53,012 nucleotides of DNA from a virus. Of this stretch, positions 1-53,012 are shown piece by piece (positions within the stretch are counted from its first letter, which is position 1; every line of letters begins with the position of its first letter). Both the position numbers and the translations under genes were made by a program. The stretch spans positions 1 to 53,012 of IMG/VR virus record IMGVR_UViG_3300033571_011269; one strand, written 5' to 3'. Under the pieces are notes generated by a model. It worked only from the letters and a program-made list of their open reading frames with translations, made no database searches and was not told the origin of the DNA.

Positions 1-243
1 CACAAACTTGTTGTCGGGGTCGGCAATTTCCGTGAACGTGTAAACGCCGGTTCCGCCCACAACCGAAAGTACGCCAACGGTCGAGCCAGACACAGCACTT
101 TCCAGCACGCGGGATGCGGTGATGGCGATCTGTGGCCCACCCGCGCCGCGCTGGAAGCCGCTGGTGCCGCCCCAGAGACCGGAAACGCCCTTGGTGAGGC
201 TTGTGGTGCTGGATAGGCCAGCTGCCAGCGACAGGCTGGCCAT
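1..243 (-). CDS. Virion-associated protein, partial, with cadherin-like segment (cut by window edge)
   Basis: Reads leftwards from an ATG at 243 and is open to base 1, giving at least 81 residues; the C-terminus lies outside the window. The start follows four bases after the stop of the upstream gene, so it belongs to the same late operon. The N-terminus is Ser/Gly/Thr-rich. Residues 57-81 (VGVLSVVGGTGVYTFTEIAD, then PDNKFV) resemble the beginning of a cadherin/Ig-like beta-sandwich repeat as found in many phage surface proteins (family knowledge). A role as capsid or tail decoration is inference from this segment and from the position just after capsid genes. Confidence 0.6.
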   Translation of the reverse strand, partial: MASLSLAAGLSSTTSLTKGVSGLWGGTSGFQRGAGGPQIAITASRVLESAVSGSTVGVLSVVGGTGVYTFTEIADPDNKFV

Positions 244-244
244 A

Positions 245-562
245 CTACCCCAGAACGCCAGACTGGATGATGGTCAAGCGGGCCGTTCCGGCGCCGCTGT
301 TGACGACGAGACGCACCGCCGCGGGCACGAAGGCGTAATTGCCCTGCGCGTCCGCGGTGCCCGCCGCTAGGGCTGCGTCCGGATGCGGGAGCCACAACGG
401 TGTGATGCTCGGATCGAAGACGTTGTCGAGGGTCTGCTGCACGGTGAAATTGACCGTGCCGGTGACATCGACCTGAAGAGAAACTTCGGGACGCCCGTGG
501 ATGTCGAGGGGGGCAGTCTGCGTGGTGCCAGCCCCAGTCTGGGTCAATACGATCTGACGCAT
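245..562 (-). CDS. Small structural protein of unknown function (105 aa)
   Basis: The ATG at 562 is preceded by GGAG at good spacing. The product is rich in Thr, Val and Ala with short beta-strand-like stretches, no cysteine and no membrane segment. It sits between another small structural gene and the partial cadherin-like gene in the late operon. I do not recognise a family. The size and beta-rich sequence fit a head or tail decoration protein, which is inference only. Confidence 0.65.
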   Translation of the reverse strand: MRQIVLTQTGAGTTQTAPLDIHGRPEVSLQVDVTGTVNFTVQQTLDNVFDPSITPLWLPHPDAALAAGTADAQGNYAFVPAAVRLVVNSGAGTARLTIIQSGVLG

Positions 563-610
563 CTAGGTATCTCCGAAAGGGGTCGGGCGGCGCAAGCGCC
601 GCCCGTTGTC

Positions 611-1054
611 TTAGTCATCCGAGGACTTCTGGGCGTAGAACAGCGTGACAATAACCTGTCCAGCGGTCGGCTGGCCGACCGACGTGACAGTCGCCACGAC
701 GTCGAGGTTATTGCCGATGTTCGACGACGCGAGCAGCTGGGCTGCCGTGATGGTCGGGGCCTTGCGACCCGTGGTCTTCACGTCAGAGCCGGGTGCGTAC
801 TGCGTTCCCCCCGAGGCGGTGCCGAGCGTCAACGAGGCGCTGGTGGCGCTGTTGAAGGCGACCGTGCAGTCCTTGAAGATGTTGATGATCTGCGACCCAC
901 GGGGCAGCCGGAAAGTGGCGTTCTGCACGAGGGTGTTGTCGAAGTTGATCGTCTGGCTCTGCGAAAGCAAGACGAAGCCGGTGTTCGGGCCACCGGAGGC
1001 GCCTGCGGGCTTGTCACCCGAGACGAGAGGGCCTGAGAAGTTGGTCTGTGCCAT
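611..1054 (-). CDS. Putative virion structural protein (147 aa)
   Basis: The ATG at 1054 has the Shine-Dalgarno GGAG eight bases upstream. The protein starts MAQTNFSGPLVSGDK, a type of N-terminus common to capsid-adjacent phage proteins, and is dominated by Thr/Ser/Gly/Ala with predicted beta strands and no catalytic motif. It follows the major capsid gene in transcription order, separated from it only by an inserted endonuclease gene, so it was probably the immediate neighbour of the capsid gene before that insertion. Likely a head decoration or completion protein (inference). Confidence 0.65.
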   Translation of the reverse strand: MAQTNFSGPLVSGDKPAGASGGPNTGFVLLSQSQTINFDNTLVQNATFRLPRGSQIINIFKDCTVAFNSATSASLTLGTASGGTQYAPGSDVKTTGRKAPTITAAQLLASSNIGNNLDVVATVTSVGQPTAGQVIVTLFYAQKSSDD

Positions 1055-1084
1055 GTTGGTCTCCTGTGAGTTTTGGGGAAGGTA

Positions 1085-1696
1085 TCACACCCGCCCATGC
1101 TTTGCTAGGTACTCCTTGGCCGCGCCAAGCAGCTTGGGGTCGTCGTTGAAGAGGCCGATCGCGGTGTTGCAGGCGGAACAAAGCAACGCGCGGACTGCCC
1201 CAGTATCGTGGCAGTGATCGACCGCAAGATCTTTCTGTTTGCCGGTCAAACCATCCGCGTGCCGCTCCTGCTGTCCGCAGACCGCGCACACTCCGTTCTG
1301 TTCGACAAGCATCTGCTGGTACCTCCGCGCGTCAACCCCGTACGCCGACCACTTCCGCTGCTTGATGTAGTGCGCGTGGCACAGATCCTTGGCGTAGACG
1401 TGGTTGCAGCAAGTCTCGATTAAGCACTCGCGCGGAGGCTTGGAGCGGATCGGACGGCGCAGATGACCGTAGCGCAGAAACCGCTGGTAGTGGGTCTTGC
1501 ACAAGCCCTTGGCCTTGACCGGCTCGTGGCACCCCTCTTCGGTGCATTCGGGCTGCTTGTTCCGCTCGCGAGCCTTGATCGGCGCGAACGTGGTAGCCCC
1601 ACGTTTGAACGACAGGTAGTGCGTCCCGCATAGACCACGTGCGTGGTGTTTCCGGTCGCACCCGTCGACGGTGCAGATGTCGTGCGGTCTTTGCAT
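1085..1696 (-). CDS. HNH endonuclease of the recombination endonuclease VII family with three N-terminal zinc motifs
   Basis: The C-terminal part (about residues 120-195) matches endonuclease VII: Cys137/Cys140 and Cys173/Cys176 form the structural zinc site around the catalytic DHCHDTG motif at residues 160-166, followed by the typical GLFNDDP. The N-terminal 115 residues contain three tandem CxxxxC...CxxH units (Cys8/13/23-His26, Cys51/56/66-His69, Cys91/96/106-His109), probably zinc-stabilised DNA-binding fingers. Known family members cut branched DNA or act as free-standing homing endonucleases. The gene lies between the capsid and a structural gene, a usual place for homing endonucleases. 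A long hairpin directly before its start may control translation. Confidence 0.9.
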   Translation of the reverse strand: MQRPHDICTVDGCDRKHHARGLCGTHYLSFKRGATTFAPIKARERNKQPECTEEGCHEPVKAKGLCKTHYQRFLRYGHLRRPIRSKPPRECLIETCCNHVYAKDLCHAHYIKQRKWSAYGVDARRYQQMLVEQNGVCAVCGQQERHADGLTGKQKDLAVDHCHDTGAVRALLCSACNTAIGLFNDDPKLLGAAKEYLAKHGRV

Positions 1697-1747
1697 AAAG
1701 GCCTCTCCTGATTTCGGCTGTGTAGCCTAGTACCGGAAGAGGCCTTT
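1697..1747 (-). promoter_or_regulatory. Hairpin abutting the endonuclease start codon, possible translational switch
   Basis: AAAGGCCTCT (1697-1706) and AGAGGCCTTT (1738-1747) are perfect 10-bp inverted arms, with a smaller GGCT/AGCC hairpin inside the loop. On the minus strand the arm next to the gene ends exactly at the ATG of the endonuclease and overlaps the edge of its AGGAG ribosome-binding site, so folding of read-through transcript would mask the start region. Hairpin-controlled translation is known for T4 homing endonuclease genes; here it is inference. Confidence 0.5.
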
Positions 1748-1780
1748 AGCAAGTAAGGATAAAATCCTTAGTTTTCAGCG

Positions 1781-1801
1781 CAAGCGGCTAAATTCCGCTT
1801 G
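1781..1801. terminator. Short stem-loop spanning the major capsid stop codon
   Basis: CAAGCGG (1781-1787) and CCGCTTG (1795-1801) can form a 7-bp stem whose loop holds the TAG stop of the capsid gene. A second small dyad, AAGGAT-AAA-ATCCTT, lies just downstream in transcription order (about 1755-1769). There is no clear U-tract, so this may be an RNA-stabilising or attenuating element rather than a true terminator. Confidence 0.3.
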
Positions 1802-2702
1802 TGCCATAAACGCCACGGGGATCCGTCCAACCATACGCATACCTCTCCGTCGCCTTGTAGCGCATGCTGTCGGTCTCGAAGTCACCCTCCATCGACTTCT
1901 CAAGACCACGACGCATCATGAGCTTGAGGCCTTCAGGAGCGTCGGTCTGCACCCACCACGCCGTGGTCGACGTGATACGCGACAGGTTCGCCTGACCGTC
2001 CGCCAGCATCCCCATCGACTTGACGGGGTTGATGTCGTTGTTGGCGGTACCGGCGCGCAGCGCCGACTTGAGCAGGACTTCCGCTTGGAAGACGTTGCTC
2101 GGGCCAGTGACGATCTTCTTCGGGGTGAGCCGGATGCGCTTGCCGTTGTTGTCAACAGCGTTGCGGATCTGGATCAGCATCTGCTCCAGCGAAGTCTGCG
2201 ACAGGTTCGCTGCAGTGGCCAGCTGGTTGCTGAACGTGCCGCCCGAGATCGGGTGCGACGCGCTCACCAGCGATACGCCGTCGCCGCCCTGAAACGAGCC
2301 GTTGAAGGCACGGTTGAGGATGTTCGCACCAAGGGTTTCCTTGGTCTCGATCAGCGACTGGGCGAGGTGACGAGCGTAGGTCTGGCCGATGCGGATGTGG
2401 TCACCATCCTCAACGAGCACCTTGGTCAGGGCGAAACCCAGACCGTAGACCTTGTACAGGTACCGCTGGATGAACAGCACGCCGCCCGACTGGTAGGTCA
2501 CGGGCATGCCATCCGGCAGTTCCGGCGCGGCGCCGAAGCCGTACAGCACCGGCTCTTCGTGGTAGTTCCGCGGGATGCCCTTGGACTCCTTGAAGACCTG
2601 TGCGAACTCGTCGGCACGCTGGTCATAGATGCCGTTGAACTCTTCGTTCAGGATCGGCTCGACGATGGAGCGGAAATCAGTGCTCCGCATTGGGGTAGAC
2701 AT
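1788..2702 (-). CDS. Major capsid protein (HK97-fold type)
   Basis: Forms the icosahedral shell. The 304-residue protein has the feel of Mu gpT-like/HK97-fold coat proteins: an N-terminal helix, then GGVLFIQRYLYKVYGLGFALTK and the long helical stretch around residues 105-130, and a C-terminal segment ending in YAYGWTDPRGVYGTSG. AGGAGGG lies eight bases before the ATG, the strongest ribosome-binding site in this block, as expected for the most abundant protein. The order scaffold, small protein, head protein, capsid is canonical. Identity rests on context and sequence character; no catalytic residues apply. Confidence 0.85.
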   Translation of the reverse strand: MSTPMRSTDFRSIVEPILNEEFNGIYDQRADEFAQVFKESKGIPRNYHEEPVLYGFGAAPELPDGMPVTYQSGGVLFIQRYLYKVYGLGFALTKVLVEDGDHIRIGQTYARHLAQSLIETKETLGANILNRAFNGSFQGGDGVSLVSASHPISGGTFSNQLATAANLSQTSLEQMLIQIRNAVDNNGKRIRLTPKKIVTGPSNVFQAEVLLKSALRAGTANNDINPVKSMGMLADGQANLSRITSTTAWWVQTDAPEGLKLMMRRGLEKSMEGDFETDSMRYKATERYAYGWTDPRGVYGTSGI

Positions 2703-2716
2703 GGTTCAAGCCCTCC

Positions 2717-3277
2717 TTAGTACGCGACGCGGTCAGCGACGTTCTGGTGCTCAGCAACCTGAACCTGAACGATGGTGAAAGCATCGCCCGGGGCGTTATC
2801 CGGCCCAGACGAGATGCCGATGATACGCAGACCTGCAGAAGCACTGTTGGTCAGCGTGGCGGCGTTGAGCGTCATCGTCGACAGACCAGTGACGGTCGAG
2901 CCGGTGCCCGCAGTGCTGAAGTCAGCCTGACTGCCGATGTCGGCCAGCGCGATCGGGCCACTGGCCTGAATCTCGTAGACGATCGACGGGTCGAGCGTGA
3001 CGTAGCAGATGATGTCGGTACCGACGGTGCCCGAGATCCACTTGTTGTCGACGACGCGACGGCCCTGCGTGTTGGTGTACTCGACACCGCAGAAGGTGCC
3101 GATGAAGCGTTCACCGGCAGCGGCGGCTTCGATGGTGCCCGTGGCAACCAGCTTCACAGGCTGGTTGTCGAGGATGTTTGCGGCATACGTCGACACGATC
3201 GTGTACGCGGTGGGGCGAACCACACCGGTAGGAGAAAACGCGGGACGCAGACCGAACGGCGCGGAAACAGTAGACAT
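2717..3277 (-). CDS. Capsid-associated structural protein (decoration-like, 186 aa)
   Basis: Starts MSTVSAPFGLRPAFSPTG, a conserved N-terminus of phage proteins encoded directly upstream of the major capsid gene. The rest is beta-rich with repeated Thr/Ala/Gly turns and no enzyme motif. GAGG precedes the ATG. It ends 14 bases before the capsid start, in the same operon. Such genes usually encode head decoration or stabilisation proteins (family knowledge); which one cannot be said from sequence alone. Confidence 0.75.
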   Translation of the reverse strand: MSTVSAPFGLRPAFSPTGVVRPTAYTIVSTYAANILDNQPVKLVATGTIEAAAAGERFIGTFCGVEYTNTQGRRVVDNKWISGTVGTDIICYVTLDPSIVYEIQASGPIALADIGSQADFSTAGTGSTVTGLSTMTLNAATLTNSASAGLRIIGISSGPDNAPGDAFTIVQVQVAEHQNVADRVAY

Positions 3278-3303
3278 TTGACTGTACCTCTATTCGGGTA
3301 CGG

Positions 3304-3855
3304 CTAGGTGAACACACCTCGCCGCGGTTGATGATCACGCATCTCCTGCATGCCATCCCCTTCGTACATGGTGGTACCGGCCCGTTCGGCCTGCTGACGC
3401 ATGAGGTCTGCGACTTCAGCAAGCTTGTCCTCTTCGCGCAACGGAGCGTCGTGGTGAGCTTCCTGCATAAACCTCTCGTAGAGGTTCTGTGGCAGCTTAA
3501 ACGCGAGCATCTCGTTGACGCCGATGAAGCCAGCCCATTCGCCGGTCTTCAAAGAGGCGTACTCCATCCCGGGGACTTCATCCGGCTTCACAGGCTCGTA
3601 GCCGAGCTGCATGCGCCGATGGATTGGGTCGCGCGGGTTGGTGGTGGTGAGCCAGCACACATGATAGCCCGGGATGTTTGGCAGATCAGGGAGTGCGTCG
3701 TTGAACAATTGGTTGCGGAACATTTCCAGTCGGTCGTCTTCGCTGACATTCCGATCCTCCGTAACCTGCCGGTCTTCGGTGCGTCGGGTGTCGCGGCGAC
3801 TGACTACGTCGAAATCCGCGGTCTTCTTCAGTCGGCTATCTTCGTTATTTGTCAT
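3304..3855 (-). CDS. Conserved phage head-region protein of unknown function (183 aa)
   Basis: Lies between the scaffold and the decoration-like gene. The first 45 residues are highly charged (many Arg, Asp and Glu) and probably disordered. The middle carries LPNIPGYHVCWLTTTNPRDP and PGMEYASLKTGEWAGFIGVN, which recur in proteins at this position in podovirus-like phages. The C-terminal third is helical. GGAG precedes the ATG. It may assist capsid assembly together with the scaffold (inference from position). Confidence 0.7.
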   Translation of the reverse strand: MTNNEDSRLKKTADFDVVSRRDTRRTEDRQVTEDRNVSEDDRLEMFRNQLFNDALPDLPNIPGYHVCWLTTTNPRDPIHRRMQLGYEPVKPDEVPGMEYASLKTGEWAGFIGVNEMLAFKLPQNLYERFMQEAHHDAPLREEDKLAEVADLMRQQAERAGTTMYEGDGMQEMRDHQPRRGVFT

Positions 3856-3873
3856 GGTGTCTCACTCCTTTGT

Positions 3874-4812
3874 CTAGCGAGCCGAACCGCGATCAAATTC
3901 CGCGTAAGCCTTGAGCAATCGTTGACGCTTTACAGGGTCATCCCATGCTCCAGACTCCATCATAGCGGCTTTGCGCTCGGGTGTCACGTAGATTTCCTTC
4001 TTGGTGCTCACGGGCGCGTGCTCCCGCGTATTTCCGGTCGGCGGCGCGCGCCGCTTCGGTCGTGCGGGTTCGCTCTCACCCAGCGCCTCGGCGACGCGGT
4101 TGGTGAGTTCTTCCCAATACTCACGGCTCTTCGGGTCGTAGCCCTCGGCCATGATCTCGCCGTCGATGGCCTTGGTCAGCGCGCTGTCCCGATCGTTGCC
4201 GCTCGGGTTGTACCAAGGGTTGGCCTGCAGCCACTGCTTGGCGTAGCCTGCGACAGTCGGGTCGACCTGTGGCACCTGCGGCTGCTGACGCTGGGTCTCG
4301 TACTGCTGGCGCGTGTTGGAGAGCTTATCGAACTCGGACTTGGCCGCGTCGCGGATCCGCATGGCCAGAGTGACATCTTCGCCGTTGCCAGCCTCCACCG
4401 CCTTGGCGATGATAAGCTCGGCCTGCTGCATGTCGCTTTGCGCCTTGGCGATCTGCGTCTCGATGGTGCGCACGGTGTTCTGCTGCGCGAAGCCCTCGAC
4501 CGCGGCCAGCCGCTGTTGCAGCTCGTTGGTCTGGCGCCGCAGCAACTCGAGTTCGCGCTCCTTGGCCTCGCGAGCGCGCTTCTGCATCTCACGACGCTTC
4601 TTGCGCCGGTCGCGGTTCGTGGAGGTGGCGACGTCCTCGTCGTGGTCGTCCTCGCTCTCCGCGAGGCGACTGTCGCCATCATCCTCGCCGTCCTCTTCGC
4701 CCTCTCCGTCATCACCCTCGGCTTCGGCCTCGGGCTTGGCGTCATCGTCCTTGACCGGCGGGGTCTCGACGGGGATCAGCTCTTCTTCGTCAGTCGTCTT
4801 TGCGTCTGCCAT
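3874..4812 (-). CDS. Capsid scaffolding protein
   Basis: About 312 residues from the ATG at 4812, chosen because GGAG sits eight bases upstream, whereas an in-frame start 24 bases earlier overlaps the preceding gene without a site. The N-terminal 75 residues are extremely acidic (Asp/Glu runs). A Lys/Arg-rich segment and a long Gln-rich coiled coil follow (about residues 75-190), then a basic C-terminus. Acidic plus coiled-coil plus basic tail is the usual make-up of phage scaffolds that bind capsid protein through a C-terminal helix. It stands in the canonical place between portal and capsid genes. Confidence 0.85.
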   Translation of the reverse strand: MADAKTTDEEELIPVETPPVKDDDAKPEAEAEGDDGEGEEDGEDDGDSRLAESEDDHDEDVATSTNRDRRKKRREMQKRAREAKERELELLRRQTNELQQRLAAVEGFAQQNTVRTIETQIAKAQSDMQQAELIIAKAVEAGNGEDVTLAMRIRDAAKSEFDKLSNTRQQYETQRQQPQVPQVDPTVAGYAKQWLQANPWYNPSGNDRDSALTKAIDGEIMAEGYDPKSREYWEELTNRVAEALGESEPARPKRRAPPTGNTREHAPVSTKKEIYVTPERKAAMMESGAWDDPVKRQRLLKAYAEFDRGSAR

Positions 4813-4817
4813 GTTAA

Positions 4818-5060
4818 TCACTCCTCTACAAACCAATCAATCGCGAGCACGTCAGTCTGCGACGCCACCCACGGGACGATCTCGTTCTGCGCCGTCCGCA
4901 TCGCGATGTAGTCGCGATAGATGACCCCGGGCAGCGGATTCGCGGGCGCGGCGGTGACCAGCTCGATGAGCATGCCCTTGCCGTTCCAACCTTCGCGGAA
5001 CACCCTGCGCCCCTCTTTGAGCGCGTCCAGCGCGCCGCCGAAGCCATGAGGCCCAGACAT
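4818..5060 (-). CDS. Tad2-like (DUF2829) putative anti-Thoeris sponge protein
   Basis: 80 residues from the ATG at 5060, which overlaps the stop of the upstream gene (TGATG), implying translational coupling. The sequence holds the hallmarks of the Tad2/DUF2829 domain: FGGALDALKEGRRVFREGWN early on, then GKGM, then a conserved YIAMRTA and the C-terminal PWVASQTDVLAIDW. Characterised Tad2 proteins form tetramers that bind and sequester signalling nucleotides made by Thoeris TIR proteins, and some bind CBASS signals (established knowledge). The full domain is present without truncation. That this copy blocks immunity is inference. Confidence 0.85.
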   Translation of the reverse strand: MSGPHGFGGALDALKEGRRVFREGWNGKGMLIELVTAAPANPLPGVIYRDYIAMRTAQNEIVPWVASQTDVLAIDWFVEE

Positions 5061-5284
5061 CAGAACGTCCCCGGCTTGGCGATGGCGCGAACGAGAGCCA
5101 TGTAGCCCTGTTGCAGCTCGGTCTGGGCAATCGCGGCCCAACGCTGATCTACGTCAGGCAAGTCCCGCACCAATTCGACCAACGCGCGAGTTGCTTCGGC
5201 GTGTTCCTTGACCGCGTTCATCGAAGCTATTTCGCTTTCGGTCAGGTCGCGGTAGCCTTTGATCAGCTTATGTTGATTGTCCAT
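5060..5284 (-). CDS. Acb2/Tad1-hairpin-like protein (putative anti-CBASS/anti-Thoeris sponge)
   Basis: 74 residues, two-helix layout. The N-terminal HKLIKGYRDLTESEIASMN and the C-terminal RWAAIAQTELQQGYMALVRA followed by IAKPGTF match my memory of the short phage family grouped as the Acb2/Tad1 hairpin domain. Acb2 hexamers bind cyclic di- and trinucleotides of CBASS. Tyr11 and Lys26 of this protein fall where I recall ligand-contacting residues of Pseudomonas phage Acb2; an alignment is required. Its stop overlaps the start of the Tad2-like gene, so the two are probably made together. The family call is good; the activity is inference. Confidence 0.7.
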   Translation of the reverse strand: MDNQHKLIKGYRDLTESEIASMNAVKEHAEATRALVELVRDLPDVDQRWAAIAQTELQQGYMALVRAIAKPGTF

Positions 5285-5299
5285 GTCTGTGCTCCCCTA

Positions 5300-5728
5300 T
5301 CAGATGAAAGCCTTGATCGCGAGCGGATCGCCCGTGACCTTGCCGACGAGGTCGAGGTCGTTAAAAATTACCAGTAGGGCCTCGTCCTCGCCGTCTGCGG
5401 TTTTCACCGTCCAGCGATCGCCGCCGTACTTGGGCACGCGGACGAAGTCGCCCACGGCGCACCAGCCGCCTTCCGGCCACGGCTCCATCGTCGTGCGGTT
5501 CTTGAAGGCCAGCGCGCCGACAGCGATCACCTTGGCGATCTGCGTGTTCCACGCGTCGGTCTCGCGCGTCTCGCTGGTGAGGATGATGCCGCCCTTGGTC
5601 TTGCGCTTGGGGGTGCGGATCTGCACCAGCACGCGGCTGCCGAAGGGCTGGACGCCGGGATCGCAGGCGGGGAACGCCTCGTCCAAATGTGCGTAGTCGA
5701 AATCGACTTTGTTAGACAATTCAAACAT
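5300..5728 (-). CDS. GroES-like co-chaperonin (phage Cpn10)
   Basis: 142 residues from the ATG at 5728, which has AGGAG seven bases upstream; longer in-frame starts lack a site and overlap the preceding gene. The core shows the chaperonin-10 pattern: PFGSRVLVQI, a mobile-loop-like stretch (TPKRKTKGGIIL), GKV-type strands (IAKVIAVGALAF), VGDFVRVPKYGGDRW and an acidic C-terminal DEALLVIF. About 30 residues at the N-terminus are extra relative to bacterial GroES. Phage Cpn10 proteins such as T4 gp31 replace or modify host GroES to fold capsid protein, and the location upstream of scaffold and capsid genes fits that job. Confidence 0.85.
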   Translation of the reverse strand: MFELSNKVDFDYAHLDEAFPACDPGVQPFGSRVLVQIRTPKRKTKGGIILTSETRETDAWNTQIAKVIAVGALAFKNRTTMEPWPEGGWCAVGDFVRVPKYGGDRWTVKTADGEDEALLVIFNDLDLVGKVTGDPLAIKAFI

Positions 5729-5739
5729 TTGCGCTCCTT

Positions 5740-5934
5740 TTAGATATCGAAGTCCCGCCGCTCCTTCTCGGCGAACATGTCCATCAGAACACGCTTGGCG
5801 TGCTCCAACCCCGCGTAGATCCCAACCGCGCGCCCGTACTCGAACGCGTCCTTCCCCGCGGGCTTCTCCAGCGATTCGCACGCCAAGCGAGCTTGCTCGG
5901 CCTCCAACCGCTGGAGGTAACTTTCTACCTTCAC
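5740..5934 (-). CDS. Small conserved phage protein (64 aa)
   Basis: Starts with GTG at 5934, overlapping the stop of the preceding small gene as GTGA. The protein is a charged helix-forming sequence with a central GKDAFEYGRAVGIYAGLEHA, a motif seen in small proteins near portal genes in several phages of proteobacteria. No cysteine, no membrane segment. Function unknown; possibly an oligomeric helical adaptor. Confidence 0.65.
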   Translation of the reverse strand: MKVESYLQRLEAEQARLACESLEKPAGKDAFEYGRAVGIYAGLEHAKRVLMDMFAEKERRDFDI

Positions 5935-6059
5935 GCAGGTGTCTTGGGGCTGGGCTTCTCGAACTTGGGGCTATAGCCCATCTTCGCCAGCTTGTGCAGG
6001 TTGGTGTCCTTCGGACTGCAGCCGCAGTTCGAGGGGTTGCTCTTGGTGTCCTTGCTCAT
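5931..6059 (-). CDS. Very small protein with CxC pair (42 aa)
   Basis: A short gene filling the space between the portal stop and the next gene: ATG at 6059, AGGA eight bases upstream, stop overlapping the next start (GTGA). It encodes a Lys/Pro/Ser-rich peptide with NCGCSP at residues 11-16. The tight overlap and ribosome-binding site argue that it is real. I do not recognise a family. Confidence 0.55.
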   Translation of the reverse strand: MSKDTKSNPSNCGCSPKDTNLHKLAKMGYSPKFEKPSPKTPA

Positions 6060-6069
6060 TGGTCTGTCC

Positions 6070-8613
6070 TCACGGTTGCGGGTTGGGGTTGATCCCCGTC
6101 CCGGTTGACATGCTGCCCTCTTGGCCAGCCGCGATCTTTGCGGCGGTGATGCGCGCCGCAGTCTCGTTGTCCTGCTGGTTCATCGCCAGACGCGCCTCGA
6201 GATCGGCGGCGTCCATCTCGCGCTCGGCTGCGATCGCCGCGCCCTCGAGTGCGATGCGCTGTTGCTCGTGCTGGCTGTCGACCGAGAGCTTCTGCTGCTC
6301 CAGCCCGAACTTCTGATTGATCTCGGCGAGGCGTGCCTGAAGCCGCTCGCGCTCGAGGGCCAGACGCTGCATGTCCGTCTGACCCTTCTGTTCGATCTTG
6401 GCCTGCTCCAGTGCGATGCGCGGGTCGGGCGGCGCGGCTGGTGCCATCATCTGCTGCAGCTGCATCATCACCTGCTGCGCCTGTTGGATCACCTGCGGCA
6501 GCTGCTCGAACAGCTCGTCTGGGTTCTCGAGGGCTGCGAAGGACGCCTCAGCCAGCGCGCGATCAAGGTCAGGCCGCGCCTCCGGCTCGTCCTCGTTCAT
6601 GCCGCGCATGAACTCGCCGACGTCCTCGCCCAGCGCGTCGCTGGCCACCATGACGGTCGCCGTGACGTACCACATGGCGAGATGCTCCTTCAGGTGATTG
6701 AGCATCACCGGCAGGTAGCTGGGCGCGATCAGCGGGTTCATGCCGAAGGTCGGCGACATCATGTACGCGATGTGCGTCTTGAGGTGCGCGATGTGGTCTT
6801 GGTCTGGGAAGGCCGTGATGGGCCTGCCGAGCGACGCGGCGACGTTCTCGTTGACCGCGTTCTGCTCCTGCGGCTCGACGGGTGGGTTGAGCAGCTCGTC
6901 GGGATTGGGGATTTTGAGCGTGTCGAGCAGACGCTCCTCGACCTTGCGCTGGTTGTACAACTGCGGCAGCGCCTCGGCGCGCTGGGTCAGGGCCTGCACC
7001 TGCGCGTAGCGTTGCGCCTCGCTGAAGATGTTCGGGTCGCTGACCGGCACGACATCGAGCACGCCGTCGAAGTCATTGCGGCTGGCGATAAGCTCGCCCG
7101 CCTCCTGCTCCAGCTGCGCGTCGTCGAGATACAGGCCGTTGAGCCGCTCGAGGGTGCGCAGCATGCGCGCCATCGCGTCGTGCAGGCGGGCGTGGATGGC
7201 CGAGTAGACGACGGCGCCCTGCTCGATCTTGGCAAGCGTGGTGCCGACCGGCGCGTTGGGGTTGCCGTCGGCGACGCTGTCGAGGCTCGCGCTGATGACG
7301 TTCTTGCCCGCGTCGACGAGAAAGCCGAGCAGGCTGAAGAGCGTCGCGTTGGGTGGGTTGTACGGCATCGGCATCGCAAGCTTGCGAATGTCGTCGACAT
7401 TGAGGCCGCCCTCGATCTCGACCGTCTCCCCCGGCTGCACCTTGATGCTCTGCCCGTTGACGCTGCCCTTGAGCTTGAGCATCGTCTGGCTGTTGGAGAT
7501 GTGCGCCGCGTCGAGCAGCGCGCGCAGGGCGCCCGTCGCGGCACCGCTTAGGCCGCCGATGATGTGCGGGAAGCCGATGGCGTACACGCCGCGCCACGGG
7601 ATGAAGGGCCACTCGATGAACCACACCAGCGGGTCGCGGCTCTCGTCGTCCTCGGCCCAGTTGCGGTAGATCGAGAGCACCTTGCCCGTCGTCTTGTCGA
7701 CAGAGATCAGGTACGGGGCCACGCCACCGTCGTCGAGTTCAACCAGAGCGTCGATCTCGTAGACGATCCGCAGGCCGTCTTCGTTGTAGCTGGTCTGGCT
7801 GCGCCCCTCGATCTTGTCGTTGGCCTTGCCGCTCTCCGACTGCTCCGGCTCCATGCCAGCGGGCGCGAGGTCGACGTCGCGGTACATGCCATCTTTTACG
7901 CGTTGCTCGTAGTCGAGCTGCGTGAGGTACTGCACGTGCGTCTTGCGCTGGGCGGTGTAGAAGTTGGTCGCCGCGAAGGGCAGCAACATCTCGTCGATCG
8001 GCACGAACATGAAGGTGGGCCGGTTGCGCTTCTCGTCCCATCCAAGCTTGAGGTACTGCGAGCCGCCGAGCGGCACCTGCGTCATGAGCTGCTCCAGCTC
8101 GGCGCGCACCTCTTGGCACTGCACGGTCATCTGCCAGTTGAGCAACTTGGTCTTGCGCGTTGCCTTGTCGATCTTCTCCGGCGTGGGAGGATCCAGCACG
8201 TTGTCCTTGGCGGGGCCGCCCGGGGGGAAGATCTCCTTCATGGCGCGCGCCGCAAAGTCGATGCAGGCCTCGGTGAGCAGGGGGTGGACGACCTTGCTGG
8301 CCCCCTCGAACTCCGCACCGCCGGGGGCGTCGTCGCCCAGACCGGTGCGGCGCAGGCCCTCCTCGTACTGCTTGTCGCGCTTGGAGCGCGCCTCCTTGTC
8401 CTTGCCGATGAGGTCGATGAAGCCGGAGGCCAGCGTCTGCAGCTCGTGCTCTGGCATGTCCTCGGCGAGGTTGGCTAAGTGGTCGCTCTCGCCCTCCTCG
8501 TCATCGTCGTCCAAGAGGCGGACGATAGCCCCGCCGTCGGGCGTGTCCTCGACGTCGTCGAACTCGGCGTCGATCGCGATCATCTCGCCTTCGGGCAGCT
8601 CGTCTTCGTCCAT
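6070..8613 (-). CDS. Portal protein (847 aa)
   Basis: Dodecameric vertex ring through which DNA is packaged. The length and composition fit large P22-type portals: an acidic N-terminal 50 residues, a body with conserved GASKVVHPLLTEACIDFAAR, PVGTTLAKIEQGAVVYSAIH (the region lining the channel) and DPNIFSEAQRYAQVQALTQ, then a C-terminal Gln/Met/Glu-rich helical barrel (about residues 690-820) typical of P22-like portals. GAGGA precedes the ATG. It follows the large terminase with a 9-bp gap, the canonical order. Function is secure from family and context; the subfamily is less certain. Confidence 0.9.
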   Translation of the reverse strand: MDEDELPEGEMIAIDAEFDDVEDTPDGGAIVRLLDDDDEEGESDHLANLAEDMPEHELQTLASGFIDLIGKDKEARSKRDKQYEEGLRRTGLGDDAPGGAEFEGASKVVHPLLTEACIDFAARAMKEIFPPGGPAKDNVLDPPTPEKIDKATRKTKLLNWQMTVQCQEVRAELEQLMTQVPLGGSQYLKLGWDEKRNRPTFMFVPIDEMLLPFAATNFYTAQRKTHVQYLTQLDYEQRVKDGMYRDVDLAPAGMEPEQSESGKANDKIEGRSQTSYNEDGLRIVYEIDALVELDDGGVAPYLISVDKTTGKVLSIYRNWAEDDESRDPLVWFIEWPFIPWRGVYAIGFPHIIGGLSGAATGALRALLDAAHISNSQTMLKLKGSVNGQSIKVQPGETVEIEGGLNVDDIRKLAMPMPYNPPNATLFSLLGFLVDAGKNVISASLDSVADGNPNAPVGTTLAKIEQGAVVYSAIHARLHDAMARMLRTLERLNGLYLDDAQLEQEAGELIASRNDFDGVLDVVPVSDPNIFSEAQRYAQVQALTQRAEALPQLYNQRKVEERLLDTLKIPNPDELLNPPVEPQEQNAVNENVAASLGRPITAFPDQDHIAHLKTHIAYMMSPTFGMNPLIAPSYLPVMLNHLKEHLAMWYVTATVMVASDALGEDVGEFMRGMNEDEPEARPDLDRALAEASFAALENPDELFEQLPQVIQQAQQVMMQLQQMMAPAAPPDPRIALEQAKIEQKGQTDMQRLALERERLQARLAEINQKFGLEQQKLSVDSQHEQQRIALEGAAIAAEREMDAADLEARLAMNQQDNETAARITAAKIAAGQEGSMSTGTGINPNPQP

Positions 8614-8622
8614 GCTCGTCCT

Positions 8623-10092
8623 CTATACCGCGTAGGGGTTCTGCGGGCGTCGCGCCGGTGGCAGCACAGCGGCAGCCTCGGGTTTCGCGTCCCTTACCAC
8701 CGTAACCAGCCCCTTGTCCACACACAGCCGCACAGCCTGCGTCATGCTGTCGACGAAGTCGTCGTGCTTGGTGCTGCCCGGGCCGGTGTACGCGCACAGC
8801 TGGGCGAGCATCGGCTCGACCCACGTGCGCGGCTTGCCGGGGTACTTGTCGCTCTCGGGCAGCCAGACGCGCCGACGGGCGAAGATGTGGCTGACCATGT
8901 GCAGGCGGGCGAGCTTGTCGGCGCGCCCCGGGTTGTAGGCGTAGGCCGTGATGCCCTCGCGATCGAGCATCTGGCGCAGGCTGATGCCGCTGCCCTTGTC
9001 CTCGATCAGGCACAGGTCGGGCTTGCGTCCCGAGGTGATCGGCTTGGCGCTGCCGAACATCGGCTTGATCAGCGCCGTGTCGTGGTCATCGCCGTAGGAC
9101 ACGTTCAGCTCGCGCTTCACGCGCCGGATCAGGTCGGGCAGGCCCAGCTGCTCTGACCAGCAGTCGAGGAGCATGAGGTGCTTGTGCCCCTCCTTGTCAG
9201 TGAACGAGCCGAGCACGACGCATGCCGAGCTGTCGGGGTCGCCGCTGCGCTTGTCGATCGTGGCCTCGGTGAAGGCCGTGTCGAGCGAGAGGATGATGAA
9301 CTCGAAGGGCGGCAGCGGGCGGCTGGCAGGCCAGAGGCGGAAGAAGCTGCGCCTGACGATGCCGCTCTCCTCGGGGTCGATCAGCTCGCCATACAGCTCC
9401 TGCCGCCCGATCGTCGTGCCCTCGTACTGCTCCAGCTGCTTGAAGAAGCTGTCGGGCAGGTTGGCCTTGTTGTCGTACGTCGATCCGCGCACGATGATGC
9501 GCCCGTCCTGCGCCGCCGTCAGCTTGCGGATGATCTCGCGCGGCTTGGGCGTCGTCGTCCACAGCACCTGCGGCTTGTCGCCCAGACGCAGACCGAACAT
9601 GGCCATGTCCCACGTCTCCTCTGCGCGCTGCCATGCGGCCAGCTCGTCGGCCCACATGCGCGTGCCCTGCGGGCCGCGCAGACGCTCGGGCTTCTCCGCG
9701 GTGAAGCCGCGGATCTTGCTCTCGCCGCCGGTGACGTTGCGCATGCGAACGAACAGGTCGGAGCGGTTGTACTCGATCACCAGCTCGGGCGGCACGACGG
9801 ACAGCAGGCCGCTCTCGCCCTCGAAGCAGGTGAACTTGACGTCGCTGTAGGTGGGCGCGACGACGTAGCTGTCGAAGCCGCTCGGGTCTTCGTACACGGC
9901 GCGCCCCATCCACTCGGCGCCGACGCGTGTCTTGCCGAAGCCACGACCGGCGAGAAAGCCCGCCTCAGTCCAGTCCGTCGTGGGGACGATCTGGTTGGGG
10001 CGGGCCGTCTCCGACCAGCTGCGCTGCCACTCGAGGAACAGCAGCTGGTGCGTGTCGAGCTGGGTGAGCTGCGCCTCGGCTAGGCCGTGCAT
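8623..10092 (-). CDS. terL: Terminase large subunit (packaging ATPase-nuclease)
   Basis: 489 residues. Walker A is AGRGFGKT at 48-55 and Walker B is MWADE at about 146-150; the RNase H-like nuclease domain supplies acidic residues at Asp271 (SLDTAF), Glu364/Asp365 (CLIEDKGSG) and Asp444-Asp448 (HDDFVD). Together these power DNA translocation through the portal and cut the concatemer. The start overlaps the DUF3310 gene by 13 bases, and no strong ribosome-binding site is seen, so coupling to that gene is likely. No motif is missing. Confidence 0.95.
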   Translation of the reverse strand: MHGLAEAQLTQLDTHQLLFLEWQRSWSETARPNQIVPTTDWTEAGFLAGRGFGKTRVGAEWMGRAVYEDPSGFDSYVVAPTYSDVKFTCFEGESGLLSVVPPELVIEYNRSDLFVRMRNVTGGESKIRGFTAEKPERLRGPQGTRMWADELAAWQRAEETWDMAMFGLRLGDKPQVLWTTTPKPREIIRKLTAAQDGRIIVRGSTYDNKANLPDSFFKQLEQYEGTTIGRQELYGELIDPEESGIVRRSFFRLWPASRPLPPFEFIILSLDTAFTEATIDKRSGDPDSSACVVLGSFTDKEGHKHLMLLDCWSEQLGLPDLIRRVKRELNVSYGDDHDTALIKPMFGSAKPITSGRKPDLCLIEDKGSGISLRQMLDREGITAYAYNPGRADKLARLHMVSHIFARRRVWLPESDKYPGKPRTWVEPMLAQLCAYTGPGSTKHDDFVDSMTQAVRLCVDKGLVTVVRDAKPEAAAVLPPARRPQNPYAV

Positions 10093-10367
10093 CCGCCACG
10101 CCGCTCGATCTCGCGCTCGATGTACCAGCGGGCCTTCTTGAGATCCTCGATCGCGTCGTGCTTCAGGTCGGCGCGCCAGATGTACTTGACGGCGTTGCCG
10201 AGGCAGAAGCCCATGTGCTCGGTGATCTGGATCGCCTCGATGCCGCTCGGGTGCGACGTGTAGTGCGGCGGGTGGTTGACAGGATCGGCTGCCGCGGCCC
10301 CGTGCCCCTCGAGGAAGGCCTTAGCCTTGTCGCCGTAAAGCGTGTGCTCGCATGCGTATGGGTTCAT
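10080..10367 (-). CDS. DUF3310 (SaV-like) phage protein
   Basis: 95 residues from the ATG at 10367, preceded by a perfect AGGAGG; an upstream in-frame start would run into the terminase small subunit gene. The DUF3310 signature is complete: DPVNHPPHYTSHPSGIEAI, then CLGNAVKYIWRA and the C-terminal DLKKARWYIEREIERR. The family is widespread in phages; some members have been linked with nucleotide kinase-type proteins, but a function for this short form is not established. Its place between the two terminase genes is unusual and may reflect a role in late development or simple insertion. Confidence 0.85.
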   Translation of the reverse strand: MNPYACEHTLYGDKAKAFLEGHGAAAADPVNHPPHYTSHPSGIEAIQITEHMGFCLGNAVKYIWRADLKHDAIEDLKKARWYIEREIERRGGCTA

Positions 10368-10383
10368 GATCCACCTCCTGAAG

Positions 10384-10845
10384 TCAGTCGGCAGCCTTGG
10401 CCGCCCGTAGTGCAGCCGCAAGTTGGACAGTCAGGGCGGCGGTGTCAACCCCGCCCTCCACTTTGAGGGCCTCGCCCTCGCGGTTGCCGATCGAGAGCTG
10501 CTGCTTGTCGCCGTAGCGGGAGGGGTCGAGGTGCGCGATCGTCTTGAGGCGCAGATCAGTGCGCAGCTTCTGCCACGCCACGTAGCCCGCGTCGATGCGG
10601 CCCGCGGCACGCTCGGGGCGCTGGTCAGCGATGTCGATGATCTCGTCGGCGAGAGCCTCCGCGCCCATCTTGCGCGCGTCGTCATAGCGCGCGGCGAACT
10701 CCTCGTCCTGCTTGCGCCAGCGCATGATCGTGATGCGTGCGGGCATGCCCTTGACGCGGCACAGGCTCGACAGGGTCTGGCCCGACGCGATGCGGGTCAG
10801 GATCATGTCCTCGATCTCTTCGGTGCGGGTGGTTGGTGCTGCCAT
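10384..10845 (-). CDS. terS: Terminase small subunit (Sf6/P22-like)
   Basis: Residues EEIEDMILTRIASGQTLSSL followed by CRVKGMPARITIMRWRKQDEEF form a helix-turn-helix of the kind used to bind the packaging site; the remainder is helical (oligomerisation) with the family's LDPSRYGDKQQ. About 153 residues from the ATG at 10845, chosen because MAAPTTRTEE is a typical start. An in-frame ATG at 10917 has AGGTG in front and would add 24 Arg/Pro-containing residues, so the start is uncertain. It is the first gene of the late operon, immediately downstream of the iteron region. Confidence 0.85.
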   Translation of the reverse strand: MAAPTTRTEEIEDMILTRIASGQTLSSLCRVKGMPARITIMRWRKQDEEFAARYDDARKMGAEALADEIIDIADQRPERAAGRIDAGYVAWQKLRTDLRLKTIAHLDPSRYGDKQQLSIGNREGEALKVEGGVDTAALTVQLAAALRAAKAAD

Positions 10846-10942
10846 GCGGCGGGGTATACGCCGTTCGAGGGGCGCTGTCAAAAGACTCGCGCACAAGTCT
10901 GGGACGCAAACTTTCATTACTTCACCTGCAAGTGGCCGTTAC

Positions 10943-11206
10943 ACTTGCAGCATTAGCAGCAGCATTAGCAGCAGCATTTGCAGCATTTGCAGCGGCTAGA
11001 GGGGGTGCGCACCATTTGCAGCAGCATTTGCAGCATCATTTGCAGCAGGGCTGGGTACCCCCTATGGGGGTATCCCCTAGCGCCGTGCTGCAAAAGTTGC
11101 GTTTGCCAGAAATACATCATTTGCACCATTTAGATTATGCTGCAAATGCTGCATACTTAAAAATCAAGCACTTACGGCAAGCCCCTAAATGCTGCAAATG
11201 CTGCAT
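10943..11206. repeat. Iteron cluster in both orientations, candidate replication origin/operator
   Basis: Positions 10846-11223 carry no gene. GCAGCATTTGCAGCAT occurs at 10971-10986 and again exactly 50 bases later at 11021-11036. Its reverse complement occurs inside two identical 18-bp copies, ATGCTGCAAATGCTGCAT, at 11137-11154 and 52 bases later at 11189-11206. Degenerate partial copies (GCAGCATTA, TTGCAGCA, GTGCTGCAAAA) lie between. The segment 11100-11215 is clearly A/T-richer than its surroundings, resembling an unwinding element. Directly repeated sites about five helical turns apart plus inverted sites suggest initiator or regulator binding. Origin function is inference. Confidence 0.7.
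11056..11072. promoter_or_regulatory. G/C palindrome in the middle of the iteron cluster
   Basis: TACCCCC (11056-11062) and GGGGGTA (11066-11072) form a perfect 7-bp inverted repeat around TAT, followed by a half repeat GTATCCCC. It separates forward-oriented from reverse-oriented iterons. It could be a protein-binding site or a cruciform within an origin; no function can be read directly. Confidence 0.5.
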
Positions 11207-11223
11207 CCTTACAATTCAGCGGG

Positions 11224-11748
11224 TTACTCGAAGAATATCACCCTGTCGCCCACGAGCCGCAGCGGCCCGCCCTTTTCTCGGCTCAGGTTGTACAGCGCAC
11301 GCGCCACCACTTGTCTGCGCGTGTCTCGTTTGCCTTTCGCCGGAGCATCCAACATGCCTGTCGCGCGTTCGATCAGCTCGGCTGCCGGAACCACAGTGTC
11401 GGTAAACGTGTGCATCGCTTCGATGATGCGCGTTTCGATCCGCCCACGCCGCTTGACCGCGGGCGCGCCGACGCCGCTCTCGGGCGCGACATAATCGTGC
11501 CGATCGTACCGTTCCGATGCACAGAACGGGCAATTCTCGATCAACCCCTTCGGGTGCGTCGGGCTGTGCTGGTAGAACTCCGTGCCGCACGCAGCACAGT
11601 TGCTCCTCCATACAAGGCCCATCGGCTTCGACGTGTCGCCGTCGCTCCATAACTGCGTCGCCGCGACTATGAACGTCTGCGCGCCGCTGCGCACGATCGT
11701 CCCGGGTTTCGCGCCTCGCGGGTGGTCTCTTGTAAACTCCTCGAACAT
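11224..11748 (-). CDS. Zinc-finger protein sharing its C-terminal module with the phage primase-helicase
   Basis: 174 residues from the ATG at 11748 (AGGAG eight bases upstream). The N-terminal half holds a four-cysteine zinc site, Cys51/Cys54 and Cys73/Cys76. The C-terminal about 78 residues (AVKRRGRIETRIIEAM to the terminal RVIFFE) are nearly the same as the end of the primase-helicase encoded at 20774-22771, including GKRDTRRQ and NLSREK, and the DNA is also highly similar, so a duplication is clear. The module looks like a winged-helix DNA binder (inference). The gene ends 18 bases from the iterons, suggesting that it binds them as initiator accessory or regulator. Confidence 0.75.
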   Translation of the reverse strand: MFEEFTRDHPRGAKPGTIVRSGAQTFIVAATQLWSDGDTSKPMGLVWRSNCAACGTEFYQHSPTHPKGLIENCPFCASERYDRHDYVAPESGVGAPAVKRRGRIETRIIEAMHTFTDTVVPAAELIERATGMLDAPAKGKRDTRRQVVARALYNLSREKGGPLRLVGDRVIFFE

Positions 11749-11782
11749 GGCTGTCTCCTTGTGTTGAGCCGACGGCACAAGT

Positions 11783-11794
11783 GCAACATGTTGC
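11783..11794. promoter_or_regulatory. Perfect 12-bp palindrome in the divergent promoter region
   Basis: GCAACATGTTGC lies between the divergent starts at 11748 (minus) and 11890 (plus). A second TTGCAA follows at 11800-11805. It is well placed to act as an operator controlling both directions. Binding partner unknown. Confidence 0.45.
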
Positions 11795-11825
11795 GCCGTG
11801 TTGCAATAGCTAAAATATCTTTCAA

Positions 11826-11889
11826 TCACCGCTTGCAATGCTCTGCGAATCGGCTAGGAGAGGTCATCAGCAACGAAAGGACGACCGAC
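11826..11889 (+). promoter_or_regulatory. Early leader element, copy 1
   Basis: TCAATCACCGCTTGCAA dyad with TTGCAA at 11833-11838, 15-base spacer, CTAGGAG box, then TCATCAGCAAC and the ribosome-binding stretch before the ATG at 11890. The same order recurs at six other operon starts. The TTGCAA and CTAGGA boxes occupy -35/-10-like positions, so a promoter is the simplest reading. Confidence 0.7.
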
Positions 11890-12276
11890 ATGACCATCAT
11901 CAAGCCCATCCGCGCATTCGATACCTTCCACACCAACATCGACGATCTGCCCGAGGGCGACTACGTCACCCAGACCGGCTACACCGACAAGCACCCGTGG
12001 AAGGTCATCGCGTCGACGGCCACCACCCTCACCATCCAAGAGGTGCTGACCGAGCGCGATCCGTCGTGGAAGCCTGAGATCATCCCCGGCGGCTTCGCGG
12101 GCCACTGCACCAATCAGGACGAGCAGCGCCACCGCTACGTCGGCCTGAGCGATCGCACTGCCAAGATCCGCCTGCGCAAGAGCCGCTACTGCGGCAGCGA
12201 CAAGCTGTGGGCCAACCCGATGCTGGGCGAGTTCATCGCCAACGGCGCCGTTGAGTTCTACGACTACAACTTCTGA
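11890..12276 (+). CDS. Conserved phage protein of unknown function, first early gene (128 aa)
   Basis: First gene of the rightward arm. The start at 11890 was chosen because it follows the shared leader; upstream in-frame starts lie inside the promoter. The protein has a short N-terminal extension, then GDYVTQTGYTDKHPWKVIAS, a central PEIIPGGFAGHCTNQDEQRH and the C-terminal EFYDYNF. This pattern recurs in small phage proteins that adopt an all-beta fold. No catalytic residues or membrane segments. Being first after the divergent control region suggests strong early expression. Confidence 0.7.
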   Translation: MTIIKPIRAFDTFHTNIDDLPEGDYVTQTGYTDKHPWKVIASTATTLTIQEVLTERDPSWKPEIIPGGFAGHCTNQDEQRHRYVGLSDRTAKIRLRKSRYCGSDKLWANPMLGEFIANGAVEFYDYNF

Positions 12277-12285
12277 GCCTTAGAG

Positions 12286-12320
12286 CAGAGCCTATGCAAT
12301 CACCGCTTGCATAGGCTCTG
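12286..12320. promoter_or_regulatory. 14-bp perfect hairpin overlapping early leader copy 2
   Basis: CAGAGCCTATGCAA (12286-12299) and TTGCATAGGCTCTG (12307-12320) are exact inverted arms around TCACCGC. It begins ten bases after the stop of the first early gene and includes the -35-like TTGCAT of the next leader. It may both end upstream transcription and serve as an operator; there is no T-tract, so intrinsic termination is uncertain. Confidence 0.55.
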
Positions 12321-12360
12321 CGAATCGGCTAGGAGAGGTCATCAGCAACGGAGACTACCC
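12300..12360 (+). promoter_or_regulatory. Early leader element, copy 2
   Basis: TCACCGCTTGCAT, spacer, CGGCTAGGAGAGG and TCATCAGCAACGGAG before the ATG at 12361. From CTCTGCGAATCGG to ATCAGCAAC it is identical to copy 1 over about 35 bases. Likely promoter plus ribosome-binding leader. Confidence 0.7.
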
Positions 12361-12552
12361 ATGATCATCCACCGCCTTTCCCCCGGCATCTACGACGTCA
12401 CCGTCGGCACCACGAATTACGAGGTCGAGCAGTACCCTGACGGCAACTGGTTGGTCTTCCTAACCCTCGAGCATGGTCGTGATTTCATCAACGACTTCGC
12501 CACCAAGCGCGCCGCTGTCGCCGCCATCCGCAGTTGGAGCACGCAGCCATGA
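12361..12552 (+). CDS. Small early protein (63 aa)
   Basis: The start at 12361 follows the GGAG of leader copy 2. Short all-beta-looking protein (IIHRLSPGIYDVTVG, then NWLVFL) ending in a helix. Its stop overlaps the next start (ATGA). No recognised family; probably one of the many small early host-interaction proteins of this arm. Confidence 0.65.
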   Translation: MIIHRLSPGIYDVTVGTTNYEVEQYPDGNWLVFLTLEHGRDFINDFATKRAAVAAIRSWSTQP

Positions 12553-12749
12553 TCGACCGCATCATCCACCTCCGCCCTCGCCTGTGGCAGCACGAGCTGA
12601 CCGGCCTGCGCATCCGTCTGCCCGACGACAAGCGCACGTTCCGTGTCGTGAAGCTCGACGCTGATGGCTATGAGGTCGAGGCCACCAGCCGCCGCTTTCG
12701 CAGCCTCTACACCGCCCACAGCTGGTGCAGCCAGCAGACAGGAGCATAA
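12549..12749 (+). CDS. Small early protein (66 aa)
   Basis: Starts in the ATGA overlap with the preceding gene. Arg-rich, with RPRLWQHELTGLRIRLPDDK and a C-terminal single Cys. Basic charge suggests nucleic acid or membrane contact, but no family is recognised. Confidence 0.6.
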   Translation: MIDRIIHLRPRLWQHELTGLRIRLPDDKRTFRVVKLDADGYEVEATSRRFRSLYTAHSWCSQQTGA

Positions 12750-12753
12750 GACC

Positions 12754-12984
12754 ATGATCACCATCCGCGAATACTTCACCGATCCCGATCGCCCCACCTT
12801 CCTGCGCTTCGGCGCGTTGGTCAACCGCCAGCTCGTCGAGCGTTGCGGCCTCGGCGTGCTCGATCTGCCCGATCAGGACTACAGCAGCCTGCACGAGGAC
12901 TGGGACGGCACTGACCGGCACGCCTTCGAGATGGCCGACGAGATCCTCGAGAGCGAGGGCTTTGACTTCGGAGACGACTGGTGA
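12754..12984 (+). CDS. Small acidic early protein (76 aa)
   Basis: ATG at 12754 with a GGAGCA site upstream. Starts MITIREYFTDPDRPTFLRFG and ends in a strongly acidic helix (DEILESEGFDFGDDW). Acidic C-termini of this sort are found in DNA-mimic and inhibitor proteins, but I cannot assign a function. Its stop overlaps the following GTG start. Confidence 0.6.
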   Translation: MITIREYFTDPDRPTFLRFGALVNRQLVERCGLGVLDLPDQDYSSLHEDWDGTDRHAFEMADEILESEGFDFGDDW

Positions 12985-13127
12985 GCGACGCCGAGTACAT
13001 ACGCCGGTGCGAGCATATGCGCATCGCCTCCGCCCAGCTGCGCGACGCCATTCTGCTCGCGCGGCGCGGCATCAACCCCCACACGCCTGACTGGCCGTAC
13101 CGGCTGCCCAAGGGGATAAGATCGTGA
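12981..13127 (+). CDS. Very small early protein (48 aa)
   Basis: GTG start at 12981 overlaps the preceding stop (GTGA), and its own stop overlaps the next GTG at 13124. The peptide is a basic helix (AEYIRRCEHMRIASAQLRDA) followed by a Pro-rich tail. Perfect chaining of starts and stops supports a real gene. No family recognised. Confidence 0.55.
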   Translation: MSDAEYIRRCEHMRIASAQLRDAILLARRGINPHTPDWPYRLPKGIRS

Positions 13128-13516
13128 CCCAACTACCCAACACCCCCGACAAGCTGCGCCAGCTCATTGAACAGGCTCAGGCCAAGCTTGAGCGGCTGGA
13201 GAGCCGCCCTGTACCTCGGGAGGCGATACGAGCGTACCGCGGCCTGTGTAACAGTACCGACAGCGGGGAGGCTATCGAGCGCGGCCTGCGCGCCGCGTAC
13301 CCGATCTTGCAGGCGGCGTGGGAGAGCGACGGCTGGATCGACTGGGCTGGCGGTGAGTGCCCAGTCGACGATCATCAGGTCGTCGAGGTCAAGTTCCGCG
13401 ATGGCTGCATGTTCCGTTGCCGCGCTGGTGATTACGCGTGGTTCCACGACGGGTCTGAGACGCGGCAAGGCAACGGCGACATCGTTGCCTACCGCGTCGA
13501 GGAGGAAGACAGTTAG
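13124..13516 (+). CDS. Conserved phage protein with WIDW..GECPVD domain (130 aa)
   Basis: An N-terminal coiled coil (about residues 8-30) is followed by a compact domain, residues 68-128: GWIDWAGGECPVDDHQVVEV, then KFRDG, AWFH and DIVAYRV. This beta-rich domain appears in many phage early genes without known function (family recollection). GTG start at 13124 by overlap with the upstream stop. Last gene of its operon: leader copy 3 follows. Confidence 0.7.
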   Translation: MTQLPNTPDKLRQLIEQAQAKLERLESRPVPREAIRAYRGLCNSTDSGEAIERGLRAAYPILQAAWESDGWIDWAGGECPVDDHQVVEVKFRDGCMFRCRAGDYAWFHDGSETRQGNGDIVAYRVEEEDS

Positions 13517-13579
13517 GGCTTGCAATACCCTGCGGATCAGTTAAGAAGGCTCATCAGCAAACGAATCAGGAGCAACACA
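13516..13579 (+). promoter_or_regulatory. Early leader element, copy 3
   Basis: TTGCAA at 13520-13525, ATACCCTGCGGATCAG spacer, TTAAGAAGG box, then CTCATCAGCAAACGAATCAGGAG before the ATG at 13580. Same architecture as copies 1 and 2 with diverged spacer. Confidence 0.65.
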
Positions 13580-13918
13580 ATGAGCAACGGCATCCAACAT
13601 CGCATCGGCAACTATCACTACGCGGACGGCGCCATGCGCCGCCGCACGGTGAACGGCATCGACTACATCGTCGGCATCGCCGGTGCCTACAACGCCTACG
13701 GCCTCATCGGCCCGGAGCACAACGGCATCTTCATCCTCGACGACACCAGCAAGGTCGTCGTCCTCGATCGCGACACCGAGATCTCCTCGGGCTACCACGG
13801 CCCGTCGCAGGCGCAGTGGGATCGGCTCAAGGAGCTGATGACCTGTTCGCCCAAGGCCTTCTACGCCGAACTTCTCACCAACCCCCGCAGCCGTCTGGCT
13901 GCCCACGTGGAGGATTGA
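13580..13918 (+). CDS. Early protein of unknown function (112 aa)
   Basis: ATG at 13580, eight bases after CAGGAG in leader copy 3. Beta-rich N-terminal part (HRIGNYHYADGAMRRRTVNG, then IDYIVGIAGAYNAYGLIG), a middle with FILDDTSKVVVLDRD, and a helical C-terminus (WDRLKELMTCSPKAFYAELL). The helical part looks like a small interaction domain. No family recognised. Confidence 0.65.
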   Translation: MSNGIQHRIGNYHYADGAMRRRTVNGIDYIVGIAGAYNAYGLIGPEHNGIFILDDTSKVVVLDRDTEISSGYHGPSQAQWDRLKELMTCSPKAFYAELLTNPRSRLAAHVED

Positions 13919-13922
13919 TCTG

Positions 13923-14156
13923 ATGGGCCAGCATGTTTTGTACGAGCCCGAAGACTTCACGCAGGCAGAGTACGAGCGGCGCAATGTCATCGCAGTTATG
14001 GTGATCGACGGTGGCCTCGGGGTTTGCAAACGCTGCGGGGCGTCCGAGTACGAACTTAAGCGTTGGCCCACCTGCGAAGCTTACCACGCCAAAACACGCG
14101 CCGAGCTGGCGCCCCAGCCGTACAAGCGCCGCGATCAAAGCGGCTGGCAACCCTGA
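13923..14156 (+). CDS. Small zinc-ribbon-like early protein (77 aa)
   Basis: ATG at 13923, five bases after the upstream stop. Contains CKRCG at residues 35-39 and a later Cys and His (WPTCEAYH), compatible with a zinc knuckle. Charged C-terminus. DNA- or protein-binding small regulator is plausible but unproven. Confidence 0.6.
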   Translation: MGQHVLYEPEDFTQAEYERRNVIAVMVIDGGLGVCKRCGASEYELKRWPTCEAYHAKTRAELAPQPYKRRDQSGWQP

Positions 14157-14186
14157 AACCGAACGTCTTTCCGAGGAGCGACAATC

Positions 14187-14435
14187 ATGACCTTTTCTCA
14201 AGCAACCAAGAGCGCGCCCGAGGGCGCCGACTTCATCGCCTACCAGACGCTGGCTGGCAACTGGACGATCCTCCTGCGCCGCTCTGACGGCATCTGGGAC
14301 AGCACCGCATCCGTCCACAGCACCGGCTACGACCTGATCGTCGCTGGCATCTCTGCACGCCGCCAGAGCCTCTGGAACGCCGAGCGCGCCGAGTTCGAGT
14401 GCGGCACCGTGGCCCAGATGCTGGTCGAGCCGTGA
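14187..14435 (+). CDS. Small early protein (82 aa)
   Basis: ATG at 14187 after GAGGAGCGAC. A mixed alpha/beta sequence with GNWTILLRRSDGIWDS as its core strand pair. The stop overlaps the next start (TGATG). No recognised family. Confidence 0.6.
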   Translation: MTFSQATKSAPEGADFIAYQTLAGNWTILLRRSDGIWDSTASVHSTGYDLIVAGISARRQSLWNAERAEFECGTVAQMLVEP

Positions 14436-14620
14436 TGTACGGTGTCTACCGCGTCTTGGCTGACGGCAGCCTGCGCTACCGCGAGCGGAGCGTGACCACG
14501 AACAAGAAGCTGGCGGAGGAGATCGCGGCTGACCTGTCCAATGGCGTCATCGTACGCCCGGACGGCAGCGTGACCTACATCGCGCCGCGCGAGCATATCG
14601 CGAAGGAGATCGGAGAGTGA
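14435..14620 (+). CDS. Small early protein (61 aa)
   Basis: Start overlaps the upstream stop. MYGVYRVLADGSLRYRERSV followed by TNKKLAEEIAADL: a beta hairpin plus helix, the typical make-up of small phage accessory proteins. The stop overlaps the next GTG. Function unknown. Confidence 0.6.
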   Translation: MYGVYRVLADGSLRYRERSVTTNKKLAEEIAADLSNGVIVRPDGSVTYIAPREHIAKEIGE

Positions 14621-14880
14621 ACCACCTCTACGTCATCGGCGACGCTGGCGGCGATCCGTGGGTGCTCAACCTCGGCGGCTACGTCAGCCTCGCCGCGGCC
14701 AAGCGCGCCATCTACTGGCAGCACCAGCCCCGTCAGGAGCACGACGACGCATACTGGCGCATCGCCGAGCTGCGCGACGGTAAGTTGGTCGACTACGATA
14801 CGAGCAAGATCTACCACCCCACCCACAGCCCGTACACCGAGGACGTGTGGGCGGCTTTTGTCGAGAGGACAGGACTGTGA
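14617..14880 (+). CDS. Small early protein (87 aa)
   Basis: GTG start at 14617, with AAGGAGAT eight bases upstream. Contains VLNLGGYVSLAAAKRAIYWQ and a tyrosine-rich C-terminus. No family recognised; chained to both neighbours by GTGA overlaps. Confidence 0.6.
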   Translation: MNHLYVIGDAGGDPWVLNLGGYVSLAAAKRAIYWQHQPRQEHDDAYWRIAELRDGKLVDYDTSKIYHPTHSPYTEDVWAAFVERTGL

Positions 14881-15125
14881 TCAGCCTAGAGGACGACATC
14901 CCCCTGCCGCGTGCCAAGCGGGCCTGCGTCTACCCCTTCGGGGAGATGGAGATCGGCCAGAGCTTCTCCGTGCCCCTGAGCGGCGACATGCTGCCGAACA
15001 GCAAGACGGTCGAGTACAATCGCGTGCGCGCCGCGGCCTCGGGCTACGGCAAGCGGAGCGGCAAGACCTTCGCCCTGCGCATTGACCGCGAGGCCAATCT
15101 CCTGCGCTGCTGGAGGACGACATGA
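14877..15125 (+). CDS. Early protein, paralogue of the next gene (82 aa)
   Basis: GTG start at 14877. It shares a pattern with the following gene: acidic/hydrophobic start with a Pro-rich patch, YPFGEMEIGQSF, an Arg-containing segment, and YGKRSGKTFALRID, then CWR at the end. This conserved phage family (ME.G.S.., YGKR.GK.F, CWR) has no known function as far as I know. The gene overlaps its paralogue by four bases. Confidence 0.7.
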   Translation: MISLEDDIPLPRAKRACVYPFGEMEIGQSFSVPLSGDMLPNSKTVEYNRVRAAASGYGKRSGKTFALRIDREANLLRCWRTT

Positions 15126-15373
15126 TCATCGAGCGAAACGTGCCCATGCCCTCGCGATCGCCGACAGGCACGCCCGGGACGTACGAGTTCGACCAGCTCG
15201 GCGTCGGGGACTGTCTGTGGATCAACGTCCCGACCAAGTACCACCGCAAGCCGTCCATCTGGATCGGCTGCAACCGCTTCCGCAACGCGGCCTACGCCTT
15301 CGGCAAGCGCACAGGCAGGCGCTTCTCGACACGCATCGTCGGCACGCGCATCGGCTGCTGGAGAGTATCGTGA
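15122..15373 (+). CDS. Early protein, paralogue of the preceding gene (83 aa)
   Basis: ATG at 15122 in an ATGA overlap. Matches its upstream neighbour: Pro-rich start, YEFDQLGVGDCLWI, AAYAFGKRTGRRFSTRI and a terminal GCWR. A tandem duplication that has diverged strongly (about a quarter of residues alike by eye). Both copies intact. Function unknown. Confidence 0.7.
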   Translation: MIIERNVPMPSRSPTGTPGTYEFDQLGVGDCLWINVPTKYHRKPSIWIGCNRFRNAAYAFGKRTGRRFSTRIVGTRIGCWRVS

Positions 15374-15379
15374 CTGCAA

Positions 15380-15442
15380 TCACCTCTTGCAACGGCACGT
15401 GAGATAGTCTAGGTACCGAATCATCAGCAACGGAGAGCAACG
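15380..15442 (+). promoter_or_regulatory. Early leader element, copy 4
   Basis: TGCAATCACCTCTTGCAA dyad with TTGCAA at 15387-15392, a spacer of about 16, GTCTAGG box, then AATCATCAGCAACGGAGAGCAAC before the ATG at 15443. Confidence 0.7.
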
Positions 15443-15571
15443 ATGCAACTGCACCACTTTGAACAGATCGACACCGCCCTTGGCGCGCTCCTGCGTGCCG
15501 AAGGCACCCCCGCCGAGGCGCGTCTCGAGAGCCGTCTGTACGGCGCCCTCGAGCTGGAGGACACCCTGTGA
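15443..15571 (+). CDS. Very small early protein (42 aa)
   Basis: ATG at 15443 directly after the GGAGAGCAAC of leader copy 4, so it is the leading gene of its operon. A single amphipathic helix pair rich in Leu, Ala and Glu. Its stop overlaps the next GTG. Unknown function. Confidence 0.6.
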   Translation: MQLHHFEQIDTALGALLRAEGTPAEARLESRLYGALELEDTL

Positions 15572-15894
15572 CTTACACACAAGGGCCTTGGAGGCACGAC
15601 CGCGAGGGCGCGCGCATTGTCAGCGAAACTGTTTTCTACGACTACAGCAACGAAGACGACGAACCTGAACCTGTTTCAGTTGTGTCGCTTTTCGGAGCAA
15701 TGGGCGGCGATGATAACGTGGCAGACGCCCGCCTGATCGCAGCCGCGCCGGAACTGGTCGAGGCGCTGCGGGACGCGGCACATCGGATTGACGATATGCT
15801 TCAATGCGATGACGGTCAGGCATGGAGCGAAGCGCGGCAAAGCGCAGCCCGCTTCCGTGCCCTTCTCGCTCGTATCGAGGGAGACGAGGCATGA
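15568..15894 (+). CDS. Conserved phage protein, GPWRHDREG...ARLIAAAPEL family (108 aa)
   Basis: GTG start overlapping the preceding stop. The N-terminal GPWRHDREGARIVSE and the central NVADARLIAAAPELVEALRD are hallmark segments of a very widespread family of small phage and prophage proteins whose role is not known to me. The C-terminal half is a helical hairpin. Intact length for the family. Confidence 0.75.
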   Translation: MTYTQGPWRHDREGARIVSETVFYDYSNEDDEPEPVSVVSLFGAMGGDDNVADARLIAAAPELVEALRDAAHRIDDMLQCDDGQAWSEARQSAARFRALLARIEGDEA

Positions 15895-16094
15895 CCGAAC
15901 GCCCTGACGAGCCGACCGGCAGCGTCCTCTGGTACCGCGGCTGGGAGACCGGCTACAGCCACGACGCCGCTATGTGGACGGGGTGTGGGTACTACGCCTG
16001 CCTCGGCGGCGTCGACCTCGACTGTCTGCAGGTCACGGCCCGCACGTGGGAGACGCTGCTCGACGAGATCGACGACCACGAGCTGACCGAATGA
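15891..16094 (+). CDS. Small early protein (67 aa)
   Basis: ATG at 15891 in an ATGA overlap. Trp/Tyr-rich (VLWYRGWETGYSHDAAMWTG) with Cys at three places and an acidic C-terminus (LLDEIDDHELTE). No family recognised. Confidence 0.6.
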   Translation: MTERPDEPTGSVLWYRGWETGYSHDAAMWTGCGYYACLGGVDLDCLQVTARTWETLLDEIDDHELTE

Positions 16095-16150
16095 ACGGCG
16101 GCTACGGGCAAGACGCGCGGATCCTCGCGCATATCATGAAGGAGACGACT

Positions 16151-16351
16151 ATGAGACGTGACGCACACCGAACTCGCCCACGCCCTGCGCATGAGCAGGT
16201 CGAGGACATCCACGACGATCTGTACACCGCGGTCTACGCCGGTGACATCGTCAAGGCGCAGGCCATGCTCTACGAGCTGTCCATGATCGCACCAGAGCCG
16301 CTCGATCGGCGCCTGCGATTGGCCCACAAGCAGGGGAGGCTGGTGGCATGA
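16151..16351 (+). CDS. Small helical early protein (66 aa)
   Basis: The start at 16151 is favoured by AAGGAG seven bases upstream; an in-frame ATG at 16091 overlapping the previous stop would add 20 residues. Arg/His-rich N-terminus followed by two helices (VEDIHDDLYTAVYAGDIVKA, then QAMLYELS). Unknown function. Confidence 0.6.
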   Translation: MRRDAHRTRPRPAHEQVEDIHDDLYTAVYAGDIVKAQAMLYELSMIAPEPLDRRLRLAHKQGRLVA

Positions 16352-16527
16352 CCGAGCACGCTTTTCACCGCCTCGGCGACGTCGTCGGCATGACGCTCCG
16401 CGACTGGTTCGCGGGGCAGGTTTTGGCTGGTATCTGCGCCGATCCTGAGTGGGGCGACGACCCCACACATCTCGCTTCGTTTAGCTACACACTGGCCGAC
16501 GCGATGCTCGCCGCCCGCGAAGGGTAA
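16348..16527 (+). CDS. Small conserved phage protein with GMTLRDWFAGQ motif (59 aa)
   Basis: ATG at 16348 overlaps the upstream stop. The segment GMTLRDWFAGQVLAGI followed by YTLADAMLAAR is a recurrent domain in phage and prophage genes of proteobacteria, function unknown to me. Complete and short. Last gene before leader copy 5. Confidence 0.7.
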   Translation: MTEHAFHRLGDVVGMTLRDWFAGQVLAGICADPEWGDDPTHLASFSYTLADAMLAAREG

Positions 16528-16540
16528 CCGATAAATAGCT

Positions 16541-16597
16541 ATTGCAACGTCTGCTTGCATCGGCTAAGAGGGGGCATCAGCAAAGGAGCAACATGTC
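16541..16597 (+). promoter_or_regulatory. Early leader element, copy 5
   Basis: TTGCAACGTCTGCTTGCAT dyad (TTGCAA at 16542-16547), CGGCTAAGAGGG box, then GCATCAGCAAAGGAGCAACAT before the ATG at 16598. The spacer is 16 bases to CTAAGA. Confidence 0.65.
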
Positions 16598-17032
16598 ATG
16601 GGTAACCGAGCAACTATCACCACCGCACCGTTCAAACGCAAGAACGCCGCGATCTACGTCCACTGGAACGGAGGGCGCACCAGCATCGAGGCCTTCTGCA
16701 AGGCCGCCAAGGAGCTGGGTTATCGCGACCCCGCTCACGATCCGGCGTACGGCATGGCCCGTCTGACCGGCCTGCTCGCCGTCTATTTCGGCGCCGCCGA
16801 CGACACCGGCATGGGCCTCGGCACGGTCGCTGACCTGATCGAGGCGGGCGACGACAACGGCTGCTGGGTCATCGGCGAGGGCTGGACGATCGTCGAGCGG
16901 CGCAACTGCGGCGGCAAGGTCGGCGCGATCCCCAAGACCAGCAACCTCGAGTACGACGTCGACGAGATGGCTGGCAGGATCGTGGCGCAGGTGCGCGCGG
17001 CAGCCAAGGCAGCAGAGGAGGACGAGGCATGA
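16598..17032 (+). CDS. Conserved phage protein of unknown function (144 aa)
   Basis: ATG at 16598 after the GGAGCAACATGTC leader. The N-terminal IYVHWNGGRTSIEAFCKAAK and central YGMARLTGLLAVYFGA recur in phage early proteins. The middle contains GMGLGTVADLIEAGDDNGCW and a WTIVER strand; the C-terminus is a charged helix. No catalytic motif recognised. Confidence 0.7.
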   Translation: MGNRATITTAPFKRKNAAIYVHWNGGRTSIEAFCKAAKELGYRDPAHDPAYGMARLTGLLAVYFGAADDTGMGLGTVADLIEAGDDNGCWVIGEGWTIVERRNCGGKVGAIPKTSNLEYDVDEMAGRIVAQVRAAAKAAEEDEA

Positions 17033-17601
17033 TCAGCGCACGCATCCCCTTCGCCGGTTTCTATTACAGCATCTGGTATCTGGAGATCGACCGCTGGCTT
17101 GACCAGCAGGCTGAGTACAGCGGCGAAGACCGCGACGACGTGTCCGACCGCATGGACTACGGCTCGGCCTGTCTGGGCATCGCTCAGGCCTACACCGAGG
17201 CCTTCGCCGACTGGCTCGGCGAGACGCTCGACCGTGAGGTGACGCTGGAGTTCGAGACGCTCTCCAGCCCGCGCTACTACAACTTCGAGACCGATCGGAT
17301 CTTCGCCAAGGCCGACGAAAGCGTTTTCCAGACGATCCTCGACGAGCTGCGCGCCAAGGACAACGACACGCTCGCCGAAGCGTTCCGCAAGGCCTTCACC
17401 AGCTACGACGGCTTCATCTCCTTCTACGATCCGGTCGTGCCGTCCAAGCCGATCGATGAGTGGGATCACAACGAGCTGTACGTCCTGTTGTACGCGTGGA
17501 TCGAGCACAACGACGTCGACGACATCGACAGGGAGCTGTTCGAGGGGCTGAGCGAGAAGATTGATCGGATATGCGATGAAAACAGGGGTTGCAATCCCTG
17601 A
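17029..17601 (+). CDS. Conserved phage protein, IPFAGFYYSIW family (190 aa)
   Basis: ATG at 17029 in an ATGA overlap. The N-terminal IPFAGFYYSIWYLEIDRWLD and the middle LEFETLSSPRYYNFETDRIF mark a family found on many phages and plasmids, without an established function that I know. Strongly acidic throughout, ending before leader copy 6. High acidity is compatible with DNA mimicry, which is speculation. Confidence 0.7.
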   Translation: MISARIPFAGFYYSIWYLEIDRWLDQQAEYSGEDRDDVSDRMDYGSACLGIAQAYTEAFADWLGETLDREVTLEFETLSSPRYYNFETDRIFAKADESVFQTILDELRAKDNDTLAEAFRKAFTSYDGFISFYDPVVPSKPIDEWDHNELYVLLYAWIEHNDVDDIDRELFEGLSEKIDRICDENRGCNP

Positions 17602-17643
17602 TTGAAGCCCCTATATCCGAATCATCAGCAATGGAGAGCAACC
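17586..17643 (+). promoter_or_regulatory. Early leader element, copy 6
   Basis: CAGGG-GTTGCAAT-CCCTG dyad with TTGCAA at 17589-17594, 16-base spacer, CTATATC box (the best -10 match of the set), then GAATCATCAGCAATGGAGAGCAACC before the ATG at 17644. Confidence 0.7.
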
Positions 17644-17937
17644 ATGTGGACTTCTGAACCCCGTACCCGCCGCCTGATCAAGTCGATCGAGAAGGGCAGC
17701 ATCAAGCGCGTGACGCTCGTCGGCATCCCCGCCGACTTCATCGGCTTCGTCGCCAACACCAAGGGCGCCCGCCGCAAGCTGGCGGCCCTTCAGGCTCGCT
17801 ACGAGCGCGGCATCGACCGTGCGTTGGGTGCGCCCTTCATGGTGGCCGCGGCTGACAGCAGCCGCCACGACGAGATCAAGGAGCTGCTGTTCAGCACGCC
17901 TGACGTCGCTCGTGCTTTGATCGCGGAGGGCTTCTGA
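17644..17937 (+). CDS. Basic early protein (97 aa)
   Basis: ATG at 17644 after the GGAGAGCAACC leader. Lys/Arg-rich N-terminal half (TRRLIKSIEKGSIKRVTLVG) and a helical C-terminus. The basic charge suggests nucleic-acid contact. First gene of the operon 17644-22771. No family recognised. Confidence 0.6.
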   Translation: MWTSEPRTRRLIKSIEKGSIKRVTLVGIPADFIGFVANTKGARRKLAALQARYERGIDRALGAPFMVAAADSSRHDEIKELLFSTPDVARALIAEGF

Positions 17938-18065
17938 TGATTACGATCGAGATCCTCGACGTAACCGATGCCGAGGCGTTTCCCGAGATTGCACGCGCAA
18001 CAGCATCGCTTGCCGCAATGTCGCCGGAACGCCGCGCTGAATTGGAAGCGGAGTGGGACGCATGA
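17937..18065 (+). CDS. Very small early protein (42 aa)
   Basis: ATG overlapping the previous stop (TGATG); its own stop overlaps the next ATG. One beta strand (MITIEILDV) followed by a helix ending AELEAEWDA. From here to about 20510 the third-codon positions look less GC-biased than in neighbouring genes, hinting at a separate origin for the block. Confidence 0.5.
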   Translation: MITIEILDVTDAEAFPEIARATASLAAMSPERRAELEAEWDA

Positions 18066-18223
18066 ACCCGCGCGAGTTTGAACACATGCTTGACCAGATG
18101 GAGCCCGAGCAGCCCGACGATTGGGCGTTCTGGCGCGGTCTGGCGGTCGGGCTTTGCATCAGCGGGTGCATCTGGATCGCCGCGATCGGCGGCGTCTGGG
18201 CAATGTTTGAAAGGCCGTTCTGA
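18062..18223 (+). CDS. Small single-span membrane protein (53 aa)
   Basis: ATG at 18062 in an ATGA overlap. An acidic N-terminus followed by a hydrophobic segment, about residues 27-47 (GLAVGLCISGCIWIAAIGGV), and a short basic tail: probably an inner-membrane peptide with N-terminus inside or outside undetermined. Possible superinfection exclusion or membrane-effector role (inference). Confidence 0.6.
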   Translation: MNPREFEHMLDQMEPEQPDDWAFWRGLAVGLCISGCIWIAAIGGVWAMFERPF

Positions 18224-18321
18224 TGACCGCAGCCTACAACCTCGCCCGCATATTCGGCGGCACCTTGCTGCTTTCATCCGGCCTGATCGTGATGGCCTTG
18301 ATTATGGAGATTGCACGATGA
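18223..18321 (+). CDS. Tiny membrane peptide (32 aa)
   Basis: Starts in a TGATG overlap and ends in an ATGA overlap. Residues 10-29 are hydrophobic (IFGGTLLLSSGLIVMALIM), enough for one membrane span. It sits next to another single-span protein; the pair may work together. Unknown family. Confidence 0.5.
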   Translation: MTAAYNLARIFGGTLLLSSGLIVMALIMEIAR

Positions 18322-19028
18322 CACAGACGATTGAACAAATCCTTGCCCGCTGGGATAGCGGCGACGGCAAGCCCTACAAGGGTTCGCTGATCGACTGGAA
18401 GGCATACAAAGCAGACCCTGAGAATATGGGTTGCATGTGTGCGCAGGGACAAGTGCTGGCGCTGGCCGGTGGCTGGGACTACGCCAAGCTGCGCGACACG
18501 GCGCAATCGACAGCGGACATTGCAACCGCCAAGCTGCTCAACATCAGCCGCGCCCATGCGGTCTTGCTGCGCCAGATCAACGATAAAGCCGATGGCGCAC
18601 CGTCGATTGTGTTGACCGATCCGGGCAAGGTGCTGGGCGATCAGTGGAGCAAGTTGCTCGACTTCTGGTGGCTGTTCCATAATTACAGCGCGGCGGATTG
18701 GCGAAAAGTGGACGCCGCTTGGGACACCGCTAGGGCCACCGCTTGGGCCGCCCCTAGGAAAGCTGCTAGGGCCACCGCTTGGTACGCTGCTTGGTACGCC
18801 GCTTGGGACGCCGCTGGGGACGCCGCTTGGTACGCTGCTGGGGCCGCCGCTGGGGACGCCGCTGGGGACGCCGCTGGGGACGCCGCTTGGGAAATCCAAG
18901 GCTACAACCTGCTAATCGAGCGCGGTAACAAGCCGTTCTTCCTGCCTATGTTCGGCCTCGCCACGCCTGCGGACATCCCTGCTCGCCCTGCCGATTACGG
19001 CAACGGCATAGTGCCAAAGGGAGATTGA
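18318..19028 (+). CDS. Repeat-rich early protein with Ala-Ala-Trp/Gly-Asp tetrapeptide array (236 aa)
   Basis: The N-terminal about 130 residues form a folded-looking domain (IEQILARWDSGDGKPYKGSL, MGCMCAQGQVLALAGGWDYA, LLDFWWLFHNYSAADW). Residues about 133-193 are a degenerate four-residue repeat built on A-A-[WG]-[DYA], then a C-terminal segment with IERGNKPFFLPMFGL. The repeat is coded by a 12-bp unit. Such Ala/Trp tetrad helices occur in several phage proteins of unknown role. Start at 18318 by ATGA overlap. Confidence 0.7.
   Translation: MTQTIEQILARWDSGDGKPYKGSLIDWKAYKADPENMGCMCAQGQVLALAGGWDYAKLRDTAQSTADIATAKLLNISRAHAVLLRQINDKADGAPSIVLTDPGKVLGDQWSKLLDFWWLFHNYSAADWRKVDAAWDTARATAWAAPRKAARATAWYAAWYAAWDAAGDAAWYAAGAAAGDAAGDAAGDAAWEIQGYNLLIERGNKPFFLPMFGLATPADIPARPADYGNGIVPKGD
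18711..18893 (+). repeat. 12-bp tandem repeat array inside a coding region
   Basis: About 15 degenerate copies of a unit close to GCCGCTTGGGAC, with the T/G alternation TGGGAC versus GGGGAC switching Trp and Gly codons. Length variation by slippage in multiples of 12 keeps the reading frame, so the protein could vary in repeat number between isolates. Confidence 0.8.
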
Positions 19029-19029
19029 C

Positions 19030-19401
19030 ATGACCGAACAAGAGCAGGCGCAACTGCTGCCGTGTCCTTTCTGCGGGGGGCGAGCGTTCTTGGACTGTAT
19101 GTCGCGCAACGAGCAAGATGAATGCGTGGAAATGTCGGTCGAATGCTTTGGCTGTGAAGCGACCATTATGCGCGGCGGGATGACGACAGCCGAAGCCATC
19201 GCCGCATGGAACACCCGCCACACAGCCACAGCCGAGGCGCTGGAAGCGATGCGGGAGGCGCTGGAGGCTTTGGATCAAGGCTGCGGATATTTGTTTGTGG
19301 ACTGCGGGTTCGAGGCTGGCGACGAACCGGCAGAGCAAATGCGCACCGCCCTCACCCGCCTCACAGCCGCCATCGCCAAGATTGAGGGACAACAGCCATG
19401 A
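19030..19401 (+). CDS. Lar-like restriction alleviation protein
   Basis: The Lar domain (residues about 9-63) is complete: LLPCPFCGGRAFL, VECFGCEATI with paired cysteines forming a zinc ribbon, and TTAEAIAAWNTRH. Lar-type proteins relieve type I restriction or modulate its modification (established for Rac prophage Lar), but many family members are uncharacterised. The C-terminal half is an added helical region. GGGAG precedes the ATG. An early anti-restriction role fits the neighbourhood. Confidence 0.75.
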   Translation: MTEQEQAQLLPCPFCGGRAFLDCMSRNEQDECVEMSVECFGCEATIMRGGMTTAEAIAAWNTRHTATAEALEAMREALEALDQGCGYLFVDCGFEAGDEPAEQMRTALTRLTAAIAKIEGQQP

Positions 19402-19781
19402 GCCGCAAGGATGAACTGATCGCGCTGGCAGAGCGCGTCGAGGCGCTGACGGGGCCGGATCGGGGAGTTGATGCGCGCATCTGCATCGCGCTTGGCCTGT
19501 CCAAGGATAACGTGACTGTGGGCGTTGATGGCTGGTGCATCAATAGTGATATCAACCCTAACCCGTATCGTTCGCCCAGCTACACCGCCTCATCCGACGC
19601 GGCCATGTCGCTGGTGCCGGAGGGTGCCAACACAATCATCAACATTGGGCCAATCGCAATTCACGGGGTCAAAATCATAACGCCTGCCGGTGACGCAATC
19701 GGTGTTGCAGCCACCCCCGCGCTTGCCCTGACAGCCGCCGCCCTTCGCGCCATCGCAGAGACAGAGGGACAACAGCCATGA
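19398..19781 (+). CDS. Conserved phage protein, DAAMSLVPEG family (127 aa)
   Basis: ATG in an ATGA overlap. Starts with a helix (DELIALAERVEALTGPDR) and contains SDAAMSLVPEG and ALALTAAALRAIAE, the usual marks of a small phage protein common in proteobacterial prophages. The DNA around its start and around the next gene's start share the 21-base stretch beginning GAGGGACAACAGCC and running through ATGAGCCGCA (with one or two changes after), showing a copied gene junction. Function unknown. Confidence 0.7.
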   Translation: MSRKDELIALAERVEALTGPDRGVDARICIALGLSKDNVTVGVDGWCINSDINPNPYRSPSYTASSDAAMSLVPEGANTIINIGPIAIHGVKIITPAGDAIGVAATPALALTAAALRAIAETEGQQP

Positions 19782-19915
19782 GCCGCACCGCCCTGAACAT
19801 TTTCGCCACGGCCAAGCCCTCGCGCTGGTATCACGGCCCTATTCAGCCGATGTCCCGCGAGGATGCCGAGTTTTGGAAACTGCGCCAAGAGCGCGAACGG
19901 GAGAAACGGGCATGA
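19778..19915 (+). CDS. Very small early protein (45 aa)
   Basis: ATG at 19778 and stop at 19915 both overlap neighbours (ATGA). Basic, with SRWYHGPIQPMSREDAEFW and a Glu/Arg-rich C-terminal helix. No family recognised. Confidence 0.5.
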   Translation: MSRTALNIFATAKPSRWYHGPIQPMSREDAEFWKLRQEREREKRA

Positions 19916-20172
19916 GTGGCAACAGCGAATACAACCGTGGCTTTGAAGATGGTTTGGCGATTGGCGCTGATCGCATCGAAGCCCTGCAAGCCCAAGTGGA
20001 TCGGTTGACCTACGACAGCATCCACACTTGCCACGACGACTGCCCGCGCCTGCCGTGCGTGCAGCGGCGGGAGATCGAAGGGCTGCGGGCCGATGTCCGC
20101 CACCTGATGAACGAGCTTCAAGTGTACAAGGATGCGTTGGCTCAGGTTAATGGGTGGTCAAGCTGTGACTGA
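19912..20172 (+). CDS. Small coiled-coil protein with Cys-rich loop (86 aa)
   Basis: ATG at 19912. Residues 5-30 and 50-78 form helices with heptad character, linked by HTCHDDCPRLPC, a Cys/His cluster that could hold zinc. Unknown function; a dimeric adaptor is plausible. Confidence 0.6.
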   Translation: MSGNSEYNRGFEDGLAIGADRIEALQAQVDRLTYDSIHTCHDDCPRLPCVQRREIEGLRADVRHLMNELQVYKDALAQVNGWSSCD

Positions 20173-20509
20173 CAGAGACAAGCTAATCGAAGCGATGGCG
20201 CGGGCTATTTGCGAATACGAGACGCCAGAAAGTTATGACGATTTGCCCGAGATCAGTATGTTCAAAAAGTATTTTCGCGCAGTTGCCCAAGCCGCCCTCG
20301 CCGCAATCGAAGCGAACGGGTTTGCCGTGGTGCCGGTCGAGCCGACCGAGGCGATGAAGATTGCCGCGTTTGAAGCTGGTGGCCCGTATGCGGAAGAGTG
20401 TCCGCTTGATGTGTGGCGCGCCATGATCGCTGCCGCACCGATGCAAGGGGATTGGGCTTGTAATCCCGCGTTGACTGCGCCACAAGAAGCCGAAACAACT
20501 GAGGGTTAA
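20165..20509 (+). CDS. Conserved prophage-type protein, EPTEAM...RAMIAAAP family (114 aa)
   Basis: GTG start at 20165, within the end of the previous gene (8-base overlap). Contains LIEAMARAICEYE and the signature VPVEPTEAMKIAAFEAGG with VWRAMIAAAP, found in many short prophage proteins of unknown role. Helical overall. Ends just before the regulator gene. Confidence 0.65.
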   Translation: MTDRDKLIEAMARAICEYETPESYDDLPEISMFKKYFRAVAQAALAAIEANGFAVVPVEPTEAMKIAAFEAGGPYAEECPLDVWRAMIAAAPMQGDWACNPALTAPQEAETTEG

Positions 20510-20511
20510 TA

Positions 20512-20751
20512 ATGGAAAAGTACCAACGCGTTGAAGCAATCGATGAAGCTATCGACAGGGCCGGTGGCGTCATCAAGTTCGCCAAGGCGATGGGCGTCAC
20601 CCATCAGGCTGTCTACAACTGGCGCAAGCGTGGCTGGGTTCCGCCTGAGCGGGCCGTGATCATCGAGGCCGTCTTCAAGATCGACCGGAACCGGCTCATG
20701 AACCCCGATCTCGTGCGCGCGCTCAACACGCCCGTAGCCGACCTCCTCTGA
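20512..20751 (+). CDS. YdaS/Cro-like helix-turn-helix regulator (79 aa)
   Basis: Residues 8-60 form a Cro/YdaS-type domain: AIDRAGGVIKFAKAMGVTHQ (helices 1-2 and turn), AVYNWRKRGWVPPERA (recognition helix with the YdaS-like W-x-x-x-G-x-P), then IIEAVFKIDRNRLMNPDL. Such proteins bind operators as dimers. It lies directly before the primase-helicase, so it may tune replication or the early leaders. No CI-like partner is seen. Confidence 0.8.
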   Translation: MEKYQRVEAIDEAIDRAGGVIKFAKAMGVTHQAVYNWRKRGWVPPERAVIIEAVFKIDRNRLMNPDLVRALNTPVADLL

Positions 20752-20773
20752 TCTCTGGCCTAGGGTGGTGGCC

Positions 20774-22771
20774 GTGAGCAACGTGGTTCCTCTATTCCCT
20801 CCTCTGGGAGACGTGCGCGTGCCCGAGCCGCTGCGTCAGCTGCACGCATGGTGCGTGTGGCGCTTTGAGCAGTTCGACGGTGAAGTGAAGCCGCGCAAGA
20901 TGCCCTACTGGGCCGATGGCGGAAAGCGGCACGGCGAGCAAGGCGGTACCACCGATCGCGCGCGGCTGGTGACATTCGAAGAGGCGCGCGAGGCGGCCAT
21001 ACGCGGCAACTACGCGGGCATCGGCTTCGCGCCCCTGCCCGAGCTAGGCCTGACCTTCCTCGACTTCGACAACTGCGTCGACGCACATGGCCGCATCCCG
21101 CCTGAGATCATGGCGATCGTCGGGCGCACCTACGCCGAGTACAGCCCAAGCGGCAAGGGCATCCGCGCCGTGCTCAAGGGCGATCTGGGCAACCGCAAGA
21201 GCCACGGCGAGCCGTACGGCGTCGAGCTGTTCAGTAGCAAGGGCTACGTCACCCTCACAGGCAACATCCTGCCCGAGTGCGATCTGCTGGGCGGCCCCGA
21301 TCACATTGCCAATGTGGACGACGCCACGCGTGCCTTCGTGGAGGCGCGCTTCGGCGCGCATGCAGGCACTGTTGATCCCGACAACTTCATGCTGGGACGC
21401 GAGCCGCGTCTGGGCCTGTCGATCGCAGAGATGGAGGATCTGCTCTCCTACCTCGACCCGTCGATGGGCCGCGAACCGTGGCTGAAGGTGGGCCTCGCCC
21501 TGCACCACGAGACATGCGGCGACGACACTGGCTTCGAGCTGTGGGACACGTGGTCGAGTGACGGTAACACGTACCCGGGTGACGAGTTGCTGCGCAGCCA
21601 GTGGGATCGCTTCGAGCAGCGCGCAGGCCGCGCGTCGGTGACGATGGCCACGGTCAAGTGGATGGCCAAGGAGGCGGGCTTCGGCAAAGAGCTTACAGCC
21701 GAGCAGGTGCTGGCCTTGGCCGATGATCTGCAGGCGAGCATGGATAGCAGCCGCTTTGCGCTCCTGTCCTACAGCGAGGTCATGGCGCGCGACCCCGGTG
21801 AGTGGATCATCAAGGGCGTGCTGCCGAAGGGTGAGCTTGGCATCCTGTTCGGTGCCTCGGGCAGTGGCAAGAGCTTCGTGGCCCTCGACATGGCCTGCGC
21901 GATCGTGCGCGGCGTCGCGTGGCGCGGAAAGCGCGTAAAGCAGGGCAAGGTTGTCATCATAGCCGCGGAAGGCGGGGCTGGCATCCGCCAGCGCCTAAAG
22001 GCCTACGCCGCGCACCACGGCCTGACAGCGGCTGAGCTGGCCGATATCCGCATCGTGCTGGCCGCCCCCAATTTTCTCGAACAGGACGACATCGCCGAGG
22101 TCATAGCCGAGATCCGCAAGTTCGGCGACGTCTCGACAATCATCATCGACACCCTCGCACAGGTCACCCCCGGCGCGAACGAGAACGCGTCCGAGGACAT
22201 GGGCCGCGCGCTTGGCAACGTGAAGCTCTTGCATCGCGCGACGGGCGCCATGCCGCTTGTCGTCCACCACGCTGGCAAGGATCTCAGCAAGGGGTCGCGC
22301 GGCTGGTCGGGCCTGAAAGCCGCGGCTGACGTACAGATCGAGGTGCTTCGGCACGAGGACGGGCACCGCGAAATTGTCATCGAGAAGATGAAGGACGGCG
22401 AGGACGGCCTGCGCTGGCCGTTCAAGCTCGAGGTGGTCGATCTGGGCTTCGACAGCGACGGCGACCCGATCAGCAGCTGCGTCGCGATCGAGACCGACGC
22501 ACCGGCGCGGCAGGACGCAGAGCTTAGCAAGGCGGTCAAGCGGCGTGGGCGGATCGAGAGCCACATTCTGGAGGTGATGTACACCTTCGGCGAGGTCGAC
22601 ACGGTCAGCGCGCTTGAGCTGATCGAGCGCGCCACGGCCATGCTGCCAGAGCCGGAAGAGGGCAAGCGCGACACGCGCAGGCAGACGGTCGCGCGTGCGC
22701 TGCACAACCTGAGCCGCGAGAAGGACGGGCCGCTGCAGCTGGCGGGCGGACGTGTTATTTTCTTCGAATAG
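20774..22771 (+). CDS. Primase-helicase: Prim-Pol/PriCT-like N-terminus, RepA/RecA-type helicase, winged-helix-like C-terminus
   Basis: About 665 residues from a GTG at 20774 (AGGG eight bases upstream; GTGs at 20765 and 20768 are alternatives). The N-terminal part has the Prim-Pol-like LTFLDFDN acidic motif (about 97-100), SPSGKGIR and VELFSSKGYVTLTG. A PriCT-2-like segment follows (DPSMGREPWLKVGLALHHET). The RecA-like ATPase has Walker A GASGSGKS at 360-367, Walker B STIIIDT at about 454-460 and VVHHAGKD. The C-terminal 78 residues are duplicated in the zinc-finger gene at 11224-11748. Role: primer synthesis and unwinding at the origin. Confidence 0.85.
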   Translation: MSNVVPLFPPLGDVRVPEPLRQLHAWCVWRFEQFDGEVKPRKMPYWADGGKRHGEQGGTTDRARLVTFEEAREAAIRGNYAGIGFAPLPELGLTFLDFDNCVDAHGRIPPEIMAIVGRTYAEYSPSGKGIRAVLKGDLGNRKSHGEPYGVELFSSKGYVTLTGNILPECDLLGGPDHIANVDDATRAFVEARFGAHAGTVDPDNFMLGREPRLGLSIAEMEDLLSYLDPSMGREPWLKVGLALHHETCGDDTGFELWDTWSSDGNTYPGDELLRSQWDRFEQRAGRASVTMATVKWMAKEAGFGKELTAEQVLALADDLQASMDSSRFALLSYSEVMARDPGEWIIKGVLPKGELGILFGASGSGKSFVALDMACAIVRGVAWRGKRVKQGKVVIIAAEGGAGIRQRLKAYAAHHGLTAAELADIRIVLAAPNFLEQDDIAEVIAEIRKFGDVSTIIIDTLAQVTPGANENASEDMGRALGNVKLLHRATGAMPLVVHHAGKDLSKGSRGWSGLKAAADVQIEVLRHEDGHREIVIEKMKDGEDGLRWPFKLEVVDLGFDSDGDPISSCVAIETDAPARQDAELSKAVKRRGRIESHILEVMYTFGEVDTVSALELIERATAMLPEPEEGKRDTRRQTVARALHNLSREKDGPLQLAGGRVIFFE

Positions 22772-22833
22772 TGCTTGCAATCCCTGATTGAGAGGCCTAG
22801 GAACGAATCATCAGCAACCAAGGAGCAACTGAT
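22772..22833 (+). promoter_or_regulatory. Early leader element, copy 7
   Basis: TTGCAA at 22775-22780, TCCCTGATTGAGAGGC spacer (almost the same as copy 6), CTAGGAAC box, then GAATCATCAGCAACCAAGGAGCAAC before the ATG at 22834. It drives the DNA-metabolism operon. Confidence 0.7.
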
Positions 22834-23142
22834 ATGGCAACTGTAGCCACTATTTCCAACATTTCACCGATCGACCGTCTGGGCCAGATCAAGGCCGAGA
22901 TCGCCCGTCTCAAGGACATCGAGACCTTCCTCGTTGACGAGGTCAAGGCTCTCGGCGCGGGTGCGCACGACGGCGAGGAGTACCGCGCCAACGTGATCGT
23001 CACCGACGATCGCCAGTCGCTCTGCCCCAAGGCCGCCGAGGCCAAGCTGCGTGAACTTGGCGTCGACGGTCGCTGGTTCAGCAAGAACCAGAAGACCACC
23101 AAGGGCAGCACGAGCGTTCGCATCGTGGCTCGCCGCTCGTGA
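22834..23142 (+). CDS. Conserved phage protein, first gene of the DNA-metabolism operon (102 aa)
   Basis: ATG at 22834 after AGGAGCAACTGAT. A helix (DRLGQIKAEIARLKDIETFL) is followed by GAGAHDGEEYRANVIVTDDR and a basic C-terminus (STSVRIVARRS). This family often stands before the DUF2800 nuclease and ssDNA-binding genes in phages, so a role in DNA metabolism is likely; biochemical function is unknown to me. Confidence 0.7.
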   Translation: MATVATISNISPIDRLGQIKAEIARLKDIETFLVDEVKALGAGAHDGEEYRANVIVTDDRQSLCPKAAEAKLRELGVDGRWFSKNQKTTKGSTSVRIVARRS

Positions 23143-23249
23143 TTGGCCGCATACTGGATTTCGTCGGGAAGTACCCCATCGCTTCGGCGGTGGGGTATTA
23201 CCTTTTTGTGGCGGCAGCTTTCGGAGCCTCCGTCTACGTTCTAAACTGA
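23139..23249 (+). CDS. Tiny single-span membrane protein (36 aa)
   Basis: GTG at 23139 overlaps the previous stop. After a short start (IGRILDFVGKY), residues 13-34 are hydrophobic (ASAVGYYLFVAAAFGASVYV). Too short for a holin of known class; unknown role. The overlap argues for translation, although no independent ribosome-binding site is obvious. Confidence 0.45.
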   Translation: MIGRILDFVGKYPIASAVGYYLFVAAAFGASVYVLN

Positions 23250-23261
23250 AGGAAGAAGCGC

Positions 23262-23693
23262 ATGATCAGGATTGAAGTGACCGGCGACACCGCCGAAGAA
23301 GTGCTGGCCCAGCTGCGAGCTTTGGCTGTAGTTGACCGCATTGCCGATGCCGCCGTACGCAAGGAAATCCGCGCCGCCAGCGAGAGCACGGTACCGGAAA
23401 TCTCGGAGGGAAAGCCCTCACGCAAGCCCAAGGCCGCCGTGGGAAACGCAGGCGAAACCCCGCCTGCGACTGCGGAAGAAGCCGCTCCCAAGCCAGAGAC
23501 TGCGACGGAAGTTGCATCCCCTTCTGAGCTTAGCTTCGACACGGACGTCGCGCCGGTCGTCCTGCGCAAGGTGCAGACGGCAGGCAAGCCCGCGGTCGAG
23601 GCCGTCCTGAGCGAGTTCGGTGTCGACCGCGCTTCGCAGCTGGAAGCTGCACGCTGGCCTGAGCTGCTGGAGAAGCTGGAGGATCTGGGCTGA
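23262..23693 (+). CDS. Phage protein with disordered Ala/Pro/Glu linker (143 aa)
   Basis: ATG at 23262 with GAAGGAAGAAG upstream. The N-terminal MIRIEVTGDTAEEVLAQLRA is a beta-strand plus helix unit common at this place in phages. Residues 45-95 are a Pro/Ala/Glu/Lys-rich flexible linker, and the C-terminal 45 residues are helical (VEAVLSEFGVDRASQLEAAR). Two-domain linker proteins of this kind near ssDNA-binding genes may tether replication proteins (inference). Confidence 0.65.
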   Translation: MIRIEVTGDTAEEVLAQLRALAVVDRIADAAVRKEIRAASESTVPEISEGKPSRKPKAAVGNAGETPPATAEEAAPKPETATEVASPSELSFDTDVAPVVLRKVQTAGKPAVEAVLSEFGVDRASQLEAARWPELLEKLEDLG

Positions 23694-23896
23694 TGGGCCT
23701 GACCGTAGACGTGCCGCCCGTCGACGACGAGGAGGCGGCTCTCACCCTTATGTTCCACCACCTGCAGCTGGCTGCGGCGTACTTCGAGGCGACGCCTAGC
23801 CCGATCGAGTTGGAGGATATTCCCGCCACGTTCAGCGCAGCCCCGATCTGGGCGTGGCTGCTGGCTATGGGCGCGCTCTATCCGGAGGACGAATGA
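23693..23896 (+). CDS. Small acidic protein (67 aa)
   Basis: ATG overlapping the previous stop. Acidic, helical, with ALTLMFHHLQLAAAYFEATP and IWAWLLAMGALYP. The stop overlaps the start of the nuclease gene. No family recognised. Confidence 0.6.
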   Translation: MGLTVDVPPVDDEEAALTLMFHHLQLAAAYFEATPSPIELEDIPATFSAAPIWAWLLAMGALYPEDE

Positions 23897-25137
23897 TGGC
23901 TCACGCTAGGCTCAGCCCCTCTGGGGCACATCGCTGGATGGAGTGCCCCGGCAGCGTCGTCCTCGAGGCCGACTATCCCGACGAAAGCAGCAGCTACGCC
24001 CGAGAGGGCAGCGCGGCGCACGAGTTTGCGGCCATGCTGCTAGAGAGCGGTCTTGACGCCGTCGACTTTATCGGCAAGCGGATGGAGTTCGAAGACAACG
24101 GCGAGGTTGTGCAGTGGCTGGTCGACGGCGACATGGCCGAGTACGTTCAGACCTACGTCGACTACGTGCGCGAGCAGGCCGAGGGCTGCACTTTGTTGAT
24201 CGAGCGCAAGTTGCCGATCGGGCACATGACTGCCGAAGAGGGCGCCACCGGCACCGGCGACGCGGTCATCCTCGACGCGGTCAACAAGCAGGTCACCGTG
24301 ATCGACCTCAAGTACGGCATGGGTGTGCGCGTCGATGCCGAGAACAACCCGCAGGCGCTGATGTACGGCTCCGGCGCGCTGGAGGAGTACGGCATCGCCG
24401 TGGACTTCGAGACGGTGCGCGCGGTAATCCATCAGCCACGTCTGGGCCACGTCAGTGAGGCGACGGTGACATTCGAGCAACTGCGCGAGTTCGAGAAGCA
24501 AGTCACGTACGCCGCGTACATGTGCGAGCAGGCCACCGACGAAGGCACGCTTGCGGCGGTAAGCATTGAGGACTTTCTCAACCCCGGCGAGAAGCAGTGC
24601 CGCTTCTGCAAGGCCAAGGCGACTTGCCCAGCCCTGCGCGCGGAGATGTCCGATCTGGTCGGATCCGACGTGGCCACGCTCGAGGATTTCATGCCGAAGA
24701 AGGTCGACATGCTCTCCGAGGAGCAGTACCTGTCGTGGGCCATGTCCAACGTGCGTCTGGTCGAAGACTGGTGCTCCGCGGTCAAGGCCGAGGTCGAGCG
24801 TCGTCTGCTGGCGGGTAAGACTGTCGAGGGCTTCAAGCTCGTCGAGGGCCGCCGCGGGCCGCGCAAGTGGGCCGACGAGGCGGAGGCCGAGAAGGTGTTC
24901 AAGTCCTTCCGCTTGCGGCAGGACGAGATGTACGACATGAAGCTGGTATCGCCCACGTCGGCGGAGAAGCTTCTCAAGGACAACCCCAAGCGATGGGCGA
25001 AGGTCGAAGACCTGATCACCCAGAGCGACGGGAAGCCATCGGTCGCTCCGGCGACTGATAAGCGGTCAGCTCTGACCGTTTCCTCTGTGGCGGATGATTT
25101 CGCCTCTATTGCACAAGTGAAAAAGGAAACTGCATAA
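23893..25137 (+). CDS. DUF2800 PD-(D/E)XK nuclease (Cas4/RecB-like)
   Basis: 414 residues. DUF2800 hallmarks: LSPSGAHRWMECPGS at the start, YAREGSAAHEFA, the nuclease core GTGDAVIL (acidic residue) and VIDLKYG (Asp and Lys of the D...(D/E)xK site), NPQALMYG, and the C-terminal CRFCKAKATCPALR cysteine cluster as in Cas4/AddB-type iron-sulfur or zinc nucleases. Start is at the ATGATG overlapping the previous stop. It is followed directly by the ssDNA-binding gene. Likely an exonuclease for recombination or DNA processing. All key residues appear present. Confidence 0.85.
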   Translation: MMAHARLSPSGAHRWMECPGSVVLEADYPDESSSYAREGSAAHEFAAMLLESGLDAVDFIGKRMEFEDNGEVVQWLVDGDMAEYVQTYVDYVREQAEGCTLLIERKLPIGHMTAEEGATGTGDAVILDAVNKQVTVIDLKYGMGVRVDAENNPQALMYGSGALEEYGIAVDFETVRAVIHQPRLGHVSEATVTFEQLREFEKQVTYAAYMCEQATDEGTLAAVSIEDFLNPGEKQCRFCKAKATCPALRAEMSDLVGSDVATLEDFMPKKVDMLSEEQYLSWAMSNVRLVEDWCSAVKAEVERRLLAGKTVEGFKLVEGRRGPRKWADEAEAEKVFKSFRLRQDEMYDMKLVSPTSAEKLLKDNPKRWAKVEDLITQSDGKPSVAPATDKRSALTVSSVADDFASIAQVKKETA

Positions 25138-25724
25138 TGGGTATCAAGGTACTGATCAAAGACGTCATGCTCGGCTTCCCCGCGCTGGCGGAGCCGCAGT
25201 CGCTGGGTGACGGCGAACCGGCGTACGGCGCAAAGCTGCCGATCGAGCCGTCCTCGGCCAATCTCAAGCTGATCGAAGACGCGATCCGCGAAGAGGCCAA
25301 GGCCGTCTGGAAGGACAAGGCCGACAGCATCCTCGACATGCTGCGGGAGGACAACAAGCTCTGCCTCGTGAAGAAGGAGTACCGCTCCAAGTCCACCGGC
25401 GAGGTCTACGAGGGCTTCCAGAACAGCTTCGTGCTGTCGACGCGGAACGCCAAGGTGCAACCGAGCATCTTCAACCAGTATGGTGACCCGCTGGAGAAGA
25501 AGTCCGACATCGAGCGGCAAGCGTTCTCCGGCGCCGTCGCGTCGGGCGTCTCGGTCGAGATCTGGGCGCAGGACAACAAGTGGGGCAAGCGGGTCAACTG
25601 CACCCTCCTCGGCGTCATGCTCTCGGGCGAAGGCACCAGCATCGGCGGCGGTTCTGCACCGGCGTCTGCTGACGACTTTGCTGGTCTGGCGAAGGCCAAG
25701 GCCGACGCGGACAGCCTTCTGTGA
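25137..25724 (+). CDS. Enc34-like single-stranded DNA-binding protein (DUF2815)
   Basis: 195 residues with the family order: an N-terminal strand [32 protein letters not shown], a helical middle and [20 protein letters not shown], then an OB-fold end ([20 protein letters not shown]) and a flexible Gly/Ser/Ala acidic tail ending DADSLL. Enc34 proteins coat ssDNA during phage replication (established for the enterobacterial phage Enc34). The start overlaps the nuclease stop by one base, the usual nuclease-SSB pairing. Confidence 0.85.
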
Positions 25725-25975
25725 GCGAAGCTGGCCACAACGCAGCCGACGACCGCCTGCGCCTCCTGATCGAGCGCATCGAGCGTTTGGAGGAAGAAAA
25801 GAAGGGCATCGCCGACGACATCAAGGACGTCTACCTTGAGGCCAAGGCGGTCGGCTACGATGTCAAGATCATGCGGATGGTTGTGAAGCTCCGCAAGATG
25901 AAGCCCGACGATCGTCGGGAACAGGAAGCAATCTTGGAGACCTACAAGATTGCACTTGGCCTCGATCTTCTCTGA
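25721..25975 (+). CDS. GapR-like (DUF2312) DNA-binding protein
   Basis: 84 residues from a GTG at 25721 that overlaps the previous stop. [20 protein letters not shown] and [18 protein letters not shown], then [20 protein letters not shown], match the DUF2312 family. In Caulobacter, GapR clamps overtwisted DNA ahead of replication and transcription forks and aids topoisomerases (established). A phage copy beside SSB and polymerase probably helps phage replication. The family is typical of Alphaproteobacteria, supporting the host inference. Confidence 0.85.
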
Positions 25976-25988
25976 GGCTATACAACAC

Positions 25989-26029
25989 GGCGTGACGGGC
26001 TTTTGCCCACCCCAGAGGCCCGTCACGCC
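25989..26029. terminator. Perfect 12-bp stem-loop after the GapR-like gene
   Basis: GGCGTGACGGGC (25989-26000) and GCCCGTCACGCC (26018-26029) form an exact stem, 14 bases downstream of the stop at 25975. On the plus strand it is followed by TCTCTTCT, a weak pyrimidine tract. A Rho-independent terminator or processing site is plausible. Confidence 0.6.
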
Positions 26030-26112
26030 TCTCTTCTGATGAGCTGCGCGCCAACCGAAGTTGCTCTCGGTGTTGCTGATACGACCGGCGCGCAGCTCTT
26101 CCGAAGAGAGGC
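26027..26112. other. Large imperfect hairpin, candidate structured RNA or replication element
   Basis: Arms 26027-26052 and 26087-26112: a 10-bp stem (GCCTCTCTTC / GAAGAGAGGC), a TGAT/TTCC internal loop, then a perfect 12-bp stem (GAGCTGCGCGCC / GGCGCGCAGCTC) around a 34-base loop that can form a small CCGA/TCGG hairpin. The left arm shares three bases with the preceding terminator-like hairpin, so the two compete. It lies 12 bases before the polymerase start, so it could control polymerase expression. Confidence 0.6.
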
Positions 26113-26123
26113 ACTAGAGCAAC

Positions 26124-28109
26124 ATGACCACCCTGTATCTGGACACAGAAACGTGGAGCGAGATTCCCATCAAGCACGGCGCGTACGCCTACGCCGAGGC
26201 GGCGGAGGTGCTGCTCATCGCCTTGGCCGTCGACGACGACCCTGTGCAGGTGTGGGATCTCACGCAAACACCAGAGGGTTGGAAGTCGCAGCTGGCCGCC
26301 CTGCAGGGCATGATCGCCCGCGCCGACACCGTCGTGATCCACAATTCACCCTTCGACCGCACCGTGCTGCGCCACTGCGGTGTGCATATCCCTGTGGAAA
26401 AGATCGAGGACACGATGGTGACGGCGCTGCTGCACGCCTTCCCCGGGTCGTTGGACAAGCTCTGTGGTGCGCTGCGTCTGCCGGTCGACAAGGCTAAAGA
26501 CAAGGACGGCAAACGTCTGATACAACTCTTCACCAAGCCAAGGCCGAAGAACCAGAAGCTGCGGCGCGCCACGAAGGAGACGCACCCGGATGACTGGCAA
26601 AAATTCATCGAGTACGCCGCTCGCGACGTGGACGCGATGCGAAGCGTACGTCGAGTTCTCCCAGCATGGAACACCTCTGATGCTGAGATCGCCCTCTGGC
26701 GGCTTGACCAACGGGTTAATGACCGTGGTGTCGCCGTCGACCTTGAACTCGCCGACGCTGCTGGAAGAGCTTTCGCGCGAGCTTCACGATCTTTGGCCGC
26801 TCGTGCGGCGCGACTGACGGGCGGCGCCGTCGCGTCGCTCACCCAGCGCGACAAGTTCCTTTCCTACCTACGCTCGCGCGGCGTCGATCCAGCTGACCTG
26901 ACCAAGGCCACGGTGGCCAACATGGTCGAGCAAGATTTGCCCTCGGACATCCTAGAGCTGCTCGAGATCCGCCAGCAGGCCGCATCGACTACACCGGCGA
27001 AGTACGGCGCGCTGCGCGACGCGGCGTCGAGCGACGGGCGTCTGCGCGGCTGCATCCAATTCTCAGGGGCTGCACGTACGCGGCGCGATGCTGGCCGGAT
27101 CTTCCAGCCGCAAAACCTCATCCGCACGCCCGACTGGTTCGACGAGCACGTGCAGGAGATCACGATCGCCGCGCTCAAGGCCGACTGCGAGGACATCATC
27201 TACGAGAACGTCAGCGAGCGGTGCGCTTTTGTTGTGCGCGGCTCGCTGGTGGCGGGAGAAGGCAAGAAGTTCCTGATCGCCGACCTCTCGAACATCGAGG
27301 GGCGCGTTCTGGCGTGGTTGGCGGGCGAGGAGTGGAAGATCGAGGCCTTCAAGGCCTACGACCGCGGCGAGGGGCCTGACCTGTACAAGGTCACCGCTGG
27401 GCGCATCCTCGCCAAGCCGCCGGTCGACGTGACCAAGGACGAGCGGCAGACGCAGGGCAAAGTCCCTGAATTGGCTGGGGGCTATGGCGGGGGCCTAGGG
27501 GCGTACCGCACGATGGGTGGCAAGGTCTTCGACGCCAAGAGCGACGACGAGATCATGGAGATCGTCTACGCGTGGCGCAAGGCGCACCCCGCCACCAAGC
27601 GTTTCTGGTACGACGTCGAGGGCGCCGTGCGCTGCGCCATCAAGGCTGCCGACGAGGGCAAGCTGGGCGAATCGTTCGACGTGCGCGGCCTGCTGCGCAT
27701 CGACACGGCCAATGGCCCTGACGGCGTGCGCTACGTGCGCATCCGCCTGCCGAGCGGGGCGTATCTGGTCTACCGCGACATGGTCATTGAGGACAACGGC
27801 CAGCTGACCTACGAGGGCCTCAACCAGTACACGCGCAAGTGGGAGCGGCTGGAGACCTACTACGGCAAGTTGGTCGAGAACATCGACCAGAGCATATCGC
27901 GCGACGTGTTCATGTCTGGCCTGCGCCGTGCTGAGCTGGACGACCTGTGCGTCGTCCTGCGCGTGCATGACGAGTTGGTGTGCGAGGTGCCTGACGATCC
28001 GGCGTACACCGTCGAGCGGCTGGTGGCGTGCATGGCGACCGTGCCGGGGTGGGCCGCAGGCCTGCCGTTGAAGGCCGAGGGCTTCGAGTGCAAGAGGTAC
28101 CGGAAATGA
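26124..28109 (+). CDS. Family A DNA polymerase with 3'-5' exonuclease domain
   Basis: 661 residues. The exonuclease domain has Asp7/Glu9 (YLDTETWSE), Asp78 (HNSPFDR) and Tyr164...Asp168 (YAARDVD). The polymerase motifs are A at about 385-393 (IADLSNIEGR, Asp387), B with Lys446 and Tyr454-Gly455 (GKVPELAGGYGGG) and C VHDELV at 614-619 (His615, Asp616). This is the replicative polymerase. Motif B has R-x4-K instead of the usual R-x3-K, seen in other phage enzymes. The start lacks a strong site (AGAGCAAC) and follows the large hairpin, hinting at regulated translation. Confidence 0.95.
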   Translation: MTTLYLDTETWSEIPIKHGAYAYAEAAEVLLIALAVDDDPVQVWDLTQTPEGWKSQLAALQGMIARADTVVIHNSPFDRTVLRHCGVHIPVEKIEDTMVTALLHAFPGSLDKLCGALRLPVDKAKDKDGKRLIQLFTKPRPKNQKLRRATKETHPDDWQKFIEYAARDVDAMRSVRRVLPAWNTSDAEIALWRLDQRVNDRGVAVDLELADAAGRAFARASRSLAARAARLTGGAVASLTQRDKFLSYLRSRGVDPADLTKATVANMVEQDLPSDILELLEIRQQAASTTPAKYGALRDAASSDGRLRGCIQFSGAARTRRDAGRIFQPQNLIRTPDWFDEHVQEITIAALKADCEDIIYENVSERCAFVVRGSLVAGEGKKFLIADLSNIEGRVLAWLAGEEWKIEAFKAYDRGEGPDLYKVTAGRILAKPPVDVTKDERQTQGKVPELAGGYGGGLGAYRTMGGKVFDAKSDDEIMEIVYAWRKAHPATKRFWYDVEGAVRCAIKAADEGKLGESFDVRGLLRIDTANGPDGVRYVRIRLPSGAYLVYRDMVIEDNGQLTYEGLNQYTRKWERLETYYGKLVENIDQSISRDVFMSGLRRAELDDLCVVLRVHDELVCEVPDDPAYTVERLVACMATVPGWAAGLPLKAEGFECKRYRK

Positions 28110-28393
28110 CACCATCCGCCAAGATCCAAGACCACCTCAAGCAGCGCGTGCAGAAGAGCGGGGGGCAGTACCGCAAGGTGCGCTGGGAGCAGCGACGCGG
28201 CTGCCCAGACTGCTTTGTCTGGTGGACGTGGCCCAACGCGGCGTTTATCGAGGTCAAGGCGAACGGCGACATCGTACGCCCCGAGCAGCGCCGCGAGATC
28301 GAGCGCATGCGGCGAGACGGCGTGCCGGTGTACATCGCGCGCTCGATCGAGGACATCGACCGTATCGTAGAGGAGGTTCGTGGTGCCGCGTGA
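28106..28393 (+). CDS. VRR-NUC domain nuclease (Holliday-junction-resolvase-like)
   Basis: 95 residues starting in an ATGA overlap with the polymerase. The VRR-NUC fold is visible: SAKIQDHLKQRVQKSGGQYR, the PD motif in RRGCPDCFVWW, the E-x-K pair AFIEVKANGD, and RPEQRREIERMRRDGVPVYI. Stand-alone phage VRR-NUC proteins are structure-selective nucleases, possibly resolving branched replication intermediates before packaging. All motif residues present. It overlaps the helicase start. Confidence 0.85.
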   Translation: MTPSAKIQDHLKQRVQKSGGQYRKVRWEQRRGCPDCFVWWTWPNAAFIEVKANGDIVRPEQRREIERMRRDGVPVYIARSIEDIDRIVEEVRGAA

Positions 28394-29744
28394 GTTCGTC
28401 CCGCATGACTACCAGCAGCAGGCCCTCGAGTGGCTGTACGCCAAGCGCCGCAACGCGCTCTGGATGCCGATGGGCGGTGGCAAGACCGTGACCACCTTGA
28501 CGGCGCTGGAGCACCTCTCGCTGGTCGAAGCTGTCTACCCCGCGCTGGTCATCGCCCCCCGCCGCGTGGCGAACAGCACGTGGCCTGACGAGGTCGAGAA
28601 GTGGAGCCACCTCCAGCACCTGCGCGTCAGCCGCGTGCTCGGCACGCCGCAGCAGCGCCTGCGGGCGCTGGCCGCTGAAGCCGAGATCTACACCATCAAT
28701 TACGACAATCTCAGCTGGCTCTGCGAGACGCTGGGCGACAAGTGGCCGTTCAAGACGATCATCGCCGATGAGCTGACGAGGCTCAAGTCGTTCCGGCTGC
28801 GGCAGGGCGGCTCGCGCGCCCGGGCGCTGGGCAAGTACGCCCACGAGACGCCCCGCTTCATCGGCCTGACCGGCACACCGGCGGCGAACGGCATCAAGGA
28901 TCTCTGGGGCCAGATTTGGTTTATCGACAAGGGCGAGCGGCTGGGTCGCACGCACGCGTCCTTCACCACGCGCTGGTTCAAGAAGGGCTACGACGGCTAC
29001 TCCCTCGTGCCCTACGACCACTCGCAGGAGGAGATCCAAGAGAAGCTTCAAGACGTTTGCCTGACTGTCACGGGCCTGCCGGTCGACGAGCCGATCGTGA
29101 CGCCGGTGTACATCGAACTCACGCCGTCCGTGCGCAAGGTCTACAACGAGATGGAGCGCGAGCTGTACACCCTCATCGGCGACGTTGGGGTCGAGGCAGC
29201 CAACCCCGCGGTGCGGACGCAGAAGCTGCTGCAGCTGTCCAATGGCGCCGTCTACACCGACGACGAGGGCAACTGGGACGAGGTGCATCGGCTCAAGGTC
29301 GACGCGCTGGAGAGTGTGGTGGCCGAAGCCAACGGCGCACCTGTTTTGGTGGCCTACAATTTCAAGCACGACCTCGCGCGGCTGTGTGCCTATTTCCCCA
29401 AGGCGCGCGTGCTGGACAACGACCCCCAGACCATCAAGGACTGGAACGCGGGCAAGATCCAGATGCTGCTGGCGCATCCCGCGTCGGCGGGGCACGGCCT
29501 GAACCTAGCCGACGGGGGCAACATCCTCGCCTTCTTCGGCGTGAACTGGAACCTAGAGGAGCACGCCCAGATCATCGAGCGCATCGGCCCCATGCGGCAG
29601 AAGCAGGCTGGCTACGACCGGCCCGTGTTCATCTATCCGATCCTCGCCAGCGGCACGGTCGACGAGGTGGTCATGGAGCGGCTGTCGTCGAAGCGCAGCG
29701 TGCAGGAAGTCCTGATAGACGCTATGAAACGGAGGAAGAAATGA
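28383..29744 (+). CDS. SNF2/DEAD-like helicase
   Basis: 453 residues from the GTG at 28383, spaced six bases from AGGAGG (another GTG at 28380 is too close). Superfamily 2 motifs: Walker A MPMGGGKT at about 29-36, motif II IADELTRLKS, motif III GLTGTPAAN, motif V ASAGHGLNL and motif VI QIIERIGPMRQKQAG. Phage SNF2-type ATPases act in DNA remodelling, replication or recombination; the precise role is not known. It follows the resolvase-like gene, a common pairing (VRR-NUC plus SNF2). Confidence 0.9.
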   Translation: MPREFVPHDYQQQALEWLYAKRRNALWMPMGGGKTVTTLTALEHLSLVEAVYPALVIAPRRVANSTWPDEVEKWSHLQHLRVSRVLGTPQQRLRALAAEAEIYTINYDNLSWLCETLGDKWPFKTIIADELTRLKSFRLRQGGSRARALGKYAHETPRFIGLTGTPAANGIKDLWGQIWFIDKGERLGRTHASFTTRWFKKGYDGYSLVPYDHSQEEIQEKLQDVCLTVTGLPVDEPIVTPVYIELTPSVRKVYNEMERELYTLIGDVGVEAANPAVRTQKLLQLSNGAVYTDDEGNWDEVHRLKVDALESVVAEANGAPVLVAYNFKHDLARLCAYFPKARVLDNDPQTIKDWNAGKIQMLLAHPASAGHGLNLADGGNILAFFGVNWNLEEHAQIIERIGPMRQKQAGYDRPVFIYPILASGTVDEVVMERLSSKRSVQEVLIDAMKRRKK

Positions 29745-29905
29745 CGAACGACACTGCAGAAAGCCTTTTTCGTGAAGGCTGCGTCGACGCGGCTCGCTGG
29801 GCCGCTGCCGCGCGGGCTAGCGGCGATCTACAACTGTTTTTCGCTTTTGCCCTACTTACCGCAGCTGAAACTATCAGTCGCGAACAGCAAAGCCGCCTCG
29901 CTTAA
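29741..29905 (+). CDS. Small helical protein ending the early arm (54 aa)
   Basis: ATG at 29741 after GGAGGAAGAA. Ala-rich helices (CVDAARWAAAARASGDLQLF, then TAAETISRE). It overlaps the convergent late gene by 32 bases at its 3' end, so the two transcription blocks collide here without a spacer or obvious terminator. Confidence 0.6.
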   Translation: MTNDTAESLFREGCVDAARWAAAARASGDLQLFFAFALLTAAETISREQQSRLA

Positions 29906-31598
29906 AGTAGCGAAGTTGTTCGTGCGCGACCTTGCGGGTCGGCCTCAACCGCTTTTCCCCGTCCTTCAGTATCTTCGAATAGTTCTTGTGGCCGCTCAAC
30001 GCGTGCTGCGCGTTCGGAACCGCCAATTGAGAGACGCTCATACGCGGGATGCGTTCTAGGCCGGGGAACATGTTCTCGTGCGGCTCCAAGCGTTGCCGGA
30101 TACGATCCCAGACGTTCCACTGGTTACCGAACAAGTGGAGACCAGAACCTGCAGACGCGGCTTCGTTGGCCGCAACGATCGCCTTGTAGTCGTCGCCCAT
30201 GCGCTCGATAGCGAACGGTTCCGCGGGCCAACCAGCTTCGGCAAGGTGGGTGGGGACGCGGGGGTTGATATCTCCTTTGCTGTTGCGAAACCGCATGCTG
30301 GGGGCCTTGCTTACCTCCGACAGCAGAACCTCTTGAACCGTTCCGTGGTTTACGTCAGCGAATGTCTGGGGGACTCGCTGGCCCAACTCAGCCGCTCGAT
30401 TCTGGGCGAGGTTTAGGGTGCGCGCCTCGAAGGCGGCGCGGCGGGCTGGGTCTGCCAAAAGCGTGTCAGCGTACCGCTGAACCATGTGCCTGTCGATGGC
30501 GGAAACAGCGGCTTCCGGCTGCCACGCGACACCGAAAGACGTGGTCTTGTTCCCCATGCCGGGGAGTTGGTTGTTGACGCGCTCAACAAAGTCGACCCAA
30601 TTTTCCCCATCAGCGCGGTGAAAGAACGCAGGATCGCGAGCGAAGAGATCATTCATATCCGAGAGGCGTGAATAGTCTATGCTTCCGCTCACGCCCAAAC
30701 CCCCTCGAGATGAGGCACCGAGGCCGTAAGCATCTGTGAGTTCGCGGCTCAACGCGCGACGATCCGCAGAGCCGACGGCGTCGTTCAAGTCCCAGCCTCG
30801 CATCTCGACGGGCCGATCCAGCTCTTCCATAGACACTGGGCGAAGCCGAGACATCGCAAGTTGGTTGGGCAGGAGGGGTTGGTTCGGGGACGTCAGACCA
30901 AAGTGCAGGCCTTGAATGACGCGCGCGTCGGACAGAACCCCACCATCTTCCTCCATGCTCCGCATCAACTTGGCTTGGATATCGCGATGCAGCGAAGGCT
31001 CAATCCGGTCGGGATTTATGGCCTCACCCTTCATACGGAACATGTCTTCGAGCGTGAAGATACCCTCGGTACCGCCGGGAACGACAAACTCATCGCCGTC
31101 TGTGTAATTGAAGACTTTCAGATAATTGAGCGGCCCGATATTGGGTACGCCTAGCGCATCCCCGAAATCGGCCATTTCGTTGCTTGTAAGTTCGAACGGC
31201 TGCTTGCCTTTGAAGGTCACAGGCTCGTTCCGTGTCGCGTCAAAAGAACCGGTGACCCTGCTGGGCAACGAAGGTGTGTTCTCCGCTAGAGGCACACGCG
31301 TGCGCGCAAGCGCCCGCTCGGGTGCAGGCCCTTCTGAAACGACCGCGAATGCGGTCTTACCGGAACCTTTACGCGCGGACGCCGAAGGCGCAGTTTCTGG
31401 GTACCGCTGGCCCAGCTCCCCGCGGCTGTAGCGCGCGCTGCTGGGTGCGCGCTTCGCTGCGCCTGAGGTGCGCTTTATGACAGCAGGTGTGGCAGGCTTT
31501 TTACGCGCGGGCTTTTTAGGCGCGGGCTTTTTGACCGCGAGCCGCTCGTCCCCGCTATCAATGCCGAGAACCTGAAGGACGCGTTTCTTGCGGCTCAT
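29874..31598 (-). CDS. Virion internal/ejected protein with MSRKKR tag (574 aa)
   Basis: ATG at 31598 with AGAGGTAGAA before it. Starts MSRKKRVLQVLGIDSGDE, the tag shared with the next two genes, followed by a Lys/Pro/Ala-rich basic linker (residues 25-75). The C-terminal half carries LPGMGNKTTSFGVAWQ, AIDRHMVQRYADTLL and WDRIRQRLEPHENMFPGLER, recurrent in large phage proteins of unknown function. Ends FKRGGFAVRD. No membrane span. Last gene of the late operon; delivery into the host is inferred from the tag and from the company of polyvalent-like proteins. Confidence 0.7.
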   Translation of the reverse strand: MSRKKRVLQVLGIDSGDERLAVKKPAPKKPARKKPATPAVIKRTSGAAKRAPSSARYSRGELGQRYPETAPSASARKGSGKTAFAVVSEGPAPERALARTRVPLAENTPSLPSRVTGSFDATRNEPVTFKGKQPFELTSNEMADFGDALGVPNIGPLNYLKVFNYTDGDEFVVPGGTEGIFTLEDMFRMKGEAINPDRIEPSLHRDIQAKLMRSMEEDGGVLSDARVIQGLHFGLTSPNQPLLPNQLAMSRLRPVSMEELDRPVEMRGWDLNDAVGSADRRALSRELTDAYGLGASSRGGLGVSGSIDYSRLSDMNDLFARDPAFFHRADGENWVDFVERVNNQLPGMGNKTTSFGVAWQPEAAVSAIDRHMVQRYADTLLADPARRAAFEARTLNLAQNRAAELGQRVPQTFADVNHGTVQEVLLSEVSKAPSMRFRNSKGDINPRVPTHLAEAGWPAEPFAIERMGDDYKAIVAANEAASAGSGLHLFGNQWNVWDRIRQRLEPHENMFPGLERIPRMSVSQLAVPNAQHALSGHKNYSKILKDGEKRLRPTRKVAHEQLRYFKRGGFAVRD

Positions 31599-31607
31599 TT
31601 CTACCTC

Positions 31608-31648
31608 TGCTTGCAATGCGCGCGCGGAGCGGCTACGGGTTCTGGGCT
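31608..31648 (+). promoter_or_regulatory. Isolated TTGCAA element on the plus strand, copy 8
   Basis: TTGCAA at 31611-31616, 16-base spacer, then GGCTACGGG, with the ATG at 31649 shortly after. It resembles the early leader copies (CTTGCAATGC...CGGCTA-GG) but lacks the ATCAGCAA part and any ribosome-binding site, so the gene might be expressed from a leaderless or short-leader transcript. Confidence 0.45.
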
Positions 31649-31852
31649 ATGCTTGAAAAACTCAATTTTCGCAAGGGACGTGGCTGCTGGCCGCCGGAAG
31701 ACCCATACTCGACTGACCCCGTCTTGTGGGCGCGGGCTTACCTCCGCTCGCTCGACTGGATCCGTCCGCTCCGGACGTACCAGTGGTTCGCGAATGCGAT
31801 GGCGACCGGTGCGGCGGCAGCTACCTACGACACCCTCGAGGACAGCGACTAG
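31649..31852 (+). CDS. Isolated plus-strand gene among late genes (67 aa, moron-like)
   Basis: The only plus-strand gene in the right-hand late block; it fills the gap between two minus-strand genes and overlaps the end of the next by four bases. The product is basic/aromatic at the start (MLEKLNFRKGRGCWPPEDPY), with WARAYLRSLDWIRPLRTYQW and an acidic end. An early-type TTGCAA element lies upstream. A separately regulated accessory gene is likely; no family recognised. Confidence 0.6.
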   Translation: MLEKLNFRKGRGCWPPEDPYSTDPVLWARAYLRSLDWIRPLRTYQWFANAMATGAAAATYDTLEDSD

Positions 31853-33492
31853 CATACGAGGCCGCCTTGCGCGTAGCCTTCGGGGCCTTTCTCGATGCGG
31901 CGTTTCATGTCCACCGGATCGTAGACGTTGGCCGCGTACCCGCGCTTCCAGCTAGGCCCGAATGGGGCGCGGTACCCGGTGTAGCCGTACTCGCGCACGA
32001 GGCGCCTGAAGTCGGGGACAGCTGTCCCGAGGGGGTCACCGATGCCGTGAACTCGGGCCAGCTCAACGAGCCGCTCTGGGTCGGTATCGACGTCGTAGAG
32101 GTTGGCCAGCTCCGCTTCGTATGCGTACGGGCTGATGTCCTCGACGACCTTCTCCGGCTTAACGGTGCCCTCTGCCCCAAGATAGAAGCTGGTCTGCTGG
32201 TTGGGGCTGCCCTTCCACCCGCGCATCTTGTAATCGTCGCCGGGATGTCCCGTGCCGTACATGGCCGGATCCGTCGCGGTGAGGTTGTCCGTGTGGCTCA
32301 GGTGAACGGCGCGCTCAGGGCCGCTGGGCGCGCTGGGCTGGATGACGCGGCGCACGTAGTCCGGAACACCGCCGCGCGTCCCCGGCGCGAGATACTCCGG
32401 AGGCAGCAGGAGCGGGGTCTGGGGCGCGTACTGGTACTCCTGCGCGAGGTCTCGCAGCGGTGCGTTGATCTCGGCGAGGACGCGCGGGTCGGGGTTCTGG
32501 CTGATCGCGCGCATCAGGTTGGTGTGTTTCTGCGCCTCGCGGGCGATCTCACGCTGCCTGCGGATGACGTCGAGGTTCAACGGTGAGTAGTTGACGAAGC
32601 TATTCTGGCCGCGCGTCTCGCTCAGGAGCGCCATCTGCGCCAGCGGAGACATCATCTGACTGTGAGACGCGTACGCCAGCTCCTCGCCGCCCGGGCGGAA
32701 GGTCGCGCCGCGCGTGCCGTGGCCGAAGTAGTCGTGGTCTGCGCGGAACATCTCGTTAGCCGTGAGGCCGGTTTCGGGGTCGACCTCGCTCAGATACGGG
32801 TGCGGGTCGCCGCCGCGGAAGACGTTCAGCCGCCCCTCGCCGAGGATGTCACGCAGCATGGCGCTAGGCACAGCGTACTCGCCCTCCCCGTAGTGGTAGC
32901 TGGTGCTAATGGGCAGCGCGTCGAACTGGGCGCGCGCCTCTTTGGCCAATTGGCGGTATGCGGCCTCGGTCAGCTGGTCGTAGTTTTGCGCGCCCGCCTG
33001 CTCGACCACCTCGGGCATGACCTCGCCGTATCGCTCGAATAGCGCGCTCTTGTAGGCAGGCGTCTCGTTTGCCGCCTCTCGGAACACGCGAGCGATGCCG
33101 CTCTGCTTCTCCAGTGAGGTACCCGGATCGGGGAAGTTGGTGTCGTAGCCGCGGCCCAGCGCGCCTTGCGTGTACTCGTTGGCGGATTGCGCTGGGATGT
33201 TGCGTGCTGGATCCGCGAGGATCTCGCGCATTTGGCCGATCGTGGCTGCGTTGCGCGCCTCGGGCACCGTGCGCGCCTCCAGCCCCTTGCGGGCCACTTG
33301 CAGGTATGGGCCTACTTCGCGCCGCTCGTACTTGGGCTTGGCGGCTGCCTTGAGCTGGGCGGCGGCGCGGTTGTCCGACGGCACCCGGGCCTTGGTCTTG
33401 GCGCGCGGGGCCTTGACCGCGAGGCTCTCGAGGATCGCTTCTGCCTCGTCGTCGAGGCCCAGAGCTTTAAGGACGCGCTTTGTACGGCTCAT
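31849..33492 (-). CDS. Putative polyvalent-type virion protein with HDYFGH/ETRGQNS domain (547 aa)
   Basis: Starts MSRTKRVLKALGLDDEAEA, the shared tag, then a basic linker. Residues about 225-305 contain HDYFGHGTRGATFRPGGEE and SETRGQNSFVNY, a domain I recall from large polyvalent and MuF-associated phage proteins. The C-terminal 150 residues (AVHLSHTDNL, SFYLGAEG, EYGYTGYRAP, NVYDPVDMK) look like an ADP-ribosyltransferase-type fold (weak inference). Ends GYAQGGLVC. GAGG precedes the ATG. Probably packaged and injected to act early in the host; exact activity unknown. Confidence 0.65.
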   Translation of the reverse strand: MSRTKRVLKALGLDDEAEAILESLAVKAPRAKTKARVPSDNRAAAQLKAAAKPKYERREVGPYLQVARKGLEARTVPEARNAATIGQMREILADPARNIPAQSANEYTQGALGRGYDTNFPDPGTSLEKQSGIARVFREAANETPAYKSALFERYGEVMPEVVEQAGAQNYDQLTEAAYRQLAKEARAQFDALPISTSYHYGEGEYAVPSAMLRDILGEGRLNVFRGGDPHPYLSEVDPETGLTANEMFRADHDYFGHGTRGATFRPGGEELAYASHSQMMSPLAQMALLSETRGQNSFVNYSPLNLDVIRRQREIAREAQKHTNLMRAISQNPDPRVLAEINAPLRDLAQEYQYAPQTPLLLPPEYLAPGTRGGVPDYVRRVIQPSAPSGPERAVHLSHTDNLTATDPAMYGTGHPGDDYKMRGWKGSPNQQTSFYLGAEGTVKPEKVVEDISPYAYEAELANLYDVDTDPERLVELARVHGIGDPLGTAVPDFRRLVREYGYTGYRAPFGPSWKRGYAANVYDPVDMKRRIEKGPEGYAQGGLVC

Positions 33493-33495
33493 GTC

Positions 33496-35169
33496 CTACC
33501 TCACACTCATGGGGTGCCTGCTGAAGCACCGGTTGCGGTCTACGCGCCCGCCGACTGCGTAGCCTTCGAAGAAGGGTGAAAGACCGTTCCAGTTGAAGGT
33601 TATCATGCTACCCGGGTCGGCTTCGGGTGGCAGCTCGGTGCGGGCGCGCGCCATCCCTTCCGCCATCTGCTGCTGCGTGATATACCGCCCATCGGGCAGC
33701 TTGACGAGGCCTGTGTTGTTGAAGTCGCCGATATTACCCCACGTGCCGCTCTTCACGAAATCCTGCACGTAGGGCAGGTAATCGTCGGTCGGCGCGCGGT
33801 TCTGCTTGCCCTTGATCTGGATGATGTCCTCGCCGTCGTACGACGCCAGCGGTAGGCCACGCTCCTGCAAAAACTTGGCAGCTTCGTCGTGGGGATCCGC
33901 AGACCAGTCGCGGTTGCTGTTGCTATACTTCACCCAGTCATCGTACACACCAAGCTCTCGCATGTGACGTAGGACAGCCCCGTTGCGGTCACCCTTGCCA
34001 GTCTCGATAGTGACGTGCGGCTGGCCCTTGGCGTCGCGCAGCGAGTAGATCCGCGAGCGGCCAGACATCACGTCGTCGCAGTAGCCGCCGACGCAATGGC
34101 CCATCGTGTCGCCCTCAAACTTGAGGGCGTCTTGGAGTGCGGTTCGCGCGCGTTCCGCGCGAAATTTCCCTAACGCGTCGCCCCCCGCATCACGGGCACG
34201 CGTGTATGCCTCGATGCCTACGTCTCCGCCATAGTCTACTATATCCGGCGTATCTGGCGCGCGCAGCTCGACCCACCGGTAACCCGCGTCGGGGTACTCC
34301 TTGAAGGTCTGGATCGCGGGGTTGTTGAGCGCGCTCGCGGCCTGCTCTTCCATCTGCTTGGCGCGGAACTGGTTGATGCGCCCCACGCGCTCGACGGCCT
34401 GCGGGAAGCTCATGCGCGCCAGTGATTCAGGGCGCACCGCGAGGTCTGCGGGAAGCCCGGACACGTCAGGGCGCAGCGCATTGCGCATTTCGTCTGCGAC
34501 ATGCCGCAGGCCCAGATCCTGCAGGCCCATGCTGGTGACCCCGTACACGCTGTCCGTCGCAGGCGCCTTGTTAAGCCAAGGCATAGCTGCGAGGGTATCT
34601 TCACCCAGAACCTTGCGCGTGTTCTCGTCGAAGATCAGCCTCTGCAACGGTATGGGAACAACAGCGTTGGACGCTGCGTCGCTCCACTCGTCGGGGGTCA
34701 TATCAGTGTGCAACATGCCGCGCTCGGCCAACTGCCGAAGCGGATCGTCCGGTGTCCCCAGATCGTTCTGGATATAGCGCGGAACTGCGCGCTCCCACCA
34801 TTCGAGCAAGCCCTTGTCCAGCGGGTCGCCGGAGAACCGCTCGCCCATGTACACGGCGTTCTCGAGGGCCTGCCTTGGTGCCATGATCGGCATCGGGCTA
34901 TTCTCGGTAAACCACTGCCCGCCCTTGGGCTTGACCGCGAACGGGGGCAGCTGCTTCGACGGATCCGGCGGCGGCAGCGCCAACTGCTTGGGTGGCGCAG
35001 GCAGGGCGCGACGGGGCTGCTGCGCGGCACGATTGAGCTGCACGGCAAGCGAGTTCTGCGAGGGCACGCGCCGCGGCGCCGTAGTCTTGACGCGCGGCTT
35101 CACGCCGAAGAGAGCGTCGACCTCGTCGTCAATCCCTAGAACCTTAAGGATGCGCTTCTTGCGGCTCAC
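33496..35169 (-). CDS. Putative polyvalent-type virion protein with PcfJ-like domain (557 aa)
   Basis: GTG start at 35169 in a GTGA overlap with the upstream gene. Begins MSRKKRILKVLGIDDEVDAL (shared tag), followed by a Pro/Arg/Gln-rich linker to residue 80. A PcfJ-like domain spans about 345-475: MGHCVGGYCDDV (His358-Cys359), YSLRDAKGQPHVTIET and IIQIKGKQNRAPTDDYLPYV. PcfJ domains occur in polyvalent proteins of phages and conjugative elements that enter the host with DNA (Iyer and colleagues). The C-terminus has FEGYAVGGRV, the YxxGG motif of the late internal proteins. Function beyond delivery is unknown. Confidence 0.75.
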   Translation of the reverse strand: MSRKKRILKVLGIDDEVDALFGVKPRVKTTAPRRVPSQNSLAVQLNRAAQQPRRALPAPPKQLALPPPDPSKQLPPFAVKPKGGQWFTENSPMPIMAPRQALENAVYMGERFSGDPLDKGLLEWWERAVPRYIQNDLGTPDDPLRQLAERGMLHTDMTPDEWSDAASNAVVPIPLQRLIFDENTRKVLGEDTLAAMPWLNKAPATDSVYGVTSMGLQDLGLRHVADEMRNALRPDVSGLPADLAVRPESLARMSFPQAVERVGRINQFRAKQMEEQAASALNNPAIQTFKEYPDAGYRWVELRAPDTPDIVDYGGDVGIEAYTRARDAGGDALGKFRAERARTALQDALKFEGDTMGHCVGGYCDDVMSGRSRIYSLRDAKGQPHVTIETGKGDRNGAVLRHMRELGVYDDWVKYSNSNRDWSADPHDEAAKFLQERGLPLASYDGEDIIQIKGKQNRAPTDDYLPYVQDFVKSGTWGNIGDFNNTGLVKLPDGRYITQQQMAEGMARARTELPPEADPGSMITFNWNGLSPFFEGYAVGGRVDRNRCFSRHPMSVR

Positions 35170-38100
35170 CGAGCGCGTCTCGCAGCTCGGCGGGCGCGGT
35201 ACCTCCCGACACCATAGCGCGCCCCTTCGGCAGCACCGTACATCGGCACCGCGAACAGAGCCTCGTCGCGGATGCTGCGCGGGATGTCGCGCACGCTGTC
35301 CGCGGCTCCAGCGCCGTACAGCGCGGTTTCGCCAGCGACAGCCGCAGCGCGAGCGGCGCGCGGCGCGCGAGCTGCGAGGCTGGCCAGTTTAGCTCCGGTA
35401 GCGCCCTGCATGCCGGGGATGAAGCCGGTAGCGACAGCACCGGCCCCCTCGAAAGCGAGGCTCTCAAGCGGGTTCGCGTTTTCGTACGCCTGCTGCTGCG
35501 CGCGGATACGCGCAACCTCACGGCGGTACGCAGCGGGGTCAAGCTGCGCGAGCGCGCGCATGCTGGCCTCGATCTCGTCGCCCCAACCGAAGGCCACGCC
35601 CTGCCCCGCCGATCGCGCGCGTCCGCGCCAGTCAGGCGCGTTACCGCGAACCTGCCCGCCACGCTTGTACCCGACCATCTCCTCGCCGGTCTCTTCGTCG
35701 TAATACTTGCCGGTCGCCTCGTCATAGCGCACGGGCCGCCCGCCAATCATGACAGGGGCACCGCCGAGATCGGCCTCGAAGCCGCCGACAGGCCCCTCGA
35801 TCGGGGCCATCGCGTCGGTGTTTGCCGCAGCCTGCTCCATAAGCGTGCGCAGCTCAGGCGCGCCTACCGACGCGTAGTCGAACTCAGCGGGCATGGGTGC
35901 GCCCATCTCGCTATCACTGCGCAGGACAGCACCTCGGAGCGCGGCGGGCGCGTAGTTCTGGATCAAGTCGCCCAGCATGCGCTGCCGATCACTGCGCCCG
36001 CCGAGCATGCTCGCGCCGATCGCGCGGTTCCCGAACCGACTGTAAGGCAGCGCGGCCACACCGGCACCCAAGCCAGCGGCGAGCATCCACGGCGGAACAA
36101 ACCCGGGGTCTTCGTCCTTGTCCGTCTTCTCGGGGTTGGCGAAGGCGCTGGTCGCCGCGATGGCTCCGAAACCACCCGCACCGGCGGCAGGCGCGATAAG
36201 ACGCCCAGAGAGCGTAACGTCGTCAACCTTGTTGGGGACGACGTCCAGCGCGGCCTGCGTCAATTCGTTGAACGGACGATCGCCGCGCGCGCTGGCGCTC
36301 TTGCCGCCGAACTTCTGGCTGTTGATGCGCGTGGCGCTGCGCAAATTGTTGGGGCCAAAGAGCGCACCGTCGGGCGCGTACTCGACCGCGCGCTCGACGA
36401 TCTTGAGATTGCGGTAAGCCGCGTTGGCGCTGGTGTACATGTCGAGAGCCTCGGGGGCCTGCCGCGCAACGAGGTCGTCAAAACCGTCGATGATGTCGCC
36501 GAGACTGTTGCGCACTGCGTCGCCTGATATGTCGTTCTTGATCTCAGGGTTGCCCTGAAGATCGACAAGCTGGCGGCGCGCCTGCTGCCACGCGCGACCG
36601 TCGACCGCACCGCCGTTGTTGATTTCGCGCAGGATGCGATCGACCTCACCCGCAGCCTTAGGCCCGAGGTTGCCCTTCATGCGCACGAGGTCGGCGTAGG
36701 GCTTGCCCTGCACGACCTGCAAGAAGTTGGTGTCGATCTGGAATGTGCGACCGCCCAACGCCTGCTCGTATGCGTCACTGACAATCTGCTGGGCCTCGGC
36801 TACCCCCCGCTGGCCCACGCCGTTGGTGCTAGCACCCAACGGGGCGAGGGCCTCGTCGAAGGTCGCCTTGTTGAACTGCTCGAGGCTCTCGTTGCGGCGC
36901 GCGGACACCTGCGGCCCCGCGATGGGCAGGCCCGCCACGGTGCGCTCGGTTCCCTCACGGCCAGTAAGCTGCCCGGGGGTCAGGTTGATCCCGTACTTCT
37001 CCGCAAGCACCGCCCGCTTGGGGTCTGCGCCGCGCAACAGGTTGCCAGCGATGTCCGAGACCGGCTTGCCGATCAGGTTCGTGACCGGCGCAGTCGTGGC
37101 GCTGAAGGCCGCGTTGGCGAGACGCTCGTTAGGCTCACCCGAACCGAAGCCGTACAAGGCTTCCTGCCCTGCGCCCTCGAGGAAGCTGGGCAAGCGCATG
37201 CCCGCCTTGATGCCGCCGTACGCGCCCGCGAGCATGGTGCCAACACCGCCCGCCACGTCGCCGACTGCCGACGCTGTGGGGTACTTCGCGCGCAAGCCGC
37301 GCTGCACCGCGGCATTCTTCTCGTACTCGGGGCCGCTCAGCTCGCCAGCAGCAAGCTCGGAGGTGAAGCCCGACAGAGCCTGATCACCAGCCGCAACGAT
37401 GCCCGCACCGACCGGATTGTCGGCCAGCTGGCTGATCAGCGTGGGGTCGCTCGGCGTGAAAGAACGCTCGATCGTGACGCTCGGGTCTTTGCCCGTCTGC
37501 TTGAAATACTGGATGTTGGCTTCGATGTTCGCGGCCTTGTCGCCCAACCCCTCTTGGTACTGGTTGAGCCACGCGCGGATCTGCTCCGGCGAGCGGCCAG
37601 CCTTGACCATCGACGTCACAGCCGCGTCAACGCCGCGCAGCTCGGGATTGCTCGACCACTCGCCTGCGCCGATCTCACCCTCGGGGATAGGCGGCTCGGT
37701 GCCCTCGGGCGGCTCCAGACCGGCCAGAACAGCACCCTCGGGCGTGTCGGGGTCGTAGCCAGCCACTGCCGCGATCGAGCGGCGATACTGCTGCTCGATG
37801 GCCTCGAGCGTGCGCAGCAACGTCTCCGGCTTGGCCTTCGCGTCAAGCGTTCCGAGCTTGGAAGCGAGAAGGTTCAGCTCGCGATTGACCAGCGCGCCGA
37901 AGCCGGTGGCGCCAGCCGCAGACCCCTTGCGCGCGTCTTGCAGCGCCTTGAGCACGATCGGGCTTTTAAGGGCCTCGAGCTGCGCCTGAAGGTCAGCCGC
38001 GTCCGAACTGAACACGCCGCCGGTGAGCTGAGCGAACGGCCCCGTCGCGCGGCCCGTAGAGATCGCGTCGCGGACAGCTTGGATCTGCCCGAGGTAGTTC

Positions 38101-38369
38101 ATCATGTCGAGCGCGGTCTGGGTCTTGGCTGCAGCCGCGCCTGTCTCCTTGTCCTCGGCAGCCTCAACGGTCGCAGCCGCCTTGCGCTCGGCGATGTCCG
38201 CGTCTGCGGCTGCCTTGCGCGCGTCTGCCTCTGCCTTCGCCGTATCGGCGGCAGACTTGCGCGGCGCGTTCGGAGCTTCGGCCTCGGCCACCGTGGTCTC
38301 GGCGGCGCTCTTGCGCTCCTTCACGTTGGGCACCGGATCAAACTCGTCGAAAGTGAGCGGTTCAGGCAT
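35166..38369 (-). CDS. Large internal virion / DNA ejection protein (1067 aa)
   Basis: ATG at 38369, six bases after AGGAGG (a GTG one codon earlier is less likely). The N-terminal about 90 residues are an Ala/Glu/Lys coiled coil; several Gly/Ala-rich hydrophobic stretches follow (for example VGDVAGGVGTMLAGAYGGIK, PPWMLAAGLGAGVAALPYSR) that could insert into membranes. A module beginning with GFTSE (about 325) seems to recur near 945 (GWGDEIEASMRAL) with Y, R and Gly-rich parts. It fits podovirus internal core or ejection proteins that form a trans-envelope channel. Contains GYKRGGQV. Confidence 0.75.
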   Translation of the reverse strand: MPEPLTFDEFDPVPNVKERKSAAETTVAEAEAPNAPRKSAADTAKAEADARKAAADADIAERKAAATVEAAEDKETGAAAAKTQTALDMMNYLGQIQAVRDAISTGRATGPFAQLTGGVFSSDAADLQAQLEALKSPIVLKALQDARKGSAAGATGFGALVNRELNLLASKLGTLDAKAKPETLLRTLEAIEQQYRRSIAAVAGYDPDTPEGAVLAGLEPPEGTEPPIPEGEIGAGEWSSNPELRGVDAAVTSMVKAGRSPEQIRAWLNQYQEGLGDKAANIEANIQYFKQTGKDPSVTIERSFTPSDPTLISQLADNPVGAGIVAAGDQALSGFTSELAAGELSGPEYEKNAAVQRGLRAKYPTASAVGDVAGGVGTMLAGAYGGIKAGMRLPSFLEGAGQEALYGFGSGEPNERLANAAFSATTAPVTNLIGKPVSDIAGNLLRGADPKRAVLAEKYGINLTPGQLTGREGTERTVAGLPIAGPQVSARRNESLEQFNKATFDEALAPLGASTNGVGQRGVAEAQQIVSDAYEQALGGRTFQIDTNFLQVVQGKPYADLVRMKGNLGPKAAGEVDRILREINNGGAVDGRAWQQARRQLVDLQGNPEIKNDISGDAVRNSLGDIIDGFDDLVARQAPEALDMYTSANAAYRNLKIVERAVEYAPDGALFGPNNLRSATRINSQKFGGKSASARGDRPFNELTQAALDVVPNKVDDVTLSGRLIAPAAGAGGFGAIAATSAFANPEKTDKDEDPGFVPPWMLAAGLGAGVAALPYSRFGNRAIGASMLGGRSDRQRMLGDLIQNYAPAALRGAVLRSDSEMGAPMPAEFDYASVGAPELRTLMEQAAANTDAMAPIEGPVGGFEADLGGAPVMIGGRPVRYDEATGKYYDEETGEEMVGYKRGGQVRGNAPDWRGRARSAGQGVAFGWGDEIEASMRALAQLDPAAYRREVARIRAQQQAYENANPLESLAFEGAGAVATGFIPGMQGATGAKLASLAARAPRAARAAAVAGETALYGAGAADSVRDIPRSIRDEALFAVPMYGAAEGARYGVGRYRARRAARRAR

Positions 38370-39043
38370 CACATGCCTCCTTGCAAGTATTCAGACGCAG
38401 GCACGTTGAACTTGCGCTCGAAGTTCTTCGCGGTGATGCGTTTCGCTTCCGGTGTGTTATTCGGGTCGGCCATGTATGCCACAAGGGCCTCGACCGCGCC
38501 AGACGGCGGCGGGGCGATTTCGGTGCCCGTATCCATGTCGTGCAGCCTGCCGGTGATGGGGCTGAAACCCGTGCGACGCTTCGGCGCCTTGGCCAGCGGC
38601 CCGTAGACGCGCATCAGATCGGCATAGCCCTTGCGCTCGGTCTCAAGCGCATCGAGGTCTAGCTCGGCGCTGTTGTCCGCGTACCCTTGTTGCAGTTTGG
38701 CGAGGGCTTCCGAACGTCGCTCTTCAGCCGTGCGTTGCGCTGTGGCGGCCTCGCCCAGCACGGGCACGATGTTGCTGAGCGTGCCCGCGATGCCGCGGTA
38801 CGGCTTCGGGGACAGGAACGCGCGCGACATGGCGAACATCTGCTCTGCGCGGCTGGGCGCGCCGAAACGCGCCGCGCGGATGATCTCCTCGGCTTGCCGC
38901 AGCCGCTCGGCGCGCGACTGCTGCAACGCCGTGCGGGCGGCTGCGGACTTGCCTTGCAGGCCAATGTACTGCTGGGTCAGCTGCTTGAGCATGCCCGCGG
39001 CTTCGCCCGGATCGAAGTCCGTCATGGTGTCTTCGTCTTCCAT
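38369..39043 (-). CDS. Internal virion protein, small (224 aa)
   Basis: ATG at 39043 in an ATGA overlap. Helical throughout, with a long charged coiled coil (about 30-65) and PKPYRGIAGTLSNIVPVLGE, a pattern seen in podovirus injection-type proteins. Ends ASEYLQGGM, a YxxGG motif. Position between glycine-rich and large ejection proteins supports a role in DNA delivery. Confidence 0.65.
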   Translation of the reverse strand: MEDEDTMTDFDPGEAAGMLKQLTQQYIGLQGKSAAARTALQQSRAERLRQAEEIIRAARFGAPSRAEQMFAMSRAFLSPKPYRGIAGTLSNIVPVLGEAATAQRTAEERRSEALAKLQQGYADNSAELDLDALETERKGYADLMRVYGPLAKAPKRRTGFSPITGRLHDMDTGTEIAPPPSGAVEALVAYMADPNNTPEAKRITAKNFERKFNVPASEYLQGGM

Positions 39044-40161
39044 CAGCCACCCCCGCGGAGGAGTTCGAGGAGGCCACCTGCACCGCTCAGGATGCCGCCA
39101 ATCGTCTCGGCAGTCCCCGGTCTGTACTGCGCAGGCTGGCCCGAAGGGACGACGCCGACAGACTGGGTCGCCGTCGGGATGCCCTGCGCCGCGCCGCGGA
39201 ACGTCGCCAACGCCGCGTCGATCTGCTCCTGCGGGTAGTTCTGCTGCCGCAGGAAGTCCTCGTACGCCGTGTCGAGGTTGCGCTGCGCCTGACCCTGCTG
39301 CTGCTGCCCAACACCGCCCAGCGCGCCCGCACCGGCGAGGCCCAGCTGCTGCTGCATCTGGCCCAGACCCGCGAGTTGCTGCGCACCGCCAAGCTGCATG
39401 TTCCGGTCAGCGTTGGCGAAGCCGCCCACCGTGCTGGCGAGAGCGCCCATGCGCGACAGGTCACCGCTGGCGAGGTTGGCCGCCTCGCCGTAGCCGCTAC
39501 GCAACGCCTCTGTCTGGCGCGCGAGGATGTCGTCGCCGACATCGCGAACCGCGCGTGCGGTATCCGTAAGCATGCCCGACGGAGCAGCCCCGCCGGGAGC
39601 GCGGCTGCCGTAGCCCAGCTGGCCCGCGGAGATGTAGCGCCCCTCGATCTCGGGCATGATCCGCTCGCGGAGATTGCGCGTCCCAAGCTCACCGATGCGA
39701 TCGACAACCCCGTTGATGTACGGGTTCATGTACGCGCCGATGTTACCAACGCTCGAGCCGCTGGCCTGATTGATCAGCGGCTGCGCGGTGCCTAGCGCCC
39801 CCGGCGCAGCCATCGCGCCCTGCGTCGCCTGTGTCGCTTGCGTCAGCGCGGGCTGGAAAGACTGCGCGGCCTGCCCGACCTGTTGGAAAGACTGTTGCTG
39901 CGTCGGCGAGAACTCGGCGACACGCGGCATGGGCGGCAGCGGGAAGGGCCGCACCATGAGCGCCTGCTGATTGGCCAACAGGTCACGCGCGTAGTTGGTG
40001 TACCACTCGGGGAGGATGGTCTGGCCCTGCGTAGCTTGCAGCGCAGAGCCTTGCGGGATCTGCCGCCCTTCGGTCAGGAACGAGCCAATGTTGAAGCCGC
40101 CGCCCGACGTGCTACCCCCCGGCGTGGCGTTCATTACGGACATGGTCGGTGCGAGAGCCAT
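39043..40161 (-). CDS. Internal virion protein, Gln/Ala/Gly-rich (372 aa)
   Basis: ATG at 40161 with AGGAGG nine bases upstream. Gln-rich helices (QSFQQVGQAAQSFQPALTQA) alternate with Gly stretches. A conserved core, YMNPYINGVVDRIGELGTRN, then ISAGQLGYGSR, recurs in podovirus structural proteins encoded beside ejection proteins. The C-terminus is hydrophobic/glycine-rich (GGILSGAGGLLELLRGGG). Likely an ejected inner-core component. Confidence 0.7.
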   Translation of the reverse strand: MALAPTMSVMNATPGGSTSGGGFNIGSFLTEGRQIPQGSALQATQGQTILPEWYTNYARDLLANQQALMVRPFPLPPMPRVAEFSPTQQQSFQQVGQAAQSFQPALTQATQATQGAMAAPGALGTAQPLINQASGSSVGNIGAYMNPYINGVVDRIGELGTRNLRERIMPEIEGRYISAGQLGYGSRAPGGAAPSGMLTDTARAVRDVGDDILARQTEALRSGYGEAANLASGDLSRMGALASTVGGFANADRNMQLGGAQQLAGLGQMQQQLGLAGAGALGGVGQQQQGQAQRNLDTAYEDFLRQQNYPQEQIDAALATFRGAAQGIPTATQSVGVVPSGQPAQYRPGTAETIGGILSGAGGLLELLRGGG

Positions 40162-42023
40162 TACGCGAGGCCTCCTTGGAGATACTGTTCAGGCTGCTTG
40201 GCGTCGTGGCTGAAGCCACCCTTAGCGAGTTGGGCGCCCTTGTGCTTGCGGATGTTCACACGGAACGCGTCAAGGCGATCCGCGCCAGCCTCGGTCGAAC
40301 CGTCGCCGAGCAGGGCCACGGTCTCTGCGTCAATGACGTACTCGCCGTCGCTGAGCAAGGCGGGGATGTCGTCGCTGCGGCCCGTGCCGGGGCCGTCGAC
40401 GGCGAACGATTCGCCGCCAACCTCACCGCCCTCGGCGTAGCCGGTGTAGGCTTGGCTGGTGTTGGGTTGGCCTTGCGGGACGTAGTTGAAGAAGCTCTGG
40501 CTGGGGCCGTAGCCGTACCGCGTCCAGTCCTGATTGACAGGGCGCGGCGCGAAGTTGTCAGCGGCTCCCGGCATAGTAGGCGCGCCAAGACTACCACCGA
40601 AACCGGAGCCGAGGCCGCCACCCAAGCCCCCGGGGATGACGCCGTTGGTCTGGCGACCACCGCCCTCGAGCAGGCTGCCTATGGTGCCGATGCCGAGGCC
40701 TGCGAGGCGGAGATAATCCACAAGGTCTAGGTTGTCGAAGATGCCGTCGCCTTTCGGCTTCTGCGGCGTCTGCAGGCCGTTGGCCGTACCACCGGCTGTC
40801 GTCGGGATCGACCCGATCGGGGGCAGCGGAACAGCGAGCGGGTCGTTGACCGGCGGGTTGGGCCTGTCTTGCACGACGATTTCGTTCAAGTTGCCCGAAG
40901 TGTCGTAGCCAAGGCCCGCGCCAGCTGCGCCTGCCGCACCCGCAGGGTTCACCGGCGGAGGTGTGGTTCCGGTGAGCACAAGATCACCTTGCTCGTTGCG
41001 GTAGGGCCCACTCTGGTTTTGGGCAGACGTGCCGCCGAAATCGGTAAGCGCGCCACCTGCGGCAGAGCCAAGGCCCGCGCCAAGCGCCGTACCCAGACCA
41101 GTACCCGCAGCGTTGCCCAGCACCGTGATGCCGCCGAGACCAGCGGCGTTGAGGCCCGCCTGAGCCATCGGCGTCGCGCCCGCGACACTACCGGCAACGC
41201 TTCCGCCGACCCCACCGCTGGGTGACGCGCCGAGAAAGGGCGCGCCGCCGACAGCAGACAGGCCGCCTGCCGCAACGCCAGAGAGGCCCGCGCGCAGCAG
41301 CGTGTCTTTCAGCGATCGGCCCTGCGCCACGCTGGAGAGAGCGGAACCACCCGCTGAGCCGAGACCAGCGCCAAGGGCACCGCCCAGAACACCCCCGACG
41401 CCGGGGAGCAAGAACGCGCCAGCGACGGGCAAAGCGACGTCTAAGACCCCGCCCAACTGATCCATGAGGGTGGTGGGGTTGTTTTCGCCTACGCGCTCCC
41501 ACTGCCCGGTCGCCGGGTCGAGACGCTCGACGCCCCAATTGGCGCCCTTCCCAGACATGTTGAGTTTTGAGGCAGCGTTTCGCACGCCCATAAGCCCCTC
41601 AAGGCCCGTGCCTTCAGCCACGACGCTGTTCCCACCACGCTCGTCGGTGAGGCGGTACTGCGCATTTGGATCGGCTGCGATAAAACCGCTGGCAGTATCG
41701 CCGAGGCCCGCGGAGTGCCGCCAGCCGCGTTCATCGTTGAGATAGACGCCCTGCTGGCCGTCTCGGGTAGCCAGACCCGTTGGCGTTAAACCGTAATACG
41801 CACCCACCTCGGGGCTGATTGTTCGCCCCGCAGCGCCGGGTGCTGTACTCAAAATAGACCCCAATGCTTCCGATGTGAGGCCGTCGGGAAACATATCTGA
41901 AAGACTGGGCGCTGCCATAATCGGCGGTGCGGACGGACGGATCGAGGGCAACTGCCCGACAAAGGCAGGGCCGCCACGCTCTTGAGACATAAGGGACGGC
42001 GAGAAGCCGGGAACGTACACCAT
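40161..42023 (-). CDS. Internal virion protein with glycine-zipper region and conserved C-terminal module (620 aa)
   Basis: ATG at 42023 (GAGGAT ten bases upstream). Residues about 195-345 are glycine/alanine-rich with membrane-active glycine zippers (GVGGVLGGALGAGLGSAGG). The C-terminal module, about 535-620, has GYAEGGEVGGESFAVDGPGT, RSDDIPALLSDGEYVIDAET and ends EQYLQGGLA; the SDGEYVID unit is common in podovirus internal virion or tape-measure-like proteins. Likely part of the channel or core ejected with DNA. Confidence 0.7.
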   Translation of the reverse strand: MVYVPGFSPSLMSQERGGPAFVGQLPSIRPSAPPIMAAPSLSDMFPDGLTSEALGSILSTAPGAAGRTISPEVGAYYGLTPTGLATRDGQQGVYLNDERGWRHSAGLGDTASGFIAADPNAQYRLTDERGGNSVVAEGTGLEGLMGVRNAASKLNMSGKGANWGVERLDPATGQWERVGENNPTTLMDQLGGVLDVALPVAGAFLLPGVGGVLGGALGAGLGSAGGSALSSVAQGRSLKDTLLRAGLSGVAAGGLSAVGGAPFLGASPSGGVGGSVAGSVAGATPMAQAGLNAAGLGGITVLGNAAGTGLGTALGAGLGSAAGGALTDFGGTSAQNQSGPYRNEQGDLVLTGTTPPPVNPAGAAGAAGAGLGYDTSGNLNEIVVQDRPNPPVNDPLAVPLPPIGSIPTTAGGTANGLQTPQKPKGDGIFDNLDLVDYLRLAGLGIGTIGSLLEGGGRQTNGVIPGGLGGGLGSGFGGSLGAPTMPGAADNFAPRPVNQDWTRYGYGPSQSFFNYVPQGQPNTSQAYTGYAEGGEVGGESFAVDGPGTGRSDDIPALLSDGEYVIDAETVALLGDGSTEAGADRLDAFRVNIRKHKGAQLAKGGFSHDAKQPEQYLQGGLA

Positions 42024-42256
42024 CAACCTCTATCCTCAAGCATCGGATACACGCGCATGGCCCAGTCGCGCCAGTCCGAAAACGTAGAAGGATCAGGAAG
42101 GGTGCGCTGCGTAAAAGGCGACGCGCGTACTACCCCAATAGCCCAATCTTGCCACTTGGTCTCCTCGGGAGGTGTCCCGAACGACCAAGCATCGCCGACA
42201 GCCAGTATAGTCGAAGACGCCCAGTCTTGCCAAGACATTCCTCGCGGATCGATCAT
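42023..42256 (-). CDS. Small protein with three WxDWA repeats (77 aa)
   Basis: ATG at 42256 overlaps the endonuclease stop. WQDWA at residues 9-13 and 35-39 and WRDWA at 62-66 mark three repeats of about 26 residues, each followed by a hydrophobic strand or helix. A peptide with evenly spaced aromatic DWA units looks like a structural linker between internal protein and tail hub. No family name known to me. Confidence 0.65.
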   Translation of the reverse strand: MIDPRGMSWQDWASSTILAVGDAWSFGTPPEETKWQDWAIGVVRASPFTQRTLPDPSTFSDWRDWAMRVYPMLEDRG

Positions 42257-42807
42257 CCGACCATCACCCTGCCATGGCGAGGGGAATAGCCGAGGCGCTG
42301 CTCGGCCAATCTACGGGCTTCTGCGGCGTCCTCGAAGGTGGGGAACGAGCCTAGATGCCGAACCCGACCCGCCTCCCGTATGAAGGCACCCCAAATCTTG
42401 TCTCGCGAATGGAAATACACACCGTTTACGCCGGAGGAATTGTTTTGGTTACGTTTGCGGTTGCGCTGATTGGCTGTGTTGGAAACGGTTCGCAAGTTTG
42501 TGATGCGGTTGTCGCTAGGGTCGCCGTTTATGTGGTCTATCTGGTCGGAAGGCCAAACTCCGTAAGACAAGACCCACGCCAAACGGTGATTCTGGTAAAG
42601 TGTTCCTTGTATCTTAGTAGACAAATACCCTCTACTGTTCGGAGACCCGGCGACCTTGTCCGCGTGCTTGCTGTTCCACACAGCGCAAGCGTTCAACGAA
42701 ACGAAGTGTTCTTCGGGCCGCGTGCGCCAAACCAAACGGCCTGTGCTGGGAAAATACTTAAAACACGCTCTCACGTATTCGACGTCGAGTTGAATGAAAT
42801 CCGTCAC
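42253..42807 (-). CDS. HNH homing endonuclease with AP2-type DNA-binding domain
   Basis: 184 residues. The HNH part shows LAWVLSYGVWPSDQIDHING, DPSDNRITNLR and NTANQRNRKRNQNNSSGVNG (HNH_3 type); the C-terminal part, KIWGAFIREAGRVRHLGSFP followed by EDAAEARRLAE, is an AP2-like binding domain. Start and stop both overlap neighbours (ATGA on each side), so it was fitted exactly between the tail hub gene and the WxDWA gene. The A/T content is visibly higher than in neighbouring genes, a sign of recent transfer. Catalytic His residues present. Confidence 0.9.
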   Translation of the reverse strand: MTDFIQLDVEYVRACFKYFPSTGRLVWRTRPEEHFVSLNACAVWNSKHADKVAGSPNSRGYLSTKIQGTLYQNHRLAWVLSYGVWPSDQIDHINGDPSDNRITNLRTVSNTANQRNRKRNQNNSSGVNGVYFHSRDKIWGAFIREAGRVRHLGSFPTFEDAAEARRLAEQRLGYSPRHGRVMVG

Positions 42808-44582
42808 GCCACTGTCGTCCCGTCTCCCGGGCGCACGTGTGCGAGGATCTGGCCCATCTGGTAGTCGCCTCCGAGGGCGTTGCTTTCGAACCGCAGCCGC
42901 AGCTGACGCCGCTGCTCCTTGAGGTAGATGATCTGATCTTGTGGCGTGCTCGGAGTGTCGGCGAACGTCATGACAGCCCCCAAGATCTCCGGCGATCGCG
43001 CGTTTGCGCGGCCCACAACCTGAACCGTCATGTCGCCCTGCTGCACGAAGTCTGGCTCAAGCGCGGCTATGTGCAACGCGCGGTTCATCTGGCTGCTGAC
43101 AGGAAGCGAGATGTCGGAAGTTTCGAAGAACGACGGCACTGGCCGTGCGATGTTTCCGTCCACCTCGTCGAAACCCACCTCGTGAACCCACGTCTGGTAG
43201 GGGTTGACGAAGGTGACGTTGGCCGTCGCGCCATTTCCCGCCCCGCCGGTGAACGCCACGGGATTGGTCGGCGTGGTAGTGTACCGGCCCGTGTTGCTTA
43301 TAGAAACACCGGTGACGACCCCGCTCGACACCGTCGAGACCGTGACCTCCACTGGAATTGTGAAGACCCCACCCACGGCTGTCAGAACATCGCCGACCGT
43401 GTAGCCCGTGCCCCCTGCCGCGACCGCCGCGCTGACCGCAGTCGCGGCTTGCGGCGCGACGCCGGTCATGATCGGCTTCTGAAAGACCGTCGGGAAAATT
43501 CCAGCTCCCCGCCCGCCGTTCGGCAGCGGCGTGTCGTACCACGTGTTCTCGCGGACATTGTAGATCACCGCGTGGTCAGGCTCAGTGCTCTGGCCTTTCG
43601 GGAAGCACCACCAGATCTCGCCGAAGCGCGGGACTTTCAGCGCGAACACCTTCTGGCGCTGCGACACATTGAGGTTGTCGAAGAAGAAGTTGATGTTGAG
43701 ATTGTTCTCGACCTCGCGCACCACGCCGTTGAACGTCAGGAACCGGTCTACGCCAGCCCAGAAGAAGACGCCGTCGTACTCGATGACGGACGCGGCGGAG
43801 AGGATCGATGACTGGGTGCTGATGGTGTCGAACTGGAACACGGGCGTGGTGCCACCCACGAAACTGGCGCGTATCAGCGCGTCGGCTGACCATAGCAAGC
43901 CCGAGGGGCTGTTGCCCGGGCCGCCGCGTAGCGGCATCCCTCTCACGATCTTCTGGGACGTCACATAGGCGTTGCCCGCGCCGCTGCCGACATAGTTGTC
44001 GGGCGCGTTGGGCACCGACCACGCCACGTAGCCGTCGTTGCCGAAAACAAGGGTGTACGGGGCCAGCGACACCACGCCGCCCGTGGCGCTGAAATTCGCG
44101 GGCTTGTTAAGCGCAGGCACAGCGACGAGCGCCGCTGTGCCAAGAAGGTCTCCGGTGAAGATCTCGCCCCCAAGACTGTTGCAAATGCAGTCGAGGTTGG
44201 GTGCCACCTGCGCCACCAGTTGGTTGCCATCCGTCGTGTCGTACGACGTCGCGAACTGCCACAGATTGTTGAGGCTCGAGGTGAAGCCCGACGTCGGTGT
44301 GCGGTCTGTGATGAGGCTGGTGTTGAACGAAGTGTCGATGAAAAAGCGTTCGATGTGGTCGTGGGAACCCATGTGGATGTAGGTCAGCCTGTCCTGCGTG
44401 AACTCGTTGAGCGTGCGCGGCAGACCGTGAGCGAACTTGTTGATCGCGCGGTAGCCGCCAATCTTGCGCGGCAACCCCCGCTGAAAGCGGCACCAAGCAC
44501 CGTCAACGTACTGGTCACCCTCGAAGCGCGTGCCGTCGCGCTTGATGCCCGGAGAAGACCGGATGGGTATGATCTCCTCCAC
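42804..44582 (-). CDS. Tail hub/stabilisation protein (P22 gp10-like) with inserted repeat domain (592 aa)
   Basis: The body has the signature IPIRSSPGIKRDGTRFEGDQ, then WCRFQRGLPRKIGGYRA and repeated strands (YDGVFFWAGVDRFLTFNG, GEIWWCFPKG, YNVRENTWYD) typical of beta-propeller tail proteins that seal the packaged head. At about 378-460 an extra domain is inserted: GGTGYTVGDVLTAVGG, VSTVSSGVVTGVSISN and TGRYTTTPTNP, a Gly/Thr-rich unit found scattered in phage proteins. gp10-like is my best family guess; its place downstream of tail fibre-like and adaptor genes supports a tail role. Confidence 0.7.
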   Translation of the reverse strand: MEEIIPIRSSPGIKRDGTRFEGDQYVDGAWCRFQRGLPRKIGGYRAINKFAHGLPRTLNEFTQDRLTYIHMGSHDHIERFFIDTSFNTSLITDRTPTSGFTSSLNNLWQFATSYDTTDGNQLVAQVAPNLDCICNSLGGEIFTGDLLGTAALVAVPALNKPANFSATGGVVSLAPYTLVFGNDGYVAWSVPNAPDNYVGSGAGNAYVTSQKIVRGMPLRGGPGNSPSGLLWSADALIRASFVGGTTPVFQFDTISTQSSILSAASVIEYDGVFFWAGVDRFLTFNGVVREVENNLNINFFFDNLNVSQRQKVFALKVPRFGEIWWCFPKGQSTEPDHAVIYNVRENTWYDTPLPNGGRGAGIFPTVFQKPIMTGVAPQAATAVSAAVAAGGTGYTVGDVLTAVGGVFTIPVEVTVSTVSSGVVTGVSISNTGRYTTTPTNPVAFTGGAGNGATANVTFVNPYQTWVHEVGFDEVDGNIARPVPSFFETSDISLPVSSQMNRALHIAALEPDFVQQGDMTVQVVGRANARSPEILGAVMTFADTPSTPQDQIIYLKEQRRQLRLRFESNALGGDYQMGQILAHVRPGDGTTVA

Positions 44583-45782
44583 TTAGAAGACACCCCCGTC
44601 AACCGTACCCGCCGGTGCGCGGCCCAGCGCAGTCCACACGATCGCTGTGGTGGCCGCGGTGAAGAGACTGATGCCCAGCGACGAGCCGCCGAGATTGACG
44701 AGTGCGCCGCCCGCTGTCGTGGATCCGGTGCCGCCTGAAGACACGGAAATGGGCACAGCGATACCCGCCGTATCGGCGCTGACAACCGCGTTGCCATCCG
44801 AGTAGTAAATGCCGCGCGCGCCTTGCGGCACAATCAGGGGCGAGGGCTGTGCGAGGGTTTTCAGGCCCAACGTAAAGGCCCCCGTGGTGCCGTTGTCGAC
44901 CCAGTATTGCTGCACCGTCGGGGGGACGATGATCTGCATGTTCGTGGTAATAGTGCCGACGAACTTGTAGGCGATGCGATTAAGCTCCGCGCCCGAGAGC
45001 GTGTACGGGCTGGGCCGACCGGTGAGGTCGATTGCCGTGTAGTCGAACGCGAAGACAGGATCCTGCCCCAGACCGATCGTGTACCACTGCACGCCTGTGC
45101 TGACGACAATGGCGCTATCCCCCGGCTGGAGCGGCAGCGTGGCGGCGCCGTTGATATTCTCGGAGCCGCTGGGGTCGACAGTCAACAGGCCCGTGCCCGC
45201 GTTGCGCAGGTTCAGGAACCAGCCACTGCCGACAGAAGACGCCGACGGGAGGCCGAGCGTGCCGTTTGACCCGGCCCAAACGAAGGTCTCGGCGCGGTCG
45301 GACGCGCCTGCGGTGAAGTTGCTGTTGAACTCGGTCACAGGATACGTCTGCGAAAGCGTGCTGCCTGTGGCCGTCAGGCCCTGCCCTGCGAGCGCGGAAG
45401 CCTGAGCCTGAGCTGTCGTGGCTCCGTACCGGAACGTGCGCCAGACACCCGCTGCAGTCGTGTTTCCGACAAGGTAGATCTGCCACACCTCGCCTGCGGA
45501 GATGCTGAGAAGCGTGCCGCCCGCGTTGTTGAGCACGAGCACGGTGCTCGGCCCGAGATTGTTGAACAGCAGCGTCTGGCCGACACCCGTCTCGTTGGCG
45601 GGCGGCATCGTGATCGAGAACGCACCACTGGGATCGATGTCGATAATGCGTGCCGCTGGCGTGGAGCTGCCCGCTGAATCAAGCGGCCAATCCAACGCGG
45701 CGTTGGCGTCCAGTTCGAGGAGAAGGTACGACACATCCGACGGGTAGATCGTATTGCCGCCAAAGACCTGAGTGAAAGACAT
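44583..45782 (-). CDS. Tail fibre/tail-associated structural protein (399 aa)
   Basis: Begins MSFTQVFGGNTIYPSDVSYL, LLELDANAALDWPLDS and contains ARIIDIDPSGAFSITMPPAN and QTLLFNNLGPSTVLVLNNAG, a beta-rich pattern seen in phage tail or fibre-like proteins. The final 80 residues (ISVSSGGTGSTTAGGALVNL) contain the Gly-Gly-Thr-Gly collar repeat of fibre proteins. It ends one base from the hub gene start. Receptor binding is possible but unproven. Confidence 0.65.
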   Translation of the reverse strand: MSFTQVFGGNTIYPSDVSYLLLELDANAALDWPLDSAGSSTPAARIIDIDPSGAFSITMPPANETGVGQTLLFNNLGPSTVLVLNNAGGTLLSISAGEVWQIYLVGNTTAAGVWRTFRYGATTAQAQASALAGQGLTATGSTLSQTYPVTEFNSNFTAGASDRAETFVWAGSNGTLGLPSASSVGSGWFLNLRNAGTGLLTVDPSGSENINGAATLPLQPGDSAIVVSTGVQWYTIGLGQDPVFAFDYTAIDLTGRPSPYTLSGAELNRIAYKFVGTITTNMQIIVPPTVQQYWVDNGTTGAFTLGLKTLAQPSPLIVPQGARGIYYSDGNAVVSADTAGIAVPISVSSGGTGSTTAGGALVNLGGSSLGISLFTAATTAIVWTALGRAPAGTVDGGVF

Positions 45783-45786
45783 GTGA

Positions 45787-46440
45787 TTAAGCCTCCTTGC
45801 GAACCGCAGAGCGGTCGAGGATCTTGGCGAGATCTTCGCCGTTGATCATGGCCGCCGCGCGATCGTACATCGCCTGCCAAGTCTGGATGCGCTCGTCGTT
45901 CTTCAGGAACGGCGTCGCCTCCAGAAGGGTGGCGTACAGCAGCAGCTGCGGCGCGTTCTCGGTAATCCAGTTGGTCTGCACGCTCTCGTCCAGAAGCTGC
46001 GGAAGTTCGTAGTAGAGGATCTCCATAGGGTACTCGGCGCCCGGAGTGGGCACGAGGAGCCAGTGATTGAAATCGTACTCCGCGTAGAACAGCGGCTCTC
46101 CGGTCTCGGCGCTGTCAGGCCAGTACGAGCGAACGTACTCGTAGCTGCGCGCGTAGACCGTCTTCCGCGTGTTGTTGGCCGAACCCGTGCCGATGTTGAT
46201 CGAGACCGTGTCCCGCCAACGATCGGGCTTGGCGACGACAGATTCACCGACTGTCGTCGTCGTGGTTACGACGTTGATGAAGCCTTGGATCTTCAACTCG
46301 GTCGCAATGCGCCGCTCGGCGAGCGTGATCAGGCGGGGGAGCTGTTCGAAGACGGCGGGATCAGCCGCCAGCGAAGTGCCGCGCTCTAGGTAGCGCCGCA
46401 CGTCCTGCCGCAGGCTGTCGTAGGTCATAGTCTCAGCCAT
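45787..46440 (-). CDS. Adaptor (head-tail connector) protein, SU10-like
   Basis: About 217 residues from the ATG at 46440 (an ATG two codons earlier at 46446 has GGAA nearby and is an alternative). Family-like pattern: MTYDSLRQDVRRYLERGTSL, then LPRLITLAERRIATELK, KPDRWRDTVSIN, FYAEYDFNHWLLVPTP and YATLLEATPFLKND. SU10/KT-type adaptors bind the portal and start the tail. Standard position near tail genes. The C-terminal helix ends IIDRSAVRKEA-like, unremarkable. Confidence 0.75.
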   Translation of the reverse strand: MAETMTYDSLRQDVRRYLERGTSLAADPAVFEQLPRLITLAERRIATELKIQGFINVVTTTTTVGESVVAKPDRWRDTVSINIGTGSANNTRKTVYARSYEYVRSYWPDSAETGEPLFYAEYDFNHWLLVPTPGAEYPMEILYYELPQLLDESVQTNWITENAPQLLLYATLLEATPFLKNDERIQTWQAMYDRAAAMINGEDLAKILDRSAVRKEA

Positions 46441-47704
46441 GCGCATTACTTTCCGGCGAGACCCAATTGGCAGGCACGCGCACGCGTGGCTTCACCGGCG
46501 GCTTGGGTTCCTCGAGTTGGATCGGCATTCTTTCACGCAACCCCCACCGGCTATGCATCAAGAACAGGTTCTGCTGCGGTGGTTCTATCACGAAACGCAA
46601 GTCGTCGCCATATTCCGAATACCCCGGCACAGAGCCGTTCGACAGGATGTTCCCGGGGTTCCCGCTTGTGTGATAGTGGCCGTGCAGCATCAGGTCGATG
46701 TTCGTGCCCTTGCTGGCATATTGCGCCATCACCTTCTTCGCCCCGCGCACGATTGGCAGGAACGGGCCTGCGAAGCCCTGACCGCCGCCTGTGCCCATCT
46801 TGTCGCCATGCGTGGACAGGACGTTGCGCCCGAAGATCGGCGTGACCTGATCCTTGGCCGCGCTCATCTGAAAGGTGACGCGCGGATCATTGACGAAGTC
46901 GCGCTGCACCATCGCGCCGATCATCATGTCGTACGAGAGGCGGGCGTAGAGCTTGGCGGTGGGCTTGTGCGTGTTGCGTCCGTGGTTGCCGGGGACGCAG
47001 GTGACATGGACGAAGCCGAACGCTTCCTTGAGATGCCGGATGGCCGCAACCGCCTCTTCGACCATCGCCTGCACCTGCTCGTGCGAGGTGAGGTCGTTGG
47101 TCATGCGCAGCTCTTCGTGGATGTCGCCGCTTATGAGATCGCCACCCAAAGCGAAGTAGGCCCCCGCGCAATCCGTGTCGGCGGCCCAACGCGAGCCGAT
47201 ATTGCAGGCCGCGCTGATGTGGCGGCGGAGACGCAGGCGGCATATCTCGGAGTTGAACTCGTTGATGCCTCCGATTTCTTCGGCGTCGATCTTCTCGCCC
47301 ATGTGCGTGTCAGACCAATGGACGCCGACAACGGATTGGGCGCGCACGCCCGACGGGGGGATGAGCGCGTAATTCGGGATTTGGTAGGGGATCCCGCGAA
47401 CACCAGAGAGCTGCTCGGCGAGGTGCTCAAGAGCACCAAGCTCGTGCTCCATGCTCTTGGCCTTTTTGCGCCAGAACGCCGCGTCGTGAATTTCCTTGGG
47501 CGGAGGTGGTGGAATAACGGGGATATCTTTCGGGTCGTCACCTTCGACCGGAGTGCGCTGCCAATCGGGCAATCTGGCGTGCCACTCGCGCAGGGTGCCA
47601 TGCTTGACATGAAGCTGTTGGGCGGCGGCGCGAATGTCACCACCATGCGCGGCGATAACGGCAAGCCGATGGGCTATCTGCTCAGGCGTAAATGGAATGG
47701 GCAT
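46433..47704 (-). CDS. Calcineurin-like metallophosphoesterase with HTH-like N-terminus (423 aa)
   Basis: All five metal motifs are present: SDTHMGE (131), GGDLISGD (about 187), GNHGRN (239), THGD (298) and HGHYHT (331). The first 45 residues look like a helix-turn-helix (IRAAAQQLHVKHGTLREWHA), and residues 60-70 are a Pro run linking it to the catalytic domain. Enzymes of this superfamily cut phosphodiester bonds in DNA, RNA or nucleotides. It lies in the late operon between lysis and tail genes, where its substrate is unclear; DNA end processing or nucleotide-signal cleavage are options (inference). Confidence 0.8.
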   Translation of the reverse strand: MPIPFTPEQIAHRLAVIAAHGGDIRAAAQQLHVKHGTLREWHARLPDWQRTPVEGDDPKDIPVIPPPPPKEIHDAAFWRKKAKSMEHELGALEHLAEQLSGVRGIPYQIPNYALIPPSGVRAQSVVGVHWSDTHMGEKIDAEEIGGINEFNSEICRLRLRRHISAACNIGSRWAADTDCAGAYFALGGDLISGDIHEELRMTNDLTSHEQVQAMVEEAVAAIRHLKEAFGFVHVTCVPGNHGRNTHKPTAKLYARLSYDMMIGAMVQRDFVNDPRVTFQMSAAKDQVTPIFGRNVLSTHGDKMGTGGGQGFAGPFLPIVRGAKKVMAQYASKGTNIDLMLHGHYHTSGNPGNILSNGSVPGYSEYGDDLRFVIEPPQQNLFLMHSRWGLRERMPIQLEEPKPPVKPRVRVPANWVSPESNAHG

Positions 47705-47737
47705 TGCAATCCCTTCGATGTGTGGCCGTTTGGGGGC

Positions 47738-47962
47738 TTATTCGGCGGCGACCTTTGCCGCGCACTCCCCGTACAGCGCGATCATAGTGCGTTCCCATTC
47801 GAGGCGCGCGGGATCGAGCAATGGCACAGGTGGGCTAGGGAGCGCGGGACACGGTGCTGACAGGTTTCCCGGCAGCGGCGGCGTTTGCGTCTCTAATGGC
47901 TTCGGTGAGCAGGCTGACAGCGCCAGCAGGAGCAGCGCACTCGGCAGGAACAACTTTGTCAC
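47738..47962 (-). CDS. Rz1-like outer-membrane lipoprotein spanin subunit (74 aa)
   Basis: GTG at 47962 with GGGAG seven bases upstream. A short signal sequence, FLPSALLLLALSAC, ends in a lipobox Cys, then a Pro-rich stretch (SPKPLETQTPPLPG) as in Rz1 proteins. It starts inside the Rz-like gene in another reading frame, the classic Rz/Rz1 overlap. With its partner it fuses inner and outer membranes at lysis. Confidence 0.75.
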   Translation of the reverse strand: MTKLFLPSALLLLALSACSPKPLETQTPPLPGNLSAPCPALPSPPVPLLDPARLEWERTMIALYGECAAKVAAE

Positions 47963-48203
47963 GGTAGATCTCCCGTATCGTTTCGCGGTCGCGGCGCTCG
48001 CTGGCGCGGATGCCTTGAGCCAAAGTCTCGTAACTGAGGGACGCATCGGCCAAGGCTTCGGTCAGGGCCGTGTATTGCGTGAACGCCTTCTTTTCGGCTT
48101 CGAGCTGGTCTGCGTCCGCCTTCCAGTCGCGGACAGTCCAACCGCCGAGGACGCCAAGCAGCAACGCCCCACCGCCGATGTAGGCTGAGAAGGGAACCAT
48201 CAT
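47835..48203 (-). CDS. Rz-like inner-membrane spanin subunit (122 aa)
   Basis: N-terminal membrane anchor (AYIGGGALLLGVLGGWTV) followed by a long periplasmic coiled coil (KADADQLEAEKKAFTQYTAL), and a C-terminal region with CAAPAGAVSLLTEAIRDANA, typical of Rz. Two adjacent ATGs (48203, 48200) overlap the upstream stop. Spans the periplasm to reach Rz1. Confidence 0.75.
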   Translation of the reverse strand: MMVPFSAYIGGGALLLGVLGGWTVRDWKADADQLEAEKKAFTQYTALTEALADASLSYETLAQGIRASERRDRETIREIYRDKVVPAECAAPAGAVSLLTEAIRDANAAAAGKPVSTVSRAP

Positions 48204-48490
48204 TTTTCGTCACCCACATGCACTTCGACATGGGCGCTGTCGTCAATCGTCACCCCGTCGCGCGTCACGCTGGCCTGCAAACGCCGCCCCATCGCAAAGC
48301 CAAGCGCGGTCATCCCGACAAGGACTTGGAGGTGGGCCGCGAGCGCAAGATAGAACACAAAGCCCGGTTCTTTGCGGAGCAGGTAAAGCGAGATCCAGAT
48401 GAGCGCGCTGAACACCATGCAGCCGCCCGTGATGGCGATGAAAGCCCACGCGCGGCGGCCATCGTGGGTCGTAATCGGGGGGATATTCAT
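48200..48490 (-). CDS. Two-span membrane protein, holin candidate (96 aa)
   Basis: ATG at 48490, GGAG eight bases upstream, overlapping the endolysin stop. Two hydrophobic segments: about 15-37 (FIAITGGCMVFSALIWISLY) and 44-68 (VFYLALAAHLQVLVGMTALG), with a charged C-terminal tail. Two spans next to endolysin and spanins suits a class II or pinholin-type holin, but three other small membrane proteins nearby compete for the role. Confidence 0.6.
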   Translation of the reverse strand: MNIPPITTHDGRRAWAFIAITGGCMVFSALIWISLYLLRKEPGFVFYLALAAHLQVLVGMTALGFAMGRRLQASVTRDGVTIDDSAHVEVHVGDEK

Positions 48491-49164
48491 TTCGCCAACT
48501 CCAGCGCCGATGCGGTCACTTCCCGATTGCGCCGAAGCCACCCGCGCCCGAATGTGTCGAAGGTGCGAAGTTGGCGGTAGTATTGCTCGCGCAGTTCGGC
48601 GTAGCGGTTGATCGCTTTGGTGAGGCCGTATTGCTGGATGTAGTTGTCGAGTGCGCGCTTGGTCGCAGGCCCCCAGATGCCGTCAGGGCTGGCGCCCAAC
48701 ATGATTTGCAGATAGCGGACGGCGCGCGCAGGCCCCGCGTTTACGCCGAAGTCGAACACGTGCAGATCGAGGCCCGCTGGCAACTCGTTGGCGCGCACCT
48801 TGTCCCAATACTTTTTGCGGTAAAGCGGAGCCACCGTGTCGGGCGTAAGGGCGCGCATGTCGGCTTCGGTTGCCTTGCGGCCAATCCAGTCTTCCCAGAC
48901 GCGCTGCGTCACACCGAGATTGGTGCGCCCGCCCGGATCGCGGGGGTGGTTCACATATCCCCCTTCGTGCTTCAAGACGACCTTCAAAGCGGCATTGAAA
49001 CGATCGGGGTGGCTCACAGGCGGCAAAGGCTCCGGAATTACCGGCGCGTCAACCAGCGCAGCGTTCAGTTGCTCGTTCATCGCTTTGACGGTCGCGGGCT
49101 TGGTCACGCTGGCATTGCGCGCAACTTCTTTGAACCGCTGGGTGAATTTGGACAAGAAGGTCAT
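48487..49164 (-). CDS. Endolysin, GH108 N-acetylmuramidase with C-terminal binding domain (225 aa)
   Basis: ATG at 49164 overlapping the upstream stop. The catalytic domain begins at about residue 55: FNAALKVVLKHEGGYVNHPR with the catalytic Glu of the EGGY motif, then DPGGRTNLGVTQ. The second domain (FDFGVNAGPARAVRYLQIML, then PDGIWGPATKRAL) is the peptidoglycan-binding type 3 fold. It has a basic N-terminal extension of about 50 residues without a clear signal peptide, so release depends on a holin. Confidence 0.9.
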   Translation of the reverse strand: MTFLSKFTQRFKEVARNASVTKPATVKAMNEQLNAALVDAPVIPEPLPPVSHPDRFNAALKVVLKHEGGYVNHPRDPGGRTNLGVTQRVWEDWIGRKATEADMRALTPDTVAPLYRKKYWDKVRANELPAGLDLHVFDFGVNAGPARAVRYLQIMLGASPDGIWGPATKRALDNYIQQYGLTKAINRYAELREQYYRQLRTFDTFGRGWLRRNREVTASALELAK

Positions 49165-49463
49165 TTGAACAGCCCCATAAAATTGGCGACAGCCGTACCT
49201 ACAGCGCCGCCGATTAACATAAAAGCCGCCGCCCACCCAGAACCAAAACCGCGCGCGAGAGCCTTGGCCTCGGATATCGCCTTATCCAAGTCGTGGTGCT
49301 TCTGCTTCATGGTGGCGACTTCCTGCTCGAAGTCAGCCCGAAGTGACTTAACCTCGTCTCGAATCTCGTGAAGCGCCTCAAGCATTGCGGCTCCATTGTG
49401 CGCGGCGCTCTGCTCCAGAAGGGCGAGGCGGGTCGCGTGTTCAGCTAGTGATGGTCTGCTCAT
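49161..49463 (-). CDS. Coiled-coil protein with C-terminal membrane span (100 aa)
   Basis: ATG at 49463 with AGGGG seven bases upstream. Residues 5-70 are a coiled coil (RLALLEQSAAHNGAAMLEAL, then EIRDEVKSLRADFEQEVA); residues 76-98 are a glycine-containing membrane helix (GSGWAAAFMLIGGAVGTAVA). Phage proteins of this make-up are often annotated as holins or membrane anchors (DUF1515-like). It is translationally coupled to the endolysin. Confidence 0.6.
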   Translation of the reverse strand: MSRPSLAEHATRLALLEQSAAHNGAAMLEALHEIRDEVKSLRADFEQEVATMKQKHHDLDKAISEAKALARGFGSGWAAAFMLIGGAVGTAVANFMGLFK

Positions 49464-49523
49464 GTCGTTACCCCTCGTGGTATTTCTGGCCCGCAGCGGA
49501 CACACCCAGCGCGCTACGCATGA

Positions 49524-49784
49524 CTAGGACAAAACCGCCGCAGCCACCGCGCCGCCCAACGCCCAGAAGGCGAGGTCGATCCACGGGTCAACTTTGGCAA
49601 AGTGTGGGCCAATTTCCGCCAGCGCGATGCGCGAGCCACCCGCTTCTGTCAGTTCGCGGATGAGGCCCAGCGCAAGGCCAGCCAAGACCCCACCTGCGAT
49701 CCCGCCGAGCGTAAATAGCGACAGGATCGCCAGCGCGGCAGTGAAGTGGGCGATCTGATCGGTGACGTGCGGGTAGAACCTCAT
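49524..49784 (-). CDS. Small membrane protein of the lysis region (86 aa)
   Basis: ATG at 49784 overlaps a tiny upstream gene. Two hydrophobic segments, about 12-40 (TAALAILSLFTLGGIAGGVL and on) and 68-86 (IDLAFWALGGAVAAAVL), separated by a short polar loop. Possible holin or antiholin; a family with YPHVTDQIAHFTAALAIL-like start occurs in phages of alphaproteobacteria but I know no tested function. Confidence 0.55.
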   Translation of the reverse strand: MRFYPHVTDQIAHFTAALAILSLFTLGGIAGGVLAGLALGLIRELTEAGGSRIALAEIGPHFAKVDPWIDLAFWALGGAVAAAVLS

Positions 49785-49852
49785 TTCGCACCCCCCATAG
49801 GATTGGCAAGAGCGCCGCTCTGCGCGACAGGCCGTGTGTACGTGCTAGCCAT
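49781..49852 (-). CDS. 23-codon micro-gene with strong ribosome-binding site
   Basis: ATG at 49852 with AGGAG seven bases upstream; stop overlaps the next start (ATGA). The peptide is MASTYTRPVAQSGALANPMG plus three residues. Either a real micro-protein or a translational coupling device for the membrane protein that follows. Confidence 0.45.
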   Translation of the reverse strand: MASTYTRPVAQSGALANPMGGAK

Positions 49853-49864
49853 ATTTCAGCTCCT

Positions 49865-50632
49865 TTACGCAAGCGTGATTGTGCCAGAGCGGACGACCCC
49901 GTCCGAACCTCTGGCCTTGATGGTCAGAGTGGTGTTGTTGGTAAGCTCGAAGACGACGTCGCCGTTATCGACGGGGGTAACTGACGCGCCGGGAGTGAAG
50001 CCGAAGGTGCCGTTTACGTCCAGCTTGTAGTCGGGTGCGGTCTCTCCGATCCCGACCGCACCGCTGGCACCGTTAATGTACATGCGAGAAGCGAACGAGG
50101 CTGTGGCGCGGAAGTTGAAATCCCCACCCGTGGAGCCAACACCCACGCCGCTGTCAAAGAACATCGTGTTACCGGCAGCGGACGTATTCCGGATGGCCGA
50201 GTTGTCGGCCATCTGAAGGGTCACGCCGTTGGCCGTGCCCGCGATGACAGGCCCGCTGACGGTAATCTGGGTGCCGAAGGTGGGGCTGTTGGAGAGCACC
50301 GTCGAGCCGCTACCAGTCGAGGTCGTGACCCCCGTGCCGCCGTTAGCGACAGCAAGCGTACCCCCGAGCGTGAGCGTCCCCGCAGTGGTGACCGGCCCGC
50401 CAGAGAAGGTCAGGCCGGTCGTGCCGCCCGAGGCCTGCACAGAGGACACCGTGCCGGTCGCAGCAGCCGTCGAGGCGAGCAGCCGCACGATGTTCGACGC
50501 GTCCTTGAAGAACAGGTTCCCGTCGAAATAGTTCAGCGCCAGCTCGCCAAATACGAGGTTGCCCGCGGAGGGTGTAGCGGCAGCGGTCGCGCTGCGGTAG
50601 TGCTGGACGGGGGTGAAACCACTCTGGGCCAT
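49865..50632 (-). CDS. Fibre-like structural protein (255 aa)
   Basis: ATG at 50632 after CAGGAGTTTTAAGC. Starts like tail-fibre N-termini (FTPVQHYRSATAAATPSAGN, ELALNYFDGNLFFKD), continues with low-complexity Gly/Thr repeats (GGTTGLTFSGGPVTTAGTLT, VANGGTGVTTSTGSGSTVL) and ends with TAPDYKLDVNGTFGF-like strands found in trimeric fibre heads. A receptor-contacting fibre or head fibre; no chaperone domain or lyase motif. Confidence 0.7.
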   Translation of the reverse strand: MAQSGFTPVQHYRSATAAATPSAGNLVFGELALNYFDGNLFFKDASNIVRLLASTAAATGTVSSVQASGGTTGLTFSGGPVTTAGTLTLGGTLAVANGGTGVTTSTGSGSTVLSNSPTFGTQITVSGPVIAGTANGVTLQMADNSAIRNTSAAGNTMFFDSGVGVGSTGGDFNFRATASFASRMYINGASGAVGIGETAPDYKLDVNGTFGFTPGASVTPVDNGDVVFELTNNTTLTIKARGSDGVVRSGTITLA

Positions 50633-50724
50633 TGCTTAAAACTCCTGACAAGCAGCGGCGCCGCGCACGCCGGGGAGGAACGCGCGCAGACGCCGCTGCC
50701 GCTCGGGGGAAGCGCGCCCCAAGC

Positions 50725-51018
50725 TCATTCGTCACCAATAAGAACGAAGGGGTGGATCTCTGGTTCGGGGGCGGGTGTGCTCGACGGAGCACCCTCGTAG
50801 AGCGGTGTATCAGGCCGCGCGTAGCGCAGAGCGATGTTTTCCGGTTGCCGCGCCGGAAGACGGTACGGGTCGAAGTCATCGCGGTCGACGCGGCACACCA
50901 GCAGGCCGGGGTAGTTCGGGTCTGGTTGCAGCTCGCCGATCGGCACCTTGCGGCTGCAACGGCCACAGATGCCAACCGCGAGGGTCGCGTTGCCGCGGGT
51001 GTCGAGGAAGACGCTCAT
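50725..51018 (-). CDS. Small zinc-ribbon structural protein (97 aa)
   Basis: ATG at 51018 overlapping the upstream stop. CGRC at residues 18-21 and further CRVDRDDFDPYRLPARQPEN form a pattern (GICGRCSRKVP...PDPNYPGLLVCR) common in small phage proteins located beside adaptor or tail genes. Pro-rich C-terminus. Possibly a tail or neck component. Confidence 0.65.
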   Translation of the reverse strand: MSVFLDTRGNATLAVGICGRCSRKVPIGELQPDPNYPGLLVCRVDRDDFDPYRLPARQPENIALRYARPDTPLYEGAPSSTPAPEPEIHPFVLIGDE

Positions 51019-52001
51019 CGGGTGTACGCCGAGAAGTTGGGCAGGATATTTACGGGGCTGTTGTCCCGCTCCTCTTGCTGAGCGAAATAGAGGGCCTGCT
51101 CCGCTTTCTGGTCGAGCATGGGTATGATCGCGGGATCAGCCTCCATGTACTCCATAGCCAGTTTGGCGGCGAGCATGGCTACAATCGCCTCGTACCACCG
51201 CTGCGGCACCTCGATCTGCTGGCGCATGTTGCCGACGTCCATGATGTGCCGCTGCGCCCAGACGACGATCTGCGAGGTCTCAGCCGCCGCGTTCGGGACA
51301 GGCCAGAGGTTCAAGACCGGGGACAAAGCCTGCCGGTCGAGCCAGTATTGCAGCGGCCTGTTCGAGAGGAAGGTCTTGTTCGGGAGGTTCACGTAGTCGT
51401 CCCGGTTCATGCGCGCCAGCGGGATCTCGGTCGGTGTGGTGCCCGCGTACACCTGCTCGATAGCGAGGGTGCCGCTGGTGGCCAGAACGCGGAAATACCG
51501 CGCGGGGACTACGCTGAGCGTGTCGAACCAAGTAATCTCTCCAGCAGTGGCTGTGGGGGTCTCGGCTTGGATATTACTCCACGTGGCACCGTCGTCGCTG
51601 CGCTGAAACGCGATCGGCACCGCCACGCCAGACCAGCGGATCCCGAGTGTGCTAACGCCCACTGGGTTGGTGAAATCGAGCGTGTAAAACGAAGCCCCAC
51701 TCGACACCACACCTGTCGCGAGTTGCAGCGAGCGGAGGTTGGCGTTGAGGACGTCCACGGTGCCGGAGAACGTCACGAGCTGCGACGCGCCCTCGTAAAG
51801 CGGGTAGATGCTCTTCTGGGTACACCACAGCTGCACGCCGCGGTTCGCGAGATCTGAGAGCAGCAAATAGAGTTGGTCGTTCGCAATCTCGATGTGCTCA
51901 GCCGTCAGCGTCTGCGGGGGCACGCGGCAACGACGCGCAGCGTTTTCGATCACCTTGCGGGTGTCGAACACAGTCTGGGAGACGGTACCGGAGAAGGCCA
52001 T
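51015..52001 (-). CDS. Adaptor/tail protein with inserted lectin-like segment (328 aa)
   Basis: Helical start (FDTRKVIENAARRCRVPPQT, LTAEHIEIANDQLYLLLSDL) followed by NRGVQLWCTQKSIYPLYEG, a pattern of phage head-tail connector-like proteins. Residues about 85-185 are all-beta (LGIRWSGVAVPIAFQRSDDG, WFDTLSVVPARYFRVLATSG), resembling a discoidin/galactose-binding insert. The C-terminal half returns to helices (QRWYEAIVAMLAAKLAMEYM). The insert might expose a carbohydrate-binding face (inference). Confidence 0.65.
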   Translation of the reverse strand: MAFSGTVSQTVFDTRKVIENAARRCRVPPQTLTAEHIEIANDQLYLLLSDLANRGVQLWCTQKSIYPLYEGASQLVTFSGTVDVLNANLRSLQLATGVVSSGASFYTLDFTNPVGVSTLGIRWSGVAVPIAFQRSDDGATWSNIQAETPTATAGEITWFDTLSVVPARYFRVLATSGTLAIEQVYAGTTPTEIPLARMNRDDYVNLPNKTFLSNRPLQYWLDRQALSPVLNLWPVPNAAAETSQIVVWAQRHIMDVGNMRQQIEVPQRWYEAIVAMLAAKLAMEYMEADPAIIPMLDQKAEQALYFAQQEERDNSPVNILPNFSAYTR

Positions 52002-52099
52002 TGGCTGCGCTCACTTTTTGCAATTCCAGCAGCTCGCAAGCGCAGCAAGCATATCTGTCATCTAAACCTATACCCTAAGCTCAACTCAGGGACAAGAGA
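52002..52099. other. 98-bp gap between fibre-like and adaptor genes
   Basis: No gene. Contains TTTTTGCAATTCC and short A/T-rich words; no convincing hairpin or promoter. Probably a short leader for the adaptor-like gene starting at 52001. Confidence 0.3.
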
Positions 52100-53005
52100 T
52101 CAACCCGTGTACTCTGGGAAAGGCTTACGGGGTAATTCACTGAGTTTCATGTCGCCGCGCGGAAGCTCGCGGACGGAGAGGGGGCTGCGTGGAAGCTCGC
52201 GGACGGATAGGGGGCTGCGCGCGGGCCTGCCGGTGAAACCGGGAGGAGGAAACGCGATCAGTACCGTTGCGAAAAACCCGTTAACATTCACGAACAACGG
52301 CGGGAACAGGAACTCCTGCCCGATGCCCCTCGTGACGGTAGCCGGGAAGAACTGGTTGGTGTTTGTGAACAGGTTGGGCAGGAGGGTTTGAACGCCCGCA
52401 CCCTGTGTAAGGGTAGCCGCGAAGAACTGGTTAGTGTTGGCGAACAGCGCAGGTGTTAGTGTACGCTGCGGAGTTACAGTCGGCCCGAAGAACTGGTTGG
52501 TGTTGTCGAAACGCGCGGGTGCGAGAGTAACCGCGCCCTGCCCAACGGTGGCAGTGAAGAAAGTGTCAGGATCGGTGAACAGCGCGGGCGCGAGAGTGAC
52601 CGCGCCGCGCCCAACGGTCGCCGCGTAGAACGTGTCCGCGTCGGTGAACAGCGCGGGGGTAAGCGTCTGCGGCGCACCGCCCTGCGAAACTGTGGCGGCA
52701 TAGAACGTGTCAGGATCGCTAAACAGCGCGGGTGCGAGAGTGACCGCGCCGACCGTGACCGTGGGGGCGTAGAAGGTGTCGCCATCTGTAAACAGGTCTG
52801 GCGTTAGGGTTTGCGTGCCACCGCTTTGCGAAACCGTGGCGGCGTAGAAAGTGTCCGCGTCCGTAAATAGGGCGGGCGTAAGCGTCTGCGCACCAGTAGC
52901 CGGTGTGGGGATCAATTCATCCGCGAACCAGCCTTCCGGCAGAACCTTGGCGTCAAACCAAGCCTTCGGGTCTAGGGTTGCATCGAACGCACCAAAACGG
53001 GCCAT
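52100..53005 (-). CDS. Tandem-repeat fibre-like protein, nine TLTPALFTDADTFYAATV units (301 aa)
   Basis: After a 36-residue start, nine repeats of 21-25 residues follow the pattern [QV]TL[TA]PALF-[DN]-x-[DN]-[TQ]F[YF]xxTV. The first five carry TDADTFY-type loops, the last four TNTNQFF-type, so the array changes gradually from acidic to amide side chains. The C-terminus has a duplicated RSPLSVRELP unit and ends FPEYTG. Repeat proteins of this class occur in phage virions; a filamentous adhesin or tail fibre is likely. The seven bases before the ATG lie at the window edge. Confidence 0.75.
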   Translation of the reverse strand: MARFGAFDATLDPKAWFDAKVLPEGWFADELIPTPATGAQTLTPALFTDADTFYAATVSQSGGTQTLTPDLFTDGDTFYAPTVTVGAVTLAPALFSDPDTFYAATVSQGGAPQTLTPALFTDADTFYAATVGRGAVTLAPALFTDPDTFFTATVGQGAVTLAPARFDNTNQFFGPTVTPQRTLTPALFANTNQFFAATLTQGAGVQTLLPNLFTNTNQFFPATVTRGIGQEFLFPPLFVNVNGFFATVLIAFPPPGFTGRPARSPLSVRELPRSPLSVRELPRGDMKLSELPRKPFPEYTG

Positions 53006-53012
53006 CGCTTAC

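Follow-up and report, generated by a model that had tools for sequence, protein, structure and literature searches.

Background

Recognition of iterons by the C-terminal domain of a helicase has been described for the SaPI/PICI Rep proteins (PMC7581432, PMC6092414) and for the alpha protein of the satellite phage P4 (PMC4234260). In SaPI/PICI, the C-terminal domain of Rep (Pri-Rep) reads short iterons that form two sets around a centre, a primase is sometimes fused to the helicase, and the origin normally lies just 3' of the helicase gene, whereas P4 alpha joins primase, helicase, and an origin-binding winged helix in a single chain. The isolated C-terminal domain of the SCCmec initiator helicase Cch2 binds to short repeats that lie downstream of the helicase's operon (PMC7581432). 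RSF1010 oriV (RepA, RepB', RepC) combines a RepA helicase and a primase with iterons that have hairpins close by, and has iteron binding and unwinding divided between RepC and RepA (PMC4234260); the single-strand initiation hairpins of RSF1010/IncQ are recognised by the primase. The pRN1 protein ORF904 also unites primase, helicase, and winged helix, and its origin lies behind the gene and has a stem-loop of variable sequence, but its helicase is of the SF3 type and iterons are absent (PMC4234260). A partial initiator bound to origin DNA is a known restraint on initiation: in pIGRK, RepR', a truncated relative of the initiator RepR, binds origin DNA and represses replication (PMC6854812). AEP-PriCT_2 fusions are a known family (PMC5862659), for which an incomplete literature search found no description of an iteron origin.

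We analysed a complete virus record of 53,012 bp (the window), in which late genes run leftward and early and replication genes run rightward. We read the array at 10943–11204 as the iteron origin of this phage, probably bound by the C-terminal domain of its primase-helicase, with a neighbouring zinc-finger protein as an optional regulator, and place the probability of this reading at roughly 0.75 on the basis of sequence comparison. So read, array and helicase work like SaPI/PICI Rep-ori, P4 alpha, and RSF1010, yet belong to none of them, because of differences in the family of the helicase, the type of primase, the arrangement of the genes, or the position of the origin. SaPI/PICI Rep proper is a helicase of the SF3/AAA+ Rep family, whereas the protein here has a RepA/AAA_25 helicase and a PriCT_2 primase part and is carried by whole tailed phages; the proposed origin lies not immediately 3' of the helicase gene but about 9.6 kb away, and its centre is a GC-rich palindrome. 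Cch2 is a different helicase, its primase is a separate complex, and it does not belong to a phage (PMC7581432). P4 alpha has a Toprim-type primase and another helicase type; no Toprim match was found in the 20765–22771 protein, where PriCT_2 is present. RSF1010/IncQ uses three separate proteins in place of one chain. A palindrome, which might serve as a priming site, is present here. The original prediction knew of no phage system of this form; the principle of a helicase-read iteron origin is in fact known, and what is different here is its presence in whole tailed phages.

Structure of the array

The relevant features of the window are listed below.

10384–10845, minus strand: terminase small subunit gene (terS), Sf6-type (PF20901, E 1.7e-29), start of the leftward late operon
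10943–11204, no strand: iteron array, proposed replication origin from repeat counts and from position and layout kept in relatives
10943–11047, plus strand: left arm of about seven units (TTTGCAGCA / TTAGCAGCA), on the plus strand only
11056–11072, no strand: central 17-bp palindrome TACCCCCTATGGGGGTA, its place kept and its sequence variable in relatives
11086–11204, minus strand: right arm, units largely on the minus strand, within the AT-rich half
11224–11748, minus strand: gene whose product, a proposed regulator, joins a zinc finger (CxxC...CxxC) to a C-terminal winged helix that is a copy of the helicase's
11776–11810, no strand: a second, small group of TGCAACA-type sites, where the zinc-finger gene and the early operon start
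11833–11875, plus strand: first of seven early-gene promoter-like repeats (TTGCAA, 17 nt, CTAGGA, then leader GTCATCAGCAACG)
20765–22771, plus strand: primase (PriCT_2), RepA-type helicase (AAA_25), and winged-helix protein; proposed initiator
22508–22768, plus strand: winged-helix C-terminal domain of the helicase, with recognition helix RDTRRQTVARALHNL

The non-coding stretch between the start of terS (about 10845) and the gene at 11224–11748 measures 378 bp (10846–11223), as originally predicted, and is AT-rich in its right half only (39–44% GC at 11080–11239). Exact copies of the 16-mer GCAGCATTTGCAGCAT lie at 10971 and 11021 on the plus strand, 50 apart, and at 11137 and 11189 on the minus strand, 52 apart, so that the direct pair, the inverted pair, and the palindrome between them were all recovered as first described; the four copies are, however, only the best of about a dozen units. 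With up to three mismatches, GCAGCATTTGCAGCAT gave 11 matches in the 53-kb window, every one within 10947–11204 (shuffle control: mean 0.75, maximum 3), and ATTTGCAGCA with up to one mismatch gave 13, 12 of them in the array (shuffle mean 2.6, maximum 6). Units of the TTTGCAGCA type number at least 11 (about a dozen) in 10943–11204 and are almost absent from the rest of the window; none of 100 shuffles gave anything comparable. Several short repeats are clustered here at a single non-coding site. Around the palindrome centre at 11064, left-arm units face right and most right-arm units face left, with six plus and no minus TGCANC sites to the left and two plus and five minus to the right. A further small TGCA cluster at 11782–11806, upstream of the zinc-finger gene, had been overlooked in the original prediction.

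The palindrome signal was moderate across relatives (16 of 90 arrays, compared with 2.9% of the control pieces), and the best hairpin had no clear advantage over shuffles in half of the arrays tested. The palindrome was not called as an intrinsic terminator, the T-run being absent. No sigma-70 consensus promoters were found in 10840–11960. The cumulative GC skew peaks locally near 11 kb and is lowest near 18 kb, which is the reverse of a simple bidirectional origin at about 11 kb and gives the array position no support. The strongest repeat signal of the window is at 18651–18950, but these tandem repeats are coding and lie within a reading frame for a WYAAWDAAGDAAW-type protein. A promoter-like repeat is common to seven early genes (11862, 12337, 13550, 15419, 16572, 17621, and 22807, plus strand) and has the form TTGCAA/T, about 17 nt, CTAGGA/CTAAGA, then a leader like GTCATCAGCAACGGAG. 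It is present also in three relatives (L012, L013, and L033), and its TTGCAA is similar to the iteron core.

Primase-helicase

Primase, helicase, and winged helix form one chain of 668 amino acids, with PriCT_2 (E 7e-16) and AAA_25 (E 1.9e-40) domains. The C-terminal domain was modelled as a winged helix with three helices and a two-strand wing, a core pLDDT above 90, and RDTRRQ starting the recognition helix. Fold matches of this domain were mostly winged helices, none with an E value below 0.001, and a PDB sequence search with its profile returned no significant match.

Close relatives

Near DNA relatives of the window were not found among named phages, while searches with the helicase yielded 57 virus contigs, some of them incomplete. 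Many of these carry a TGCA[AG]CA / TGCANC array between terS and the early genes, with differing flanking sequence. A search for module and iteron layout in related phages, which had been proposed as a check, found the layout conserved: in all 10 phages measured, the inner inverted pair lies about 22–31 bp to the left and 18–23 bp to the right of the palindrome centre. In nine phages (the window, L012, L016, L019, L030, L032, L037, L048, and L049), the RDTRRQ/RDIRRH module is carried by a gene of its own between terS and the early genes, beside the array. Many others have the array and no neighbouring module gene (L013, L015, L024, L033, L034, L039–L046, L050, L052, L056, and L058).

These patterns bear on the idea that initiation takes two steps, both required, in which the zinc-finger protein marks the origin as RSF1010 RepC does and then loads the helicase. 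The recognition helix common to the two proteins and the division of labour between RepC and RepA (PMC4234260) speak for such an arrangement, but relatives with the same array and helicase have no such protein beside the array, and among the phages that do have it, the N-terminal half is different or missing in L012 and L048. We regard it as highly improbable that the zinc-finger protein is a required loading partner; the proposal that one protein targets and the other loads was not borne out. Because many array phages have no adjoining zinc-finger/winged-helix gene, this protein cannot be the general partner of the array, which does not depend on it, and the partner common to them would be the helicase.

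No TGCA array was found in the incomplete contigs L061 and L018, which encode RDTRRQ/RDIRRQ-type helicases, and no convincing one in L054 or Caulobacter phage RW. L061 (1007–2128, minus strand) and L054 (612–1745, minus strand) carry a second gene for a RepA-type helicase where the array would lie; its product is about 375 amino acids long and has a C-terminal helix of its own. A GC-rich hairpin adjoins terS in these two contigs. GTGACAC iterons occur in L053, together with a different helix. The terminase and helicase genes of L062 (G030 40673–42123) are broken by TGA codons or frameshifts; sequencing errors in the contig or recoding in the phage may be responsible.

Covariation in distant relatives

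Queries with divergent helicases added more loci, from both viruses and prophages. About 90 distant loci were examined, and in most of them the array comes straight after the helicase stop codon, the position normal for SaPI/PICI origins; distinct relatives with this layout number about 55. In the window, no array was present within 350 bp after the helicase gene. L119, whose helicase is about 42% identical to the helicase family of the window, has an RDTRRQ helix and TGCAAC iterons, and its array lies behind the helicase gene between convergent genes.

Partial Mantel analysis of 56 loci with distinct domains gave a correlation of 0.38 between iteron and domain given the helicase core (0 of 999 permutations) and of −0.04 between iteron and core given the domain, although linkage of domain and iteron, which are neighbours in most relatives, could exaggerate their association. 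Histidine after RDTR[KR]Q was accompanied by GGTGCA in 16/16 loci and another residue (R/K/Q/L) by GTTGCA in 28/29, such that one recognition-helix position predicted one iteron base in 44/45 loci (table of residue and base 16/0 vs 1/28; Fisher 2.6e-11, without correction for kinship). In a tree built from the helicase minus its C-terminal domain, the helix residue changes at least eight times, and the iteron base changes in the same way in six of six independent switches with tree support (sign test p 0.031); a first, shorter tree had three supported independent pairs, and the longer core gave the six. This one-residue rule holds for the helicase-adjacent group and not for the TerS-located group, which includes the window and in which Ser/Thr helices pair with TGCAGC, TGCAAC, or TGCACC. 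Other helices were found with GCTACA (L113), GGGGCA (L131), GAAGCA (L137, L138, and L153), and CCTTCA (L217, L218, and L256) iterons, and TCCCGA iterons also occur with another helix type. The helicases of L113 (1577–3550) and L114 (10001–11971) are near-identical in their N-terminal halves, their C-termini cannot be aligned, and the iterons have changed to match, which looks like a natural cassette exchange.

The same pair weighs against the array being a pac/cos site for packaging, to which the terminase small subunit encoded next to it would bind. That explanation draws on the array's position immediately upstream of terS in both the window and its close relatives, on L131, where the array is between the helicase and a TerS of a different type, and on Caulobacter phage RW (L066/L067, MK929790.1), whose record carries an exact terminal repeat of 2,940 bp with its end in the intergenic region between late and early genes, the counterpart of the array's location. 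In L113 and L114, however, 57 of 60 residues of the TerS N-terminal region are identical and yet the iterons differ, so the element does not follow TerS; terS is more than 1 kb away, and it is the helicase C-terminal domains that cannot be aligned. The TerS of L053 is as near to that of the window (41%) as are those of array-sharing phages (34–42%), and its iterons are nonetheless different. Since the array also directly follows the helicase gene in most of the distant loci, we consider a packaging site very unlikely.

The helicase C-terminal domain alone accounts for the iteron type across distant relatives, and we conclude from these comparisons that the general partner of the array is, by prediction, the winged-helix C-terminal domain of the primase-helicase. 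Because the helicase tail and the repeats change together across relatives, the array is most likely a replication start read by that tail; array conservation and domain-iteron covariation support the candidate origin of the original prediction. In the proposed mechanism, the winged-helix domain would bind TGCAGC units, the two opposed groups of sites would position a pair of helicase assemblies about the central palindrome, the AT-rich half of the array would open, and the fused primase would begin new strands. Origins cannot be located in most tailed phages known only from sequence, and a helicase recognition helix that predicts origin sequence would allow them to be found and tested across a sizeable group of uncultured phages and prophages. 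Natural matched domain-iteron pairs, including the near-sisters L231 and L233, allow direct tests of how a replicative helicase achieves its specificity.

Zinc-finger protein

The 11224–11748 product (174 amino acids) carries a CxxC...CxxC motif, and its last 78 or so residues share 71% identity with the helicase C-terminus (73% at the DNA level); the predicted fusion of a four-cysteine finger to the helicase module was thus present, with the zinc ribbon falling under the Pfam cut-off (E 0.013). Both proteins carry the recognition helix RDTRRQxVARAL and therefore probably read the same sites, in line with the original prediction. A homologue in L016, which came from the helicase-based loci, is 42% identical in its zinc-finger half. 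The winged helices of the window and L016 proteins are 71% and 69% identical to that of their own helicase and 46% to each other. Being nearer to their own helicase than to each other, they suggest that the module tracks the helicase of its genome through repeated domain transfer or matching, as would be expected if both proteins must read the same sites.

P4 CNR is a small partner protein of alpha, as the zinc-finger protein may be here, and is an example of a partial initiator that restrains initiation by binding origin DNA; it is not known to carry a zinc finger or a copy of the alpha recognition helix. pIGRK RepR' arises by in-frame truncation of a single gene, whereas here the gene is a distinct one and its product has a zinc-finger half in addition. 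The zinc-finger protein would probably compete with or join the helicase on array sites, and could be an optional regulator of copy number or timing, as are P4 CNR and pIGRK RepR'. We give close to even odds that it is an optional regulator carrying a copy of the initiator's DNA-binding domain; a duplicated domain beside the origin suggests a way for a phage to control replication. A more specific version, which we hold to be possible though rather unlikely, is a decoy initiator: the copy of the helicase origin-binding domain, matched by repeated intragenomic transfer, would occupy the origin late in infection and so shift this DNA from replication to late transcription or packaging. If so, the wider family would be a readable code in which one helicase residue sets one origin base.

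The array could instead be an operator through which the zinc-finger winged-helix protein controls divergent late and early promoters, with replication starting elsewhere. In the window and its close relatives it does lie between leftward late and rightward early genes, TGCA sites occur at the zinc-finger gene's own start, and the early promoter-like repeats carry TTGCAA. Arrays nevertheless persist where the zinc-finger gene is absent, distant arrays lie behind the helicase gene and in L119 between convergent genes, where one would not expect a promoter, and iterons covary with the helicase domain; an operator in place of an origin seems improbable. An additional regulatory role of the array in the window is quite possible, because the array is between late and early promoters, TGCA sites mark the zinc-finger start, and TTGCAA recurs in the seven repeats, and the protein may act also on the promoters flanking the array.

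An exact-pattern scan with the zinc-finger protein found no relatives, and searching it against named phages returned helicase C-termini only. When the whole zinc-finger model was compared with the PDB, sensible matches came from the winged-helix half only.
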